A stretch of DNA of 64,000 nucleotides from NCBI GenBank assembly GCA_035628995.1, contig DASPIR010000028.1:1-64000 (forward strand), given 5' to 3'. The first letter of the stretch is position 1. Each line of letters opens with the position of its first letter. Below the pieces are notes generated by a model. The model was not told where the DNA came from. It did no database searches and was given only the letters and a program-made list of their open reading frames with translations. The DNA comes from Clostridia bacterium. Its GTDB lineage: Bacteria > Bacillota > Clostridia > Lutisporales > Lutisporaceae. Positions 1 through 64,000 of the stretch are shown one piece after another. The translations under genes and the position numbers were made by a program.

Positions 1-62
1 ATGCGGAATGCTTCGTATTTCATCCACCCAGGATAATGTTTCATACCTTTTTTCCCTGCCAT
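1..62 (-). CDS. IS3-family transposase OrfA-like, N-terminal fragment cut by the window edge
   Basis: Only the first 20 codons are visible, starting MAGKKGMKHYPGWMKYEAFR. The basic start followed by a KHYP-type segment resembles the helix-turn-helix N-terminus of IS3-family OrfA transposases. An ATAGGAGG ribosome-binding site lies 7 bases before the ATG and is itself part of a hairpin. The rest of the gene and the other end of the element lie outside the window, so whether the element is intact cannot be judged. Confidence 0.55.
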   Translation of the reverse strand, partial: MAGKKGMKHYPGWMKYEAFR

Positions 63-65
63 AGC

Positions 66-106
66 AAAACCTCCTATCATAGTTTTATTCTACAATAGGA
101 GGCTTT
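66..106 (-). promoter_or_regulatory. hairpin sequestering the transposase ribosome-binding site
   Basis: Bases 66-77 pair with 95-106 (CCTCCTAT against ATAGGAGG, extended by three A-T pairs with one mismatch), leaving a 17-base loop. On the transposase mRNA the paired ATAGGAGG is the Shine-Dalgarno sequence. Insertion sequences commonly use such hairpins to keep read-through transcripts from producing transposase; applying that here is inference. Confidence 0.55.
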
Positions 107-165
107 TAGTTTCACTGTCCGTTTTTTAGGGTTCTATTCAATAAAATATGGTGCTTTCTATACTC

Positions 166-1485
166 TTATACTCTCCAGATGTGCCACAGATGGTCGTTTT
201 GCCCCTTTGCAAATACATCGAGACGATTTCCTCCCCAGGATACTGCTGCAGGTGCTGAGGTTATTGTGCCTCCAAGTGACTGCCATCTGCTCCATTGAAT
301 TCCGTTCCAGGTTCTAAATTGCAAATCATTTCTTTGACCTCTTGCAAAGACCTCCAAACGGTTAATGCCCGTAGAAGCTGCCGCTGGTGCAGAATTAATC
401 TGCCCTCCTCCAAGATCCTCCCAAGCGCTCCACCTGGTTCCATTCCAATATTTATGCCATAAGGACTGATTCTGTCCTCTGCCGAAAACGTCAATTCTGT
501 TTGGTCCCCAGGATACCGCTGCCGGTGCTGATGTCAATACTCCCCCAAGATCCTCCCACTCACTCCAACGGGCTCCATCCCAGTACTTATGCCATAATGC
601 CTGGTTTTGTCCCCTTGTGAAGACGTCCAAGCGGTTTGCCTGCCAGGATGCAACTGCGGGCTCAGAAGTCATGACTCCGCCTAGATCCTCCCATGCACTC
701 CATCTAGTCCCGTCCCAATACTTATGCCATAATGCCTGATTCTGCCCTCTGCCGAAAACGTCAATTCTGTTTGGTCCCCAGGATACTGCTGCCGGTCCTG
801 AGGTCAATACGCCGCCCAGGTCTTCCCACTCACTCCAGCGGGTTCCATTCCAGTATCTATGCCATAGTGCTTGATTCTGCCCTCTTGCGAAGACATCTAA
901 GCGATTTGGCTGCCATGATGCAACTGCCGGTGCTGAAGTCAAGATACCGCCCAGGTCTTCCCATTGACTCCAACCTGCGACCGGAACTCCTTCAATATTC
1001 GCCAGGGTAAAGCGTATTATATCCCTTATTATTTGGTTGATACGAGCATTTGGAACTCCACGTCTACTCAGTAAAGCGAAAGCTGCTGGATTATCCCTGC
1101 GCAAATCATTCAATATAGCATTTGTTCTCTGATCAATTGTTCCGGTGTAATTGTTTTCATTTCTCAACACATAGCTTACTGTGTTTCTAAAGATATTACG
1201 CGTATCTGCACGCTGCACCCTATATCGTTGAAGCTCTGCATAGTAATTATCAAACCTTCTGTTTATAAGTGCCATGATGCGGTTTATATCCTGAGGTCTT
1301 TGCCTCATCCCTTCATATTCATCTTCTTCGTAACCATCATCCCTAAAATATACCTCGTCGTCGTAATCTTCTTCAGATGAATACTCAAATAAATTCTCAT
1401 TTTCCAGTCCATCCAATTGATTATAAAATGGACAGAAATAGTTCGGATTCATCGGGCACATGTAAGAATCCTTATATATTTTCAT
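166..1485 (-). CDS. PLL-like (DUF346) beta-propeller repeat protein with acidic N-terminus
   Basis: Protein of 439 residues. The start is the ATG at 1485, preceded by AAGGAG; an upstream ATG lacks such a site. The first 70 residues hold an [13 protein letters not shown] segment and an acidic stretch. A roughly 100-residue charged helical region follows, then six repeats of about 47 residues with the pattern W-EDLGG, APA, NRLDVF, RGQNQ-LWH and W-G-RW. This is the sequence pattern of PLL-like propellers, which include sugar-binding lectins. Blades 1 and 3 resemble each other, as do blades 2 and 4. I see no signal peptide or membrane segment, so a cytoplasmic or spore-associated place is possible. 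Ligand unknown. Confidence 0.75.
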
Positions 1486-1556
1486 TCCTATCTCCTTCCT
1501 CATTAAACGAATCATTACATCATATGCAGCATAAGTACGTAAGGTTAAAAATATGC

Positions 1557-1590
1557 AAAAAAAGCTTAAGCACCATACCGCACTTAAACT
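1557..1590 (-). terminator. intrinsic terminator, minus strand
   Basis: On the minus strand an 11-bp stem with G-U pairs (AGTTTAAGTGC with GTGCTTAAGCT) is followed by seven T. It lies between the larA-like terminator and the propeller gene. It is either a second terminator for the catabolic cluster or a leader terminator for the propeller gene. Confidence 0.55.
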
Positions 1591-1626
1591 TTTCTCACAT
1601 TGGCTACCCTGTCATATACTTGGATT

Positions 1627-1671
1627 AAAATACCCCCGGTTCCAGTTCATCCAATCTGGAATCGGGGGTTA
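1627..1671 (-). terminator. intrinsic terminator after the larA-like gene
   Basis: Minus-strand hairpin AACCCCCGATTCCAG / CTGGAACCGGGGGT, loop of about 10 bases, followed by ATTTTAA. It begins 3 bases after the stop codon and ends the long catabolic cluster. Confidence 0.8.
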
Positions 1672-1673
1672 CT

Positions 1674-2924
1674 TTAACCTAACTCAAACACTGGCAGTGT
1701 CGAACCTCCTGACGGCATCAACAATACTTTCGCGTTCTCTCCTTGTTCACTTAATGCTGCATCGACCGCCTTTTGTATATCATTAAAGGGTACCATGAAT
1801 AGCTTTCTGACAAAGTCTGCTTCCAGGTCCGATACAAGGTAAATCTTCGCACCTTGCATCACCATCGCTATTGCAGCCGCTTTATGCCCACCCAGTTCAA
1901 ACTTCCTTTTAATTCTTTCAATCAAATCCTCGGGTTTCTCAGCTTCCAGCAGCCACTGCTGGAATACTTCTTCCCCAAGACCTTCCTTACAGGATGCTGC
2001 AAGAATTACGATACCGCCATCCTTCACTGCATGTTTAGCATTATCGAGAGCTTTTTGTGCTTGATACAAGTTGATATCCTTTGGGTACCCGCCCGGAGTA
2101 GTTATAACAATGTCTGCCTTCTGTTGAATTCTTGCCTTATATGCGTTGTCCAGGAATGCGCAGCCTTCTCTGTGCGCTTTGATATAGTGGCCCGCAACCG
2201 CTCTAATTATGTTTTTCTTGCTGTCCAGTACCACATTAAGTATAAAATCAATTGTTATGAATTCCCCCACTTGGTCTATGTCCTGCCTTACAGGATTATC
2301 TTCAATACTTCCGGCCTTTGCTCTGGGATTCACCATGTTGCTGTGGTTAGCCTGTATCGCTTCTCTTGTAGAGACTCCCGGCATTATGGCTTTTGCCCCG
2401 CCGCTGTATCCTGCAAAATAGTGATATTCAATATTGCCTAAGCATATTATCCTATCAGCCTCTGCAACTGTTTTGAATACATCGACAGGTGTGCCATTGT
2501 TGCAGGTTCCAAGATGTTTGCAGTTGTCAGGATCACTGTCAACGCATTTGATTCTGCTGTAAACTTCTTCCCCTACAAGATACCGGACTTCTTCCGACTT
2601 ATGCTTTCTATGGCTTCCCAGAGCGAGTACTATAGTAATATCTTTTTCCTCTACGCCGCCCAGCTTCAGCTCTTCTATAACAAGTGGAAGCACTGTCCTG
2701 CTCGGCATTGGCCTGGTTATGTCGCTTGTTATGATTACAACACTTTCACTTGGTCTTGCGATATCTTTGAGTCTTTTTGTCCCTGTAGGGTTTTCTAATG
2801 CTCTTTTCACTTCAGCCTCTCCCGTAAGTCCTGTTTCCATTCTGTTCGGAAGAATCTCCCCGAGGAAGTTCTTTTCGTTTATAAAAAACTCAATTTCTCT
2901 TTTGTCATAACCAATTTTGAACAT
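1674..2924 (-). CDS. LarA-family nickel-dependent hydroxy-acid racemase or epimerase
   Basis: Protein of 416 residues, close to LarA length (about 424). The start at 2924 has AGGAG upstream and begins MFKIGYDKRE; the longer frame adds 37 unlikely residues. Residues matching the known LarA nickel-pincer site are present: His105 and His168 (catalytic pair), Lys178 in GGAK (covalent cofactor link) and His194 (nickel ligand), spaced as in Lactobacillus plantarum LarA. LarA homologues act on lactate, malate, 2-hydroxyglutarate, gluconate and others. The gene lies 34 bases after malic enzyme, so malate is a good guess. Cofactor genes larB, larC and larE are not in the window. Substrate is inference. 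Confidence 0.85.
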   Translation of the reverse strand: MFKIGYDKREIEFFINEKNFLGEILPNRMETGLTGEAEVKRALENPTGTKRLKDIARPSESVVIITSDITRPMPSRTVLPLVIEELKLGGVEEKDITIVLALGSHRKHKSEEVRYLVGEEVYSRIKCVDSDPDNCKHLGTCNNGTPVDVFKTVAEADRIICLGNIEYHYFAGYSGGAKAIMPGVSTREAIQANHSNMVNPRAKAGSIEDNPVRQDIDQVGEFITIDFILNVVLDSKKNIIRAVAGHYIKAHREGCAFLDNAYKARIQQKADIVITTPGGYPKDINLYQAQKALDNAKHAVKDGGIVILAASCKEGLGEEVFQQWLLEAEKPEDLIERIKRKFELGGHKAAAIAMVMQGAKIYLVSDLEADFVRKLFMVPFNDIQKAVDAALSEQGENAKVLLMPSGGSTLPVFELG

Positions 2925-2958
2925 TTTACAATATCTCCTCAAACAACAATATTTTGAG

Positions 2959-4131
2959 CTAAATTCCAGCTGCGCCTGAAGCAACTGCCGCTTTATAGAC
3001 TGCTTCCGCCACTTTATTTGCAACCCTCTCATCAAAGGCCTTTGGTATCACATACTCCTCATTGAGCTCCTCATCACTTATGAGAGCTGCTATTGCATAT
3101 GCAGCTGCAATTTTCATTTCTTCGTTTATATCGGAAGCCTTTGCATCCAGAGCTCCTCTGAAGATTCCAGGAAAGGCCAGTACATTGTTGACTTGGTTTG
3201 GAAAATCAGATCGGCCTGTACCAACCACCCTAGCCCCTGCAGCTTTCGCATCCTCCGGGAAAATTTCCGGTGTTGGATTTGCCATTGCAAATAGTATGGA
3301 ATCCTTTGCCATGGTCGCAACCATTTCTTTACTAACTGTATCTGGAGCTGATACTCCGATGAATACATCAGCACCTTTCAACACATCGGTCAGGCTTCCT
3401 TTTTCTTTCTTCGAATTAGTCACCTTTGCTATCTCATCCTTGGAGGTATTCATACCTTCTCTGCCATCATATATTGCTCCCTGCCTGTCACATAGAATCA
3501 CAGTGTTCAGTCCCATTGACATCAGAAGCTTAGTTATGGCGATTCCTGCTGCTCCGCTGCCGTTTACTACGACTTTTATATCCTTAAGCTCTTTTTTAAC
3601 TACTTTTAATGCATTTATCATACCTGCAAGAACTACCACTGCAGTACCGTGCTGATCATCATGGAACACAGGTATGTCAAGCTCCTTCTTGAGTCTTTTC
3701 TCAATTTCAAAACACCTGGGTGCAGATATATCCTCGAGGTTTATACCCCCAAAGGTCGGAGCTATCATCTTAACTGTATTTACGATCTCATCTACATCCT
3801 TTGTCGCAAGGCATATCGGGAAAGCGTCCACATTCCCGAAGGTCTTGAACAACACAGCCTTTCCCTCCATTACTGGCATTGCGGCCTCAGGGCCTATGTC
3901 GCCCAATCCTAAAACTGCAGTTCCATCGCTTACAACAGCAACAAGATTCCACTTTCTGGTATACTCATAAACCTTGCTTACGTCCTTGTGTATTTCAATG
4001 CAGGGTTCCGCAACACCCGGAGTATATGCCGTAGCTAAATCATACTTTGACTTTACTTCAACCCTGCTTGTTATCTCTATCTTGCCTTTCCATTCAGCAT
4101 GAAGCTTCAATGCTTCCTCTTGTATAGACAT
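2959..4131 (-). CDS. malic enzyme (decarboxylating malate dehydrogenase)
   Basis: About 390 residues, the size of the short bacterial malic enzymes that make pyruvate, CO2 and NAD(P)H from L-malate. The N-terminal half has the malic signature (YTPGVAEPC, the SDGTAVLGLGDIG segment, FHDDQHGTA with metal-binding acidic residues). The C-terminal half has a Rossmann motif (VNGSGAAG) and the AMANPTPEI segment. The ATG at 4131 is preferred; a GTG at 4143 lies inside the likely AGAGGTG ribosome-binding site. It sits between transketolase and the LarA-like racemase, so a malate pool appears tied to this pathway. Confidence 0.92.
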   Translation of the reverse strand: MSIQEEALKLHAEWKGKIEITSRVEVKSKYDLATAYTPGVAEPCIEIHKDVSKVYEYTRKWNLVAVVSDGTAVLGLGDIGPEAAMPVMEGKAVLFKTFGNVDAFPICLATKDVDEIVNTVKMIAPTFGGINLEDISAPRCFEIEKRLKKELDIPVFHDDQHGTAVVVLAGMINALKVVKKELKDIKVVVNGSGAAGIAITKLLMSMGLNTVILCDRQGAIYDGREGMNTSKDEIAKVTNSKKEKGSLTDVLKGADVFIGVSAPDTVSKEMVATMAKDSILFAMANPTPEIFPEDAKAAGARVVGTGRSDFPNQVNNVLAFPGIFRGALDAKASDINEEMKIAAAYAIAALISDEELNEEYVIPKAFDERVANKVAEAVYKAAVASGAAGI

Positions 4132-4169
4132 AAGACATTTCACCTCTTAAGCTTTTATTTTAATTGAGA

Positions 4170-5150
4170 TCATTTTTTCAATTCTTTTTTTCTCATTACT
4201 AGTTTTTCTACCCTATCCACAATATCATCAGACGTCAGGTTAAACCTTTTCTTCAGATAATCTTCAGGCCCCACTTCTCCAAATAGGTCCTGTACACCAA
4301 CCCTCGCTAAAAGCGTCGGATAATTTTCACTTAATACTTCTGCAACTGCTGAGCCAAGACCATTGATTATATTGTGGTTTTCAGCAGTCACAATAGCACC
4401 GGTTTCTTGGGCACACTGAATTATCATATCCTTGTCAATGGGTTTTAAAGTGAAGACATTGACGACCCTGGCGCTGATTCCTTTTTCTTTTAGCATATCA
4501 GCGGCCTTCAATGACTCTGCTACCATGATCCCTGTGGCTATTATAGTGACATCCTCGCCATCTCTTATTTTTACTGCCTTACCTATCTCGAACTCTGACC
4601 CCTCTTCAAAGACCTTGACTGCATTCTTTCTCAGCAGACGTATATAAAATACACCGTATTTATAAGCAACCTGCTTTACCAAATCTTTGAGCATTACAGA
4701 GTCTACCGGCTCCAGTATTGTTATTCCGGGTACATTTCTCATAATCCCCATATCCTCGAAGGGCATGTGTGTTCCTCCGTTGAATGCTGCGGTAACCCCC
4801 GGATCACTTCCTATGATTCTTACATTCAGCTTGGCATATCCTGCAGACAGAAATATCTGGTCATAGCATCTTCTGGTTGCAAAAGGAGCAAAGCTATGGG
4901 CAAATGGTATCTTTCCTGTTACAGACAAACCGGCAGCAACACCTATCATGTTCGCTTCCTGTATTCCGCAGTCAATAGTCCTGTCAGGAAACTCCTTCAT
5001 GAAAGCAGCCATGCCCATGGATTTCATAAGGTCTGCGTCAAGAGCTACAATATTCTTATCCTTAGCTGCAAGCTCCATAAGTGACTTGCAGTATACATCC
5101 CTCATCATCATCTCATCTTTTTTATTCTCACTTGCAATTACAATACTCAT
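4170..5150 (-). CDS. transketolase, C-terminal subunit
   Basis: 326 residues covering the pyrimidine-binding and C-terminal domains of a split transketolase. Family segments include the GIQEANMIGVAAGLS stretch with the catalytic glutamate, and FATRRCYDQIF. The start codon overlaps the stop of the N-terminal subunit gene by 4 bases (ATGA), which suggests coupled translation and equal subunit production. Two-subunit transketolases occur in many anaerobes and archaea and in dedicated sugar operons (apiose, sulfoquinovose). Because no sugar kinase is nearby, the ketose donor may be unusual. Confidence 0.92.
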   Translation of the reverse strand: MSIVIASENKKDEMMMRDVYCKSLMELAAKDKNIVALDADLMKSMGMAAFMKEFPDRTIDCGIQEANMIGVAAGLSVTGKIPFAHSFAPFATRRCYDQIFLSAGYAKLNVRIIGSDPGVTAAFNGGTHMPFEDMGIMRNVPGITILEPVDSVMLKDLVKQVAYKYGVFYIRLLRKNAVKVFEEGSEFEIGKAVKIRDGEDVTIIATGIMVAESLKAADMLKEKGISARVVNVFTLKPIDKDMIIQCAQETGAIVTAENHNIINGLGSAVAEVLSENYPTLLARVGVQDLFGEVGPEDYLKKRFNLTSDDIVDRVEKLVMRKKELKK

Positions 5151-5995
5151 GCTTTCATCTTCCTCTCCAGCTTTTCCTCTAGAGCCTTCAATGCCTCTTC
5201 ATATTGGTCTTTACTTACAACCATATGATGATTGTCAAGGACTCCCTCAGCAAAGGTGCAGCCCTTGCCCTTGATAGTGTCAAGCACTATGACTGAAGGC
5301 TTACTCTTTTCCGCCTTAGCTGCCGCGATGGCATCATATATCTCAGAGACATTTGAGCCGTCTACTCTTTGAGCATGCCACCCAAAACTCTCAAACTTGA
5401 GTCGTACATCAATAAGGTCATTTATATCCTTGGTATAGCCGTCAAGCTGCTGCTTGTTGTCGTCCACAAAGGCAATAAGGTTGTCGAGCTTGTGCTGTGC
5501 AGCGAACATAGCAGCTTCCCATACCTGACCCTCCTGGCACTCTCCATCCCCAAGCACAAGATATGTAGTACTGCTCCTGCTATCCATGCGATTACCGAGA
5601 GCTACTCCTACAGCCAACGAAGCGCCCTGTCCCAGTGAACCCGTAGTCATATCTATTCCAGTTGTGAGGTTTCTGTCGCAATGGCTTGGAAAGTGTGTTC
5701 CAGGTGTGTTCAATGTCTTAAGCTCTTCCAATGGAAAATACCCCCTGAGAGCAAGCGCAGCGTACACTGCAGGACCTGCATGTCCCTTTGATACCACAAG
5801 CCAATCCCTGTCTTCCCACTTTGGATCCTTAGGGTCTATATTCATTACCCCTCCGTATAATACAGAAAGTGTATCAACAATGGACATTGCTCCACCTATA
5901 TGCCCGAAACCCAGCCCTCCGATTTCCTTTAACGTCTCTATCCGAATCTTTAATGCAAATATCTCTAATTCCTTAGATCTCTCTTCACTAATCAT
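5147..5995 (-). CDS. transketolase, N-terminal (TPP-binding) subunit
   Basis: 282 residues. The thiamine diphosphate motif is clear: GDGECQEG, then a long stretch to DDN. SKGHAGPAVYAAL and the GSLGQGAS segment are also present. An AGGGG ribosome-binding site precedes the ATG. It partners with the overlapping C-terminal subunit gene. It follows the phosphoglycerate kinase gene by 24 bases, so the two are probably cotranscribed. The enzyme moves a two-carbon ketol unit from a ketose to an aldose phosphate such as glyceraldehyde 3-phosphate, which the neighbouring GAPDH and PGK could then oxidise. Confidence 0.92.
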   Translation of the reverse strand: MISEERSKELEIFALKIRIETLKEIGGLGFGHIGGAMSIVDTLSVLYGGVMNIDPKDPKWEDRDWLVVSKGHAGPAVYAALALRGYFPLEELKTLNTPGTHFPSHCDRNLTTGIDMTTGSLGQGASLAVGVALGNRMDSRSSTTYLVLGDGECQEGQVWEAAMFAAQHKLDNLIAFVDDNKQQLDGYTKDINDLIDVRLKFESFGWHAQRVDGSNVSEIYDAIAAAKAEKSKPSVIVLDTIKGKGCTFAEGVLDNHHMVVSKDQYEEALKALEEKLERKMKA

Positions 5996-6019
5996 AATCT
6001 ACCCCTGCCTATCTCTTTA

Positions 6020-7279
6020 TTAACCCTTATTGTAGGCTTTCTTCATAGCCTCAATAAGCGGAAGCTTCTTTCCTGATAGAAACCTAACCATAGCGCCGCC
6101 TGCAGTACAAACGTAGTTTATCTTTTTTGTATCGATGAACCTCCCCGCCGCACTTACAGTATCTCCGCCTCCGATTACAGAGTAGCCCTCTGCATCAGCA
6201 ATGGCATTCCATATCTCTTTTGTACCGAACTCAAACAACTTGTTCTCATATACTCCTGCAGGACCATTTACAAAAACCGTTCCTGCTTTTTTCAGCTCTT
6301 CTCGGAATATCTCAACTGTCTTTTTTCCTATATCGAGGAACAACTCATCCACTGGCAATTGTTCTATAGAAACCTCACACCTCTGTCCGTCCTTTTCATA
6401 TGCGAGATCTGCTGGATATACTATCTTTTGGGAGTAATTCGCCAGATACTCCTTGGCGGCTGGTATGAATACGTCAAGGGACCTGTCTTTTATGAATTTA
6501 TCTGTCTTGCCGCCTATTTCATAGCCAGCTGCAATTAGGAAGATGCTTCCTGTGATTCCGCATGCAAGTATCTTATCTGCGGTACCATTCTCCAGCACCT
6601 GCTTCATCATACCAAAGGCATCGGATATCTTAAGCCCTCCAAGTACAAAAACAGATGGATGCTCAGGCTTTGACATTACCTTTGTAAGTGCTGTGATTTC
6701 CTTCATCATAAGCTCCCCCCCTGCTGAAGGGAGTACCTCCTGGAATGCAACCATCGAAGGTGCATTCCTGTGGGCAGCTGCAAAAGCATCATTTACATAG
6801 TAATCAGCCAGTGGTGCAAGGCTTCTTATCAGATATGTGTCAAGCATTTCCTCAGGCCTCAGCTTCACGACATCTTCAAAAGTTGATATCTCCTCTGATA
6901 AGTACCTCAAGTTGCCAAGCAATACAGCTTCTCCGGCTTTTAACCTTTTTATTGCTTCCCGGGCAGCCGGGCCGCATACGTCATCTATATATCTCACCTC
7001 AACCCCAAGCTTTGCAGTGAGTTTCTCCGCATGCTCATTCATTGGCATCAGGTTGTGATAATCAAGTGTATCCCCCTGATGTGCAATAATTGCCACCTTG
7101 GCTTTATTGTCAAGCAGGTACTTTAGCGTTGGTATGCTTTTATTTATCCTGTTTTCACTGACTATCTTCTTTGTATCTGGGTCCAACGGTGAGTTGATGT
7201 CTATCCTCAATATTACAGTCTTATTCACATAACTATACTCATTCATTGACCTTATACCTGTCTCTACTCCTACTTCCAT
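6020..7279 (-). CDS. pgk: phosphoglycerate kinase, archaeal-type
   Basis: 419 residues. Family segments are visible: RIDINSPLD, HQGDTLDY, the VNDAFAAAHR segment, GGLKISDAF, GPAGVYE, GGGDTV and CTAGGAM. The DINSPLDPDT, AHQG and LPSAGGELM wording matches archaeal PGKs more than the bacterial HLGRPKG form; the arginine of that loop is absent. The start overlaps the end of the GAPDH gene by 10 bases; an in-frame ATG 11 codons later is an alternative. Role: 1,3-bisphosphoglycerate plus ADP to 3-phosphoglycerate plus ATP. A second, pathway-bound PGK in a sugar cluster suggests a module acquired as a unit. Confidence 0.88.
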   Translation of the reverse strand: MEVGVETGIRSMNEYSYVNKTVILRIDINSPLDPDTKKIVSENRINKSIPTLKYLLDNKAKVAIIAHQGDTLDYHNLMPMNEHAEKLTAKLGVEVRYIDDVCGPAAREAIKRLKAGEAVLLGNLRYLSEEISTFEDVVKLRPEEMLDTYLIRSLAPLADYYVNDAFAAAHRNAPSMVAFQEVLPSAGGELMMKEITALTKVMSKPEHPSVFVLGGLKISDAFGMMKQVLENGTADKILACGITGSIFLIAAGYEIGGKTDKFIKDRSLDVFIPAAKEYLANYSQKIVYPADLAYEKDGQRCEVSIEQLPVDELFLDIGKKTVEIFREELKKAGTVFVNGPAGVYENKLFEFGTKEIWNAIADAEGYSVIGGGDTVSAAGRFIDTKKINYVCTAGGAMVRFLSGKKLPLIEAMKKAYNKG

Positions 7280-8292
7280 CTTCCCATCCCCAAATACTTA
7301 TTGGTCTCAGCGACAGCCTTGAGTCTGTCGGTCTCCATCCCCATAGCTGCCCTTATCGCATCAATTGTTTCAGGTATGGTTACGGATTCCTGCGGTATGT
7401 TGATTGCGTACATTATATCATTTCCAGAGTCTACTATCGATTCTTCCCAGAGTGCTATTTCGTACATGTCTCCTCTGGGATTTCCCAGATCTCTTGCATA
7501 TCTGAAAAGTGAGGCATTTCCAAGGAAGCCGTCGGCAATCCTTACCATTCTGATTCTGTCATGTTTGCTGAAGCATGCCATTGCCTCTTCCTTGGATACC
7601 TTCCTCTTCGGTGTTGCTACAACAGTGATAATGTGACCATGAGTTACCGGAGTATGGACAAGTATCCCTGTTGCGTTCACATGAGGCATTATTGTCATCA
7701 AGTCAAGCGCTTGGTGACTGGGAGCTTTGTCTATCTGCAGTGCGTTAGTCAGGCCTCTGTGATAATCTCCAGGGTCCGCTACGCGTCTAATTATTGTTAT
7801 TGCAACCTTCTCTATGCCAAACTCCCTGTCCAGGCAATCTACAGACCTTATAAGACCAGTAGTGTTACAGGAGGTGAGCTTTAAAAACTGTTTTCCTATA
7901 CCATTCTCATAGTTTGCATAACCATGGAAAAACACATCTGCAACTGAGTTTTGCTCGCCACCTTGGAATATAGCCTTCTTATTATATTTAGCATAGAGCT
8001 CCTTATTCTTGGCTCCCACTCCTGCACTCGTAGCGTCGAGGATCACATCACATTTCTGTATCATCTCCTCCAACGTTCCTGATATAGGTATATTCAAAGC
8101 CTCGAACTGAGAAAGATTTTCAGGCATTCCAAGATACAAGCTATAAGGCATTCCCTTTTCCTTCATTGCCCTGATAGCCAAGGTTGGTGCCACATCAGCA
8201 ACCCCTACAAGCTCCATATCCTTCTGAAGCGCTACTCCATCTGCAAGTCTCTGGCCTATTACGCCATAACCTACTACTCCTACTTTAACCAT
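7270..8292 (-). CDS. type II (archaeal-type) glyceraldehyde-3-phosphate dehydrogenase
   Basis: 340 residues, start preceded by AAAGGAG. The N-terminus VGVVGYGVIGQRLADGV is the Rossmann motif of archaeal GAPDH. The catalytic cysteine is Cys142 in SCNTTGL, and RRVADP is the conserved segment after it. The bacterial SCTTNCL motif is absent. Archaeal enzymes of this class use NAD or NADP and make 1,3-bisphosphoglycerate, which the overlapping PGK gene would use. Such enzymes are uncommon in bacteria, so transfer from archaea or a specialised catabolic role is likely. An altered substrate (another phosphorylated aldehyde) cannot be excluded. Confidence 0.88.
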   Translation of the reverse strand: MVKVGVVGYGVIGQRLADGVALQKDMELVGVADVAPTLAIRAMKEKGMPYSLYLGMPENLSQFEALNIPISGTLEEMIQKCDVILDATSAGVGAKNKELYAKYNKKAIFQGGEQNSVADVFFHGYANYENGIGKQFLKLTSCNTTGLIRSVDCLDREFGIEKVAITIIRRVADPGDYHRGLTNALQIDKAPSHQALDLMTIMPHVNATGILVHTPVTHGHIITVVATPKRKVSKEEAMACFSKHDRIRMVRIADGFLGNASLFRYARDLGNPRGDMYEIALWEESIVDSGNDIMYAINIPQESVTIPETIDAIRAAMGMETDRLKAVAETNKYLGMGRWK

Positions 8293-8338
8293 AATTGAAC
8301 ACTCCTTTACTTATTTTTACTACGATTTATTTAATACC

Positions 8339-9361
8339 TTATGGTACTAATACAACCTTATAACCTTTTTTACTCATAAAAATATCGAAGCCTTCCTGCC
8401 AGTTTTCCAAAGGAACTCTTGCACTTATAATAGACCCCAGGTCAACTTGACCATTTTTCACAAGTCTCAACGCTGTCTCCCATGAGGTTCTCTCTGAAGC
8501 AAAGTTGTTTGTTATCTGTAATTCCTTAAACAGGAACTCATCCATATTTATTGATATTTCCTTCCCAAAAAGTCCAACCTGAGAGTATATACCCTGCTTT
8601 CTCAAGCTTAGCACACACTGCTTTGCTGAAGCAGCTGCACCAGCACATTCAAAGGCCACATCCACACCATCAGGATCAAGCTCTTCAATAATTCCCTTCA
8701 GTTCTTCCGGACTAGTAGCTATCCTGTCGGCACCTAACTCCAGAGCCAACTCCAGTCTGCTTTTGTCCAAAGGTGTCCCTGATGCTATGACGTATGCTCC
8801 CTGAATCTTTGCAAGTTGAACAGTCAATAATCCTATTGCACCTGGTCCGGAAACCAAAACGATATCTCCGGCTTTTACAGTAGACCGCTCTATTACACCG
8901 CGAACTACACAAGCCAATGGTTCACAAATTGCAAGGTCTTCTTTGTTTTTTACTTCTTTAGGAACCTTAAATGCCAAATTTGCAGGTATTGTCATATACT
9001 CTGCAAAAGCTCCGTTCATACCCGATCCGATAGACAGTCTCTCAGAACACAGCATTAGCATTCCGGAGCTGCAATACCTGCAATGCCCACATGTCTTTGC
9101 CGCTGTTAGTGAAACAATATAATCACCTTTTTTAAAGTCTTTGACATCTGAACCAACCTCATCGACAATTCCCACATATTCATGTCCCATAACAACCGGA
9201 GCATTATAGGAATATTCATCCTTCATGATGTGAACATCCGTTCCGCATATGCCTCCCGCCAGTATCTTAACCTTAAGCTCATTTTCTGCTGGTATAGGCT
9301 CAGGTATATCCCTTACTGCCATACCCTCCACACCGGGTCCGAATTTTACTAAAGCTTTCAT
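8339..9361 (-). CDS. zinc-dependent MDR sugar/polyol dehydrogenase
   Basis: 340 residues, sorbitol/threonine dehydrogenase type. Catalytic zinc ligands are in GICGTDVH and GHEYVG. Four structural-zinc cysteines are in the TCGHCRYCSSGMLMLC stretch. The nucleotide-binding motif is VSGPGAIGLL. The start at 9361 follows GGGGGC; a TTG 15 bases upstream is less likely. Its own LacI-type operator candidate lies 70 bases upstream, so it probably begins a second transcript covering GAPDH, PGK, transketolase, malic enzyme and the racemase. Likely oxidises a polyol or sugar to a ketose; the substrate is unknown. Confidence 0.85.
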   Translation of the reverse strand: MKALVKFGPGVEGMAVRDIPEPIPAENELKVKILAGGICGTDVHIMKDEYSYNAPVVMGHEYVGIVDEVGSDVKDFKKGDYIVSLTAAKTCGHCRYCSSGMLMLCSERLSIGSGMNGAFAEYMTIPANLAFKVPKEVKNKEDLAICEPLACVVRGVIERSTVKAGDIVLVSGPGAIGLLTVQLAKIQGAYVIASGTPLDKSRLELALELGADRIATSPEELKGIIEELDPDGVDVAFECAGAAASAKQCVLSLRKQGIYSQVGLFGKEISINMDEFLFKELQITNNFASERTSWETALRLVKNGQVDLGSIISARVPLENWQEGFDIFMSKKGYKVVLVP

Positions 9362-9431
9362 AATAATTGCCCCCAATTTATAATAATAATTTCAAAGGTG
9401 CATTAAAGTCTAACAAATGAAACATTGGAGC

Positions 9432-9455
9432 TTCCGTAAACGTTACCGTAAATGC
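9432..9455. promoter_or_regulatory. LacI-type operator candidate A
   Basis: Near-palindrome TTCCGTAAACGTTACCGTAA centred on ACGT, in the 155-base gap before the MDR dehydrogenase. It shares GTAACGTTT-type and CGGAA elements with candidates upstream of the solute-binding protein and of the lacI-type gene. No convincing promoter could be placed next to it. Confidence 0.6.
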
Positions 9456-9516
9456 TTCCATTTTATATCATACTTATCTGCACATTACTACCGTTATAAC
9501 TACAGCTATATTCGAT

Positions 9517-11055
9517 CTATTTTACCCCTAGCGACCTCATATGTTTTCCAATGTGCTTCCTCAAAACATCATAGAAGTCTCCTTCATATCTGTTCAATGC
9601 AGCATATATCTTATCTTTGTACTTTAGAGAACCATCCGGGTTTTTCTCTTTCAATATATATCCATATGTTATATGCAGTAACTGTCTTGCATCTTCCATA
9701 TCTAAAAGTCCTAGTAACTCCGTGTCTGTCAGGATATCCACATTAGGCACGTTGGAAAGTTCTGCAGTGACATGATAAAATTTCTTTGCTTCGGCAAAGT
9801 ATCGAACAGCTTCCTTGTGTATTCCTCTATACAATGCTGGATCCTTCATTGCGATAAGCCTGACTGCCTCCAGCCAATTGGTACCTGAAGTTTTTATGTG
9901 AAATTTACCTCCTGTCTCGGCACCAATGATTGGGAATACCAGAAATTTATCGCTGCCTGAGTGGACACTTATCCTATATCCGAAGTGTTCAGATATATTT
10001 ACATGTCTCTTGAACTCCTGATTGAACAGACTGATATCCCCCTTATAATCAATACCCTTCTGAAACTCACCGGGAAATCTTGGGGCAAGACTTGTAATTC
10101 TTGCTCCTCCAGATAATATTTCTTCTGCCACAAAATAATGCGCTTCTGGTGAGGTAGCAATCTGAGTTTCATCTATAGAAATTTCAAAGTCTAACGTTTC
10201 TCGATACGTTTCAATAATATTCTTATATATATCTATTGCAAACTTTGAAGCTTCCAGATATATTACTGCGATTCTCATAAGTGTCTCTTCACTGAATTTA
10301 ATTCTCATATCACTGGTCAATGTGAATTCCTTGTTCAGATACTTTGACTCCAACCTTTTTCTGTCAGCCTCTGCAAGCTTTGAATAAGCTTTACGCAATT
10401 CAACCTCAGGCATTTCTGAGGCACTATTGTTTATATAGTCAGAACAATCCAGTGTAATCATTGTATACCCGCTTTCTAAAGCGGTTCGAATGTCATCTGC
10501 ACTCTTTAAATGATCTCCATCTGCTCCAAACCCGGAAGTATACCCCTCCTGAAATACTGCCCATGACACATCTGCCAGAACATCGGCATAGCTTCTCCCT
10601 GTAAGCGTCAACTCTCTCATTGACTGCTGTGCGAGCACAGGAAAAACAGGTAAACCCTTTAGCAGCTTTATATGTCCAGGAGAAGCGATCCCAAGCCTAT
10701 CGCCCAATCCGAAAGTGATGTTCTTGTCTTCATGACTTACAGGCTTGGTAAAGCTAAATATATTTCTCAGCACTTTGGCATTTTCAATGTTTAACTCACA
10801 TATTCTTGCCCTTTTTCCCAGGAATATTGATTCTCTATAACGGAACCCCTCACTGGAGTGACTTTCTCCATAAATTATCAGAGCTTTCTTTCCATTATGA
10901 CGGGCTATGAAAAAGCATGAGCCATCTACTAGCTGAATGGAGTCAGGATAAACTTCAAACTTTTCAAAACCGTTTTTTGCAGCTTGTCCAACCTCATCCA
11001 TGTCTATACTATCAGTTGTAAGATACTCTATGCAAAACTGCTCCCAACCGTTCAT
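9517..11055 (-). CDS. UxaE-family (tagaturonate epimerase-like) ketose 4-epimerase
   Basis: 512 residues, start preceded by AAAGGAG. The overall sequence (GFGADGDHLK, TLDCSDYI, the HSGSDKFLVFPIIGAETGG stretch, KTSGTNWLEA) resembles the tagaturonate/fructuronate epimerase family first described in Thermotoga. Some members act on neutral ketoses such as tagatose. The hexuronate genes expected with true tagaturonate use (uxaC, uxuA, uxuB, kdgK) are absent, so a ketose or sugar-acid 4-epimerisation linked to the adjacent dehydrogenase and transketolase is more plausible. It is the last gene of the transporter transcript; no clear terminator follows. Confidence 0.75.
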   Translation of the reverse strand: MNGWEQFCIEYLTTDSIDMDEVGQAAKNGFEKFEVYPDSIQLVDGSCFFIARHNGKKALIIYGESHSSEGFRYRESIFLGKRARICELNIENAKVLRNIFSFTKPVSHEDKNITFGLGDRLGIASPGHIKLLKGLPVFPVLAQQSMRELTLTGRSYADVLADVSWAVFQEGYTSGFGADGDHLKSADDIRTALESGYTMITLDCSDYINNSASEMPEVELRKAYSKLAEADRKRLESKYLNKEFTLTSDMRIKFSEETLMRIAVIYLEASKFAIDIYKNIIETYRETLDFEISIDETQIATSPEAHYFVAEEILSGGARITSLAPRFPGEFQKGIDYKGDISLFNQEFKRHVNISEHFGYRISVHSGSDKFLVFPIIGAETGGKFHIKTSGTNWLEAVRLIAMKDPALYRGIHKEAVRYFAEAKKFYHVTAELSNVPNVDILTDTELLGLLDMEDARQLLHITYGYILKEKNPDGSLKYKDKIYAALNRYEGDFYDVLRKHIGKHMRSLGVK

Positions 11056-11085
11056 CCCATTATCTCCTTTATTATTGAATCACTA

Positions 11086-11799
11086 TTAATGTCCAAGATA
11101 ACTTTTCTTAACATCTTCATTTTTAATCAAATTGCTTGCCTTATCTGCAAGTACGATTTCCCCAGTTTCAATAACATATCCTCTGTCTGCAATGCTTAAG
11201 GCAGCATTTGAATTTTGTTCAACGAGCAGTATCGGCATTCCATCTTTATTTATTCTCTTGATGATTTCAAATATCTCATTTACAATCAGAGGAGCTAATC
11301 CCAATGAAGGCTCATCCATCATCAATAGCTTTGGTTTTTGCATCAGTGCCCTTCCGACTGCAAGCATCTGCTGCTCTCCGCCGCTTAAAGTTCCGCCAAG
11401 CTGTTTTTCTCTTTCTCTTAGCCTGGGGAACAGATCAAATACATACTCCAGATCAATCTTAATCTCATTTCCCTTTCTCAAATATGCACCCTGCATAAGG
11501 TTTTCTTTAACTGTAAGATGAGGAAAAACGTGTCTGCCTTCCAAAACCTGTGCCAATCCCAATGCAGCAATTTTATGAGGTTTAATTTTATTAAGTGTTG
11601 TTCCAAGGAAATCTATGGTACCGTGATTGACACCGTTCAACAAGCCAGATATAGCCCTCAGTGTAGTGGTTTTTCCAGCACCATTGCCTCCTATCAGAGT
11701 AACTATCTCTCCCTCCTCTATATAGAAGGAAATGCCTTTAATTGCATGTATTTCTTCATAATAAAAATGGAAATCCTTCACTTCGAGAATTTTAGCCAT
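11086..11799 (-). CDS. LIV-type ABC transporter ATPase (LivF-like)
   Basis: 237 residues. Walker A GGNGAGKTT, signature LSGGEQQ and Walker B LLMMDEPSLGLAP are all intact. The DEPSLGLAP wording is typical of LivF. It overlaps the LivG-like gene by 8 bases and has an AGGGGG ribosome-binding site. With LivG it powers the permease pair LivH/LivM at the inner face of the membrane. The genetic setting (LacI regulator, epimerase, transketolase) suggests the cargo is a sugar, polyol or sugar acid rather than a branched-chain amino acid. Confidence 0.92.
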   Translation of the reverse strand: MAKILEVKDFHFYYEEIHAIKGISFYIEEGEIVTLIGGNGAGKTTTLRAISGLLNGVNHGTIDFLGTTLNKIKPHKIAALGLAQVLEGRHVFPHLTVKENLMQGAYLRKGNEIKIDLEYVFDLFPRLREREKQLGGTLSGGEQQMLAVGRALMQKPKLLMMDEPSLGLAPLIVNEIFEIIKRINKDGMPILLVEQNSNAALSIADRGYVIETGEIVLADKASNLIKNEDVKKSYLGH

Positions 11800-12553
11800 T
11801 GCTACTACCCCCTAGATATGCTTCAATAACTTGTGGATGGTTCTGTATATACTTTGGTTCGCCAAAAGCAATCTGCTTGCCGTAATTCAACACGCTTATT
11901 GCATCAGTAATCCCCATAACCAGTTTCATATCGTGTTCTACTATTATAATGGTTATGCCTTTATCACTAATTTTTCGTATTATATCCTTCAAGTCTTCCT
12001 TTTCTTTCGAGTTCATACCTGCAGCAGGTTCATCCAATAGAAGAATCTGTGGCTCGCAAGCTAAGGCACGTGAAATTTCCAGTCTTCTCTGTTCACCGTA
12101 TGATAAGTTCCTAGATAAATAATCCGCTTTATCTGATAGATTCATAAAATCCAATATTTCTTGACATTTTTCTACAATTTGCTTTTCTTCTACCCTTTGG
12201 CTTTTTATCCCAAGTATTGATGAAATCAATCCGCTATTGGATTTGCTGTGTCTTCCCACCATTACATTCTCTAGTACTGTCATACTCTTAAAAAGGTTTA
12301 TATTCTGGTAAGTCCTTGCAATACCCAACTGGTTTATTTGAAAAGGCTGTAAGCCGCTGATTTTCTTCTCTTTGAACAATACCTCACCACTTGTAGGCTT
12401 ATAGACACCACTTATTATATTGAATAATGTGGTTTTGCCCGCTCCATTGGGTCCTATGAGTCCGTATATGCACTTTTCCTTTACTTCCAGTGACACATCA
12501 TTTACAGCAATAAGTCCGCCAAACTTTATGGTAACATTATTTAACTTCAGCAC
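11792..12553 (-). CDS. LIV-type ABC transporter ATPase (LivG-like)
   Basis: 253 residues, GTG start overlapping the livM-like gene by 17 bases. Walker [10 protein letters not shown], signature [11 protein letters not shown] and Walker [13 protein letters not shown] are present. [15 protein letters not shown]-type wording and DEPAAGMN are LivG hallmarks. The strong overlap with both neighbours implies translation coupled through the transporter operon. Confidence 0.92.
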
Positions 12554-13511
12554 TTTTCTTCACCATCTTTCTCATATATGCTTTTAATATGTCAACAATT
12601 CCATATAATCCCTTAGGAAGGAACAGTATGACAGCCATTAGGAAGAACCCGTACACAAGCATCTGGTAGTTGCCCACACTCTGGAGTGATTCAGATATTA
12701 TTGTCAATACTGCTGAGCCTATAATTGGGCCATATAGATTGCCAGTTCCTCCAAATAACAGCATGGTTAAGAATAAAACCGATTGAGAGTACATGAAGCT
12801 CTCTGGACTTATGAAACAAATAAAGTGAGCATATAGTGCTCCAGAAAACCCTGTAAAGAACGCACTGATAGCAAAAGCCATGATCTTATAATATCTTACG
12901 TTAATCCCCATACCACTTGCAGCATGAGGGTTCTCTCTGATGGCAATCAACGCTCGGCCTACCCTGGAATTGACAATTCTCTGCTTTATCACCAGGAATA
13001 CTGTTACTAGCACTAGCATTAATGCGAAGAAGCTCAAATTAGTGTCAAAAACCAAGGGGCCAAGCTTGATTGGAGGTATCCCAATAATTCCTGACATTCC
13101 GTTAGTTATATTGTCTGCTTTAGATACAAATATGAAGACAAGTTGTCCAAATGAAATAGTAAGCAATGCAAGGAAATGATGCACAAGCTTCGCAGCCGGA
13201 AACGCAATCATTATTGCTATCATGGTAGCCAAAGTGGCCCCTAGCAGCATTCCTATCCATACAGGTATTGGAAACTTTGTTGTGAATATAGCTGATGTAT
13301 ATGCCCCAATTGCAAAGAAAGCAGCGTGTCCGAGTGATATTTGTCCCGAGTATCCGAATAATATATCCAATCCCGAAACGGCTATTATATATATGCCTAT
13401 AATGCACAAAAGCAATATCAGATACTGGCTGCCCCCAAAAGCTACCCCCAACATGCCTACTAAAAATAAAATTATGATATTCGGAAGATACTTTTTATAA
13501 TCTTGCAACAT
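12537..13511 (-). CDS. LIV-type ABC permease (LivM-like)
   Basis: 324 residues, mostly hydrophobic with about eight to ten membrane segments. The stretch from [15 protein letters not shown] to AIGAY is the LivM signature, and the EAA-like loop [13 protein letters not shown] couples to the ATPase. AGGAGG-type ribosome-binding site before the ATG at 13511. Pairs with LivH. Confidence 0.92.
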
Positions 13512-13564
13512 CTATGATTCCTCCACAATAAAATATTGATAGTGTTTCTTAGGATTACTATTCC

Positions 13565-14434
13565 TTAATCATATACCTTTGACTTGAATAGACCAGTAGG
13601 CATAAATATCATTATTACAATCAAAACGAAGAATGATATAAAATCCTTGAAAACTGAAGAAATATAACCTGCCACAAAGGTTTCAATAAAACCAAGTAAA
13701 GTTGAACCCACGATAGCTCCATACATATCTCCGTATCCGCCGATAACTGAGCCCGCAAATCCCTTTAAGCCAACCATCGAACCCATTGTGATGCTTACGC
13801 CGTACATTGGACCTATCATTATACCTGCAATACCTGCAAGTGCAGAAGATAATCCCCAGGTAACAGCTGTAGTAAAGGGAACATTGATTCCTAATGAGCT
13901 GGCTGCCATTGGATCCTGCGCTGCTGCCCTCATAGATGTACCAAATTTTGTCTTCGACATGAATATATGCAGCGCAACCATGCAAAGTAGTGATACCCCT
14001 AGTGCAAGCAATGATTCAGGCACTATATTTATTCCCCCGATATTAATCAGGCTTTTACCAAAAATAGACGGGAACTGAAAAACTCTGCTGCCCCAGATGA
14101 GCATTGCTGCATTCTGCAGCAGTATGGAAAGCCCAATCGTCGCCAGCACTATATAAATGCCTGTAGCACCTCTCTTCAGCAGTATCCTGATGAGGAATTT
14201 CTCAATCAGCATTCCAAATATAAACATAATTACAACGGTAAGCAGTAAGGCAACCAAAAATGGAAGCCCCATTATGCCATAAAACGTCAATCCTAGAAAT
14301 GCGCCAAGCATCAAAAGCTCCCCTTGGACAAAGGTCATTTGTCCAGATGCCTTGTAAATCAAGCTGTAGCCTAAAGCAAGCAAACCGTAGACGCTGCCTA
14401 TCATCAAGGAGCCGATTATTAGTTGTATAAGCAT
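13565..14434 (-). CDS. LIV-type ABC permease (LivH-like)
   Basis: About 289 residues with eight or more membrane segments. GSVYGLLALGYSLIY and the SGQMTFVQGELLMLGAF region are the LivH signature; the AAAQDP-AASSLGINV loop contacts the ATPase. The start is placed at the ATG at 14434, 11 bases after GAGAGGGG; a GTG at 14446 overlaps the ribosome-binding site. It begins the permease part of the operon, 175 bases after the binding-protein gene. Confidence 0.9.
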   Translation of the reverse strand: MLIQLIIGSLMIGSVYGLLALGYSLIYKASGQMTFVQGELLMLGAFLGLTFYGIMGLPFLVALLLTVVIMFIFGMLIEKFLIRILLKRGATGIYIVLATIGLSILLQNAAMLIWGSRVFQFPSIFGKSLINIGGINIVPESLLALGVSLLCMVALHIFMSKTKFGTSMRAAAQDPMAASSLGINVPFTTAVTWGLSSALAGIAGIMIGPMYGVSITMGSMVGLKGFAGSVIGGYGDMYGAIVGSTLLGFIETFVAGYISSVFKDFISFFVLIVIMIFMPTGLFKSKVYD

Positions 14435-14544
14435 GGGTAACAACACCCCTCTCTATAAACTCAAGTTTCTGTAACTATTCATTTTTCTATTGTATTCGAT
14501 TTTAATCAATATCAAAGTATCTGAGGTATTTATTTGTAGTTACC

Positions 14545-14580
14545 GGTGGGCACAATCGCTTTAAAAGGTTTGTGCCCTCC
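14545..14580 (-). other. intercistronic hairpin after the solute-binding protein gene
   Basis: Stem GGGCACAA (14548-14555) with TTGTGCCC (14570-14577), extended by outer pairs with one mismatch, not followed by a U-tract. Such hairpins after binding-protein genes often protect the upstream mRNA so the binding protein exceeds the permease; that role is inference. Confidence 0.6.
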
Positions 14581-14608
14581 AGTATTTAACTACTTTTAAT
14601 CGAGAGTA

Positions 14609-15787
14609 CTATTTCTTAGTTTCGAGGTACTTTTCTAATGGTACATTCTTACCACCCTGGATTATATATGCTCTTGCTGTGCTGACACCATCGCCAGTTC
14701 CAGCTGTGAAGTCGAATTTGCCAGCTATGCCTTCATAGGTATTGATACTTTTTATAGCATCCCTTATTGCTGTACCATCAAGGGAATTAGCATTCTTTAA
14801 GCCCATCGCCAGTATCTTTGCTGCATCGTACGCTCTGTATGCTGTGTCGTTAACAGGCATACGAGCATATTTCTTCACATAAGCTTCGAGGAAGCTCTTT
14901 TCAGCTGCATTCATGGCTCCTTCAGGAGATTCAGGAATTACATATCCACATGAGAACACTGCACCGTCAGCTGACTCGCCAGCAACCTTTACTATATCAG
15001 GAGTGTTGAAGCCCTCAGGTCCGAATACAAATCCCTTCCATCCAAGCTGTCTGAACTGTTTCATCTGCATCCCCATGTCTTCTGCGCTTGCATAAAGGAA
15101 CATTGCATCTGCACCGGAACTGATCATTTTTGTCATCTGACCAGTAAAGTCAGTATCTCCACCCTGGAAATTTTCATGGAGTATTACTTCTATTGTTCCA
15201 TCTTCTTTTAATGCCTTAAGCAGGTTATCAGATCCGCCCTTTGCATATTCTGTTGAGCTTGATAACAAAGCAAGCTTCTTGACACCCATCTTTTTCATTG
15301 CCTCAATGAGAGCACCATTGTACCAACCAGAATGTGCGTTTCCTCTGAAAATATACTTATAACCTTGAGCTGTCCACTTTGGACTTGTACCTGTACCTAC
15401 TTCGGGAATGCCAGCCTTCTCTACGAGATTTGCTGTGGCAAGTATATTTCCGCTTACTAGAGATCCAAGTATAACATTTACCTTATCCTCTTGTATAAGT
15501 CTGGTTACTACTTTAACTGCAGTTTCTGCAGAAGCCTTATCATCATATTCAACAAGTTTTATCTTCTTACCATTAATTCCGCCCTGTTCATTGATTTCAT
15601 CGACAGCTAATCTTGCACCTTCCTGCAGTGGTATACCAATCAATGAAGTAGGTCCTGTGAGTGGAGCGTAAAAACCCATTTTTATTTCTTCTGTAGGTGC
15701 TGCAGTTGTGGCTGCATTGTTGGCACAACCAGTGAATGTAAACATAAATACCAAAGCTAAGACCAGACATATTAACTTCTTATACAT
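14609..15787 (-). CDS. LIV-type ABC solute-binding lipoprotein
   Basis: 392 residues with a lipoprotein signal (hydrophobic stretch then FTGC), so it is tethered outside the membrane through the cysteine near residue 20. The mature part has the Peripla_BP_6 pattern: YAPLTGP, the GARLAVDEINEQGGINGKK stretch and VNVILGSLVSG. In most sugar-using bacteria LacI operons pair with sugar-type binding proteins, so a LIV-type one with this enzyme set is unusual. The ligand is unknown. A LacI-type operator candidate lies about 245 bases upstream. Confidence 0.9.
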   Translation of the reverse strand: MYKKLICLVLALVFMFTFTGCANNAATTAAPTEEIKMGFYAPLTGPTSLIGIPLQEGARLAVDEINEQGGINGKKIKLVEYDDKASAETAVKVVTRLIQEDKVNVILGSLVSGNILATANLVEKAGIPEVGTGTSPKWTAQGYKYIFRGNAHSGWYNGALIEAMKKMGVKKLALLSSSTEYAKGGSDNLLKALKEDGTIEVILHENFQGGDTDFTGQMTKMISSGADAMFLYASAEDMGMQMKQFRQLGWKGFVFGPEGFNTPDIVKVAGESADGAVFSCGYVIPESPEGAMNAAEKSFLEAYVKKYARMPVNDTAYRAYDAAKILAMGLKNANSLDGTAIRDAIKSINTYEGIAGKFDFTAGTGDGVSTARAYIIQGGKNVPLEKYLETKK

Positions 15788-16030
15788 ACCTTACTTCCCC
15801 CTTAAACTAATTTATTAGGTTTTCATCTTTAGGAACTAACTGATTCTATAAAATTTATTCCTCACTTGCCCTGTAATCCTCCCTTCTCTGATTTATAAAT
15901 ATATGAGAAATAAATATAGACATTTTAACTGGCAAAACCTCATTGGTCATACATTTAATAACATTTATTCAACTTCCTCAATATTTCTAGTGTTTCCAAT
16001 GCTTTCCAACTTTTTTGCCATGAATGTTAT

Positions 16031-16056
16031 CGTTTTCGGTAACGTTTCCGTTAACG
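16031..16056. promoter_or_regulatory. LacI-type operator candidate B (double)
   Basis: Contains TTCGGTAACGTTTCC, a near-palindrome centred on ACGT, followed directly by GTTAACG, so two overlapping half-site pairs may exist. It lies upstream of the transporter operon. Confidence 0.65.
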
Positions 16057-16071
16057 TGTGCAATTTAGTTC

Positions 16072-16094
16072 AAAAATAATAGGTTCTTACCTAT
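16072..16094 (-). terminator. short intrinsic terminator after the lacI-type gene
   Basis: Minus-strand hairpin ATAGGT-AAGA-ACCTAT followed by TATTTTTG. The stem is only 6 bp, so strength is uncertain. Confidence 0.5.
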
Positions 16095-16116
16095 ATTAAA
16101 TATTAATATTAAATTA

Positions 16117-17130
16117 CTACTTTCCTAATTCACCGGTGGATTTTCTTACTACCAGCTCCACATCTAACAATATGGACTTCACATTTTTTTTCTTCTCCAA
16201 TAGGTTAATCATAAGATGCGCTAGCTTCTTTCCCTTCTCAAAGGAACGTTGCCTTATGGTAGTAAGTGGAGGATTGTAATATTGAGCTGTTTTAATATCA
16301 TCGAATCCCACAATAGACATATCTTCGGGTATGTGCATTCCATGTTCCTTTATGGCATTTGCGGCTCCGATAGCCATCATATCTGAGGCGGCAAATATAC
16401 CAGTCGGCTTCATCCCTCTATCGAATATATTATTCATCGCATTGTATCCATTATCGACTGATGATGTCTGAATTTCCACCAAGTCAGGATCAAACGGAAT
16501 ATTATATTTAGCCAAAGCGGCTTTATACCCATCAAAGCGGCTTTCGCTGCTTGCCAGATTCCCCGGACCATTTCTTATCATCCCTATTTTTCTATGTCCT
16601 AGCGAAATCAAGTGTTCAACTGCCATATATCCGCCTAAGTGATTGTCAATGTCCACGTATACAACATTTTCCTCATTAAGTATTCTTGAGGTGGCAACAA
16701 AAGGAGCCCCCATTTCATGTAGTAGAGATATGACATTTTTATTATGGCTCATAGGGCTTAGCAGCACAAACCCGTCAACACGGTTTTGGGTAAATGCATA
16801 TTCTATAAAATCCACCTTTGGATAATAACAGAACATAAGATAATATGAACGTTTATTAAGCTCATTAAGTATTCCCTCTATAACTTCTGCGTAGAAGGGA
16901 TTCCCCAGTACATAGTTTGCTTCATAAGGTATAACCAAACCTATACAATTACTTTTCTTGGATGATATCCCCTTTGCAAAAGCATTTGGCTGAAACCTGT
17001 GCTTTTCTATCAATTCCATAATAGTCTGACGCGTTTCAGGTTTTACATCCGGTTTGTTGTTCAATACCCTTGATACAGTTGTACATGATACATTTGACAT
17101 TCTCGCAATGTCTTTTATGGTTAGTTTCAT
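16117..17130 (-). CDS. LacI-family transcriptional regulator
   Basis: 337 residues. The N-terminal helix-turn-helix is complete (TIKDIARMSNVSCTTVSRVL followed by the hinge NNKPDV), and the rest is the periplasmic-binding-protein-like effector domain (SIVGFDDI near the C-terminus). AGGTAG precedes the ATG. Three operator candidates with a shared core lie upstream of this gene, the transporter operon and the dehydrogenase, so it likely represses the whole cluster and itself, released by a pathway sugar. It is read in the same direction as the cluster. Confidence 0.92.
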   Translation of the reverse strand: MKLTIKDIARMSNVSCTTVSRVLNNKPDVKPETRQTIMELIEKHRFQPNAFAKGISSKKSNCIGLVIPYEANYVLGNPFYAEVIEGILNELNKRSYYLMFCYYPKVDFIEYAFTQNRVDGFVLLSPMSHNKNVISLLHEMGAPFVATSRILNEENVVYVDIDNHLGGYMAVEHLISLGHRKIGMIRNGPGNLASSESRFDGYKAALAKYNIPFDPDLVEIQTSSVDNGYNAMNNIFDRGMKPTGIFAASDMMAIGAANAIKEHGMHIPEDMSIVGFDDIKTAQYYNPPLTTIRQRSFEKGKKLAHLMINLLEKKKNVKSILLDVELVVRKSTGELGK

Positions 17131-17158
17131 ATTACTACCTCTATCTCAGTATTTTTGA

Positions 17159-17180
17159 TAGCGTTTCCGTAACCGTTTTC
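17159..17180. promoter_or_regulatory. LacI-type operator candidate C
   Basis: AGCGTTTCCGTAACCGTTTT, about 30 bases upstream of the lacI-type start codon. It shares GTTTCCGT-AACG with candidate B and TTACGGAA with candidate A. Position suggests autoregulation. Confidence 0.6.
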
Positions 17181-17344
17181 AGTTTCACAATTAATAGATT
17201 CTACAAAATATATTATTATCCTTCGTTGTTAAAAAATTATCTTTTAATTTTGAATTTTATAAACAGGGCTTTTAAACCATTTTTTAGAATCGAATCTGGC
17301 ACAAACCTCCAAACTGTTTGGCTGCCAGGGTTATACTGCAAATA

Positions 17345-17382
17345 AAAAAGGACACTGTACTATTCATTAATACAGTGCCCCC
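17345..17382 (-). terminator. intrinsic terminator of the ABC exporter operon
   Basis: Minus-strand hairpin GGCACTGTA / TACAGTGTCC with an 11-base loop, followed by TTTTTTATT, about 20 bases after the exporter stop codon. Confidence 0.85.
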
Positions 17383-17401
17383 CGTCTAAAGCTTGAAATC
17401 G

Positions 17402-19276
17402 TTATACAGCCTCATTACCCAAGTCTGCTTCTGTAAACTGACTGTTGTAAAGGTCAGCGTAGAAGCCGCCCTTGACCAAAAGCTCTGTATGGCTGCCTTG
17501 TTCTATTATTGTTCCATGATTCATAACCAGAATAAGATCAGAATCACGAATGGTAGACAATCTGTGGGCAATTACAAAGCTGGTTCTGCCCTGCATCAGA
17601 TTTGTCATTGCTTTTTGTATAAGCAGCTCTGTTCTAGTATCAACATTGCTTGTAGCTTCATCAAGAATCAGCATCGAAGGGTCTGCAAGAATCGCACGAG
17701 CGATTGTCAGAAGCTGTTTCTGTCCCTGCGAAATATTAGAAGCCTCTTCATTCAATACTGTTGCATATCCTTCCGGAAGTGTCTTGATAAAGTGATGCGC
17801 GTGCGCTGCCTTTGCAGCATCTATAATATCTTCCTCTGTTGCTCCTTCACGTCCGTACGCAATATTATCCCTTATGCTTCCATTGAAAAGCCAGGTGTCC
17901 TGAAGAACCATTCCGAACATGGTACGCAGATCTCCACGCTTGATATCCTTTATGTCAACTCCATCAACAGTAATTTTCCCTCCCTGGATTTCATAGAAAC
18001 GCATCAAGAGATTTACCAGTGTGGTTTTACCTGCACCTGTCGGACCTACGATAGCGATTGTCTGGCCCTCTTTGACATCGATGCTCAGATCCTCCATAAG
18101 TATAGCATCTTCCTTGTAGCCGAACCTTACATGCTCAAATTTGACTTCACCCCTAGGGGCCTTTATTACTGAAGAATCCTCTCTATCCGCCGTCTCTTCA
18201 GTTTCATCCAGCACTTCAAAAACTCGTTCAGCAGATGCTATTGTGGATTGTATCACATTGGCTATATTTGCCAACTGTGTAATAGGATGTGTAAAATTCC
18301 TTATATATTGTATGAATGCCTGTATATCTCCGATTTCAATTTTCCTTTTTGCCACCATAAGGCCACCTATAACGCATACAATTACATATCCTATGTTGTT
18401 TACAAAATTAAGTGCGGGGAATATCACTCCTGACATAAACTGTGCCTTCCAGCCTACGTTATAAAGCCTCTCATTTATTTTCTCAAACTCAGCTATTGAA
18501 TCCTCTTCATGACCGAAAGCCTTTACTATCTTGTGTCCTGTGTACATTTCCTCCACATGACCGTTCAATGCCCCAATACTTTTTTGCTGGTCTGCAAAGT
18601 ATTTTTGCGACTTCTTTGCTATGAATGCAGTTATCAGTAAACTCACAGGCAATGTTACTATAGCAATAAGTGTCATTACCGGACTGATTGTCAGCATCAT
18701 AATGAGTATCCCTGCTACCGTTACAAATGATGTAATAAGCTGGGTAAGACTCTGCTGCAGTGTTGCTGCAATATTGTCCATATCGTTTGTGACACGACTC
18801 AAAATCTCTCCGTGGGTATGTGCATCAAAATACTTGAGAGGAAGCCTGTCAAGCTTTGACTTTACATCGTTTCGCATAGTATAAACCGTTTTCTGGGATA
18901 CACTTGCCATTATATAAGACATCATGTAGCTGAAAAGTGCACTTATAATATATAGTGCGACCATCATGAGCAATATCTGCCCGATATAAGTGAAATCAAT
19001 ACTTGGCGCAGACGGATTCTTGAGAATCCCCTCTCCAAGCTTGGTAGTGGCTTTCCCCATTACTTTTGGTCCTAGTATATTGAAGACAGTACTCGCAACA
19101 GCAAATATCAGCACTGCTAAAAAATTATATTTCTGTGGCGACAAGTATTCTACAAGTCTTTTAGTTGTTACTTTAAAGTTCTTCGCTTTTTCCACTGGCC
19201 GACCCATACCGCCCATAGGACCTCCATGTCCGCCGACCGGTCCTCCGCCAGGTCTTTGCGTTCTTTGCTGCGTCAT
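17402..19276 (-). CDS. heterodimeric ABC exporter subunit with canonical ATPase site
   Basis: 624 residues: a Gly/Pro/Arg-rich N-terminus of about 30 residues, six membrane segments (about 50-340) and an ATPase domain. Walker A is GPTGAGKTT; Walker B LILDEATSNVD keeps the catalytic glutamate. The signature is SQGQKQ instead of LSGGQ, as in TM288-type subunits. It overlaps its partner by 4 bases (ATGA). The pair resembles LmrCD, BmrCD and TM287/288 multidrug exporters. The upstream MarR gene probably controls it. Confidence 0.9.
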   Translation of the reverse strand: MTQQRTQRPGGGPVGGHGGPMGGMGRPVEKAKNFKVTTKRLVEYLSPQKYNFLAVLIFAVASTVFNILGPKVMGKATTKLGEGILKNPSAPSIDFTYIGQILLMMVALYIISALFSYMMSYIMASVSQKTVYTMRNDVKSKLDRLPLKYFDAHTHGEILSRVTNDMDNIAATLQQSLTQLITSFVTVAGILIMMLTISPVMTLIAIVTLPVSLLITAFIAKKSQKYFADQQKSIGALNGHVEEMYTGHKIVKAFGHEEDSIAEFEKINERLYNVGWKAQFMSGVIFPALNFVNNIGYVIVCVIGGLMVAKRKIEIGDIQAFIQYIRNFTHPITQLANIANVIQSTIASAERVFEVLDETEETADREDSSVIKAPRGEVKFEHVRFGYKEDAILMEDLSIDVKEGQTIAIVGPTGAGKTTLVNLLMRFYEIQGGKITVDGVDIKDIKRGDLRTMFGMVLQDTWLFNGSIRDNIAYGREGATEEDIIDAAKAAHAHHFIKTLPEGYATVLNEEASNISQGQKQLLTIARAILADPSMLILDEATSNVDTRTELLIQKAMTNLMQGRTSFVIAHRLSTIRDSDLILVMNHGTIIEQGSHTELLVKGGFYADLYNSQFTEADLGNEAV

Positions 19277-21000
19277 GCTATCTCCTCCTCTGACAACTGG
19301 GAGGATACGATTTCACGATATACCTCGCAGGTATTCATTAACTCCTTGTGCCTGCCCATTCCTACTATTGAACCGTTATCCAGTACGATTATCCTGTCGG
19401 CATCCATAACTGTGCTCACTCTCTGAGCAACAATAATTACTGTCGATTCCACCGTTTCTTTCCTTAGGGCTGCACGCAGTCGGGAATCAGTCTTAAAATC
19501 CAAGGCTGAAAAGCTGTCATCAAAAATATATATCTCAGGCTTTCGAACTAATGCACGGGCTATTGAAAGTCTCTGCTTCTGACCACCCGAAATATTAGTG
19601 CCGCCCTGAGCAATTTCAGAGTTGAATCCATCCTTCCTCTCTGCAATGAATCCTTTTGCCTGCGCAGTTTCGGCAGCATGTCTTATTTCCTCATCGGTCG
19701 CATCATCCTTGCCATATCTGATGTTATCGGCTATAGTACCTGAAAACAGCACCGCAGTTTGTGGAACAAAACCGATTTTTGCTCTCAAATCCTTCTGTGT
19801 CATATCCCTGACATCTATGCCATCCACCAGTATACTTCCGCTTTCAATATCATAAAAGCGCGGTATAAGATTGATAAGCGTTGATTTTCCTGAACCGGTG
19901 CCTCCTATAATTGATGTTATCTCCCCTGGTTTAGCCACAAAGGAAATGTTGCTTATCGCTGGTTCTTCTGCGCCAGGATAGCTGAAGACAACATCCTTGA
20001 ATTCCACATAACCTCTCTGCTGATCGGCTTTATTGGGTTGATGAGGGTTAACAATCTCCGGATTCATATCAAGAACTTCATTGATTCTTGCTGCAGACGC
20101 CTGTGCACGGGGAACCATTACATACATTATGGATACCATTATGAGAGAAAACATTATCTGCATAGCATACTGAAGAAATGCCATCATATCTCCCAGCTGC
20201 ATCTTGCCGCTGTTTATCCTTAGTCCGGCAAACCAAATAATAGCCATAGAGGTAACATTCATGAAAAGCATCATTATTGGCTGCATTGCTGCCATAATCT
20301 TATTAACCCTTATAGATGTATCTGTAAGATCTCCATTAACTTCCGCAAACCTGTGCCGTTCTATATCCAGTCTGTTAAATGCACGTATTACTCTTATACC
20401 TGTAAGGTTTTCACGTAATACAAGATTGACCTTATCAAGCTTTTTTTGCAGTGACTTGAATATTGGTACTACCGTAGCCGCAAGAATACCAATCAGTATC
20501 ATAAGCACAGGTAAAACGATAGCAAGAATCATGGTCAGTGGCTTATCCTTGGATAATGCCATAATAATACCTCCGATGCACATGATAGGGGCATATATCA
20601 TAAAACGCATACCCATGACAATAAGCGTCTGCACCTGATTGATGTCATTGGTAGTCCTCGTAATCAACGAAGCAGTACCAACCTTATCAAATTCATGCAG
20701 TGAATAGCTTTCTACCCTTTCAAAAACCTTGCTTCTTATAATTCTGCCATAACCCAATGCAACTCTTGCAGATAAATAACTGCCAACAATCGCACAAATG
20801 CTGCTTCCCAATGCTACAACAAGCATGTAGCCGCCGTATCTCCATATATAGCCTGTATCGCCCTTCATCATTCCATTATTTACGACATCTGACATAAGCG
20901 TCGGTAAATATAGCTCCGCCATAGCCTGAAGAAATAAAAACAATACAACGAAAAATACAGACCATATGAATGGTTTTAAAAACCTAAATAATCTAAACAT
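19273..21000 (-). CDS. heterodimeric ABC exporter subunit with degenerate ATPase site
   Basis: 575 residues: six membrane segments then an ATPase domain with Walker A GGTGSGKST and signature ISGGQKQRLS. Walker B reads IFDDSFSALD, with Asp in place of the catalytic Glu, the usual mark of the non-hydrolysing site in asymmetric exporters. The partner subunit supplies the complementary canonical site. A GGAAAGGG ribosome-binding site precedes the ATG. It lies 47 bases after the MarR gene, in one operon. Confidence 0.9.
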   Translation of the reverse strand: MFRLFRFLKPFIWSVFFVVLFLFLQAMAELYLPTLMSDVVNNGMMKGDTGYIWRYGGYMLVVALGSSICAIVGSYLSARVALGYGRIIRSKVFERVESYSLHEFDKVGTASLITRTTNDINQVQTLIVMGMRFMIYAPIMCIGGIIMALSKDKPLTMILAIVLPVLMILIGILAATVVPIFKSLQKKLDKVNLVLRENLTGIRVIRAFNRLDIERHRFAEVNGDLTDTSIRVNKIMAAMQPIMMLFMNVTSMAIIWFAGLRINSGKMQLGDMMAFLQYAMQIMFSLIMVSIMYVMVPRAQASAARINEVLDMNPEIVNPHQPNKADQQRGYVEFKDVVFSYPGAEEPAISNISFVAKPGEITSIIGGTGSGKSTLINLIPRFYDIESGSILVDGIDVRDMTQKDLRAKIGFVPQTAVLFSGTIADNIRYGKDDATDEEIRHAAETAQAKGFIAERKDGFNSEIAQGGTNISGGQKQRLSIARALVRKPEIYIFDDSFSALDFKTDSRLRAALRKETVESTVIIVAQRVSTVMDADRIIVLDNGSIVGMGRHKELMNTCEVYREIVSSQLSEEEIA

Positions 21001-21047
21001 AAATAACCCTTTCCATCAGCTAAAGCTGCATAACCCGCTAGTATAAT

Positions 21048-21473
21048 TTAATCTAATCTATCAAATATTTCCTTCATTTCCAGTATAAGCTCATTTAACC
21101 TTTCAATGTCTTTGTCATTAAACGAATCCAGTCTCTCCATCATCTCTCCCTTGATTCTTTTAATATTTTCATTAATATATTCTTCGCCTTTTTTTGTCAA
21201 AGCTAAAATAATTACTCTTCTGTCATTGGAATCAAATGCTCTCTCCACAAAACCGTCATTTATCAGCTTATCTGCTATAACAGTGAGATTAGGTTTTGGA
21301 ACCATCATTTTTTCACTGTAATAGCTCATTGGCTTTCTATTTTCCTTGCTGATATGGAATAAAAGCCCCATCTGCTGCTTTGGCATTTCAAAAGTAGGAT
21401 GAACCCTCATAAGTTTTTTGAACATTGCAGGTAAAAAATTCAACAAGTTTTCAGCTAGTTTCTCCCTATCCAA
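21048..21473 (-). CDS. MarR-family transcriptional regulator
   Basis: 141 residues with the winged helix-turn-helix pattern (the YYSEKMMVPKPNLTVIADKL stretch then DSNDRRVIILALTKKG). The DxRxxxxLT-type wing is clear. The start is a TTG at 21473 preceded by GGAGGTG; no closer ATG is in frame. It heads the exporter operon, and an inverted repeat upstream is a likely operator. MarR proteins of this kind usually repress a drug exporter until a ligand binds. Confidence 0.88.
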   Translation of the reverse strand: MDREKLAENLLNFLPAMFKKLMRVHPTFEMPKQQMGLLFHISKENRKPMSYYSEKMMVPKPNLTVIADKLINDGFVERAFDSNDRRVIILALTKKGEEYINENIKRIKGEMMERLDSFNDKDIERLNELILEMKEIFDRLD

Positions 21474-21536
21474 GAATGATGCACCTCCATTTATTACTCT
21501 TCTTACGTAATTTACTATCTATAATTATAACTACTT

Positions 21537-21563
21537 ATAATAGTTACGTTTTATAACTATTAT
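21537..21563. promoter_or_regulatory. operator candidate for the MarR regulator
   Basis: Perfect inverted repeat ATAATAGTTA (21537-21546) and TAACTATTAT (21554-21563), spacer 7, about 65 bases upstream of the MarR start. A partial third half-site (ATAACTA) lies next to it. Confidence 0.6.
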
Positions 21564-21606
21564 ATAATATCACTATTATTATTATATGGCAAATACTTTT
21601 TCATAC

Positions 21607-21658
21607 AAAAAATAATAGTGCTGTACTCATTTTGCTGAGTACAGCACTATTATTTTTT
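21607..21658. terminator. perfect 23-bp hairpin, bidirectional terminator form, between divergent genes
   Basis: The left arm ends GTGCTGTACTCA and the right arm is its exact complement; six A flank it on one side and six T on the other, with a 6-base loop. It is an ideal terminator in both directions, yet no gene ends here: the neighbours diverge. The rest of 21474-21838 has the MarR operator and a 7-bp inverted repeat (GTACGCA 21782, TGCGTAC 21804) and no ORF I trust. Confidence 0.7.
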
Positions 21659-21838
21659 GCATATGTTAATCAAATCTATTTTGTGGGCAATTATTGAGTT
21701 AATTCCATAAATTAGCTTATTTTCTATAAGAAATTTTCAAATTTTGCGTCAAGACATGTATATAGCACATATCATGGAAGTGTACGCACTAAAGACTCCC
21801 TTATGCGTACTAATTTAGCAGTATACCTGGAGGGTCTT

Positions 21839-22429
21839 ATGGATAAGAAATTATATAAGCGATATATTGAGAACTTCGATATCAATCTGTTGGATTGCAG
21901 ACCCCTTGGTGGAGGCCACAACGGAATTGTATATCTACTGCCCGAAGGGAAGGTTATCAAGATATGCTATGAAGCCAATAGCTGCAAAAAGGAATACGAT
22001 ATTCTAAAAAGAATAAAGAGAAATAATTATTTCCCTCGAGTATACGGCATGATGGGAAATTACATGATAAGGGACTATGTGGATGGAATCACTCTCAGTA
22101 AACATATCAAGCACTATGGCTTTGACAAGAAGCTGGCGGTGAACCTGATGGAGCTTTTAGAAGAATTCAAAAGATTGAATTTTAAGAAGCAGGATATACG
22201 CTGCAAGGATATAATGATTCAGCCTGATGGTCGACTGATGGTCATTGATCCTAAAAAGTTCTATTCAAAACAACGTGATTTTCCCAAACACCTGTCCAAA
22301 GGTTTGTATAAACTGGGGGTGCTTGACAGCTTCATGAATATTGTCAGGGAAGAGAAGCCGCAGCTATACAAGCAGTGGCACAGCAAGGTTAATGACTATA
22401 TCTATCAAAAACAAAATGAGTATAAATAG
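21839..22429 (+). CDS. small protein-kinase-like protein
   Basis: 196 residues, start at the ATG after CTGGAGGGTCTT. The kinase N-lobe pattern is visible: GGGHNGIVYLL as the glycine-rich loop near residue 25, then VIKICYE with the ATP-binding lysine. MIRDYVDGITL resembles the hinge. The catalytic loop is degenerate (DIRCKDIMIQPDG, no HRD...N), followed by VIDPKK with a metal-binding-type Asp. About 200 residues is short for a full kinase, so it resembles small RIO/Bud32-like or sugar-kinase-like folds. Role unknown. It is one of the few plus-strand genes and stands alone. Confidence 0.6.
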   Translation: MDKKLYKRYIENFDINLLDCRPLGGGHNGIVYLLPEGKVIKICYEANSCKKEYDILKRIKRNNYFPRVYGMMGNYMIRDYVDGITLSKHIKHYGFDKKLAVNLMELLEEFKRLNFKKQDIRCKDIMIQPDGRLMVIDPKKFYSKQRDFPKHLSKGLYKLGVLDSFMNIVREEKPQLYKQWHSKVNDYIYQKQNEYK

Positions 22430-22430
22430 C

Positions 22431-22473
22431 AAAAAAGACTGTATCAGGTGAAATTGCACCTGATATAGTCTTT
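22431..22473. terminator. bidirectional intrinsic terminator
   Basis: AAAAAAGACTGTATCAGGTG, loop AAATTG, CACCTGATATAGTCTTTCTT. It serves the plus-strand kinase-like gene and the converging minus-strand acetyltransferase gene. Confidence 0.85.
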
Positions 22474-22474
22474 C

Positions 22475-23221
22475 TTAATATGCTAAAGCATCTTCAAAAC
22501 GTACATAGTTCAGTAATTTGCTCTCCTTAAACAGCCACAAACCAACAAAACCTTCATTTATCAATTTTCCCTGCTGCTCAAGATCACCAAGGGGTATGCT
22601 TAAAAGCTTGCTTGTTTTCTTTTCTGCCATTGGCTCCAGATCCATGTGAAGGATGAACCTCCACATCCCATCTTTTCCATCTTTATCAGTTCCATATTTT
22701 TTCTTGAGTGCTTTTATTCTTAAACCGCTTTTAATTATATTAAATAAGCTGAAAACATTCTGAGGAGATACAGTACAAAGCAAATGACTGTAGCCAAATT
22801 CCTTCACCATTGGTATGGCTTGCTGCAGTGTCAAGCTCTGCAGCGAATTTCCCCTGTAATCAGGATGTACAACTGTCGTTTCAAGATGAGCCACCTTTGC
22901 CAGCTCTTTCTGCGGCATATTTATGTCATTTCCCAGATTTTTCTCAGACCAGCCCGGAAAACCTATATAACGATAAGCAATCAGCTCTCCTGCTTTATTG
23001 TATACACCAATTATTTTTGCTCCGTTTTTCATATCCTCAAGCATATCTTCGTAAGAATCCATGTATAGTACCTGCTTGTTGGGAAGCTGGTTATAGACAT
23101 ATTTCTGGAGTTCAACTGCAGCTTTAAGCTCTCCTGTTGTTATAAGTCGCATAGCATACTCATCCTGTTCTATTCTATCATCCTTGTGTTTAATTAGTTG
23201 TCCTGTCTTTAATACCATCAT
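22475..23221 (-). CDS. GNAT-family N-acetyltransferase
   Basis: 248 residues, start at the first of two ATGs after AAAGGAGG. The acetyl-CoA motif A region is LETTVVHPDYRGNSLQ (usual form V-x-P-x-x-R-G-x-G), followed by a helix and HLLCTVSPQN. A 60-residue C-terminal extension follows. The product and substrate are unknown. Its promoter sits inside paired inverted repeats next to a BusR-like regulator, which suggests control by osmotic state, so making an acetylated compatible solute is possible. This is inference; no aminomutase partner is nearby. Confidence 0.75.
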   Translation of the reverse strand: MMVLKTGQLIKHKDDRIEQDEYAMRLITTGELKAAVELQKYVYNQLPNKQVLYMDSYEDMLEDMKNGAKIIGVYNKAGELIAYRYIGFPGWSEKNLGNDINMPQKELAKVAHLETTVVHPDYRGNSLQSLTLQQAIPMVKEFGYSHLLCTVSPQNVFSLFNIIKSGLRIKALKKKYGTDKDGKDGMWRFILHMDLEPMAEKKTSKLLSIPLGDLEQQGKLINEGFVGLWLFKESKLLNYVRFEDALAY

Positions 23222-23273
23222 ATGTCGGCCTCCTTTCAAAATCCCTTTGGTTTTAGCAGATTCTCCACAGTGT

Positions 23274-23352
23274 GACAACTTTTGTCATATTATCAAGTTG
23301 TCTCTTTAATTAATAATATCACAGACAACTCATTATTGTCAATCAAGTTGTC
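23274..23352 (-). promoter_or_regulatory. promoter inside a bipartite operator, upstream of the GNAT gene
   Basis: Two copies of GACAACT-N15-AGTTGTC lie at 23274-23302 and 23324-23352, centres 50 bases apart; the second has perfect 10-base arms (ACAGACAACT). On the minus strand TTGACA (23337-23342) and TATTAT (23313-23318) with an 18-base spacer form a promoter lying in the second copy; the first copy falls just downstream of the expected start. A repressor bound to both would block transcription. The adjacent BusR-like protein is the likely binder. Confidence 0.75.
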
Positions 23353-23365
23353 TGTTAGATAAAAA

Positions 23366-23399
23366 ATTAACTGCTATCTTCTCAGATAACAGTTTTTTA
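23366..23399 (-). terminator. intrinsic terminator after the BusR-like gene
   Basis: Minus-strand AACTGTTATCT-GAGA-AGATAGCAGTT followed by AATTTTTTA, directly after the stop codon. Confidence 0.8.
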
Positions 23400-23401
23400 A
23401 A

Positions 23402-24049
23402 TTAAACTTTATTTACGTATTTATCTACCTTGTCAGAAATATTAGCATCATTCCCTACATAAAGAATAATATCATTTGAGTAAAACACCAGTTTCGGTCC
23501 CGGTGACAGATACAGGTGTCCGGAGCGGTTTATTCCTATTATCGTCGCACCTGTATGATCCCAGAAACGCACCTCCCCGATTGATTTTCCTATGAGATGG
23601 CTTTTTTCAGATATTTTCAGCTCCAAGGGATATATAATTCCAATATTTCTAAGAAGCATAGCCTGCTCAATAACCGAGTCCACCCGTTCAATAACAGATT
23701 TTTCAATGGACCTTTTTTCATCCATTAGTTTGTAAATATCCTCTCTAAGGGACAAAATTCTATCTTTTGACTGGTACTCCTTTATGAAAGTATTAGCTGC
23801 TTCTTTGGATTTTATTAAAATACCTTTTTTTTCGATAACATTCACAACCCGCAGCTCTTCCAGCAGCTTCAATGCTCTTCTGATTGTTTCCGGAGAAACG
23901 CTGTACTTGCCCGAAAGTGTAGATCGTCCTTTGACCATTTCGCCAACTTTCCATTCGTCGTTAAGAATACTATAAGCTATATCCAGTGCTATCTTCTCAT
24001 ATTTTGCAACAGATTCACCTTTATCTTCCAAATGGTTTTTCAAATTCAT
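23402..24049 (-). CDS. busR: BusR-like GntR/RCK_C transcriptional regulator
   Basis: 215 residues in three parts: a GntR-type winged helix (about 12-80, with LSGKYSVSPETIRRALKLL), a coiled coil (about 85-130) and a TrkA-C/RCK_C domain (about 138-210, with WDHTGATIIGI and LSPGP). This order and these segments match BusR, the c-di-AMP-binding repressor of osmolyte uptake in lactic acid bacteria and streptococci. BusR binds bipartite sites, and two paired inverted repeats lie just downstream, before the GNAT gene. No busAB-type transporter is adjacent, but a BCCT transporter lies 14 kb away. Family call is firm; regulon is inference. Confidence 0.85.
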   Translation of the reverse strand: MNLKNHLEDKGESVAKYEKIALDIAYSILNDEWKVGEMVKGRSTLSGKYSVSPETIRRALKLLEELRVVNVIEKKGILIKSKEAANTFIKEYQSKDRILSLREDIYKLMDEKRSIEKSVIERVDSVIEQAMLLRNIGIIYPLELKISEKSHLIGKSIGEVRFWDHTGATIIGINRSGHLYLSPGPKLVFYSNDIILYVGNDANISDKVDKYVNKV

Positions 24050-24155
24050 TTCAACACCCTCTGCAATTCTTAATTCAAATTATTAAATATTACATACTCT
24101 AATTCTTCTATTCTTGTAAGCAGTTGTCAAGCAAATTATACTTTACACCAAGGAA

Positions 24156-25520
24156 CTATTCCTGTTCTTGGCTTTCTAAATGTCTTGCATCCAGATGCCT
24201 CATTTCCATTATAAGAAAAATTCCTGTTATTATTGACGAAGTTAAATCTGCTACAGGTCCAGCCATCAGCACCCCATCCAAACCATAGAACCTTGGCAGG
24301 ATAAGCAATGCAGGTATAAGTATTAAAACCTGCCTTGATAATCCTAAAAAGGATGCATGCTTTGGCTTTCCAACCGCCTGGAAATAGTTTGAAGATACTA
24401 TCTGGAATCCAATAATCGGAAGGAAGATTAGAAATATCTTTATTGCTCTAGCTCCAAATTTTATCAGTTCTGCATCTTCCCTATTAAACATAGCAACTAG
24501 CTGGTAAGGAAATATCCTTGTAGCTATAAATCCGATAAATGCAATGGATGTAGCAGCAAAAATCGCCAGCTTCAAAGCTTTTTTCACCCTGTCAAACTTT
24601 AGCGCACCATAGTTATATCCAATTATGGGCTGGGCTCCTTGATTTATACCAAATATCGGCATGAGTATCAGCATAGTGATGCTCATAACTACACCCATTC
24701 CTGAGACCGCAATATCTCCGCCATATACAGTCAGGCTCTTGTTCATGATAACATTTAACAGGCTTGCAGCCATCTGCATCAAGAATGGAGCCGCACCTAA
24801 GGTAATGATTTTAACAACCATCGGCAAATGCAGCTTCAAATTTTTCAGATGGACCTTAAGAATGCTTTTGCCTCCCAGAAAATGATAAAGTACCCATACC
24901 GCTGATACCGTCTGTGATAAGACAGTTGCTATAGCAGCACCCTTGATGCCCCAGCCAAATACAAAGATAAAAATGGGGGCTAATATTGTATTCAAAATGG
25001 CACCTATCAGCATTGTGAACATAGCGATTTTGGGATTCCCCTCAGCCCTGATGAAGTTGTTCATTCCAAAGCCTATTGTCTGGGCTACAGTCCCCCAGAG
25101 TATGATTCCTAAATAGTCCTTTGCATACGGGAGCACCGCCTCACTGGCTCCAAAAGACCTTAAGAGCGGCTCTAAAAAAATCAGGCCTATAGCCGATATT
25201 ATCACTGCTGCGACAATTAACAGCACCATTGCATTTCCTAAAATGAGCTCAGCTTCTTCCTTTTTTCCTTCTCCCAGTCTAATAGAAATCAATGAGTTTG
25301 CCCCTATACCTATAAGCATGGCAAAGGCCATAATCGCCAACATAATCGGAAAGCCTATAGTTATTCCGGCAATTCCTAAAGAACCTACACTATTCCCGAT
25401 AAAAATACGGTCTACTACATTATATAAAGCATTTACCAGCATTCCTACAATTGCCGGTATTGAAAACTTCACTAGAAGTTTTGATACTTTCTCTTCTCCC
25501 AGCTGTCTCGATCGATCCAT
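24156..25520 (-). CDS. MATE-family multidrug exporter
   Basis: 454 residues with about twelve membrane segments in two similar halves. The N-terminal half has IPAIVGMLVNALYNVVDRIF and the IGIGANSLISIRLGE stretch; the second half has FGINQGAQPIIGYNYGA. This fits the MepA-like Clostridia branch of MATE exporters, driven by Na+ or H+. The ATG at 25520 follows AGAGGAG. It stands alone, with 107 bases to the BusR-like gene and 214 to the next; no adjacent regulator is evident. Confidence 0.9.
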   Translation of the reverse strand: MDRSRQLGEEKVSKLLVKFSIPAIVGMLVNALYNVVDRIFIGNSVGSLGIAGITIGFPIMLAIMAFAMLIGIGANSLISIRLGEGKKEEAELILGNAMVLLIVAAVIISAIGLIFLEPLLRSFGASEAVLPYAKDYLGIILWGTVAQTIGFGMNNFIRAEGNPKIAMFTMLIGAILNTILAPIFIFVFGWGIKGAAIATVLSQTVSAVWVLYHFLGGKSILKVHLKNLKLHLPMVVKIITLGAAPFLMQMAASLLNVIMNKSLTVYGGDIAVSGMGVVMSITMLILMPIFGINQGAQPIIGYNYGALKFDRVKKALKLAIFAATSIAFIGFIATRIFPYQLVAMFNREDAELIKFGARAIKIFLIFLPIIGFQIVSSNYFQAVGKPKHASFLGLSRQVLILIPALLILPRFYGLDGVLMAGPVADLTSSIITGIFLIMEMRHLDARHLESQEQE

Positions 25521-25734
25521 TCTGCTCTCCTCTACTTGAAACAAATATTATTTCAGTTTATAGCATTTCCATTTTTGCGCATATAATTACTGATTGATAT
25601 TGTAATAATACTAGCTATATCCAAGAAAATCAAGCATTGCTTGTGGGTTTGAGGATATTTCTTAAACTGCCTTGCAGCAGATAGTTGAATTCTGATATAA
25701 TGAATATATAGTTAATTATTTAACGAGGTGTGCA

Positions 25735-25986
25735 ATGGAAAGTGATAGCAGGATTGCCGTAATAGGCATAGTGGTACAGAACAGAGAAGAAACAAGCAGA
25801 AAGCTTAATGAAATATTGAGTACTTTCGGCAATATAATTGTAGGAAGGATGGGCATACCCTATAAAGAGAAGGATGTGTCTGTTATGTCCATAATAGTTG
25901 ATGGTACGAATGATGAAATCGGCGCATTGGCCGGGAAGCTTGGAAGTATAAATGGTGTTAAGGCAAAGGTTGCATTGACACATTAA
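25735..25986 (+). CDS. TM1266-family putative iron-only hydrogenase system regulator
   Basis: 83 residues, an ACT-like small domain: RIAVIGIVVQNREETSRKLNEIL followed by the IIVGRMGIPYKEKDVSVMSIIVDGTNDEI region. This matches the TM1266 family, often found with [FeFe]-hydrogenase maturation genes. GAGGTG precedes the ATG. No hydrogenase gene is in the window; the next gene is an ECF transporter S component. Function in the family is not firmly established. Confidence 0.85.
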   Translation: MESDSRIAVIGIVVQNREETSRKLNEILSTFGNIIVGRMGIPYKEKDVSVMSIIVDGTNDEIGALAGKLGSINGVKAKVALTH

Positions 25987-26009
25987 CAAATTGACCAATA
26001 CTCTAAGAT

Positions 26010-26134
26010 GGCGGAGTTTTCCAACATCAAGGAGAATATTTAATCCTGACGAGATGGAAGGCTCTTATCGAAGGGGGAATACGCATGTTGAATACTGCTG
26101 TAAACTCCTCCTGACAAATACAGGAGGTTTATTA
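26010..26134 (+). promoter_or_regulatory. candidate riboswitch or attenuator leader before the ECF S component
   Basis: A 5' strand GGCGGAGTTT (26010-26019) can pair with AAACTCCTCC (26102-26111, one mismatch). Inside it CAACAT (26022-26027) pairs with ATGTTG (26085-26090). Downstream CCTCCTG (26107-26113) and CAGGAGG (26121-26127) form a terminator stem followed by a T-rich run. The terminator stem and the closing helix share bases 26107-26111, so they exclude each other. The core (26071: AAGGGGGAA) fits no riboswitch class I could match from memory. Confidence 0.55.
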
Positions 26135-26168
26135 TTTATCATATTATTATTTTAATGGAGGTTTTATT

Positions 26169-26693
26169 GTGAGTAGTAATTCTAAGAAAATACAATTTAT
26201 GACTAGAACGGCACTTTTGCTTGCATTGGTAATCACTGTACAAATGGCAGGAAGGCTTATACCCAATAGCAACTTCGTGGTAGGCCCACTTGTGAATGCA
26301 TGTCTGCTTATTTCTACTGCCCTTGCAGGAGTGTGGAGCGGAATCATAATTTCTGTTATCTCACCTTTTGCATCACTTATTAATAATCATGCCCCTGTAG
26401 CAGCAGCACTGCTGCCCTTTGCCCCTTTCGTCGCAGCTGGCAACGCTGTATATGTTCTATGCTACTATTTGCTAGGAAAGAAAAATTCCGTTGTAGGTGT
26501 GGGTATCGGATCGATATTGAAATTTGCTTTTCTCTATTCATCTATAAATATATTCCTTCAGTTATTTAGCTTCCCTAAGTTCGCTAAAGTACTGACATTC
26601 CTCTTTGGATGGCCTCAGCTGATAACAGCCCTGATAGGCGGTATACTCGCCCTCGCTGTTGTGAAGATATTAAAAGGCCATATTACAGAGTAA
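26169..26693 (+). CDS. ECF transporter S component (substrate-specific subunit)
   Basis: 174 residues with five to six membrane segments and a short N-terminal cytoplasmic piece. The start is a GTG after GGAGGTTTTATT. Small size, ALLLALVITVQMAG near the start and a conserved loop with NNHAP fit the S-component superfamily. It lacks the shared AAT module, which is encoded elsewhere. The substrate cannot be told from sequence; a vitamin or metabolite sensed by the upstream leader is the natural idea. A bidirectional terminator follows. Confidence 0.75.
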   Translation: MSSNSKKIQFMTRTALLLALVITVQMAGRLIPNSNFVVGPLVNACLLISTALAGVWSGIIISVISPFASLINNHAPVAAALLPFAPFVAAGNAVYVLCYYLLGKKNSVVGVGIGSILKFAFLYSSINIFLQLFSFPKFAKVLTFLFGWPQLITALIGGILALAVVKILKGHITE

Positions 26694-26699
26694 AAAGCA

Positions 26700-26738
26700 T
26701 AAAAAATGAAGAGAATCTTTGAAAAGATTCTCTTCATT
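26700..26738. terminator. bidirectional intrinsic terminator
   Basis: AATGAAGAGAATCTTT, loop TGAA, AAAGATTCTCTTCATT with A and T runs on both sides. It separates the plus-strand ECF gene from the converging molybdenum hydroxylase operon. Confidence 0.88.
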
Positions 26739-27536
26739 TTATTTTATTTCCCTCATATGTTTTAAGTGACCGTTGTTTTTTACAAGCAATATCTCAGAGA
26801 GAATACCAAAGGCTATCTCGGAGGCAGTATCCCCGCCCAGGTCCAGACCTATAGGCGCATATACCTTTTCAAGTTCAGACCTGTCGCAGCCTTCGTCCAA
26901 AAGCTGGTCAAAGACATATTTCGTCTTCTTACGGCTTCCTATCATTCCTACATAAGCAGCGTCCCTTCCTATTGCAGCCTTCAAAGCTTCAGTGTCGCAT
27001 ATATGTCCTCTTGTTACAATTACTACATAGCAGTTGTTGTCCAAGGGATAATTACTCATGCATTCACCGATATTCCCAATAAAGATATCGCAGCCGGGAA
27101 ACCTTTCAGCATTTCCGTATTCCTCCCGGTCCTCAATAATCACTGCATGAAAGCCCATCAGCTCTCCAAGCTTATATAATTCAAGAGCTATATGTCCGCC
27201 GCCAGCTATAACCAGCCTGTCCTTTTCCTTGAATACCTTTATGAAAACACTTGCTTTTCCCCCGCACTGCATATGCAGTTCGCCGGATTCCGTAAGCTCC
27301 AGCTCCAGAAGTCTGTTTTTCCCTTCTTCCATGCTCTCAAGTGCGTATTTCCTGGCTGTATTTTCAAAGTTTCCTCCACCAATTGTACCCATGGTTGTTC
27401 CATCCTCAAACACAGCCATCATAAAGCCTTGCTTGCCTGGTGATGACCCTTCTTCCTCTACTAAAGTAACAAGAGCTGCTTTCCTGTTAGCCTTGATTTC
27501 CGCAGCCAGCTTTTCCATAAGTGCGTATTCCATCAT
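26739..27536 (-). CDS. XdhC/CoxI-family molybdenum hydroxylase maturation protein
   Basis: 265 residues. N-terminal CoxI-like segment EEEGSSPGKQG and MGTIGGG; C-terminal XdhC Rossmann domain with VIAGGGHIALEL, VTRGH and the GMIGSRKKTKY stretch. XdhC-type proteins hold the molybdenum cofactor, aid its sulfuration and insert it into xanthine dehydrogenase-type enzymes. The ATG at 27536 follows GGAAGG. It is the last gene of the operon. Confidence 0.9.
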   Translation of the reverse strand: MMEYALMEKLAAEIKANRKAALVTLVEEEGSSPGKQGFMMAVFEDGTTMGTIGGGNFENTARKYALESMEEGKNRLLELELTESGELHMQCGGKASVFIKVFKEKDRLVIAGGGHIALELYKLGELMGFHAVIIEDREEYGNAERFPGCDIFIGNIGECMSNYPLDNNCYVVIVTRGHICDTEALKAAIGRDAAYVGMIGSRKKTKYVFDQLLDEGCDRSELEKVYAPIGLDLGGDTASEIAFGILSEILLVKNNGHLKHMREIK

Positions 27537-27537
27537 T

Positions 27538-28341
27538 TCACCTTCCAAATCTTTCTTTTCTTAGGTATAGTATTGCTTCCAGCACACCACCTGCCACCGA
27601 CCGTGCCTTATCCGAAATGGTATAGCAATATTCCCTTATTCCCCTTGGATCCACATCGCCGATTTTCAGTCCTTCTTTTACATAAGTATTATCAGCAATT
27701 AGTCCTCTTATAACCCCTGCAATGGATGACTTCACCGGCTCATTATCTATAAGCGCAACTACATCCCCCTGCTTTACTATATCACCTATTTCAAGAACGT
27801 TCTTTATTATACCGCTTCTAGAGGCACGAAGCAGCCTCTCCTGTGAATAGCCCATGATGTTTCCGGGTATTCCTGTATCTGCTGCAGCCGAGCCTTTATA
27901 TATAGCCATTCCCAAGTCATGTCCTCTTTTTGTCTCTACTACGGCATCCACATCCACGCCTGCTTCAAAACCTGGACCAACACCTACTGTAATAGGCGCC
28001 ATTCCCCTGTTAGTCCCAAGATTCTTTTTAGCCATTATTGCATCAACGACTGCTAACGGCTTGACTTTATCAAGAATACAGCACTCACTGTCGCATAATA
28101 TGGGAATGCTATTGTTGTCCCATATTCCAGCAATACTATCACTGCTCAATGCCTTTACAGCCCGCACCCCTTCAATCTCGGCCTCACCTATAAGAATTGC
28201 ATTTGCAAAGGACGCACAGCGCCTTACAACCAGAGGCTCCTCGATATCAGTGAGAAGCAGTCTGAAGCCGCTTTTATAAAGTCTGTGGGCTATACCGGTA
28301 GCCAGATCTCCCGCGCCTCTAATAACAATTACATCATCCAT
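27538..28341 (-). CDS. yqeB: selenium-dependent molybdenum cofactor biosynthesis protein YqeB
   Basis: 267 residues. The start VIVIRGAGDLATGIAHRL is the YqeB/EF2563 family signature, and the C-terminal half (GDIVKQGDVVALI, SSIAGVIRGLI) is a biotinyl-like fold. The family occurs with yqeC in genomes with selenium-dependent molybdenum hydroxylases, where a labile selenium replaces the usual sulfur ligand. The ATG at 28341 follows GGAGG and overlaps the previous gene by 8 bases. Its presence implies that the hydroxylase in this operon is of the selenium type. Confidence 0.88.
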   Translation of the reverse strand: MDDVIVIRGAGDLATGIAHRLYKSGFRLLLTDIEEPLVVRRCASFANAILIGEAEIEGVRAVKALSSDSIAGIWDNNSIPILCDSECCILDKVKPLAVVDAIMAKKNLGTNRGMAPITVGVGPGFEAGVDVDAVVETKRGHDLGMAIYKGSAAADTGIPGNIMGYSQERLLRASRSGIIKNVLEIGDIVKQGDVVALIDNEPVKSSIAGVIRGLIADNTYVKEGLKIGDVDPRGIREYCYTISDKARSVAGGVLEAILYLRKERFGR

Positions 28342-29683
28342 TTTCATCCTCCAGCTTTAGGGCTGATTTGTATTCCTCTGGGGTATCGATATCAAACCCT
28401 ATAGTATCATTATCAAATTCAACTGCGACAATATGCCCTTCAAGTCCCTCAAGCAGTGTACGCCCTCCCGCATCTCCTCTGAGACTTAAAAGCCTATCTC
28501 TTAGTAAAGAGGAAAATATCACAGGGTTTCCCCTGTTTCCATTATATAATGGGACAACCGCACTGCAGTTCTCCTGTGAAAAGCTTTCAATGAGCTGATT
28601 TATTATGCTGTCTGTGATAAAGGGCTGGTCTCCCACTAAGAACATGAATCCCTCCGCAGCCGGGCAGGAATTCTCTGCTCCAAGCCTCACAGACTGGCTT
28701 TGTCCTAACTCGGGAGCAGGATTATGCACAAGCTTTGCTCCATATTTTCTGCCGATGGAGGCTATTTCATCACTGGCACATACCAAGACAACCTCTCCAA
28801 GTTTTGAACGGTCAGCTGCTGCAAGTATTCTCTCTATTACGGGAACACCGCCTACAGGAAGCAGAAGCTTATTTCCGCCCATTCTCTTTGACAAACCTGC
28901 TGCAAGTATAATGCCGCTTATTTTCTTGACTGCATTCGTAAAGATGCAATTCTTCATACTGGCAATTACTATTTGTTCAGGATTATACCCATTATACAAT
29001 AGCTTTTGTGCAATATCAAAAGCAGCTCTTCTCTCCTTTTCCCCCTCAGCCTTATTCACAATAAGGTATCTTTCAGAAAGAATCGGAGCAGCTTTGAAAA
29101 GTCCCTCCTTGTGCAGTATGAGCCTTAGTATCATATCTGCATCAATAATATCTCCTTCAGTGCACCCGAGCAGCTTGCAGAATAGCTCCGGCCTATGTAC
29201 ATTATCCGCACATACCTCTTTACCAACACAGTCCAAACCAATCAACCCTATTACCTTAGTGGTAGCAGATGGAATTACCGGCTCATGTTCTGCCGGTGCC
29301 TTTACCGGCCTGCCCTTTGAACCATCACCCTCGACCAGTATATAGTCAAATATACCCTTTGAGAATACAGTATCAAGAAACCCGGGACTAACTCCCAACA
29401 GCTTGCCTTCAGCGGAAAGCGACCTGCCAAGGACAGTTATTCCGCATTTATTTTCATTATCAAACAGCTCTAATGATTCTTCTTCAGAAATTACTATTTT
29501 GTCATATTGGCTCTGCTCAGGATAATAAATTGCAGTAGTCGTTGTGGCAAGAATCTTCTTTCCATCTGATGAAAGCTCTCTGGCAAGGCGGAACATTGTC
29601 GAGGTTTTGCCCCCTGCTCCTATGAGGCAAATCATATCTGCCCTTTCTAGTTTGATATTTATCATACTGTATAGGTTTTCCAT
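28334..29683 (-). CDS. YqeC-MocA fusion: selenium-molybdenum cofactor protein plus molybdopterin cytidylyltransferase
   Basis: 449 residues with two domains. Residues about 10-235 are YqeC: P-loop-like GAGGKTSTMF, ATTTTAIY and VEGDGSKGRPVKAP. Residues about 250-449 are a MocA/MobA nucleotidyltransferase: GIILAAGLSKRMGGNKLLLP, LVGDQPF and GNPVIF. MocA attaches CMP to the molybdenum cofactor, as needed by xanthine dehydrogenase-type enzymes. These are usually separate genes or a known fusion in Clostridia. The ATG at 29683 follows GGAAGG; a longer frame to 29749 is unsupported. Confidence 0.88.
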   Translation of the reverse strand: MENLYSMINIKLERADMICLIGAGGKTSTMFRLARELSSDGKKILATTTTAIYYPEQSQYDKIVISEEESLELFDNENKCGITVLGRSLSAEGKLLGVSPGFLDTVFSKGIFDYILVEGDGSKGRPVKAPAEHEPVIPSATTKVIGLIGLDCVGKEVCADNVHRPELFCKLLGCTEGDIIDADMILRLILHKEGLFKAAPILSERYLIVNKAEGEKERRAAFDIAQKLLYNGYNPEQIVIASMKNCIFTNAVKKISGIILAAGLSKRMGGNKLLLPVGGVPVIERILAAADRSKLGEVVLVCASDEIASIGRKYGAKLVHNPAPELGQSQSVRLGAENSCPAAEGFMFLVGDQPFITDSIINQLIESFSQENCSAVVPLYNGNRGNPVIFSSLLRDRLLSLRGDAGGRTLLEGLEGHIVAVEFDNDTIGFDIDTPEEYKSALKLEDENG

Positions 29684-29687
29684 ACTA

Positions 29688-30707
29688 TTACCTTCCAAAT
29701 GTGCAATTGGGATATCTGCAGATATCGCAATTCTGGCATAGTCCCCCATGTCCCATCATCGTGAAATCCTTTTTGCAGAAGACCTCTCCCGCAAGAATTC
29801 TTGGCAATACAATATCAAGAACAGTAATTTTGTGATACATTCCACAAGCAGGAATACCCAACAGCGGAATGTTATTCTTATATCCCAGCATAAACATCGC
29901 CCCCGGAAGTACTGGTGATCCGTAAGTGACTATGCTGTCAGCAACCTCTCTAATTGCAGAAGGGGTAACATCGTCAGCATCGACAGACATTCCACCCGAA
30001 ACAAACACTAATTGCACACCGCTTTTTATTTGTGCTTCAATGGCGGCTTTTATCTTCTCTTTACTATCAGGAGCATATATAGTATCTGTGAGCAGGCAGT
30101 CATAATCCGTAAGCTTCTTGGCAAGTACAGGCCCGAACTTATCTGTTATTCTGCCCTCAAACACTTCAGTACCAGTTACAACTATTCCTGCCTTAGGCTT
30201 TTCCAGCTCCTTGATCCAAATTACCTTGCCAAGTCTGCTGCATATTTCTTCAACCGCCTCTATGCTGCCCTTATCGATACAAAGTGGTATGATTCTTGTA
30301 CCCGCTATAATTTTGCCTATATTGACCATTGTATTGTTATGAAGTGTGGAGAATATAACCATATCTATAGCATTTATACATTCAAGTGCCTCAAGGTTTA
30401 TTTTCAAAAGCCCTTTTTTGTCAGCCTTTAAACTGATTTTACCTTCGGTGGGGCCTGTCAGAATAATTCCCTCCCCTGCTGCCGCTTCAGCTATCCTCAT
30501 GGCAGCATCATCCTCATGGAGAGTATTGCAGTCCATTTCAAGCACGAATATATTATTTTTTCCCATCTTTTTAAGTTCTTCGATATCTTCAGCCTGTATT
30601 ATATGCCCTTTCTTAAAGGCCGCTCCCTTGAATTCGCCTGGTACAATTTTCGTAAGATCATGAGCCAGTATAGTTCCTACAGATTCTTCCACCCTAATGC
30701 TTTTCAT
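29688..30707 (-). CDS. MoeA-like molybdopterin-binding protein
   Basis: 339 residues. The middle has the MoCF-binding pattern: VVTGTEVFEGRITDKFGP, VFVSGGMSVDADDVTP and PVLPGAMFMLGY, then GIPACGMYHK. It is shorter than MoeA and ends with a cysteine cluster, CQNCDICRYPNC. The family is common beside molybdenum hydroxylase genes in Clostridia. Likely acts in metal insertion or as a cofactor carrier. AAGGAGG precedes the ATG. A terminator lies between it and the upstream lyase gene, so its transcription may be partly separate. Confidence 0.85.
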   Translation of the reverse strand: MKSIRVEESVGTILAHDLTKIVPGEFKGAAFKKGHIIQAEDIEELKKMGKNNIFVLEMDCNTLHEDDAAMRIAEAAAGEGIILTGPTEGKISLKADKKGLLKINLEALECINAIDMVIFSTLHNNTMVNIGKIIAGTRIIPLCIDKGSIEAVEEICSRLGKVIWIKELEKPKAGIVVTGTEVFEGRITDKFGPVLAKKLTDYDCLLTDTIYAPDSKEKIKAAIEAQIKSGVQLVFVSGGMSVDADDVTPSAIREVADSIVTYGSPVLPGAMFMLGYKNNIPLLGIPACGMYHKITVLDIVLPRILAGEVFCKKDFTMMGHGGLCQNCDICRYPNCTFGR

Positions 30708-30739
30708 GAATTCTCCACCTCCTTATTATAATTGTAATT

Positions 30740-30777
30740 GAAAAACAGACATGGAGCAAGATGCATCCATGTCTGTC
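30740..30777 (-). terminator. intra-operon intrinsic terminator after the ammonia-lyase-like gene
   Basis: Minus-strand ACAGACATGGA / TCCATGTCTGT with a 10-base loop, followed by TTTTTCAATT. It may reduce transcription of the maturation genes relative to the enzyme subunits. Confidence 0.75.
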
Positions 30778-30786
30778 AATAAACCT

Positions 30787-32307
30787 TTATTTGGTTATTC
30801 TCATTGCTTCTTTTACATCTGCAATTAACTTACCCGAGCGTAGAACCTCATATGCTTTTTTTATATCTACGGAAAGGTTTCTGTCCTTATCATAGAAGGG
30901 TACTGCTTTTCTTATAGAATCAAAAGCGGCTTTTGTACCTTTTCCCATATGTATGTCGTTTCTCAAATCAACGGCCTGAGCAGCATGTATGGCCTCTATC
31001 CCCAATATGTAGAACATATTGTCAACTATCTTCCGTGTCTTCTGTACTATGTATGGAGCGTTGTTTGCATGATCCTCCATGTCTCCTGCCAATGAAAAGA
31101 AATCAGAAATTGCAGGGTTGGATAAATGTCTTATCTCAGTATCAAGGGATGTATAAGTCTTCTGTATTGTTGCAAATGCAAGTACATTATCCGCAGGTGA
31201 AAGGAATCTGGACAGCTTTGTAAATGCCGGATTACCAAGTTTAATCATCCTGTGGCATGAGACCTTTGAAAGCTGACTTAATGCCAAACCCAGCATTTCA
31301 AATCCCAAGGACCAATTGGTGACCTCGAAATTCGAGCAGGATATTATCTTTTTGTCATCCATTATTATGCATGGATTATCATCTGAGGAATTCAGCTGTA
31401 TGTCCAGCAAGCCCTCAACATAAGCAACTGCATCCCTGACTGCTCCATGTACATGAGCTGAGCCTCGGAAGCTTAAAGGGTCCTGAACGGGCTTTTTCCA
31501 ATCCGGTTCCCAAATATAGCTTCCCTCAAGATATTCTGTAATTCTCTCTGCACTGTATGCCTGTCCTTTATATGGCCTTATACGGTGCGTCCTTACATCC
31601 AGAGGAGAAACATTTCCATTTAGTCCTTCAAGGGATAATGCATATATTACATCTGATATATCTAAAAGCTCTTTTATATCATTTAATACAAGGGCTCCTT
31701 GTCCGGCTGAAAGTGCATTGGAACTCACTATAGCAAGACCATCCTTTGGTCCTAGCACCACAGGCTCCAAGCCCGCTCTTTTCAAGGCTTCAGCAGAAGC
31801 TATCCTCTCTCCGTTATAGAAGGCCTCCCCTTCTCCCAGCATTGCAAGTCCTATATGAGAAAGACAGGTTATATCTGCTTCTCCGATAGAGCCTCTTTCC
31901 GGAATAACCGGATGCACCCCTGCATTGAGCATATCCTTATACATAACAGCTATCTCAGGCTGTATTCCTGTCGCACCTACCAACAGTGTATTGAGCCTTG
32001 CGAGCATTATTGCCCTTACTTCATCCTCGGTCGCAATCGGGTCTACCCCAAGGCAGTGGGAGTATATGAGATTCCTATTATACTCCTGGAAGAACTCCTT
32101 AAAGACTCTTTTGTCTTTATTCCAACCAACGCCTGTATTGAAGCCGTAAACCGGCACATTACTGTCAACAAGATCGAACACCAGCTGTCTTGACGCTTTA
32201 AGTGCATCAATGGCTTCGGGAGTAATTTCCACCTTAAGTCCTTCCCTTGCGACCTTGACAACCTGCTCTATTGTCAAATCTCTGCCATTCAAATTCACAG
32301 TATCCAT
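30787..32307 (-). CDS. histidine ammonia-lyase family protein lacking the MIO triad
   Basis: 506 residues, full HAL/PAL length, start after GGAAGGGG. Family residues are kept: Tyr54 in YGFNTGVG, His84 in SHCLG, the Asn in SSNALS, and QDPLSF plus DDNP later. But the loop that normally reads GSVGASGDLAPL reads GSIGEADITCLSHIG at 139-153, so the Ala-Ser-Gly that cyclises to the MIO electrophile is replaced by Glu-Ala-Asp. The DNA there is clean, with no frameshift. A MIO-type ammonia elimination is therefore unlikely. Being inside a molybdenum hydroxylase operon suggests another elimination or ring-opening on an N-heterocycle. Family sure, function unknown. Confidence 0.85.
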   Translation of the reverse strand: MDTVNLNGRDLTIEQVVKVAREGLKVEITPEAIDALKASRQLVFDLVDSNVPVYGFNTGVGWNKDKRVFKEFFQEYNRNLIYSHCLGVDPIATEDEVRAIMLARLNTLLVGATGIQPEIAVMYKDMLNAGVHPVIPERGSIGEADITCLSHIGLAMLGEGEAFYNGERIASAEALKRAGLEPVVLGPKDGLAIVSSNALSAGQGALVLNDIKELLDISDVIYALSLEGLNGNVSPLDVRTHRIRPYKGQAYSAERITEYLEGSYIWEPDWKKPVQDPLSFRGSAHVHGAVRDAVAYVEGLLDIQLNSSDDNPCIIMDDKKIISCSNFEVTNWSLGFEMLGLALSQLSKVSCHRMIKLGNPAFTKLSRFLSPADNVLAFATIQKTYTSLDTEIRHLSNPAISDFFSLAGDMEDHANNAPYIVQKTRKIVDNMFYILGIEAIHAAQAVDLRNDIHMGKGTKAAFDSIRKAVPFYDKDRNLSVDIKKAYEVLRSGKLIADVKEAMRITK

Positions 32308-32346
32308 ATGCTATCCCCTTCCACTGTTTTAAAACAATCTTTGATT

Positions 32347-34608
32347 CTATTTACATTTCTCTTTGATTTTTTCCATTATGCGCTCCGGAGTTGCCGGCAA
32401 GACATCTAGCTTTATATCAAGAGCATTGTTTATAGCATTTATTATTGCAGGGGCTGCAGCAACAGTTGCAACTTCTCCTACACTTTTTGCACCATAAGGG
32501 CCGTATTCCTCCCCTTCTTCAATAAGTAGCACCTTAACATCAGGCATATCTGGAGCATTAACAACAAGGTATCTGCCAAACCGGTCATTTTGAATCCTTC
32601 CCTTGCTGTCAAAAGTGATTTCCTCTGATAGAGCCATACCCATTCCCATCTGTATCGATCCCTGAATCTGCCCTATAACGAATTCCGGATTTATTGCCTT
32701 TCCAATATCATGAGCTGCCAGAAAATCCAGTACCTTTACCATTCCGGTAACTGTATCCACCTCAACCTCAACAAAGTTAGCACAATAGCTTGCAGGATTT
32801 CCTGGTGACTGGTATGTCAAAGTTTCTCCCGCCTCATCGCCATATTGGGTTTGAATAATCGATGCAATATCCCCATAGGACATTTTATTTGATTCCTTCT
32901 GTCTATCCCATATGAAGCCTTTTTCCATAACCACATCTTCTATATTGCATTCAAAAATACCTGCGCTGTACCTCTTAATTTTTTCTTTGACCAACTGTGA
33001 AACCTTCATTGCCGCTCCACCGCATACAAATGTCACTCTGCTTGCCTGGGTACCGGCAGAGTCAAAAGGACTTGCAAGAGTATCGGCTCCAGGTACGTAT
33101 ATCTTATCAATATCCATATCCAGAGTTTCAGCGACAATCTGCATCATAGTTGTATTTGTACCACAGCCCAAATCATGCAATGCACCTTTAAGCACTGCAT
33201 ACCCATCTGCGGAAATTCTCAGTGACATGGTAATAAAGTCCGGATATGCGCCAAAATACCCGTTCCCGTGAGCACAGCAAGCCATACCCACTCCGCGTAC
33301 GAATCTGCCTTCATCCTTCTTTCTTGTATACCTTTCTTTCCAATTAAAAGCCTCAGCTCCTTTAGCAACACAATCGATTACTCTCGCATTGCCAAGATCG
33401 GGCCCTCCAATCGGATCCTTTTCATAAGGATGAACAAGATTCTTAAGCCGAAGTTCCACAGGGTCCATCCCAAGGCCTCTGGCGACATTCTCGATGTTTA
33501 TCTCGGTTATAGCGTGCAGCTGCGGTGAACCATAACCTCTTGCTGCTCCACCTATCGGTGTGTTTGTATAAACGCTTGCAGTACTATACTTTTGATTCTT
33601 TATCCTGTACAACTTAAAAGCTTTTTTACCCATTGCCATTGCAATAGCGCTTCCGTTTGTAAAATATGCCCCTGCATCCACAAGAACGTGGATGTCTCTT
33701 GCCAGAATATTTCCTTCCTTATCCACAGCAGTTTTTACTGTGCCTATGGTTTTGGTCCTTGTTCTAGTTCCAATTATTGCTTCCGTCCTGTCCATAACAA
33801 GCTTAACCGGCTTTTTCAATTGTTGAGAAATATAAGCACAAACCGGCTCAATTGTCGGCTGGCTCTTTCCCCCAAAGGAACCTCCAAGAGTGGTTTTTAT
33901 GACACGGACACTGCTGTCTGGTATTCCTAATGCTTCTGATATAATAAGCTGTACCTGAAAAACAACCTGGCAAGGCGTCCATACGGTAATATTCCCACAA
34001 GGGTCGGTATCTGCAATGCAAGCGTGGGTTTCCATTGCTGCATGATGCACTTTGGGGGTTTCAATCCTATCGTCCACAACAAGATATGCATTCTCCATTT
34101 CCTTAGCGGGGTTTCCGCAGCCAAACTCTTTACTGAATACAACGTTGCCGGATTCATGAATCTTTACAGCATCAGCCTTTAATGCATCCTCCGGATTTAT
34201 AATAACAGGAAGTTCTTCATATTCAACCTCAATAAGCCTAACCGCCTTCTCTGCTGTATGCTTATCAACCGCTACTACAGCGGCAACTCTGTCCCCATAA
34301 TAGCGGATTTTGTCTGAAAACAAGCACTCATCCTTTACAACCTCTAAACCGCTTATCCATCTATGCGAATTATAGAGGTTATGCGGAGAATTCTTATAGG
34401 TAAATACAGCCTTTACCCCGACTAGGGCTTCTGCTTTTGATGTATCTATATTCTTTATCCGACCATGGGCAATATTGCTAAGCAGGAGCTTGGCATGGAG
34501 CATCCCCGGCAGTACCATATCCCCTACATACTTGGTTTTCCCCGTAAGCTTCTCTCTTACATCATGCATTGGAACATAAGTCCCGACATACCTCAGATTT
34601 TCTGCCAC
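32347..34608 (-). CDS. xanthine dehydrogenase-family molybdenum-binding subunit
   Basis: 753 residues, GTG start overlapping the FAD-subunit stop by one base. Cofactor-binding segments of the family: GGSFGGKSQ, RGYGSPQ, GTQASRV and GAKSVGEVA with the catalytic glutamate near the C-terminus. With the FAD and 2Fe-2S subunits it forms a three-subunit hydroxylase for an N-heterocycle or aldehyde. YqeB and YqeC downstream imply a selenium-containing site. The substrate cannot be set; purines are one possibility. Confidence 0.9.
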   Translation of the reverse strand: MAENLRYVGTYVPMHDVREKLTGKTKYVGDMVLPGMLHAKLLLSNIAHGRIKNIDTSKAEALVGVKAVFTYKNSPHNLYNSHRWISGLEVVKDECLFSDKIRYYGDRVAAVVAVDKHTAEKAVRLIEVEYEELPVIINPEDALKADAVKIHESGNVVFSKEFGCGNPAKEMENAYLVVDDRIETPKVHHAAMETHACIADTDPCGNITVWTPCQVVFQVQLIISEALGIPDSSVRVIKTTLGGSFGGKSQPTIEPVCAYISQQLKKPVKLVMDRTEAIIGTRTRTKTIGTVKTAVDKEGNILARDIHVLVDAGAYFTNGSAIAMAMGKKAFKLYRIKNQKYSTASVYTNTPIGGAARGYGSPQLHAITEINIENVARGLGMDPVELRLKNLVHPYEKDPIGGPDLGNARVIDCVAKGAEAFNWKERYTRKKDEGRFVRGVGMACCAHGNGYFGAYPDFITMSLRISADGYAVLKGALHDLGCGTNTTMMQIVAETLDMDIDKIYVPGADTLASPFDSAGTQASRVTFVCGGAAMKVSQLVKEKIKRYSAGIFECNIEDVVMEKGFIWDRQKESNKMSYGDIASIIQTQYGDEAGETLTYQSPGNPASYCANFVEVEVDTVTGMVKVLDFLAAHDIGKAINPEFVIGQIQGSIQMGMGMALSEEITFDSKGRIQNDRFGRYLVVNAPDMPDVKVLLIEEGEEYGPYGAKSVGEVATVAAAPAIINAINNALDIKLDVLPATPERIMEKIKEKCK

Positions 34609-35501
34609 TATCTTTCACCCCCGGTAAGCATATCCCCAAACAGCATATTATAAATATCAATACCAGCACCTGTTACTTCATCTATCTTGTTCTCATATCT
34701 CTTTACCCCGTTTATTGAGTCTTTGACATGATCCTGAAGCGCAGATACAAACCTATAGCCCAGTTCCACAGTCGGTTTGCTGCCCCTTAAGGCGTTCTCC
34801 GCCATTACCGCATGATATGGAATCGGGGCTGCAGATCCAATTACAATACTTGCATCTTCTATTACACCAGTGCTGCTATCATATTTTACTGCAGCAGCTA
34901 CATTGATGTTTGCAATTACAACTGTTGTTCTGCTGCTTTCCCTGCCGTACTTGCTGAAAGCACTTCTACAGCCGCCATTTACATATGGAATCAGCATCTC
35001 TATAATAGCCTCATCTTTTTTTAGGCTGTTTTTACTTATTCCTATGACAATTTCATCTATAGTTCTTAAAGTTGTTTTACCATTGCTGTTAATTGTTCTA
35101 ATCAGTGCATTTACGGCAAGAAGTGCAGGAATGGAATCCCCTCTGGGAGAGCTGTTTGCAATATTTCCTGCCATGCTCGCAGCATTCCGTATCTGCTGTG
35201 AACCAACCTGCCTTGCGGCTTGCCCAACACATGCAGCATATTTGTTTATGATTTCACTTTCTCCTATTTCAGCGAAGGTAACATTTGCACCTATCTTTAT
35301 AAAGCCGTCATCAATTTTAATATGCTCAAGCTCACTTATTCCGGACATATCGATTATCCTGCCGGAATAGATGCCGCGGTTTCTGAGCTTTATTGTTAAA
35401 TCGGTTCCGCCGCTTAAAATATATGTGTTGACATCCGCATTTTTAAGGTAGACTATAAGCTCCTTTACACTCCTAGGAGTTTCAAACAGAAACTGTTCCA
35501 T
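34608..35501 (-). CDS. xanthine dehydrogenase-family FAD-binding subunit
   Basis: 297 residues starting MEQFLFETP after a GGGGGGAT ribosome-binding site; a longer frame begins 33 bases upstream. FAD segments LSGGTDLTIKLRN and AGNIANSSPRGDSIP are typical of the CoxM/XdhB family. Carries electrons from the iron-sulfur centres to NAD or another acceptor. It lies 25 bases after the 2Fe-2S gene. Confidence 0.9.
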   Translation of the reverse strand: MEQFLFETPRSVKELIVYLKNADVNTYILSGGTDLTIKLRNRGIYSGRIIDMSGISELEHIKIDDGFIKIGANVTFAEIGESEIINKYAACVGQAARQVGSQQIRNAASMAGNIANSSPRGDSIPALLAVNALIRTINSNGKTTLRTIDEIVIGISKNSLKKDEAIIEMLIPYVNGGCRSAFSKYGRESSRTTVVIANINVAAAVKYDSSTGVIEDASIVIGSAAPIPYHAVMAENALRGSKPTVELGYRFVSALQDHVKDSINGVKRYENKIDEVTGAGIDIYNMLFGDMLTGGER

Positions 35502-35526
35502 TATATCCCCCCCTGGTGTTTTTAAC

Positions 35527-35985
35527 TTATGCATCCTGTGACACCTCTTTAACTGCCGCTACAATTTTGGTATAGCCTGTACATCTACACAAATTTCCAG
35601 ATATGGCGACCCTTATTTCTTCCTCTGTAGGGTGAGGGTTTTTCATCAAAAGTGCTTTACTGGACATAAGCATACCCGGAGTACAATACCCGCATTGAAC
35701 AGCACCATTGCTTATAAATGCCTTTTGAAGCCTGTCAAGCTCCCCGTCCTTTTCCAGCCCTTCTACAGTGATAATTTCCTTTCCGCCTATCTGTCCAATC
35801 ATTATCAAGCAGGAGTTGACTGCCAGACCATCCATTATCACAGTACATGCTCCGCACTCGCCTTCTCCGCAGCCTTCCTTCGTACCCGTCAGGCCAATAT
35901 CCTCCCTCAGTACATCCAAGAGCCGTCTTTCCGGCTCAACCTCCAGCGAATACTTATTACCATTTACTATCATTTCAACCCGCAT
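35527..35985 (-). CDS. xanthine dehydrogenase-family [2Fe-2S] subunit
   Basis: 152 residues with both cluster motifs: CGEGECGACTV for the plant-ferredoxin-type cluster, and CGYCTPGM plus CRCTGYTKI for the second cluster. GGAGG precedes the ATG. It is the first gene of the molybdenum hydroxylase operon; the promoter must lie in the 118-base gap up to the chemoreceptor gene, but no clear one was seen. Confidence 0.92.
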   Translation of the reverse strand: MRVEMIVNGNKYSLEVEPERRLLDVLREDIGLTGTKEGCGEGECGACTVIMDGLAVNSCLIMIGQIGGKEIITVEGLEKDGELDRLQKAFISNGAVQCGYCTPGMLMSSKALLMKNPHPTEEEIRVAISGNLCRCTGYTKIVAAVKEVSQDA

Positions 35986-36011
35986 GGATAAACCTCCGTA
36001 TCAATTTCTAC

Positions 36012-36045
36012 AATAAAATATGCTGATTCTTATAAATCAGCATAT
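36012..36045 (-). terminator. intrinsic terminator after the chemoreceptor gene
   Basis: Minus-strand ATATGCTGATT / AATCAGCATAT with a 6-base loop, followed by TTTTATTG. Confidence 0.65.
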
Positions 36046-36103
36046 CATAAAATCGTCAAGAAAAAGTCTAATATGTATTAACTATATCCCATTCCTCAAC
36101 TGC

Positions 36104-38077
36104 TTATTTTATAATTGAATCTGCCAGCTCGGAAGCTGCCTGGGCACGTGACATGCCTGTATGCACTTTGCATATGGCTGTATTTAACACCTGAATATCC
36201 AACTTGAAGTCCTTAAACAGCTTATAAAGCTCTGGATTTTCTTCCTTAAGACCTTTACGGACAATGGTTGCAGTATATTCCTCCGGTCCCATGGTCTCCT
36301 TGGGATCCTGCAGGAATTTAAGCTCATAGAAACCAAATTTCCAGTGTGGCTGCCACCCTGTTACTGCCACCCATTCCTTGTTTTTGTAGCGTTTATCCAG
36401 TGCTTCCAGCATGGTATTCTCAGTGCCGAAGTCCGGCTCAAAACCTGCCAGACCGTACTCATTAATGGTATTGATAAGCTGCATCCCGGTAGCCAGCTTT
36501 CTTTCAGGTGAGTATATCCTGCCTCCGAACTCACGGACATACTTATTCATATCCGCTATCCTATCTATGCTGACATATCTTGGTACAATAATCCCGCTTT
36601 TGCAGCCATGCATATTGGGTCCCAAGTATTCAAAATCCTTCTGGTATTTTTCCATGAAAGCCTTACCGGACAAGGGTAGCCATGGACCTAAAGTACCATC
36701 TATGCTTCCGTCTGCAACTGCTTTGTACAATGCCCCCGAGGGTACGGGAATACCTTCCACAACCAGCCCCAGCTTCCTTCTCACCAACTCCTTGAACACT
36801 TCAACCTGCATTATGGCGTCCTCATATTCTCTGTGGGCTACTTTAATATATTTGAACTGTTTCATCTGTTCTGATATTTTGACTGTTTTTGAGCTAAACT
36901 CTGCGACTCTCTCATTAATCATAGCTATTGAGAACACCTGCTCCTGTACGCTGGCTGACACTTCCTCAGCCCCGGCTGCTGTTTGCTCGGTTGCTGCAGA
37001 AATATCCTCCATAACGCCACTGATATTCTTACTGAAGGTTGTCAGCTGATTTGTCTTTCCGCTAATACTCTCAACCTGGTCAGTAATGGCCTCAATAGAC
37101 GAATGAATATTCCCGAAGGCTTTTTCTGTGTGTTCAATAGCAACCCGCTGCCCCATTATGGTTTCGCTTCCACTCTGGACGGTCTCAACTATGGATGAAA
37201 CCTCATTTACTATTTTGTCAATAAGTCCTTTAATCTCCAGAGTAGAGTTCTTGGTGTTGTCTGCCAGCTTTCTGATTTCACCAGCCACAACAGCAAATCC
37301 CTTACCCGCCTCTCCTGCCCTGGCGGCCTCTATTGCGGCATTCAGCGCAAGCAGATTGGTCTCCTCCGATACCTGAGAGATAGTTCCGATAATATTCTTT
37401 ATTTCCATGGTACTTTGGTTAAGACCTGAGACGGCATGTTGAATGTCATTAAATTTCTCTGTTGTATCTAACACTACCCTCTTCTGCTCCTTCAGAACCT
37501 CATTACCTTCTGTAACTGTTTGAACCGAGTTCTGCATGCCTTTTCTAATGGTTAAAGCATCCTTATCAATGGATTGTATAAAATCTCCAGTACGTATAAT
37601 TTCCATGGCCGCATCCTGAACCATCTCCGCTATATGAGTATTACCCTGTGCTACGTCATTGACCGCTGCAGCTACATGTTTTGCAGACTCTTCTATTGCT
37701 TTTGTATCCTCGTACAGAAGATCCCCAGAGCTTTCAACCGTTTTGGCTGCCGCCATTACATCCACAGAAATTGCTTTCAGGCTGTTCATAATCTCTAATA
37801 TTTTTCCATCTTCAGAAGAAGCACTTTGCTTATTATTCTGAATAACGTTGAAATTGTAACTGCTCAGCTCATCCAAAAGCCCATCATCCTTTTTACCGCG
37901 GCTTTCCTTCATGAACATGATAACAGCTATGCAGCAGAGGACCTGAATCCCTAAAAAGGAGACTTCACTTACAGTCCCCGCCAACTTTGCCAACGCTAAA
38001 TAATGGACCAGGTTCAATGCTACTATGACAAAACATAGTAAAAGAACTCGATGCAAACGGTGACTTTTTTCTCTCAT
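36104..38077 (-). CDS. methyl-accepting chemoreceptor fused to a glycine betaine-binding (OpuAC-like) domain
   Basis: 657 residues. Two membrane segments (about 11-30 and 40-56), a signalling coiled coil (about 85-400) with the conserved tip from [20 protein letters not shown] (from about 237), then a substrate-binding domain (about 410-657) of OpuAC/ProX type with [22 protein letters not shown] and TGWQPHWKF. Two membrane segments put both ends on one side; the signalling part must be cytoplasmic, so the betaine-binding part should also be. AAGGAGG precedes the ATG. Divergent from a BCCT transporter gene, so it may report imported betaine. Confidence 0.85.
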
Positions 38078-38419
38078 TGTATACCTCCTTAAAGTTGTAC
38101 TATAATCACTGGTTTATCCATAATTTTATACATTTGGTGTAATTATACTATCAAAACGTCAACAAATAATCTAAAAATACTACATAATATTACATGTGTA
38201 TTTTAAAAATATGTATGTCATCTGAATAAACATAATATTGAGAATATATAGAAAGTTTATTTTTTTAGACCTTTTATTGACGTTTCTATTATAATATAAT
38301 CATGAAAACCATTTATTAGGTGGGGCAGGATTGGTAATACAATCAAATATATCTAGGGAGGTGGGGATTTAAAGGCATCTCTTGCTATGAGTAAAAAATA
38401 GAAACAAGGAGGTATATTA
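38078..38419. other. divergent promoter region between chemoreceptor and BCCT genes
   Basis: 342 bases, AT-rich. TATAAT-type boxes occur near 38290-38300 on the plus strand after a TTTTATTGACG stretch, but spacing to a -35 is not ideal. GGGAGGTGGGG near 38355 has no useful start codon after it. No ORF or RNA structure was recognised. Confidence 0.4.
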
Positions 38420-40039
38420 ATGAAATCAAAAATCAGACCGATAGTTTTTTGGCCATCTTTCATTATTCTTATTGCGGCTGTGATCTTTAGTTTAGTAAAT
38501 CTTGAAACATTTTCCTCCACTCTTTCAAAGGTTACCGTGTGGTCAATGGGTTTCTTTGGAGCAGGTTATGAATTGCTTACTGTCATAATGATGTTTGTGT
38601 GCATAGCAGTCTTTCTAATGCCCTTTGGCAGAGTCCGAATAGGCGGTGGTCAGGCTCAGGCACCTTATGGACTATTTTCTTATTTTACTATGTGTCTTGC
38701 AATGACAGTAGCAACAGGTATCCTTTTCTGGGGCGCATTAGAGCCTATATTCCATGTGACACAGCCTCCGGCATCATACGGAATTACCCCTGGATCACCT
38801 GAGTCAGCTGTCTTCGCTATGTCCACCATATTCCTTCACTGGACATTTACGCCCTATGCCATATATGGCGTACCGACAGTATTATTCGCATTCGTATATT
38901 ACAACATGAAAAAGTCATTTACAGTATCCTCCATGCTATCCCCTATATTGGGCGATAAAACAGAAGGCAGAATAGGTCAGATAGTAGACTCCATCATAGT
39001 TCTTGCAATGGTATGTGGTGTTGCCACAACCCTTGGCGTTGGAACAATGATGATTACCGGTGGTCTCAGAACTGTATTCGGCATTCCGAGCAATATTTGG
39101 ATTTGGCTTTGTGTATGCGGCGGCATCGTGCTTGCTTTTGTAATTTCAGCAATAGCAGGCATTTCAGATGGTCTGAAGCACTTGGCAAAGTTTAATTTCT
39201 TCATATTCCTTTTCCTGTTGGGCTGGGTCATCGTATTCGGTTCCGCTCTCTACTGCATCAACCTTGGACTGGAAGGCTTCGGAGACTTCTTAGGCAATTT
39301 CTTCCAGAAAAACTTCTTCACAGGCGCAGCAGCAGGCGATCAATGGCCTGTATGGTGGACTATATGGTATTATGCAATATGGATGGCATGGGCGCCTGTC
39401 AGCGCAGTATTCCTTGGCCGTATCTCCTACGGCTACAAGGTCAGAACTGTTATCGGCATCAATGTTTTCGTATCTGCACTCTTCAGTGTAATTTGGTTCA
39501 CTTTCTTCAGCGGTACTGCAATCCATATGGAAATAGTACAGCAGTTAGGTCTTGGACAAGTGCTGGCGACTCAAGGAAATGAAATGGTAACCTATGCATT
39601 CTTCGGAGGCTTGCCATTAGGGAAGCTTATAAGCGGTGTATTCGTTATTACAGCTTTTATAACCTTTGTTGCCGGTGCAGATGCAATGTGCGCAACACTG
39701 GCTGGTCTAAGCACCTATGGTATTTCTCCTGATAATCCGGAATCCTCACGTTCTTTGAAGATTATATGGGGTGTTGTACTTGGTGCCGTTGCCTGGATTA
39801 CCATGAGCTTTGCAGGTCTTGACGGACTTAAGGCACTCTCCAATTTGGGCGGTATTCCTACCTTGCTCTTACTGGTACCTGTAACCTGGGCATTAATAAA
39901 GGTAGCAGCAAACCCATTCAAGTATGATACTTTCAAGGAAGACTATGATGTTTACGGACAGCCTAAGAGGGAGATTGTAAATCCTCTTGCTGAGGCTGCT
40001 GCTTCAACAAGTGCTGAAGCAGCAAGCACAAACAACTAA
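38420..40039 (+). CDS. BCCT-family betaine/carnitine/choline transporter
   Basis: 539 residues, about twelve membrane segments, AAGGAGG before the ATG. The aromatic signature region reads WPVWWTIWYYAIWMAWAPVS, and the glycine-rich GVATTLGVGTM stretch lies earlier in the protein. BCCT carriers bring in glycine betaine and related quaternary amines, coupled to Na+ or H+ or by exchange. The adjacent betaine-binding chemoreceptor supports betaine as cargo. Use could be osmoprotection or methyl/nitrogen catabolism; no demethylase (mttB-like) gene is in the window. Confidence 0.93.
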   Translation: MKSKIRPIVFWPSFIILIAAVIFSLVNLETFSSTLSKVTVWSMGFFGAGYELLTVIMMFVCIAVFLMPFGRVRIGGGQAQAPYGLFSYFTMCLAMTVATGILFWGALEPIFHVTQPPASYGITPGSPESAVFAMSTIFLHWTFTPYAIYGVPTVLFAFVYYNMKKSFTVSSMLSPILGDKTEGRIGQIVDSIIVLAMVCGVATTLGVGTMMITGGLRTVFGIPSNIWIWLCVCGGIVLAFVISAIAGISDGLKHLAKFNFFIFLFLLGWVIVFGSALYCINLGLEGFGDFLGNFFQKNFFTGAAAGDQWPVWWTIWYYAIWMAWAPVSAVFLGRISYGYKVRTVIGINVFVSALFSVIWFTFFSGTAIHMEIVQQLGLGQVLATQGNEMVTYAFFGGLPLGKLISGVFVITAFITFVAGADAMCATLAGLSTYGISPDNPESSRSLKIIWGVVLGAVAWITMSFAGLDGLKALSNLGGIPTLLLLVPVTWALIKVAANPFKYDTFKEDYDVYGQPKREIVNPLAEAAASTSAEAASTNN

Positions 40040-40048
40040 GAAATGTTT

Positions 40049-40090
40049 AAATCCCTTGGCATTCAAAATGCCAAGGGATTTTTATTTTAT
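40049..40090. terminator. bidirectional intrinsic terminator
   Basis: AAATCCCTTGGCATT, short loop, AATGCCAAGGGATTT with T-rich and A-rich flanks, between the converging BCCT and SARP-like genes. Confidence 0.88.
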
Positions 40091-40098
40091 GTTTATTA

Positions 40099-43000
40099 TT
40101 ATGCATTTCTCAGATTCAACATGATGTCGGACTCATAACAGTTCTTTGCCTTCTTCATCAGCCTAAGGCCTGTATCGCAGTACTCCTCTGCGGATTTATC
40201 CAGTATATCAGAAAGAATCTGTCTCATTTCAGTGTCATATTCCATAAGCCTACTGATTTCTCCCTGGGACCTAAACAGCAAAGCCTTCTCATAAGGGCTT
40301 TTTACCAGGTCGGCATAAACCTGTGCACTCTTCAGGCAATTCTTGGCCTCATCAAAGCTGCGCTCCTTAACTAATAGCATCGCCATGTAACCATATGCAG
40401 TGGAACGCTCCCACAAGGTATTCAGCTTATTATATCCTTCTATGGCCTGTGCCAGATAAACTTTTGCCTTTTTGTAATCCTTCATGTCGTAAGCAGTTTG
40501 CCCCGCATAGGTACTGATTACCGGCAGCCCCTGCTCAAAGCCTTTTTCCTTGCATATTGCGATTGCCTTGTCATAATAGGGTATAGCACTGGAGAATTCT
40601 TTTCTTCTTCGTCTGCATTCACCAATAAAGTTATAAGCAGCAGCAATATTCAGAAGATAACTCTCCTTCTCCTCCAGCTGCTCAAACATCACTATAGAAT
40701 GCTTCAGGATTTCCTCACCTTCAGCAAACCGCCCATCCATTACCCTATGCATGCCCTTAAGCCGTGTGAGTATTGCCAGTTCTCCCTGCAGCTGACACCG
40801 CTCCGCAGCCTTGATTGCTTCTTCAATGTGGTTTTCCATCAGCTTCACATTGCAGGTATTGATGGCAAAATATATCATTTGACGGTAGCCCTTTAGGGCA
40901 AAGCTGCATTCTCCCAGAACCAAAGCCCTGTCCGTCATCCTTCGGATGGCCGCCAGGCCTTTCCGGTACTGCCCAGACCAGACATATCCTCTGCCAATCA
41001 TGTGTATGTATGCCAGTTCCAATCTATCCAGCTCCCTGCTGTTTCCTTCCTCATTCCTTATCTCCGCTATCATATTCTGAACCTGAAGCAGTTCCTTCTG
41101 CCTTTGTTCCTCACTCATTTCCATGAATGTCATCTTGGGAATGTTCTCCTCTGAAAATACGGGGAATATTTCCTGGCTCAGGCATAGATAGTATTCGAGG
41201 TTCTTGATGGTATAATTCAGTGCAGGAAGCCTTTTGCCGGCACTTTTGTAATGGTGTATAAGCCTTGAATAAAGGATGCAGTCTCTCCTGTCACCTTTGA
41301 GATTTTCCTCCAGAAGCCTTGCTATCCTCGAATGAAGGATTTTCCTTTTCGAATTTGAAAGCTGGGAATACACAAATTCTCTAAGCTTCTGGTGGGTAAA
41401 TGCAAAACCAACGTTGTTGATTTCCCCTATCTCCTTGATGAGATTCTTTTCCTCAAGCCCACTTATTATATCCAGCAGCTCCAGTTCACTTTTCCCACTG
41501 ACTTCCAAGAGCTCCTCCAAGGTAACCATATCAAAAAACAATGAAGTAATGTTAAGTATTTTCATACCTTCTTCAGATACGCTTAGGAATCTGCTCTGTA
41601 TAATGTCCTGCATCTTAGGCGAAATGGAATAAAACTTTTCATTATGCTTTAAATTGTTTAGAAACTCTACTATAAAGAATGTGTTTCCTTCAGTTTCTCT
41701 ATATATCGAATTCCCCATCTCGCTGTTAATGTTGAGCTTTGGCATCATTCCACTGGCGAATTCCATTGTCTCTTCCCTATTGAAACGTTTTAGTTCAATT
41801 GACTGAATCAAGCCATACACTTTAGGGTCCACTAAAAGCTTTTCAATTTTGCCCCCATGGCCTGTCCTGGCAGAAATAATAAAAGACATTGTTTGGTTCT
41901 TATTATCCATAATTATTTCATTTATCAGAGAGAAGCTCATTGTGTCAGCCCATTGAAGATCTTCAAATACAAGCACTATCTTCTTTTTCTTAGCGACATG
42001 CTTGAAAATATCTATGATGGCTTTTTCTGCCACTTGATATTTCAGTATGTCTATCTGTTCAATGGGGTTTTGCTCTACATAATCATCCTTTACCGCAAAG
42101 GCTGGGAATATATGACTGACAACTCTCTGCAGCAGTACAGGAATTTCGATATTTTCCGCTTCAATCACCTTGGAAAGCTGGTATAATATATCGCTCCACG
42201 GTTTCAGCAAGTAATTCTCCTCAGCCTGGTAGCAGTTGGTTTTCATTACTATGAGCTTTTCATCCTCCATAGCCTTTAGATGTCTGTTGATCAATGCAGT
42301 TTTACCAAGTCCGGCCTCGCCAAGTATCACAATTGATTTTCCCTTTTTCTCGCTTATAAATCTATAATAATTCTCGCCTAGAAGCTCTAGCTCCTCTTGT
42401 CGTCCGTAAAAGAACTCCTCTGCTTCATTCCTTGAAGATGTCTGTCTTGTAGCCTTTTCCTTCAAAATCTCTCCAAGAAGCTCAGTAGTTCTTTGATCAG
42501 GAGTGATTGAAAGCTCGCTTCTTAATAGCTTTAAAAGGTTGTTGAACACATCTATGCTCTTGTCATAGAGCCCCATTTTCCTGTAAACATTCATCAGAAT
42601 CCTATAAGCTTTTTCGTTGAATTCGTCTATTTTGATAAGATTCTTGCAGAAGAACTCCACTTCTCCAAGTTTTTTCTCTTTTATACACTTTTGTATCTGC
42701 TTATGGAGTTTGTTAACGTATGCGTCACTATATTGATCCCTTGCAGAAAATATCCATTTGTCAAAGCTGTCCGCATCCTTTACTAAAAATCCTTCCAGAT
42801 ATTCGCCCGTATAAGCCTCTATGCTCCCACAGTCCTCCCCTGCTAAAAACACTTCAACATCCGTTATAAATTCATATTCGGGGTTCAACATGATTATTGC
42901 ACGTTTGGGGGAGACCAGTACATTATCTCCAAAGGTTTTGTTCACAACATACATTGCATTTCTGAGACTCTTCTTGGCTATCTCTTCTTCTACCGATCCC

Positions 43001-43152
43001 CATAGCATTTCCACAATGGTATCTCTGAAGCATTGTTTCTTGACCATGAGATAATAAAAGAGCGCCTCCGCCTTTTTATATGGGAATATTATCTTTTCTC
43101 CGTTTTTCAGTACTTCGGGTGTTCCAAAAAGCTTGCAGGTAACAGTATTCAT
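40099..43152 (-). CDS. SARP/MalT-like transcriptional activator with BTAD, AAA ATPase and TPR repeats
   Basis: About 1017 residues. The N-terminal 95 residues form an OmpR-like winged helix (KLFGTPEVLKNGEKI), then a bacterial transcriptional activation domain with TPR-like helices to about 245. An ATPase domain follows (Walker A GEAGLGKTA; Walker B LVFEDLQWAD), and the C-terminal 450 residues are TPR-like. This is the layout of large SARP/AfsR/MalT-type signal-transducing regulators. The start at 43152 follows GGGGGT; upstream ATGs at 43176 and 43167 lack a good site. Signal and targets unknown; the BCCT gene downstream converges with it. Confidence 0.85.
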   Translation of the reverse strand: MNTVTCKLFGTPEVLKNGEKIIFPYKKAEALFYYLMVKKQCFRDTIVEMLWGSVEEEIAKKSLRNAMYVVNKTFGDNVLVSPKRAIIMLNPEYEFITDVEVFLAGEDCGSIEAYTGEYLEGFLVKDADSFDKWIFSARDQYSDAYVNKLHKQIQKCIKEKKLGEVEFFCKNLIKIDEFNEKAYRILMNVYRKMGLYDKSIDVFNNLLKLLRSELSITPDQRTTELLGEILKEKATRQTSSRNEAEEFFYGRQEELELLGENYYRFISEKKGKSIVILGEAGLGKTALINRHLKAMEDEKLIVMKTNCYQAEENYLLKPWSDILYQLSKVIEAENIEIPVLLQRVVSHIFPAFAVKDDYVEQNPIEQIDILKYQVAEKAIIDIFKHVAKKKKIVLVFEDLQWADTMSFSLINEIIMDNKNQTMSFIISARTGHGGKIEKLLVDPKVYGLIQSIELKRFNREETMEFASGMMPKLNINSEMGNSIYRETEGNTFFIVEFLNNLKHNEKFYSISPKMQDIIQSRFLSVSEEGMKILNITSLFFDMVTLEELLEVSGKSELELLDIISGLEEKNLIKEIGEINNVGFAFTHQKLREFVYSQLSNSKRKILHSRIARLLEENLKGDRRDCILYSRLIHHYKSAGKRLPALNYTIKNLEYYLCLSQEIFPVFSEENIPKMTFMEMSEEQRQKELLQVQNMIAEIRNEEGNSRELDRLELAYIHMIGRGYVWSGQYRKGLAAIRRMTDRALVLGECSFALKGYRQMIYFAINTCNVKLMENHIEEAIKAAERCQLQGELAILTRLKGMHRVMDGRFAEGEEILKHSIVMFEQLEEKESYLLNIAAAYNFIGECRRRRKEFSSAIPYYDKAIAICKEKGFEQGLPVISTYAGQTAYDMKDYKKAKVYLAQAIEGYNKLNTLWERSTAYGYMAMLLVKERSFDEAKNCLKSAQVYADLVKSPYEKALLFRSQGEISRLMEYDTEMRQILSDILDKSAEEYCDTGLRLMKKAKNCYESDIMLNLRNA

Positions 43153-43298
43153 AAACTTTACCCCCATTATATTCATACTCTAATTATATAAAAGGCCTCT
43201 ATTGAAACATTTTAATGATTAAGGAAGCCTTTTATGAAATGTATTTAACGGAAAGTGTTACACTAAGGAAATTTATTCTTTCCTATACATTATAACCT

Positions 43299-43347
43299 AA
43301 AAAAAGACAATAGATAGTCAAAATTTAACTATCTATTGACGTTTTTT
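43299..43347 (-). terminator. intrinsic terminator after the aminotransferase gene
   Basis: Minus-strand GTCAATAGATAGT / ACTATCTATTGTC with a 9-base loop, followed by seven T. Confidence 0.88.
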
Positions 43348-43350
43348 AGT

Positions 43351-44511
43351 TTATATGAATATTCCCATACTTCCGATTCTATTAAAAGCGTCTCTTAATA
43401 TATCAACATTTACAGTACATGCAATGCGTATGTATCCCTCTCCACTTTTTCCAAAGGCGTTTCCCGGAACCACCAGTACATGAGCTTCTTCCAGAATTCT
43501 TCTGCTTACCTCAGCAGATGTCAACCCTGTCCTTTTGATATTGACAAAGAGATAAAAGCTGCCTTGCGGTGAAAGCACTGATATTCCAGCTATCTTATCA
43601 ATATGCTCGCAGGCATAAAATACTCGCTTTTTATACTCAGCTACTAGAGCGGGCTGTATTTTCTCCCTCTGCCTCAGAGCATGGATTGCAGCCCTTTGAG
43701 ATATGGAGGGTGCAGAAAAGCATACTCCCTCGTTAATATCCCTGATACAGCTTATCAGATAGTCAGGGGCTAATATATAGCCTATCCTCCACCCTGTCAT
43801 GGCGTAGTCCTTCGAAAAGCTTCCTACTGTGATTGTTCTCTCCTTCATTCCTGCTATTGTTGTTATAGGATAAAATTGCTCAATAAAGCTAAATGCACCA
43901 TATACATCATCCGAAATGATTAGTAGGTCATTTGCGATCGCTATTTCCGCAAGAGCTTCAAGGGTTTTCCTGCTGTAGTACGCCCCTGTGGGATTATTGG
44001 GCGAATTTATTATAATAGCTTTTGTACGGTTAGTAATTAAAGCCTCTAATCTTTCATTATTAATCTGAAAGCCCTCTTCTTCAAAGGTTTCTAAAGTAAC
44101 CATCCTGCCCCCCGCAAGCTGTATCTGGTGTGCATAAGGTGTAAAATACGGCTCCGGTACGATAACCTCATCTCCATCATCCAATATAGCTTCAAGTGCG
44201 AGGTACATTCCATGACATGCGCCCACTACCGCCATAACCTCACTCATGCCTACCTGATATCCATAAGAATTCTTATAGTAATTGCTGATCTCTTCCCGCA
44301 ACTCCGGGTCGCCTAAAGAATCAGTATATCTGGTATGACCCTTCGATGCATCCTTGAAAGCCTCAGTGATAATTCTGGAGTCCGTTGTCAGATCAGGGTC
44401 CCCCAGGCTAAGATTGATGATATCATCATATCTGTAGGCAAGCTCAACCACTTCAGCCATAGGTGTTGAAAAGTTATTCCAATATCGCTTTGAAAGGAAC
44501 TTATGCTTCAT
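43351..44511 (-). CDS. class I/II PLP-dependent aminotransferase
   Basis: 386 residues. Substrate and cofactor segments: NSPNNPTGAYYS, SDDVYGAF, GSFSKDYAMTGWRIGY (PLP lysine in SFSKD) and the C-terminal arginine segment GYIRIAC. Typical of broad aspartate/aromatic/branched-chain aminotransferases of the I-gamma group. AAGGTG precedes the ATG. Within an operon with an amino-acid ABC importer and a LarA-type racemase, it may turn a 2-oxo acid into an amino acid or the reverse. Confidence 0.9.
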   Translation of the reverse strand: MKHKFLSKRYWNNFSTPMAEVVELAYRYDDIINLSLGDPDLTTDSRIITEAFKDASKGHTRYTDSLGDPELREEISNYYKNSYGYQVGMSEVMAVVGACHGMYLALEAILDDGDEVIVPEPYFTPYAHQIQLAGGRMVTLETFEEEGFQINNERLEALITNRTKAIIINSPNNPTGAYYSRKTLEALAEIAIANDLLIISDDVYGAFSFIEQFYPITTIAGMKERTITVGSFSKDYAMTGWRIGYILAPDYLISCIRDINEGVCFSAPSISQRAAIHALRQREKIQPALVAEYKKRVFYACEHIDKIAGISVLSPQGSFYLFVNIKRTGLTSAEVSRRILEEAHVLVVPGNAFGKSGEGYIRIACTVNVDILRDAFNRIGSMGIFI

Positions 44512-44540
44512 AGCCTCACCTTCTTTTATAAATTATTAAT

Positions 44541-44581
44541 GTGCCTCTTAACAGTAAGAATTTCTAATCCTGTAGAGGCAC
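44541..44581 (-). other. hairpin in the aminotransferase leader
   Basis: GTGCCTCT (44541-44548) pairs with AGAGGCAC (44574-44581), loop 25 bases. It lies between the ABC ATPase terminator and the aminotransferase start. No U-tract; function unknown. Confidence 0.4.
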
Positions 44582-44599
44582 AACATCAAGGAGGTGCAT

Positions 44600-44640
44600 T
44601 TTTAACACTTGAATAGCTGGATAAATGTTGTGTTAAAAAG
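44600..44640 (-). terminator. intrinsic terminator after the ABC ATPase gene
   Basis: TTTTTAACAC and GTGTTAAAAA flank a 21-base loop directly after the ATPase stop codon. The stem carries its own T-run. The long loop makes it moderate. Confidence 0.55.
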
Positions 44641-44642
44641 CA

Positions 44643-45368
44643 CTAGCTCAATACTTTTCCCAGGAAATCCTTTGTCCTTGAGTGCTTCGGATTGTTGAAC
44701 ACCTCATCCGGACTTCCTTCCTCCACAATTTTTCCTTCATCCATAAACAGCACCCTGCTGCCTACTTCCTTGGCAAAGCCCATTTCATGAGTAACCACAA
44801 CCATTGTCATACCCTCTGAAGCCAGCTTCTTCATGACATCCAGCACCTCCCCCACCATTTCAGGGTCCAGAGCGGAGGTGGGCTCATCAAAAAGCATCAC
44901 ATCCGGCGACATGGCTAATGCTCTTGCTATTGCTATTCTTTGCTTCTGCCCTCCAGAAAGCTGATTGGGATATGCATGGGTCTTATCTTCCAGCCCTATT
45001 CTCTTCAGCAAGCCATTAGCAATTTCTCCTGCTTTTTCCTTAGACAGTTTTTTGACTTTCATTGGAGCCAGGGTAATGTTCTCCATGACAGTCATATGAG
45101 GAAACAGATTGAACTGCTGAAATACCATTCCCATTTTTTCCCTCAGCTTGTTAACATCATTATGCTTGCCCGTTGTAGAAGTGCCTTCAAATATTATATG
45201 TCCACTTGTAGGTTGCTCAAGTAGGTTGAGACACCTTAGGAAGGTGCTTTTCCCAGACCCGCTGGGGCCAATTACGACAACAACCTCACCTTGCTCTATT
45301 TTGGTATTAATGCCCTTTAATACTTGCAAGCTGCTAAATTCCTTTTTTAGATTAAATGCTTGAATCAC
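44643..45368 (-). CDS. polar amino acid ABC transporter ATPase (GlnQ-like)
   Basis: 241 residues, GTG start after GGAGGCTGAGG, overlapping the permease gene by 17 bases. Walker [10 protein letters not shown], signature [15 protein letters not shown] and Walker [15 protein letters not shown] are intact; [13 protein letters not shown] is the GlnQ/ArtP-type switch region. Confidence 0.93.
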
Positions 45369-46014
45369 CGGTCCTCAGCCTCCTTTCCAGTAAACCCAAC
45401 AGTTTTGACAACGTAAAGGTTATCGTAAAATAAATAGCTGCCGCTACTACAAGCGGTGCAAAGGGCTTATAAGTATTACCCCTCACCGTGTCTGTGTTAT
45501 ACATCAAATCATGTATGCCAATAACGGATACAATTGCCGATTCCTTTATCAATACGATAAATTCATTTCCCAGAGCAGGCAGTATATTTTTGAAGGCCTG
45601 CGGGATTATGATATTGATCATTGCCGTTCTATGAGACATTCCCAGTGAACGTGCCGCTTCCATCTGACCTTTATCAATTGATAGAATTCCTGCCCTGATT
45701 ATTTCTGCTACATATGCAGCACTATTCAGGGAAATCGCTATAATACCTAATGTGATATCGTCAAAATCAATCCCAACAAGCCTGGGAAGCCCATAGTAAA
45801 CTATATATAATTGCACCAGCAGCGGCGTTCCCCTCACTACCTCGATATATGCCGCAGAGAAGCTCTTAAGCAATGGATTCTTTGACAGCTTCATCAAAGC
45901 AAATACCACGCCTAAGAGTGCCCCAAAAGCTACGCCAAAGAAGGATAAAAGCAAAGTTGTTATTGTTCCATCAATGAAGAATCCGTAATATTTCTGTAAA
46001 AATGAAAAGTCCAA
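45352..46014 (-). CDS. polar amino acid ABC transporter permease
   Basis: 220 residues with about five membrane segments (His/Glu/Gln/Arg/opine type, HEQRo). [20 protein letters not shown] and the EAA loop [10 protein letters not shown] are the family signature. The start is a TTG preceded by GGAGGTG. It forms a homodimer channel with the neighbouring ATPase. An inverted-repeat element separates it from the binding-protein gene. Confidence 0.92.
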
Positions 46015-46065
46015 TCCTTACACCTCCAGCATATGGACATTAGTACGTACATCTAATAGATGCGT

Positions 46066-46284
46066 AATAGGGAACTGAGAGACGGGAACCACTGAACACA
46101 CGGATGTTTCACGGATTCCTACGGAATAACACGGTTAATTTTATATAATATATTGCGACTTTAGAGAATATTTTAACTTACTTCATTATCGAATATTACT
46201 AGTGTTTCAGAGTATTTTTCCCGCCGTGTATTCAGTGGGTTCCCGTGTTTTTCCGAAGGAAATCCGTGGTATCCGTTCCCTATT
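46066..46284. repeat. inverted-repeat (MITE-like) element inside the ABC operon
   Basis: Outer arms AATAGGGAAC (46066-46075) and its complement GTTCCCTATT (46275-46284). Inside, CGGGAACCACTGAACACACGG near 46090 has an imperfect complement (CGTGTATTCAGTGGGTTCCCGTG near 46225). A CACGGATTcCTaCGGAAtAACACGG-type unit occurs near both arms. No ORF inside. The structure suggests an inserted non-coding repeat. Confidence 0.6.
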
Positions 46285-46301
46285 TACTAGTTCGTATTAT
46301 T

Positions 46302-47141
46302 CTACTGTTCCGACAGTATTGTTGCTTCCCCTATGAACTTATCTATTGAGCCGTCTTTCATTAATTTGTCCAATGTTTTATCTATAGCTTCCAGTAAATC
46401 GGCATTCCCCTTGTTCACAGCCACTGCGACTCCGTCTTCCTTGCCAAAGGTGATATCAGGAACAATCAGGTCCTGGTTCTGTTTCGCATATGCTGCAGCT
46501 ACTGGAGCTACTAATACGATTCCATCAATTTTATCGTTTTTCAACTCTAATACCAAATCTGTTATTTTACTTAAGGACTTTACTTCTGATGCTTCTATCT
46601 TTGTTTTCGCAATATCTTCCTGCACTGTTGATTTCTGAGCTCCGATCTTCAGTCCCTTCAGATCAGCAATTGTTTTTATTTTCTCGGCAGCGGCAGTCTT
46701 AATAAGCATCTTTTGTTCTGCTTGATAGTATGGAATAGAAAAGTCCACGCTCTGCTTTCTCTCTTCCTTAGGAACCATACCTGCAATTATGAAATCTATA
46801 TCGTCAGCTACCAACGCAGCCAATAGTCCATCAAACTTCATATCCTTTATCTCCAGCTGAACCCCCAGTTCTTCTGCCACTGCTTTTGCAATATCAATAT
46901 CAAAGCCTACGATTTCATCCTTACCATTGATTTCCTTGTGAAACTCATATGGTGGATAATCAGCTGACGTACCAAGCACTATTTTCCCTTTTGCCTTTAT
47001 TTGCTCCAATTTTCCTGCCACTTTTTGATCTTCAGCAGTCTTTGCATCACTGTCTGCTTTTGCGCTGCAGGCTGCAAGTGTGAACAGCATCACCAATACA
47101 AGGATTATTGAAGCTGCCTTTTTTACATTATTCTTTATCAT
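46302..47141 (-). CDS. polar amino acid ABC transporter substrate-binding lipoprotein
   Basis: 279 residues with a lipoprotein signal ending LAAC. The mature part has the SBP_bac_3 pattern: VLGTSADYPPYEF, GFDIDIAKAVAEELGV, the PYYQAEQKM region and a late GIVL segment. AAGGGGG precedes the ATG. It probably serves the permease and ATPase downstream. A 26-base perfect palindrome lies 50 bases upstream. Ligand not determined; cystine, glutamine or a related compound is possible. Confidence 0.92.
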   Translation of the reverse strand: MIKNNVKKAASIILVLVMLFTLAACSAKADSDAKTAEDQKVAGKLEQIKAKGKIVLGTSADYPPYEFHKEINGKDEIVGFDIDIAKAVAEELGVQLEIKDMKFDGLLAALVADDIDFIIAGMVPKEERKQSVDFSIPYYQAEQKMLIKTAAAEKIKTIADLKGLKIGAQKSTVQEDIAKTKIEASEVKSLSKITDLVLELKNDKIDGIVLVAPVAAAYAKQNQDLIVPDITFGKEDGVAVAVNKGNADLLEAIDKTLDKLMKDGSIDKFIGEATILSEQ

Positions 47142-47190
47142 TTTATTTCCCCCTTAATTAATTAAAAATATTAATAATAGTAATAATTTA

Positions 47191-47216
47191 TTATAAATAT
47201 GCATGCATATTTATAA
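47191..47216. promoter_or_regulatory. 26-base perfect palindrome, operator candidate
   Basis: TTATAAATATGCA followed immediately by its reverse complement. It lies 50 bases upstream of the binding-protein gene. Related TATGCATATA-type sequences occur at 47222 and near 48652, upstream of the LarA-like gene. Confidence 0.55.
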
Positions 47217-47244
47217 CTTTCTATGCATATATAGTCCACATTCT

Positions 47245-48540
47245 TCATTTCATATCATCCGCCCTAAGGTATAATGGCCTGGGCAGGGTGTTTGCACCGC
47301 ATGGCATGAAGTATGTCGTTATGCTGTCCCCCTTTAGCTGCCTGGCAATATCCAACGCTTCCATAACAGTGGCTGTCACCGTAATACTTGTATTTTTCAA
47401 CGTCTCGGGCTCCAGTGAGGATACCAGAATCACATTGAAATTTTCTGCGATCTCAGCAATCAAATATCCTGTATATTTCTCCACGGTATAAGCTTCTCTC
47501 AAAGCTCTTTCTCTACCGATGTTCTCGCTGAACTCTTCAATAATCCATTGTACTTCTTCGCCTCCAAAACCCTCAATGCATTCAGCCAGAAGTATAATCA
47601 CTCCACCTTCATTTACTGCTTCCTTTGCATTGATCAAAGCCTTTGAAGCCTGGTACAAATTTATATCCTTCGGGAATCCCCCAGCCGAAACCACAATCAT
47701 ATCAGCTTTTTCTTCTATGTAAGCGCTATCGATTTCATCCACCATTTGCCGCCCAGCTTCGTGGGCTTTTAAATAATCTCCTGCCACTGCCTTTCCTATA
47801 TTCCCATTCTCATCAATGATTACATTGAATAAGAAGCTAGGTTTAACAAAGGCAGCCGCCTCAAGCATATCCATATGCACAGGGTTGTTCAAAACATTTC
47901 CACACCGCACAAGAGGATTCGTACCCTCCCCTTTTTGAGGGTTAAGAGACAAGGAATGATTAGCCATAATGCTCTCGTATGCACTTATGCCCGGCAATAT
48001 GGACTTTTTTCCTCCTCCCCACCCGACCAAATCATGAAATACAATTGCTCCGGTCAAAATAATATGGTCGCTTTCCACAGCAATCTTGTTCACTATAACG
48101 GGGGTGCCGAAGCTCGTTGTGCCCAACCTTGTCAAGTTAGCTTCGTCCCTGCAGTTATGCTCAAGCACTTCAAAACGATGAGACAGTTTCTCTCCCAAAA
48201 GAGTCCTGTGCTCTTCCTGAGTCTGTGGTCTGTGAGAGCCGGTAGCACATAGGAAAGTAATGTTCTTATCTTCAATGCCTGCCTTATTCAGCTCTTCAAC
48301 TATATAAGGCAAATATGCGTCCATCTTCTGCCACGCACGGGTTGTATCAGATATTATTATACATACCTTCTCCGGCCGCTTGACAATATCCCTCAGCCTT
48401 TTACTTCCGATAGGATTCTCAAGGGCTTCCATAATGACCTGTTCTTCCGGCTTTATATCTACCATGCCTTTGCTCTGTATCAAACCAAGAAAACCGCCAT
48501 TTTGGAGCTCAATATTTACTTCTTCCCTGCCATATTTCAT
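47245..48540 (-). CDS. second LarA-family nickel-dependent racemase or epimerase
   Basis: 431 residues from the ATG at 48540; the longer GTG start at 48564 overlaps its own ribosome-binding site and the shorter form aligns with the first LarA-like protein. Key residues: His103 in ATGSHR, His169, Lys179 in GGGKKS, His195. Spacing from His169 to Lys179 (10) and Lys179 to His195 (16) is the same as in the first copy and in LarA. Neighbours are an amino-acid importer and an aminotransferase, so an amino-acid-derived 2-hydroxy acid is a plausible substrate. Confidence 0.85.
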   Translation of the reverse strand: MKYGREEVNIELQNGGFLGLIQSKGMVDIKPEEQVIMEALENPIGSKRLRDIVKRPEKVCIIISDTTRAWQKMDAYLPYIVEELNKAGIEDKNITFLCATGSHRPQTQEEHRTLLGEKLSHRFEVLEHNCRDEANLTRLGTTSFGTPVIVNKIAVESDHIILTGAIVFHDLVGWGGGKKSILPGISAYESIMANHSLSLNPQKGEGTNPLVRCGNVLNNPVHMDMLEAAAFVKPSFLFNVIIDENGNIGKAVAGDYLKAHEAGRQMVDEIDSAYIEEKADMIVVSAGGFPKDINLYQASKALINAKEAVNEGGVIILLAECIEGFGGEEVQWIIEEFSENIGRERALREAYTVEKYTGYLIAEIAENFNVILVSSLEPETLKNTSITVTATVMEALDIARQLKGDSITTYFMPCGANTLPRPLYLRADDMK

Positions 48541-48749
48541 CTTTATTGCTTCCAGCTTTACCACCCCCTTTGTCAGTGCAGTTGCGATTATTCACAATAT
48601 GCATTAAACAGACCTTAAACACACATTTTTATTCACAATTTAAACTCTCATAATGCATATATATAATATATAATGTATATTTATGCTTGTCAATAATAAC
48701 TTTCATGGTTTTCACCCGAGCAAACCTCTCATATACATAGCAGGCAAAA

Positions 48750-48790
48750 AGAATAAAAGGACTGCATTCAAAAAGAATACAGCGCTTTTT
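48750..48790 (-). terminator. intrinsic terminator after the RQC-domain gene
   Basis: Minus-strand GCGCTGTATTC / GAATGCAGTCC with a 5-base loop, then TTTTATTC, next to the stop codon at 48798. Confidence 0.8.
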
Positions 48791-48797
48791 AACCTTT

Positions 48798-49226
48798 TTA
48801 TACTGCATCAGGCAAAGAATCCGGCTGCCCCGTCAAATCCAGCATCAGCCTGCTTATATCTATAATTTTGATGTTTGATTCAAAAACCTCCTTCAACCTA
48901 TCGCTGAACTCACTATCCTTCTCATCCAAGAACTGTTTCGCGGCTTGGTCCAGATGAAGCAAGGGATAAAGAAACCCATCCGTCAGCCTGTTATTTTTTA
49001 TTTGCAGGACTTTGCTTTCTATCAGCTCATCATACATTGCTTCTACACTGCTCCTGCTCAGCAAGCCTAACAAATTATAATAACCCCACAAGGATTTCTT
49101 GTTCAGCATATATAAAACTTTTTTCTGCTTGGAACCTCGGAGCAGACTGATGAAAAATGCCTTTCCCCTCTCGCCGTTCAGTTCGGATACAAGAGACAGC
49201 AATATGTATTTATAGAATTCATCCAC
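48798..49226 (-). CDS. stand-alone RQC (RecQ C-terminal) domain-like protein under LexA control
   Basis: 142 residues, GTG start 8 bases after AAGGAGGG. The stretch FFISLLRGSKQKKVLY, then LWGYYNLLGLLSR, EAMYDELIESKVLQI and YPLLHLDQAAKQFL follows the RQC winged-helix pattern of RecQ helicases (L-RG-x(5)-y/VYG-x-x-LS-x(6)-LI-x-x-G-l, YP-L-LT-x-A). No helicase domain is present in or near the gene. A LexA box overlaps the transcription start region, so it is probably induced by DNA damage. A DNA-end or structure-binding repair accessory is the natural guess. Family assignment is from pattern only. Confidence 0.65.
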   Translation of the reverse strand: MDEFYKYILLSLVSELNGERGKAFFISLLRGSKQKKVLYMLNKKSLWGYYNLLGLLSRSSVEAMYDELIESKVLQIKNNRLTDGFLYPLLHLDQAAKQFLDEKDSEFSDRLKEVFESNIKIIDISRLMLDLTGQPDSLPDAV

Positions 49227-49245
49227 TATTTACCCCTCCTTTTAC

Positions 49246-49293
49246 GAACATATGTTCTTATACACAATATACCATATATGTAATTTTTGTCAA
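49246..49293 (-). promoter_or_regulatory. promoter with LexA (SOS) box before the RQC-domain gene
   Basis: TTGACA (49288-49293), 16-base spacer, TATATT (49266-49271) on the minus strand. GAACATATGTTC at 49246-49257 matches the Bacillota LexA/DinR consensus GAAC-N4-GTTC exactly and sits at about +2 to +14, where bound LexA would block transcription. Confidence 0.88.
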
Positions 49294-49324
49294 TATATAC
49301 TAATTAATTTTTTTATATAACGAC

Positions 49325-49368
49325 AAAAAGCACTGCATTTTCTTATCAAATGCAGTGCTTTATATAAG
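49325..49368 (-). terminator. intrinsic terminator after the DUF368 gene
   Basis: Minus-strand AAAGCACTGCATTT / AAATGCAGTGCTTT with a loop of about 8 bases, followed by TTGTCG; AT flanks make it usable in both directions. Confidence 0.85.
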
Positions 49369-49382
49369 TTGCTTTAATTATT

Positions 49383-50189
49383 CTATTCTTCTTTCATATA
49401 GTTGCTTAAAGTAAGGGACAAGTAAAATCCTGCAGCAAAAATGAATATGCTGATCAAATATTTGGAACTGAAGGCCACCCCTGGGAATATTGCTATAATT
49501 GAGCCCATTACAAAACCCAGCACGGCATAATATGTATATCCGTAAATTCTCTTGAAAAGCAGGCTTATCAGCTTGGCAAACAAAATAATGCTCACTACAA
49601 ATCCAATTCCAACAGGCACAAGAACTGCCAGATCAATATCTGCAATTCCTTCAAGTACTACTTGATATGCTCCGATATACATCAGCACAAATGAGGCACT
49701 TATACCAGGCACTATTGTCCCGATGCCTATGATGGCACCGTATGCAGCAAGATGCAGTATCCCCGGCTTTACCTCCGGATTAATATTAATACCACCATTC
49801 TCCAGCGCTATGGCCAGTAAAGTCACACCAAATGCGATAATGCAAGGTATTATATAAACCCTTTTGAAGCCTTTCTTGTTAGCTTGTTTAAGTACAGAGG
49901 GAAGTGTTCCAATCATGAGCCCTATAAAAAGGTACTTAACCTGTACATCATAGTAACGAAAAAGATATTTCATAATCCTGCTGAAAGCAAGTACTCCAAC
50001 GGCACCCCCAAGAGCTAAGGGAAAAAAGAAAACTACTTTTTTTCTAAAATCCTTAAAAACATTTGCGATGGCATCTGTTATTTTTTCATATATTCCGAAT
50101 ATTACCGCAAGAGCCCCCCCGCTTACGCCAGGGGCAACTGCTCCAATACCTATAAATAATCCTTTAATAAAATCAGATAAAAATCTCAT
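49383..50189 (-). CDS. DUF368-family membrane protein (PopT-type undecaprenyl-phosphate translocase)
   Basis: About 268 residues from MRFLSDFIKG, with eight or so membrane segments. IGAVAPGVSGGALAVIFGIYE near the N-terminus and IGIGTIVPGISASFVLMYIG in the second half are the paired DUF368 motifs. DUF368 proteins were recently linked to recycling of the undecaprenyl-phosphate carrier across the membrane. A TATAAT box at 50244-50249 puts the transcript start near 50237, which argues against longer frames; the start at 50228 is an alternative. No strong ribosome-binding site helps decide. Confidence 0.85.
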   Translation of the reverse strand: MRFLSDFIKGLFIGIGAVAPGVSGGALAVIFGIYEKITDAIANVFKDFRKKVVFFFPLALGGAVGVLAFSRIMKYLFRYYDVQVKYLFIGLMIGTLPSVLKQANKKGFKRVYIIPCIIAFGVTLLAIALENGGININPEVKPGILHLAAYGAIIGIGTIVPGISASFVLMYIGAYQVVLEGIADIDLAVLVPVGIGFVVSIILFAKLISLLFKRIYGYTYYAVLGFVMGSIIAIFPGVAFSSKYLISIFIFAAGFYLSLTLSNYMKEE

Positions 50190-50261
50190 TGTTGTCTCAC
50201 TCGCCTTTACGCTTTTACTTTTATCCATCAGCTTTCTTAGCATATTATAACATAGAAGTAT

Positions 50262-50298
50262 AAAAAAATACTGCATCTAATTTAGAATGCAGTATTCC
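50262..50298 (-). terminator. intrinsic terminator after the nitroreductase gene
   Basis: Minus-strand AATACTGCATTCTAA / TTAGATGCAGTATT followed by TTTTTATA. It lies against the promoter of the DUF368 gene, which has a TATAAT box just downstream. Confidence 0.82.
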
Positions 50299-50303
50299 GC
50301 ATA

Positions 50304-50825
50304 TTATTTATACGATTCATTAAACACAAAATCTTCAAGAGGCAATCTTAGTTCGTCATGTCTATCCGGTGATTCAGCAGCTCCAGCAGCATAGCCCATG
50401 GCTAGAATATTAAACGGCTCAACGTTCTCAGGGATATTAAACTCCTTCTTGAGTACCTCTGGATTAAAATGACATATCCACAGTGTTCCCAAGGCCAACT
50501 CTGTAGCTTCAAGCATCATATGATCAGTCACAATAGCAGCATCTATGTCAGCTATATCTTTTTTATCATAATGCCTTTTCCAAGAGATATTATGATCTGC
50601 ACACACTATGATAGCCAAGGGAGCCCCATATACATTGGCTGCTTTTTTCAGTCTTTCCAAACCTGACGCTTCCCGAACGACAATCAGTCTGTGGGGCTGC
50701 CTATTAGCTCCTGTAGGTGCTACCCTTCCCGCCTCCAATATTTTCAAAAGCTTTTCTTCCTCAACCATCTTTGGTTGGTAGCTCCTTACAAAGTATCTTT
50801 TTTTCGCAAGCTGTAAGAAATCCAT
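50304..50825 (-). CDS. nitroreductase-family protein
   Basis: 173 residues from the ATG at 50825 (AAGGAAGG upstream). The pattern RYFVRSYQP, EAGRVAPTGANRQPHR and later GTLWICHF and GYAAG is that of small FMN-dependent nitroreductases. It binds FMN and uses NAD(P)H. The natural substrate is unknown. It is one gene with its own terminator, separate from ptsH upstream. Confidence 0.9.
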   Translation of the reverse strand: MDFLQLAKKRYFVRSYQPKMVEEEKLLKILEAGRVAPTGANRQPHRLIVVREASGLERLKKAANVYGAPLAIIVCADHNISWKRHYDKKDIADIDAAIVTDHMMLEATELALGTLWICHFNPEVLKKEFNIPENVEPFNILAMGYAAGAAESPDRHDELRLPLEDFVFNESYK

Positions 50826-50884
50826 ATAATACACCTTCCTTAACAGATATCCTTTTATACTATTTTACCCCATTGCCATTCAGA

Positions 50885-50927
50885 ACAAAAGCACCACATC
50901 TCGAAAAGGCAGTGCTTTTGTTCTATA
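50885..50927 (-). terminator. intrinsic terminator after ptsH
   Basis: Minus-strand AACAAAAGCACTGCC / GGTGCTTTTGTT with internal mismatches, TTCTGAA following. Ends the mtl-pts operon. Confidence 0.8.
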
Positions 50928-50933
50928 TTTCTG

Positions 50934-51197
50934 TTATTCGTTAAATTTCAGTTGAATTAGTTCCACAAGCTTGCTTACAGCTTCTTCTTCGTCAGGTCCC
51001 TGCGCTGAAATTGTAATTTCTGTTCCTTTGGATATACCCAGGGACAACACAGCCAGTATTGATTTTGCGTTAACCTGTTTTTCCCCTTTCTGTACCATCA
51101 GTTCAGATTTGAATTTCGCTGCCATATTGACGAATATTGATGCTGGTCTTGCATGCAGTCCGGTTTCATTTATTATTGTAACCTTCTCTGATTTCAT
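50934..51197 (-). CDS. ptsH: PTS phosphocarrier protein HPr
   Basis: 87 residues, start after GGGAGG. His15 in GLHARPAS is the phosphorylation site for sugar transport; Ser46 in NAKSILAVLSLG is the HPr kinase site used in Bacillota carbon catabolite control. It lies 13 bases after ptsI. Finding ptsH and ptsI at the end of a mannitol-type operon rather than alone is notable, and the order ptsI then ptsH is the reverse of the usual one. Confidence 0.95.
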   Translation of the reverse strand: MKSEKVTIINETGLHARPASIFVNMAAKFKSELMVQKGEKQVNAKSILAVLSLGISKGTEITISAQGPDEEEAVSKLVELIQLKFNE

Positions 51198-51210
51198 GTT
51201 TTCACCCTCC

Positions 51211-52947
51211 CTAAACGAGTTCGACATTAAGCTGCTTTAAAATCTCTCGTGAATACTCCAGCACCTCTTCCGGTGTTTCCATGGCAAGTGCATGCTCTGC
51301 AATTACTTCAGCCTTTTCGCAACTGATTTTCCTTACGATATTTTTAATCACCGGTATTGATACAGCACTCATACTGAACTCGTCAAGTCCAAGTCCAAGG
51401 AGTATGACGCATGCCTCAATGCTCCCTGCCATCTCCCCGCACATTCCGGTAAACTTACCATGCTTGTGGGATTCATCTATAACATTCTTTATGAGCCTCA
51501 GTATTCCCGGATGCAGCGGTTGATACAGCTTTGACACCTTCGGATTCATCCTGTCTACTGCCAATGAATATTGACACAAGTCGTTGGTTCCTATGCTGAA
51601 AAAATCCACCTCTTTAGCAATTACATCCGCCGTCATGGCAGCCGATGGTATTTCTACCATTATACCAACCTTTATATTTTCATCAAATCTTATGTTCTCA
51701 CTTCTTAGCTCAGTCTTGGCCTCCTCAAGCACTTTCTTTGCTTCCCTTACTTCCCCAACCCCAGAAATCATAGGAAACATGATAAGAATATTACCTGATA
51801 TGCTCGCTCTAAGTATGGCTCTAAGCTGTGTTTTGAAAATATCCTTCCTCTCCAGGCAGATTCTAATAGCTCTCCACCCCAGGAACGGATTCATTTCTTC
51901 AGGCAGCGGAAGATAGCTCAGTTTCTTATCTCCCCCTATATCCAGAGTTCTTATTATAATAGGCTTGCCTTCAAGTCCAACCGCAGCCTTTCTGTATTCA
52001 TCGTACTGCTCCTCCTCAGTGGGAAGAGCATTCCTGTTCATATATAAAAATTCAGTTCGGAAAAGCCCGACTCCATCTCCTCCATTTGTTCTGACACTGT
52101 CAATGTCCTCTGGAGTCCCGATGTTGCCAGCAATTTCTACTCTTCTTCCATCAATGGTGACCGCAGGTAAATAAGCCTGGTTTTCAAGGTTCTCCCTATA
52201 TTCTCTATATTCTCTGATTTTCTGTTTGTATTCAGCTTGCTGCTCATTGTCAGGGTTTATTATTACCAAACCTTCAAGACCGTCAATTATTACATAATCG
52301 CCGTCGCTGATTTTCCTGCTAATATCCCCCATTCCGAGAACCGCCGGGATTCCCAGACTTCTTGCCATTATTGCAGTATGTGAGGTGCCGCCCCCTATAT
52401 CAGTTGTAAAACCCAGTACAAGGTGCTTGTTCATCAATGCTGTGTCAGAGGGTGTAAGGTCATGGGCCACTACAATAACCGGGGCTCCTATCCCACTCAA
52501 ACCCTGTAAGGATACCCCTGCAATATTTCTTATCAGTCTGCTGCTTATATCCTTAATATCGGCAGCTCTTTCCCTCATATAAGCATCCTCTATATTCTCG
52601 AATATCGAAATATAAAAATCTGCAGTCTTCAAGACGGCATATGCAGCATTTGCCAGATCGGTTTTTATTGCTGTCTTGATAGCGTCAACAAACTCAGGAT
52701 CCTCCAGCATCATCATATGTGCCTCGAATATTTGGGCTTTTCCCTCATCAAGCTCTGCAGCAACCCTCACCTTAAGCTCTTCAAGCTGTGCTTTGCTATT
52801 CCTTATTCCCTCATCCAGCCTGTTCAATTCAACCGTTATAGACTCTGCTGATATGCTTGCCTTATCTATCTCAGCCTGTTCATTCTTATATACATAAGCT
52901 CTTCCGGCTGCAATTCCTTCCGAACCGGCAATACCCTTATATATCAC
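51211..52947 (-). CDS. ptsI: PTS enzyme I (phosphoenolpyruvate-protein phosphotransferase)
   Basis: 578 residues, GTG start after GGAGGG. His190 in GGGTSHTAIMARSLG is the phosphorylated residue. The C-terminal PEP-binding domain has RTEFLYMNR, GWRAIRICL, FSIGTNDLCQYSL and GMCGEMAG. It phosphorylates HPr, which feeds the mtl EIIA and EIICB proteins of the same operon. Downstream of the MDR dehydrogenase gene by 51 bases. Confidence 0.95.
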   Translation of the reverse strand: MIYKGIAGSEGIAAGRAYVYKNEQAEIDKASISAESITVELNRLDEGIRNSKAQLEELKVRVAAELDEGKAQIFEAHMMMLEDPEFVDAIKTAIKTDLANAAYAVLKTADFYISIFENIEDAYMRERAADIKDISSRLIRNIAGVSLQGLSGIGAPVIVVAHDLTPSDTALMNKHLVLGFTTDIGGGTSHTAIMARSLGIPAVLGMGDISRKISDGDYVIIDGLEGLVIINPDNEQQAEYKQKIREYREYRENLENQAYLPAVTIDGRRVEIAGNIGTPEDIDSVRTNGGDGVGLFRTEFLYMNRNALPTEEEQYDEYRKAAVGLEGKPIIIRTLDIGGDKKLSYLPLPEEMNPFLGWRAIRICLERKDIFKTQLRAILRASISGNILIMFPMISGVGEVREAKKVLEEAKTELRSENIRFDENIKVGIMVEIPSAAMTADVIAKEVDFFSIGTNDLCQYSLAVDRMNPKVSKLYQPLHPGILRLIKNVIDESHKHGKFTGMCGEMAGSIEACVILLGLGLDEFSMSAVSIPVIKNIVRKISCEKAEVIAEHALAMETPEEVLEYSREILKQLNVELV

Positions 52948-52998
52948 GGATATCCCTCCAAACTTTTTTTCAGTATTGGACTAAAACATAACCGCTTC

Positions 52999-54255
52999 TT
53001 ATTTCCAGTTTTCAAGCAGATATCTCTCGGCTTCGGCGCACCATAGGCCTTTATTTCGGTTTACTATTTCTGCGAGCTTTGTAAAATGAGGGTTGTCTTT
53101 ACCCTTTTTTTCAAAATCGTTAATAGCTGTCAGCTCCATTTCAATATGAGTGTATATGAGCTTTTTCCCCCCCGGAATCTTTGGCAGGTTCAGGACTGTA
53201 TCGGCAACTGAGTCCAAGCCTCCAATATGCGTAACCATTACAGCGGGGTTTATAAACTTCTTCTCTGTAAGCTTCAAGGATTCTATAAGATCCTCTGTGT
53301 TCCCCCCTGTAGTGCCCATTACATGAGTAGAGGCATAGTGTATATTGTAAAGGTTCAATTCTGCTGAAAGGTCCGTATTTGTCGGTCCGGCAAAGAAATT
53401 CAAGCAGCCATCCCTGGCAAGAATACTGTCTCCTTGCTCAAAAACAGCCTTCACAGGTGCAAAGACAAGTACATCGTCATACCCCACTCCACCGGTCAAT
53501 GATTTAAGATAGCCAGTGACATCAGCAATTTTCGCAGTATTTACAAACATCAGCTCTACACCGCAATTTTGTGCTTCCTCTTGTGTAAATATTTTTTTTG
53601 CCCGCTCTATTCTGTCATCGTCTATATCCGTCACAACTAAAAGGCCAGGCCTTCTATCACAATGCAGCGCGTAGTCTACAGCCCCCAGCCCCATTGGTCC
53701 GGCTGCTGCCAGCAATGCCATCCTGCCGCCTTCAGCTATTCCCATCTTGTGTACATAATTGCCCATATCTGTATGGTAATTTGCATGAAAAGCGCCAATT
53801 ATACAGGACATGGGTTCTGCCAAGGATGCCTCATAATAGGTTTCTCCCTCATAGTTCAGCAGACAGCCTATCTCCATGACCTCCTGCGGTATGATGTTAT
53901 ATGTGGCATCTCCTCCGAAATACATATAAGAGTAGCCCGGAGACCACATTGTTCCTTTGTAGTTCAAAGCAGGCTGCTGTGCAAATTTGCTTCCTTCTTT
54001 GAATTTATTCTTCCATTTGGAACCGACTTTGATTATATTGCCGGAAAATTCGTGTCCCACAATTATCGGGTTCTCCGAAACGTCCTTCGGTACCCTTTTA
54101 TGTTTTTTTCCCAATATCGCAGCCTTGTACGTCGACATGCAAACACTATCAGAAATTATCTCTACAAGTATTTCATCTTCCTTTATTTCCGGCAGCTCGA
54201 AAGTTTCCAACCGCAAATCGTTTTCTCCATATAATCTTACTGCTCTTGTTTTCAT
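52999..54255 (-). CDS. zinc-type MDR dehydrogenase, sorbose-phosphate-reductase-like
   Basis: 418 residues from the ATG at 54255 (GGAGG upstream). Zinc-ligand segments SVCMSTYKAAI and VGHEFSG fit the MDR family; the nucleotide site is AAAGPMGLGAVDYAL. It resembles L-sorbose-1-phosphate reductase-type dehydrogenases that interconvert ketose and hexitol phosphates. In this mannitol-type PTS operon without mtlD, it is the only candidate to oxidise the imported hexitol phosphate. Oxidation at C2 of mannitol 1-phosphate would give fructose 1-phosphate, the substrate of the kinase gene beside it. Confidence 0.82.
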   Translation of the reverse strand: MKTRAVRLYGENDLRLETFELPEIKEDEILVEIISDSVCMSTYKAAILGKKHKRVPKDVSENPIIVGHEFSGNIIKVGSKWKNKFKEGSKFAQQPALNYKGTMWSPGYSYMYFGGDATYNIIPQEVMEIGCLLNYEGETYYEASLAEPMSCIIGAFHANYHTDMGNYVHKMGIAEGGRMALLAAAGPMGLGAVDYALHCDRRPGLLVVTDIDDDRIERAKKIFTQEEAQNCGVELMFVNTAKIADVTGYLKSLTGGVGYDDVLVFAPVKAVFEQGDSILARDGCLNFFAGPTNTDLSAELNLYNIHYASTHVMGTTGGNTEDLIESLKLTEKKFINPAVMVTHIGGLDSVADTVLNLPKIPGGKKLIYTHIEMELTAINDFEKKGKDNPHFTKLAEIVNRNKGLWCAEAERYLLENWK

Positions 54256-54273
54256 ATACGTGACCTCCAAACG

Positions 54274-55209
54274 TTATTTCAAGGAATTTAAACGCACCTG
54301 ACTTTCATACCTGAGCACATCCTCCAGTCTTGGGGGCTGAGTACCGGAGCTGGCTACATTTGCTGCTGCTGTCGCAACAGATAGAGTTACAGCCTTTTCA
54401 AAGGTATAATCTCGAATAAATGCAAGCGCCAGGGACGCGACCATTGCATCCCCTGCCCCCACTGTGCTTCTGACATCCACCGTAAGCCCCTCGGCATATA
54501 TGGCTTTATCCTTTTTCACAAATACAGCCCCATCAGCTCCCAGAGAAACAGCAATTATCTCTATCCCAGTATCAAGCAGGCTCTTTGCTGCGTAAGCAAC
54601 CTCATCTATATTCGCAAGCTTCCTGCTTAATAATCTTTCCAGTTCGTTAATATTAGGCTTTACTAAGCAGGGTCTTGCTTTTATGCCTTCCCTCAGCAGC
54701 TCTCCGTCCGCATCAAGTAAAACTTTGACACCAGATTTTCCAGCTCTCTCGGTCCATTCTCTATAAATGCCCGATGAGACATTGGAAGGTACACTTCCGG
54801 ATAATACCAGAATATCATCCTTACCCATGCGGTCGAAAATACTCCTCTCAAGGGAACTCAAATCCTCCTGAGTAATATCAATAATACCTGGCTCATTTAT
54901 GTCAGTATTGGTGTGGTTCAATCTGTCAACTACCTTTACATTGGTTCTCGTCTCTCCCTTTACAAAAGTGAAATCATTGTCCACTCCCATTTGATCAAGA
55001 TAGCTCTTTATGTATTCACCGGTTTTGCCCGCAAGAATTCCTGTTGCCAGACTGCTGCCGTCCAATGCCTTTATAGTCTTTGAGACGTTGATGCCTTTTC
55101 CCCCTGCATCAAGTTTTAAGGATGAAATCCTATTAACGGCACCAACCCTAAAATTAACAATCTCAACAGTTTTATCTACAGCAGGATTCATAGTTACTGT
55201 TTTTATCAT
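54274..55209 (-). CDS. PfkB-family 1-phosphofructokinase (or tagatose-6-phosphate kinase)
   Basis: 311 residues. The start TVTMNPAVDKTV and GGKGINVSKTI are FruK/LacC signatures; the catalytic aspartate is in VGAGDAMVASLALAF. The enzyme phosphorylates fructose 1-phosphate to fructose 1,6-bisphosphate, or tagatose 6-phosphate to the bisphosphate. It follows the EIIA gene directly (stop and start adjacent) and a GAGGGTG ribosome-binding site lies in the EIIA end. With mannitol-type PTS and an MDR dehydrogenase, fructose 1-phosphate is the better guess. Confidence 0.87.
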   Translation of the reverse strand: MIKTVTMNPAVDKTVEIVNFRVGAVNRISSLKLDAGGKGINVSKTIKALDGSSLATGILAGKTGEYIKSYLDQMGVDNDFTFVKGETRTNVKVVDRLNHTNTDINEPGIIDITQEDLSSLERSIFDRMGKDDILVLSGSVPSNVSSGIYREWTERAGKSGVKVLLDADGELLREGIKARPCLVKPNINELERLLSRKLANIDEVAYAAKSLLDTGIEIIAVSLGADGAVFVKKDKAIYAEGLTVDVRSTVGAGDAMVASLALAFIRDYTFEKAVTLSVATAAANVASSGTQPPRLEDVLRYESQVRLNSLK

Positions 55210-55650
55210 CTACACATCACCCTCTGTCAGTATTGATATGATTTCCTCCTTGGTGCAGGCGTTTCGAAGCTTATCAACATTTTGCTCATCCGAGCACACA
55301 AGTGCAATAGCAGACAATATTTCCAAATGCTCATCGTTTTGCCCTGCAATCCCAATCAGTATAAACGCAACATTCCCAGCTCCGAAATCTACTCCTTCCG
55401 GATACTGCACAACAACAATCCCAGATTTCCTTATATGCTTAATATATTCAGATGTCCCGTGGGGAATTGCTATTCCATTTCCGATGTACGTTGTTATCTC
55501 GTCTTCTCTTTTTTTCATACCCTCTACATATTCTATAGCTACATATCCGTTATCTGCCAGCAGTCTTCCAGCTCTTTCAATAGCATCGTATTTACCCTCT
55601 GCTGCAGTGTTCAGCAATATGTTTTCTTCATTCAATATTAGATTGTTCAT
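55210..55650 (-). CDS. mtlF: PTS mannitol-type EIIA component
   Basis: 146 residues. The active histidine is in IAIPHGT, near residue 64. LILNEENILLN at the N-terminus is typical of MtlF. It passes phosphate from HPr to the EIIB domain of the EIICB protein. GGAGG precedes the ATG, overlapping the regulator gene by 4 bases. Confidence 0.92.
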   Translation of the reverse strand: MNNLILNEENILLNTAAEGKYDAIERAGRLLADNGYVAIEYVEGMKKREDEITTYIGNGIAIPHGTSEYIKHIRKSGIVVVQYPEGVDFGAGNVAFILIGIAGQNDEHLEILSAIALVCSDEQNVDKLRNACTKEEIISILTEGDV

Positions 55651-57704
55651 CTACTTTCCTCCCTGTTGATTATTTCTACAATTTCATTTCTTATGTCCTT
55701 TATATCACCAAATCTTAGAACATTTATAAAGCTATTTTCTTCTACAAGGGATGCACTGATTTTTCCCAGGGCTTCCAATATATAATCGCTTTCACTCTTC
55801 CTCGCAAGCATAACTAAAATGGTATCAACATTTTCTATGGAAAACCCGGCGCTTTTCATTTCTATAAAATGCTCTAGCCTGAATACTCCAACAAATGGCT
55901 CATCGATTTCTTGTGTCCTGATGTGAACCAAGGCCACATGGCTTCCCGGAATTACAACACTGCCCTTTTCTTCTCTCTTTTTTATTTGTTTCTCTACCAT
56001 CTCTCTTTCTGCAATGACATTGGATTCAAAAAGCTCACGCACAACTTCCTTTATTGTGCTTTGAATATCTTCGGAAGCAATGGTCTTTAGTTTGAAATTC
56101 TTCAGCATATTGTCTGCTGCAATGAAATCCACTTCTGTCTCTGCTACATCATCGTCGAAATTCACAGACACATTCTTCTTCAGCTTGCTGTTTTCCCCCG
56201 CTTTGCTTTTAATCATCGCGCTTACCTTCTCAATATCCTTGTTCGGCAGAAATGGTGATATCATAATTATCCCGCTATCCGGCTTCTTACTGACCTGAAC
56301 AGTTGACAGAACAATGTCATAGTCCTCTTTGATCTTTTCATCCATTTCCCGCAGAGAGCATATATCTATTATATCTATCTCTGGAAACTTGCTTTTTAGC
56401 TTACCAAACAATATCTTAGCTGTGCTCATGCCATTAGGGCAAATAACCAATACCCGCATTCTGCTCTCAAAGCCATGTTGCCTTTCTATTGCCGCACCGA
56501 TATGCATAGTTACATAACCTACTTCATTAGCCGGAATAATCAGGTTATACTTTGAAAAAACAAGCCTGCATGCATAATCTACAGCGTCAAATAAATCACT
56601 GTAATACTCTTTTATCTCATTGATTATAGGATTCCTTACCTCCAACCCCATCGTCAGTCTATACAACGCAGGGTTAATATGTTGTCTAAGTCCGACTATC
56701 AGCTGATTGTCACACTCTATTGCTATATTCAGCCTTTTTCCTGTAATATGTATGATTTCCCTGATGGAATCCTCAAGGTCGAAGCCTAATTCTTTGGGTA
56801 CCTTGTCATCTGTATATATATTGTTATCTTCCGTCAGGTGAATTGCAAGATAAGCAAGTTCACTGTCAGGAAGCTTGATTCCGTTTTCATCAAGTACATT
56901 TTCAATGTCCTTTATAAAGGAAAACTCATTCATCGATAATGTGTCTTTTATGAGATAATCAGGAAGCTCGATAGGCATACCGCTCCGAGTTCTCTCAATT
57001 GCAAGCAGCAAATGAATAAAAGTGCTGAAATAGTCCACATCGTTGGCCTTCAGCATATTGCTTTCAGAATACAGTTTTTTCAGCATACCTTTCACATTAG
57101 AAACAAGTTTTTCACCAAATGTAACACTGAAAAAGGCATGGAGTGAATAATCATTGTTGTCTTCATACAAAAACGCCAGAAGCTCGCTTATAGACTTATA
57201 ATTGTAAAGAAGCTCGGCAAATGCATTTCTCTTATTCCAACCGGAACCGATAATTTCCAAGCCATACCCTCTTCTTCTTATGAGCTTCAAATTCTTAGTC
57301 CTAAGCCAGCTTTCAATTTTATCAAGATAAAAAATTATGGTGCCTTCCACTACATTGAATTGGCAGCTGAAATATGCTGATTTTATAGGTTCTCTAGATA
57401 GCAGAAGCTGAGCTGTTATCAGTACCTGTCTTTGCTCCTGGGTAAGCATCCACAAAAGGGGTACTCCCCCGAAAAGCTTTAGAATCATATCCAGTTGTTC
57501 CGGGCTTCCGCTTAAATGAAGCTTGCCTCCGATATCCGAGATACGTAGGCTGTACTGCTTCAGCCAATCATTAATAGAGGACACCTCCCTAAGTATGGTG
57601 CGCTCGCTTACATCAATCTGCTGAGAGAGGCCCTTGGTAGTTAAAGGGCCTTTCTCAATCAGATTATTCAATATGAACTTTTGCCTGACGGTAAAACTAT
57701 CCAT
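55647..57704 (-). CDS. mtlR: MtlR-type PTS-controlled transcriptional activator
   Basis: About 685 residues. Winged helix at the N-terminus (GLSQQIDVSERTILREV), two PRD domains (about 180-420), an EIIB-like domain with VLVICPNGMSTAK carrying the cysteine, and a C-terminal EIIA-like domain (GSVVIPGSHVALVH). This is the MtlR/LicR architecture: phosphorylation by HPr and the EII proteins sets activity. The ATG at 57704 is preferred because the GTG at 57713 lies too close to the AAGG. Likely activates the mtlA promoter. Confidence 0.9.
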   Translation of the reverse strand: MDSFTVRQKFILNNLIEKGPLTTKGLSQQIDVSERTILREVSSINDWLKQYSLRISDIGGKLHLSGSPEQLDMILKLFGGVPLLWMLTQEQRQVLITAQLLLSREPIKSAYFSCQFNVVEGTIIFYLDKIESWLRTKNLKLIRRRGYGLEIIGSGWNKRNAFAELLYNYKSISELLAFLYEDNNDYSLHAFFSVTFGEKLVSNVKGMLKKLYSESNMLKANDVDYFSTFIHLLLAIERTRSGMPIELPDYLIKDTLSMNEFSFIKDIENVLDENGIKLPDSELAYLAIHLTEDNNIYTDDKVPKELGFDLEDSIREIIHITGKRLNIAIECDNQLIVGLRQHINPALYRLTMGLEVRNPIINEIKEYYSDLFDAVDYACRLVFSKYNLIIPANEVGYVTMHIGAAIERQHGFESRMRVLVICPNGMSTAKILFGKLKSKFPEIDIIDICSLREMDEKIKEDYDIVLSTVQVSKKPDSGIIMISPFLPNKDIEKVSAMIKSKAGENSKLKKNVSVNFDDDVAETEVDFIAADNMLKNFKLKTIASEDIQSTIKEVVRELFESNVIAEREMVEKQIKKREEKGSVVIPGSHVALVHIRTQEIDEPFVGVFRLEHFIEMKSAGFSIENVDTILVMLARKSESDYILEALGKISASLVEENSFINVLRFGDIKDIRNEIVEIINREESR

Positions 57705-57743
57705 ACTGTTCACAACCTTATCTATATTTCGATATCTGACTTT

Positions 57744-59159
57744 TTAATTCTTGAACCTGCTCAGATACTCATCATAGGCAGTCTGCTCCAGGAAGTTTTT
57801 GATTGTTACTATTTCTGCATTGGGAGCTACCTGGGCTGCTCTATCAACAAGGCTCTCCTGGGTAAAAATAACTTCTGCATCATAAGATAACTGGTTAACT
57901 GCAGAATGCTTAACTTCTATATCCAGTCCAGCCTCTTTTATCTTTTTCTTCAATATGGATTCTCCCATTGCAGATGAACCCATCCCTGCCTCACAAGCGA
58001 AAACTATAACCTTTGGAAGCTTTACAGTTACGACCTTCTGTCCTTTGCTTTCAGCCTTCATATGCGAAACCATCTGCTTTGCTGTATCCAACGAGTCTAC
58101 TTCAACTTCAGTCTTGTCTCTCTTAAGGATTATTGCAGCAATGAGGAAGGATACTACAGCACCGATTGTGATACCTGCTAATACCGGCAGCAAGCCTCCT
58201 TTAGGAGCCATTGCCATCTCTGCAAATATACTTCCTGGTGCTGGTGTTGCAACAAGACCGGCTTTCAATAAAACAAAGGTGAAATCTGCAGCAATTCCGC
58301 CGCCTATTGCAGCAATTATGAGTAATGGCTTCATAAGTATATATGGGAAATATACTTCATGAATACCACCGAGGAAATGGATTATCACTGCACCTGGGGC
58401 AGACTGCCTTGCAGCTCCCTTACCGCAGAGCCAGAATGCAAGCAGGATACCAAGTCCAGGGCCAGGATTACTTTCAAGCAGGAAGAATATTGATTTTCCC
58501 ATTTCTGTAACCTGTTGAATTCCCAGAGGAGCCAGAACTCCGTGGTTTATGGCATTGTTCATGAACAATACCTTCCCAGGTTCAATAACTATTGCTATAA
58601 GAGGAAGCAAACCTGCATCTGTAATAACTTTTGCAGCACCGCCCAGTGTCATTGAAATGGCAGTTACTATAGGCTCAGCTATTATAAAAGCAAATATGGA
58701 AAGCAGTGCTCCCAAAATACCTGTAGAAAAAGTATCGACAAGCATTTCAAAACCTGTTGGAATCTTACCTTCAACGAGCTTGTCAAATTTCTTCGTTACC
58801 CACCCGCCTAAAGGACCCATCATCATAGCACCGAGAATCATCGGAATTGATGCACCTATAATAATACCAGCAGTCGCAATTGCGCCCACTACACCACCTC
58901 TTGTGCCATGTACCAGTTTTCCACCTGTATAGCCTACCAGAATAGGAATTAAATAAGTAATCATAGGACCGACCATCTTTAACAGGTTTTCATTAGGTGC
59001 CCACCCTGTCGGGATAACAAACAAAGTGATAGTACCCCATGCCAAGATAGCACCGATATTAGGAATGATCATCCCAGCCATGAAGCCCCCGAACTTCTGA
59101 ACACCGGCCTTAACATTAGTACCTTTTTTAGTATTGGCATAGACTCTTTCAGTACTCAT
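57744..59159 (-). CDS. mtlA: PTS mannitol-type EIICB transporter
   Basis: 471 residues. The EIIC membrane part carries [16 protein letters not shown] and the phosphate/substrate loop [10 protein letters not shown]; the EIIB domain has the active cysteine in [14 protein letters not shown]. Phosphorylates mannitol or a close hexitol to the 1-phosphate during uptake. GGGAGG precedes the ATG. First gene of the operon mtlA-mtlR-mtlF-pfkB-dehydrogenase-ptsI-ptsH. Confidence 0.93.
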
Positions 59160-59234
59160 AGCCTAACCTCCCTTATTATTTTACCTTAATAGTAAGCGCA
59201 AGGAAAAGGTTTTGCAATTCAAAGAAAACCAATC

Positions 59235-59257
59235 TTGTCATCATATACGACTGACAA
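59235..59257. promoter_or_regulatory. operator candidate upstream of mtlA
   Basis: TTGTCA (59235-59240) and TGACAA (59252-59257) with an 11-base spacer. It lies about 80 bases before the mtlA start codon and could bind MtlR. The rest of 59160-59330 shows no structured leader. Confidence 0.45.
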
Positions 59258-59331
59258 TTTTGATAATTCAGATTTAATAGTAGCTGCAGCTGGTTTATCT
59301 GTATAAATAAATTTTAACATATATATTTGTA

Positions 59332-59383
59332 TAATAAAAAAAGAAACATCATATTGCCATATTGGCTCTATGATGCTTCTTAA
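59332..59383 (-). terminator. intrinsic terminator after the WG-repeat gene
   Basis: Minus-strand AAGAAGCATCATA / TATGATGTTTCTT around a 15-base loop, followed by TTTTTATT. Confidence 0.8.
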
Positions 59384-59420
59384 TTGTATAGCACAAAAAC
59401 TCTGTAAGCCCTATATTGTC

Positions 59421-61556
59421 CTATTTTTTATACTCTCTTGGATCCCAGATAAAAGTGCCGCTTTTATATATATAGCCTTTGCCATATGGCGTCTCAGGAG
59501 CAACTCCATATGTATCCAGATATACTTCTGCCATTCCGTCCTTAAAACTATCTGCCTGCCCGAACTGGGGGCTTATTATGATGTTGCCATTTTTATCAGC
59601 ATAACCCTCTCTGTACAAGGTTGTCTTACTATTTTTACTTTCATACACCAGTCCTAGCCTTACAGATATCATACCTTCGCTATAGCTTCCTACATCTTTA
59701 AACTGTGGCTCGCACAGCACCTTACCGGATTTATCAATTAACCCCCATTTGTCATTACTCTTTATTCCAGCAATTCCCTCACTGAAATACTTTACATCCT
59801 CATAAAGTGGTTCTACAACTACCTTACCAGTCTTATCGACAAATCCCCATTTACCGTTCTTTTTGACTGGTGCCATCCCATCGACAAAATATCTGGCATC
59901 CTCATACTGTATTGAAGTAACCTGCTTTCCATTCTTATCTATGAAGCCCCACTTTTCACCTGTCTCTACAGCTGCCAAGCCTTCATAAAACCAAAGTGCC
60001 TTTTCATATGCCGGCTGAACAACTATCTTTCCGGTTTTATCTATATAGCCCCATTTGCCATTTAGTTTTATTGCTGCCAAGTCTCCGCTAAATCCGTCCG
60101 CATCTTCGAAACCCGGATTTATTATATATTTACCGCTAATATCAATATAACCGGCTTTGCCTTCACTCTTAACCACAGCTAAGCCATATCTGAGAAATGC
60201 TTGGTTATCAAATTTTATCTCTGTGACCTGCTTACCGGTCTTGTCAATATATCCCCATTTTTCTCCAAGCTTTACATTTGCAAGCCCACCAACAAAATAG
60301 TATGTCAAATCATATTTAAAGTCTATAACCACATTACCTTTACTGTCAATATAACCCCATTTATTATCCTTCTTAACAGCGCCTAACCCCTCATAGAACA
60401 TATATGACCCATCATATTGAGGCTCAACCACTAATTTCCCGCTTTTATCCATAAAGCCATATTTATGGTTTAAAGAAATGCCATACAGCTTTTCTTCGGC
60501 GCTTACATTTGGGCCAACTGGTTTATCAACACTATTCCATACGACATTCCCTTTTTTATCTATATATCCCCAAAATGTATCCCCACTATCCTCAATAAAT
60601 GCCAAGCCTCCATGGAAGGGAGCGATGTATTCGAAAGTATATTTAATGACTGCATTGCCAGCCTTATCAATAGCTCCCCATTTGCCATTTAGTTTTAACG
60701 TAGCCAAACCTTCCGAAAAAGGATACACTTGGTCATAAACGGGCTTTATCTTGACAGTACCAGTCTTATCAATATACCCCCATTTGCCATCGGACAATAT
60801 TGCTGCATATCCTTCACTAAAGGATTCTGCAAGTGAGAATTGGGGAGTTATTATAAACTTGCCTGTCTTATCTATATACCCCCACTTCCCATTAGAATAT
60901 ACCGCAGCCAAACCTTCCGAAAAATTCTTCGCTTCCTCAAACTGAAGTTTTATTGCTACTTTTCCTGTTTTATCTATATATACGTATTTATTGTCTATTT
61001 CGACTTTTGCCAAACCTTCCGAAAAAGAAAAGTCCCCAGGCCACTCAGCCTTTACCACCAATTTTCCACTTTTATCTACTGCTCCCCATTTGCCGTTTAC
61101 TTCAACAGCAGCCAATCCATCAGAGAAATAAGTATAAGATTCATAGTAATCGCAATATGCCATTATTTTACCGGATTTATCGATATGCCCATATTTATCT
61201 CCCATTCTAACAATGGACACACCGTCATAAAAGCCTTGAACATGAGTAAACTGTGGTCTGATTGCCATTTCACCCTTTGCATTTATAAATCCCCATTTAC
61301 CGTCTACATTAACAGGGGCAAGTCCCTCTGAGAAATCATATGCACTGCTGTATTGCGGATACACAACTGCTTTTCCCTCTTGATTTATGAATCCGTACCT
61401 ATCATTTTCTATAATTAAGGTTAGCATGTCATTATTCACCTGGCTTGTGTTTAAACCACTTGCACTGCTATTGTCTGAAGCAAATACTCCAATAGAATTT
61501 TGAAATGCCATAATCACCATGATAATTACTGCAGATAACAATGTTAGTTTCTTCAT
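59421..61556 (-). CDS. secreted WG-repeat protein under c-di-GMP riboswitch control
   Basis: 711 residues. Signal peptide in the first 25-30 residues (hydrophobic LLSAVIIMVIMAF). The rest is about 17-19 repeats of roughly 35 residues with the pattern KWGYIDKTGK, then P-F/Y and FSEGLAAV. WG-repeat proteins form open solenoids or propellers and are often surface-located; their roles are poorly known. No anchor or LPXTG was seen at the C-terminus. The ATG at 61556 lies 9 bases after GAGGAG. A c-di-GMP-I riboswitch with terminator lies in the 200-base leader, so expression depends on the sessile/motile signal. Confidence 0.9.
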   Translation of the reverse strand: MKKLTLLSAVIIMVIMAFQNSIGVFASDNSSASGLNTSQVNNDMLTLIIENDRYGFINQEGKAVVYPQYSSAYDFSEGLAPVNVDGKWGFINAKGEMAIRPQFTHVQGFYDGVSIVRMGDKYGHIDKSGKIMAYCDYYESYTYFSDGLAAVEVNGKWGAVDKSGKLVVKAEWPGDFSFSEGLAKVEIDNKYVYIDKTGKVAIKLQFEEAKNFSEGLAAVYSNGKWGYIDKTGKFIITPQFSLAESFSEGYAAILSDGKWGYIDKTGTVKIKPVYDQVYPFSEGLATLKLNGKWGAIDKAGNAVIKYTFEYIAPFHGGLAFIEDSGDTFWGYIDKKGNVVWNSVDKPVGPNVSAEEKLYGISLNHKYGFMDKSGKLVVEPQYDGSYMFYEGLGAVKKDNKWGYIDSKGNVVIDFKYDLTYYFVGGLANVKLGEKWGYIDKTGKQVTEIKFDNQAFLRYGLAVVKSEGKAGYIDISGKYIINPGFEDADGFSGDLAAIKLNGKWGYIDKTGKIVVQPAYEKALWFYEGLAAVETGEKWGFIDKNGKQVTSIQYEDARYFVDGMAPVKKNGKWGFVDKTGKVVVEPLYEDVKYFSEGIAGIKSNDKWGLIDKSGKVLCEPQFKDVGSYSEGMISVRLGLVYESKNSKTTLYREGYADKNGNIIISPQFGQADSFKDGMAEVYLDTYGVAPETPYGKGYIYKSGTFIWDPREYKK

Positions 61557-61627
61557 TTGTATCATCTCCTCGAATAATTAGTACAGGTATCGTATACCTG
61601 GGTTCAGTCTGCCGAATGGCATTGAAA

Positions 61628-61758
61628 TATAAAAACCATGCCTTAAAGACATGGTTGCATGCATGTATTCTTTCGGCAACCCGGCTGTCTTGGCTTTTGC
61701 TTTAGACCCGTGGCTTTGTGTCCTTGTCTTTCGACAAGTTTACCTTTTCTATTGATGG
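61628..61758 (-). promoter_or_regulatory. c-di-GMP-I (GEMM-I) riboswitch with intrinsic terminator
   Basis: Minus strand. The aptamer (61668-61758) has GGTAAAC, P2 CTTGTC-GAAA-GACAAG with its GNRA loop, GGACACAAAGCCACGGGTCT, and GACAGCCGGGTTGCC. These are the GEMM-I conserved blocks, including the tetraloop receptor. Downstream AACCATG / CATGGTT (61634-61656) followed by TTTAT is a terminator. GGTTGC of the aptamer (61676-61681) can pair with GCAACC (61653-61658) at the terminator foot, so the aptamer and antiterminator exclude each other; ligand binding would favour termination. Confidence 0.9.
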
Positions 61759-61910
61759 CTAATATCCCTTTAAGTTCCTGTATATTTTACCATAGTATTC
61801 CAACTCATATTTAATATTTTACCAAATATTCGATAAATTGCAAGTAAAATCGACAGATATAGCAAGAGTCAGACACCTCACAACAACCCCGTATCCACTA
61901 TACTCAGTGC

Positions 61911-61927
61911 TTGGCACTTTTTTTGCA
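61911..61927 (+). promoter_or_regulatory. sigma-54 promoter candidate
   Basis: TTGGCAC-TTTTT-TTGCA matches the -24/-12 consensus TGGCAC-N5-TTGC, with exactly 10 bases between GG and GC. Expected transcript start near 61937, 60 bases before the small gene. Confidence 0.7.
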
Positions 61928-61996
61928 GAAAAGATAATATTTCTAAACCAAAACAATATAAATCTATTAAATAGTTCTTTAAGGGGGATGTATATT

Positions 61997-62194
61997 GTGA
62001 GTGTAGATACGGTTAGTTTTTTTTATGAGGGTGACGCAATTTACAATAATACGCAATATGTAATTAAAGCAAAGCAACGGGATATAAACTCTAAGGTTGA
62101 AGTAGTTATTGAGGATTTTGATGATATCAGAAATAGATTTGGAAAAGAGTTTGACGATGTTTTTGAATTCTTTGAATGGCTAAAGAGCAAATAG
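61997..62194 (+). CDS. small acidic protein of unknown function
   Basis: 65 residues starting at a GTG, 9 bases after AAGGGGG. A longer frame starting at 61838 is disfavoured because it would run through the sigma-54 promoter. It is rich in Asp, Glu, Phe and Tyr, with FFYEGDAIYNNTQYVIKAK and a C-terminal FDDVFEFFEWLKSK. It matches no family I can name. Its promoter implies control by an enhancer-binding regulator and sigma-54. Confidence 0.6.
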   Translation: MSVDTVSFFYEGDAIYNNTQYVIKAKQRDINSKVEVVIEDFDDIRNRFGKEFDDVFEFFEWLKSK

Positions 62195-62207
62195 TATTTA
62201 AAGTACA

Positions 62208-62262
62208 ATAAAAAAGGTATCCTGAAAAGTAATCAACACTACCTTCCAGGATACCTTATTAT
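62208..62262. terminator. bidirectional intrinsic terminator
   Basis: AAGGTATCCTG (62214) and CAGGATACCTT (62247) with A and T runs outside; loop 22 bases. It separates the small gene and the converging secreted-protein gene. Confidence 0.82.
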
Positions 62263-62270
62263 TAACCTAT

Positions 62271-63056
62271 TTACTGCATATTAACAGAATACTCTACCTG
62301 TATTGGAACTTTAATCTCTACACGATTTGCATATGCTTTCTTAAGTGTAGCAATGAAATCGCCGTGTGCATCTTTAAGGCTCATAGTTGCTCCAGATACT
62401 ACATCAGCAAGTACTGCCTTTTCTGCTGCAGTAAGCTTTTCATACTTTGCTTTGTCTTCTGGTTTTGTTGTTTCTGCCGGAACCCTCAGAGGACGTCCGT
62501 TAAGGTCTGAAGTGTTCTTAGCAGCCCACTGCTCTAATTCTGCAACAGTCTTGCCAACAAAGAAATTCTGATAGAAGTCAGCCTGCTTATGCCAATCATT
62601 AGTTGCGTTCATGCCGTAAGCATCACCACGTTCACGTTTTGTCTTCCATCCAGTAACTTCAGCTGCTATAGTTTCGTTAGTGTTGGTGGATACACCGGTT
62701 ACTTTTGAATTATCTCCTTCATGACTTGATACATTGTATCCTGGTGTTGCAGGCCAGCCGGAGAAGTGAGGCATGCTCGCGCCGTCATAGTTCGGAGTTG
62801 AAACTTCTAAAGAATCGAAAATAACATTGACTACTCTTCCGTCCGCATCAAATATTGCGTTTGCCATTACTGTAGTCATAGTATAAACCTGTACTCCATT
62901 AGCATCTTTTCCAGGTCCTACACGAAATGCCGGAACCATGGCAAACCCTTGATAAGCTTTAGCAGTAACTGGAGCTACCAAGCTGCTGGCATCTGCTACA
63001 ACTGCCAGTGCCATAACCAAAACCAGGACGATAGATAACACTTTTAACTTTTTCAC
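62271..63056 (-). CDS. secreted FMN-binding-like protein with flavinylation motif
   Basis: 261 residues, GTG start after AAAGGGGG. Signal peptide in the first 23 residues (LSIVLVLVMALAVVADA). The C-terminal half has DVVSGATMS, matching the D-x-x-(S/T)-G-A-T-x-(S/T) site where ApbE links FMN covalently (as in NqrC, RnfG and extracellular flavoproteins). The middle has the conserved TTVMANAIFDADGRVVNV pattern of FMN-binding domains. Likely an extracellular electron-transfer or redox protein. No ApbE gene is in the window. Confidence 0.75.
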   Translation of the reverse strand: MKKLKVLSIVLVLVMALAVVADASSLVAPVTAKAYQGFAMVPAFRVGPGKDANGVQVYTMTTVMANAIFDADGRVVNVIFDSLEVSTPNYDGASMPHFSGWPATPGYNVSSHEGDNSKVTGVSTNTNETIAAEVTGWKTKRERGDAYGMNATNDWHKQADFYQNFFVGKTVAELEQWAAKNTSDLNGRPLRVPAETTKPEDKAKYEKLTAAEKAVLADVVSGATMSLKDAHGDFIATLKKAYANRVEIKVPIQVEYSVNMQ

Positions 63057-63342
63057 AATAATCCCCCTTTAGTTTTTTTATTTATATGTATTTAACATAT
63101 TTCGTTGTAATTATTCTCATTATAGTTACATTATAAGACTCTGTTAATTATTAGTCAACCATATTTATCCATTGTTTGATAATTAACTATCATACCTATT
63201 AGATAAATATAACTAATTAACTATTATTTTACTAATATTTGTATAATTATGCCTTATGTTTGCCACGGACCCGGCACATATTCTCGTTATAAATGAAAAT
63301 ACTATGTTAGATAACATTATTACAGGAGTATAGGAGCAATAT
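63057..63342. other. AT-rich intergenic region
   Basis: 286 bases with no gene I can support. Diverging genes leave from both sides, so promoters are expected. Short repeats of TTAACTAT/ATAGTTAA near 63184 and 63215 are visible but not clearly an operator. Confidence 0.4.
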
Positions 63343-63741
63343 ATGAGTCATATGAATAGCAGCAGCAAAAAGCAACGAGGTAATGAGACTAAATTGAAAA
63401 GTATAAACAATGATGAAACCGCGCTGCATGAAAGCTATAAAATGCCTTCTTGGTTTACTCAAAGCAGAAACGCAATATATTATATACTTGGTGTAATTGA
63501 GATACTTCTTGCATTCCGTTTCATTTTCAGGATTCTTGGTGCTAATTCTCAAAATGCATTTGTATCATTTTTATATTCTGCTGCGAATTTCTTTGCAGCG
63601 CCCTTCTCTGGAATTTTTAACTCTTTTGTACCCTACGGACTTGCTGCAAAGTCCGTATTCGAGCCTACCCTCATAATTGGAATGGCAGTTTATGCCGTAA
63701 TAGCGTGGGGCCTGGTGGGTCTCCTCAGTATGAAGCTATAA
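63343..63741 (+). CDS. YggT-family membrane protein
   Basis: 132 residues, start after AGGAG. An N-terminal soluble segment of about 45 residues is followed by two to three membrane segments: AIYYILGVIEILLAFRFIFRILGA, the FAAPFSGIFNSF stretch, and a C-terminal helix. This resembles the YggT family, small membrane proteins linked to osmotic stress or division in some bacteria. No other genes of that pathway are nearby. Confidence 0.7.
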   Translation: MSHMNSSSKKQRGNETKLKSINNDETALHESYKMPSWFTQSRNAIYYILGVIEILLAFRFIFRILGANSQNAFVSFLYSAANFFAAPFSGIFNSFVPYGLAAKSVFEPTLIIGMAVYAVIAWGLVGLLSMKL

Positions 63742-63847
63742 GCTGAATTCTTTACGAATTCTATTATCTCTTCCTTTGCAGCAATAAACCCGCCTAAGCT
63801 TGCGAGAGATTTGCTAAAATTTATAAAATGAAACCTGCTTGTATAAA

Positions 63848-63882
63848 GAAAAAGCACTGCATCCTAAAATGCGGTGTTCTAT
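63848..63882 (-). terminator. intrinsic terminator after the truncated gene
   Basis: GCACTGCAT (63854) and ATGCGGTGT with an A-run before it on the plus strand, so T-run on the minus strand. It lies just after the stop of the partial gene at 63892. Confidence 0.75.
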
Positions 63883-63891
63883 GTTTACCCT

Positions 63892-64000
63892 TTAAGCCTC
63901 CATCGCCTTTATAAACCTTATGATATTATCCATAGTTTTATCCATATTGCTCTTACCATGAAGTATTGCTTCATCCAGTGACGTTGGCCTTTGGTTTATA
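63892..64000 (-). CDS. C-terminal fragment of an unknown protein, cut by the window edge
   Basis: 36 codons to the stop at 63892, ending DNIIRFIKAMEA. The visible part reads INQRPTSLDEAILHGKSNMD before that. No family recognised. A terminator follows it. Confidence 0.45.
   Translation of the reverse strand, partial: INQRPTSLDEAILHGKSNMDKTMDNIIRFIKAMEA

Follow-up and report, generated by a model that had tools for sequence, protein, structure and literature searches.

Within the window, which is the whole 64,000-nucleotide stretch of DNA that was analysed, only one Rfam family was matched above its gathering threshold when all 64 kb were searched (cmscan, Rfam 15), and this was RF01051, the c-di-GMP-I (GEMM-I) riboswitch. 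The match lies on the minus strand, upstream of a gene for a WG-repeat protein. The parts of the leader and the gene are as follows, in the direction of transcription.

61843-61816, minus strand: candidate promoter TTGCAA-16-TGgTAAAAT, from a consensus scan (consensus match only)
ending at 61784, minus strand: alternative candidate promoter, a second extended -10, TATGGTAAAAT, from sequence reading (consensus match only); the two candidates together span 61784..61843
61672..61754, minus strand: c-di-GMP-I (GEMM-I) riboswitch aptamer, Rfam RF01051, 86.5 bits, E 1.1e-15
61676..61681, minus strand: aptamer 3' strand GGUUGC, which includes the C92 equivalent; from growing-transcript and constrained folds and the comparative permutation
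61653..61658, minus strand: GCAACC, proposed antiterminator partner, overlapping the terminator 5' arm; from growing-transcript and constrained folds
61634..61656, minus strand: intrinsic terminator, AACCATGTCTTTAAGGCATGGTT then TTTATATTT, present in the MFE structure once its 3' arm emerges
61610..61616, minus strand: UUCGGCA, past the terminator, complementary to the aptamer 3' end UGCCGAA
61584..61600, minus strand: hairpin CAGGUAUACGAUACCUG, between the terminator and the ribosome-binding site and with no U-run after it; from folding and direct reading
61566..61571, minus strand: ribosome-binding site GAGGAG, 9 nt before the ATG at 61556, by direct reading
59421..61556, minus strand: 711-aa protein with a signal-peptide-like N-terminus (MKKLTLLSAVIIMVIMAFQNSIGVFA/SD) and 17 WG repeats (PF14903; AlphaFold2 model)
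59341..59381, minus strand: terminator-like hairpin AAGAAGCATCATA...TATGATGTTTCTT with a T run, after the WG gene, by direct reading

The original prediction had placed a c-di-GMP-I riboswitch at 61628-61758, a span that takes in both aptamer and terminator, and its identity was borne out by the RF01051 match, which covers the whole aptamer (model 1-87, full length) at 86.5 bits against a gathering cut-off of 35. Within the clostridial sample described below it ranks with the higher scores. The first stem closes with U-A (GGU...GACAC) in place of C-G, a compensatory change that is shared by the closest aptamer found (G011:C98, 88% identical). The high score and the compensatory stem change suggest selection on the aptamer. 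In our own alignment to Vc2, the equivalents of G20 and C92 are a G (in GGUAAAC) and a C (after GGGUUG).

A genome-wide search yielded three GEMM-I RNAs, the one in the window and two sister switches. One of these (C33:45814-45897, L180) precedes an HD-GYP-like protein and the other (C29:74918-74998) an exported stalk-domain-like protein, both named from reading the sequence rather than from a family scan. RF01786 (c-di-GMP-II) was not matched in this genome, but control genomes gave no match either. The riboswitch is of an ordinary, well-known kind, and the controlled gene alone is unusual.

Because the WG gene is followed by a terminator of its own, it is probably monocistronic and the riboswitch probably has no other target; the mannitol-type PTS genes that lie beyond this terminator are separate. 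Upstream of the riboswitch leader is an exported-looking 261-aa open reading frame (62271-63056, minus strand), for which Pfam and NCBIfam gave no match and which ends in a strong terminator of its own (62257-62214).

The WG-repeat protein and its distribution

The predicted target, a WG-repeat protein of 711 residues, was confirmed from the ATG at 61556; the mechanical open reading frame is three codons longer (714 aa). PF14903 (WG_beta_rep) was matched in 17 stretches with 586 bits, against a gathering threshold of 25.6, and the tandem repeats are of ~34 residues with the core K-W-G-(Y/F)-I-D-K-(T/S)-G. The N-terminus has a charged start, a hydrophobic core and a VFA/SD site, as seen on inspection and with a crude hydropathy rule. 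It looks like a Sec signal peptide, and the protein is predicted to be secreted. The same rule was passed by 51 of the 105 distinct open reading frames downstream of GEMM-I RNAs, and it also catches membrane and some cytoplasmic proteins. This riboswitch often has an exported target.

The AlphaFold2 model, for which 18 sequences were used, is an all-beta repeat array in two blocks; its mean pLDDT is 78.7 and most repeats exceed 85. Structure comparison gave many middling matches to propellers, the best with a Z of 10.0 to a designed propeller at an rmsd of 8.8. The model thus suggests a propeller-like arrangement, and because these matches are only middling no function was drawn from it. PDB chains gave no sequence match to the protein. 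WG-repeat proteins are widespread, and we know of no function assigned to them. No description of a WG-repeat target behind a c-di-GMP riboswitch was found in the literature, in which subscription journals were thinly covered. The genome holds a second WG-repeat protein (G000:C12:2732-3868, L179), a 580-aa open frame with no GEMM-I RNA.

The pairing of riboswitch and WG gene was sought in relatives at several depths. No match to the WG protein of the window was obtained in the genus's other five genomes, several of which are incomplete, and a search of 22 genomes of the family found no other WG gene with a GEMM-I RNA before it. Among 132 clostridial leaders WG motifs occurred downstream of one, that of the window. 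Twenty loci, most of which carry WG relatives in Firmicutes or in other phyla, gave no Rfam match. One locus (G015:C166) has both a GEMM-I RNA and a WG gene, but the RNA lies downstream of the gene and the candidate was rejected. As judged from these sequences the pairing looks lineage-specific and one-off, a familiar switch before an unusual gene. Since it was not found in the relatives examined, they provide no comparative evidence for its role.

Folding of the leader and comparison with other leaders

The terminator begins 15 nt beyond the aptamer, with no overlap between the two. In growing-transcript folds the aptamer formed first, the pairing GGUUGC:GCAACC was in the MFE structure at 61650-61640, and the terminator appeared after its 3' arm had been made. 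When each state was enforced by constraint, the terminator gave -34.7 and the antiterminator -33.1 kcal/mol; the two are near-isoenergetic, which fits the need of a switch that is tipped by its ligand. Aptamer and terminator fold together at -34.2 kcal/mol and can therefore coexist. In this leader alone the antiterminator energy was not above chance, as 748 of 2000 dinucleotide shuffles were as good, and its perfect 6-nt word was marginal, 129 of 2000 shuffles having one at least as long.

As the antiterminator was not significant in the window alone, a comparison of multiple leaders was made. A total of 132 GEMM-I leaders, drawn from the family of the host and a class sample of 243 genomes, were examined; these are mostly high-scoring matches and not a random draw. 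Permutation was performed on the 77 non-redundant leaders that have a terminator-like hairpin within 110 nt. Pairing of a leader's own terminator 5' arm with its aptamer 3' strand had a mean of -10.85 kcal/mol, against -9.59 (sd 0.22) when swapped (n=77), and none of 5000 permutations reached the observed pairing, with related leaders counted as independent. Four other leader segments gave no signal in the same permutation test (z between -0.2 and 0.8). The antiterminator design is general across these leaders. The terminator/antiterminator layout that had been drawn for this locus is therefore supported by the folds and by the 77-leader comparison, the pairing being not significant in the window by itself.

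An ON-type design, in which the terminator 5' arm lies inside the aptamer 3' end, was found in nine of the 132 leaders, and the window is not among them. In four of the ON-type leaders (G016:C33:3761-3846, G017:C413:3814-3899, G005:C78:58-143 and G005:C41:1075-1160) the aptamer 3' strand also serves as the terminator 5' arm, and both senses of control therefore occur within one family. The contrast agrees with that published for Cd1 and pilM (PMC9262584). The comparison yields a simple sequence rule by which OFF and ON class I c-di-GMP switches of Clostridia can be told apart.

Two further groups of leaders were observed. Six short-P3 GEMM-I aptamers (L164, L166, L167, L168, L176 and L184), often in tandem, end at a ribosome-binding site and stand before a gene for an exported protein of ~262 aa; their control looks translational rather than transcriptional. 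A GEMM-I RNA before an HD-GYP-like gene (G014:C8:410190-410273, L183) has a terminator 5' arm, UUCGGC, that complements the aptamer 3' end GCCGAA. This is a clear OFF design, and as the HD-GYP-like product is presumed to degrade c-di-GMP the feedback would be positive, not negative.

In the window, the sequence UGCCGAA (61678-61672) can form a perfect 7-nt pairing with UUCGGCA (61616-61610), and 38 of 2000 shuffles of the region gave a word at least as long. It is possible that this is a post-readthrough structure.

Sense of regulation and alternative readings

The element before the WG gene is very probably a class I c-di-GMP riboswitch that turns transcription OFF in the manner of Cd1. At low c-di-GMP, the 3' strand GGUUGC, with its ligand-contacting C, would be released from the aptamer to base-pair with GCAACC, which lies at the terminator's foot, and polymerase would continue into the gene. 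When c-di-GMP is high, the ligand-bound aptamer would retain GGUUGC, the terminator AACCAUG...CAUGGUU-U would form and transcription would end before the gene. The exported WG-repeat protein would then be made mainly at low c-di-GMP. The prediction that the switch is off at high c-di-GMP is supported by the Cd1-like layout and by the leader permutation, together with the description of the class I switches of C. difficile as OFF switches, from which we infer the sense of regulation here; one exception, a gene that rose with c-di-GMP, was seen by RNA-seq in that species (PMC6200980). Short, prematurely terminated transcripts have been seen in C. difficile (PMC3649979).

It is very improbable that the switch has the opposite sense, in which c-di-GMP binding would increase readthrough by letting AGCCAU of the 5' leader pair with the terminator 3' arm. 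This pairing is the MFE structure of the full-length 155-nt transcript (-36.0 kcal/mol), and ON designs do occur among the clostridial leaders. However, it requires the U-tract side of the terminator, bases that would still be within polymerase at the pause, and it leaves the ligand-contacting C paired elsewhere; it was set aside for these reasons and is probably irrelevant at the decision point. Furthermore, the terminator 5' arm of an ON design such as pilM is the aptamer 3' strand, whereas the terminator of the window lies 15 nt downstream.

It is similarly improbable that the leader has decayed, with an intact aptamer, a platform that is no longer coupled to ligand and constitutive partial termination. 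Such decay would agree with an antiterminator that is not above chance in this leader and with the failure to find the WG pairing in relatives, but the signs of selection on the aptamer argue against it. Least probable is an aptamer that senses 3',3'-cGAMP or has relaxed specificity. Riboswitches for cGAMP have the same GEMM-I fold and initially carried a c-di-GMP annotation, but the G20 equivalent here is a G, cGAMP binding being modelled with a G20A substitution (PMC6274999), and the genome encodes nine GGDEF and three EAL domains and has a sister switch before an HD-GYP-like gene.

With the OFF switch as the preferred reading, a link of the WG protein to the motile-sessile transition, as originally proposed, is plausible given the two flagellin-type genes and the GGDEF and EAL domains of the genome, and has no comparative support in relatives. 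A more specific proposal is a tentative one that we consider unlikely: the exported, propeller-like WG protein would be a surface or extracellular factor of the planktonic phase that is directly repressed by c-di-GMP, with UGCCGAA:UUCGGCA as a further layer of control, and a WG-repeat protein would thereby be placed in a signalling circuit. The riboswitch gives a testable condition for production of the WG protein, namely low c-di-GMP.

Comparison with known systems

The nearest counterpart in design is Cd1 (Cdi-1-3), which precedes the flgB flagellar operon of Clostridioides difficile. Both have a GEMM-I aptamer with a separate terminator just downstream and little or no P1 helix, and the antiterminator of Cd1, formed from the aptamer 3' strand and the terminator 5' side, has a proposed counterpart in the window. 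In Cd1 the terminator is T+H, the antiterminator uses T+A, and aptamer and terminator can coexist; in the pilM ON switch the aptamer 3' strand doubles as the terminator 5' arm (PMC9262584). Cd1 is an OFF switch, as is predicted for the window, but it controls flagella, whereas the switch described here precedes a WG-repeat protein that appears to be exported.

Cdi-1-12 (zmpI, C. difficile) resembles the proposed reading in that a GEMM-I OFF switch yields an exported protein at low c-di-GMP. Its target is a metalloprotease with known substrates, while the WG protein has no known activity. Within the same GTDB family, the leader at G011:C98:5453-5535 shares the 88% identical aptamer with its U-A pair, a terminator directly downstream and an exported target, and differs in its terminator sequence and in the exported protein that it precedes. 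The protein of the window has the same ~34-residue repeats as other WG_beta_rep proteins (PF14903), and among the genomes checked it is the one such protein found behind a GEMM-I RNA.
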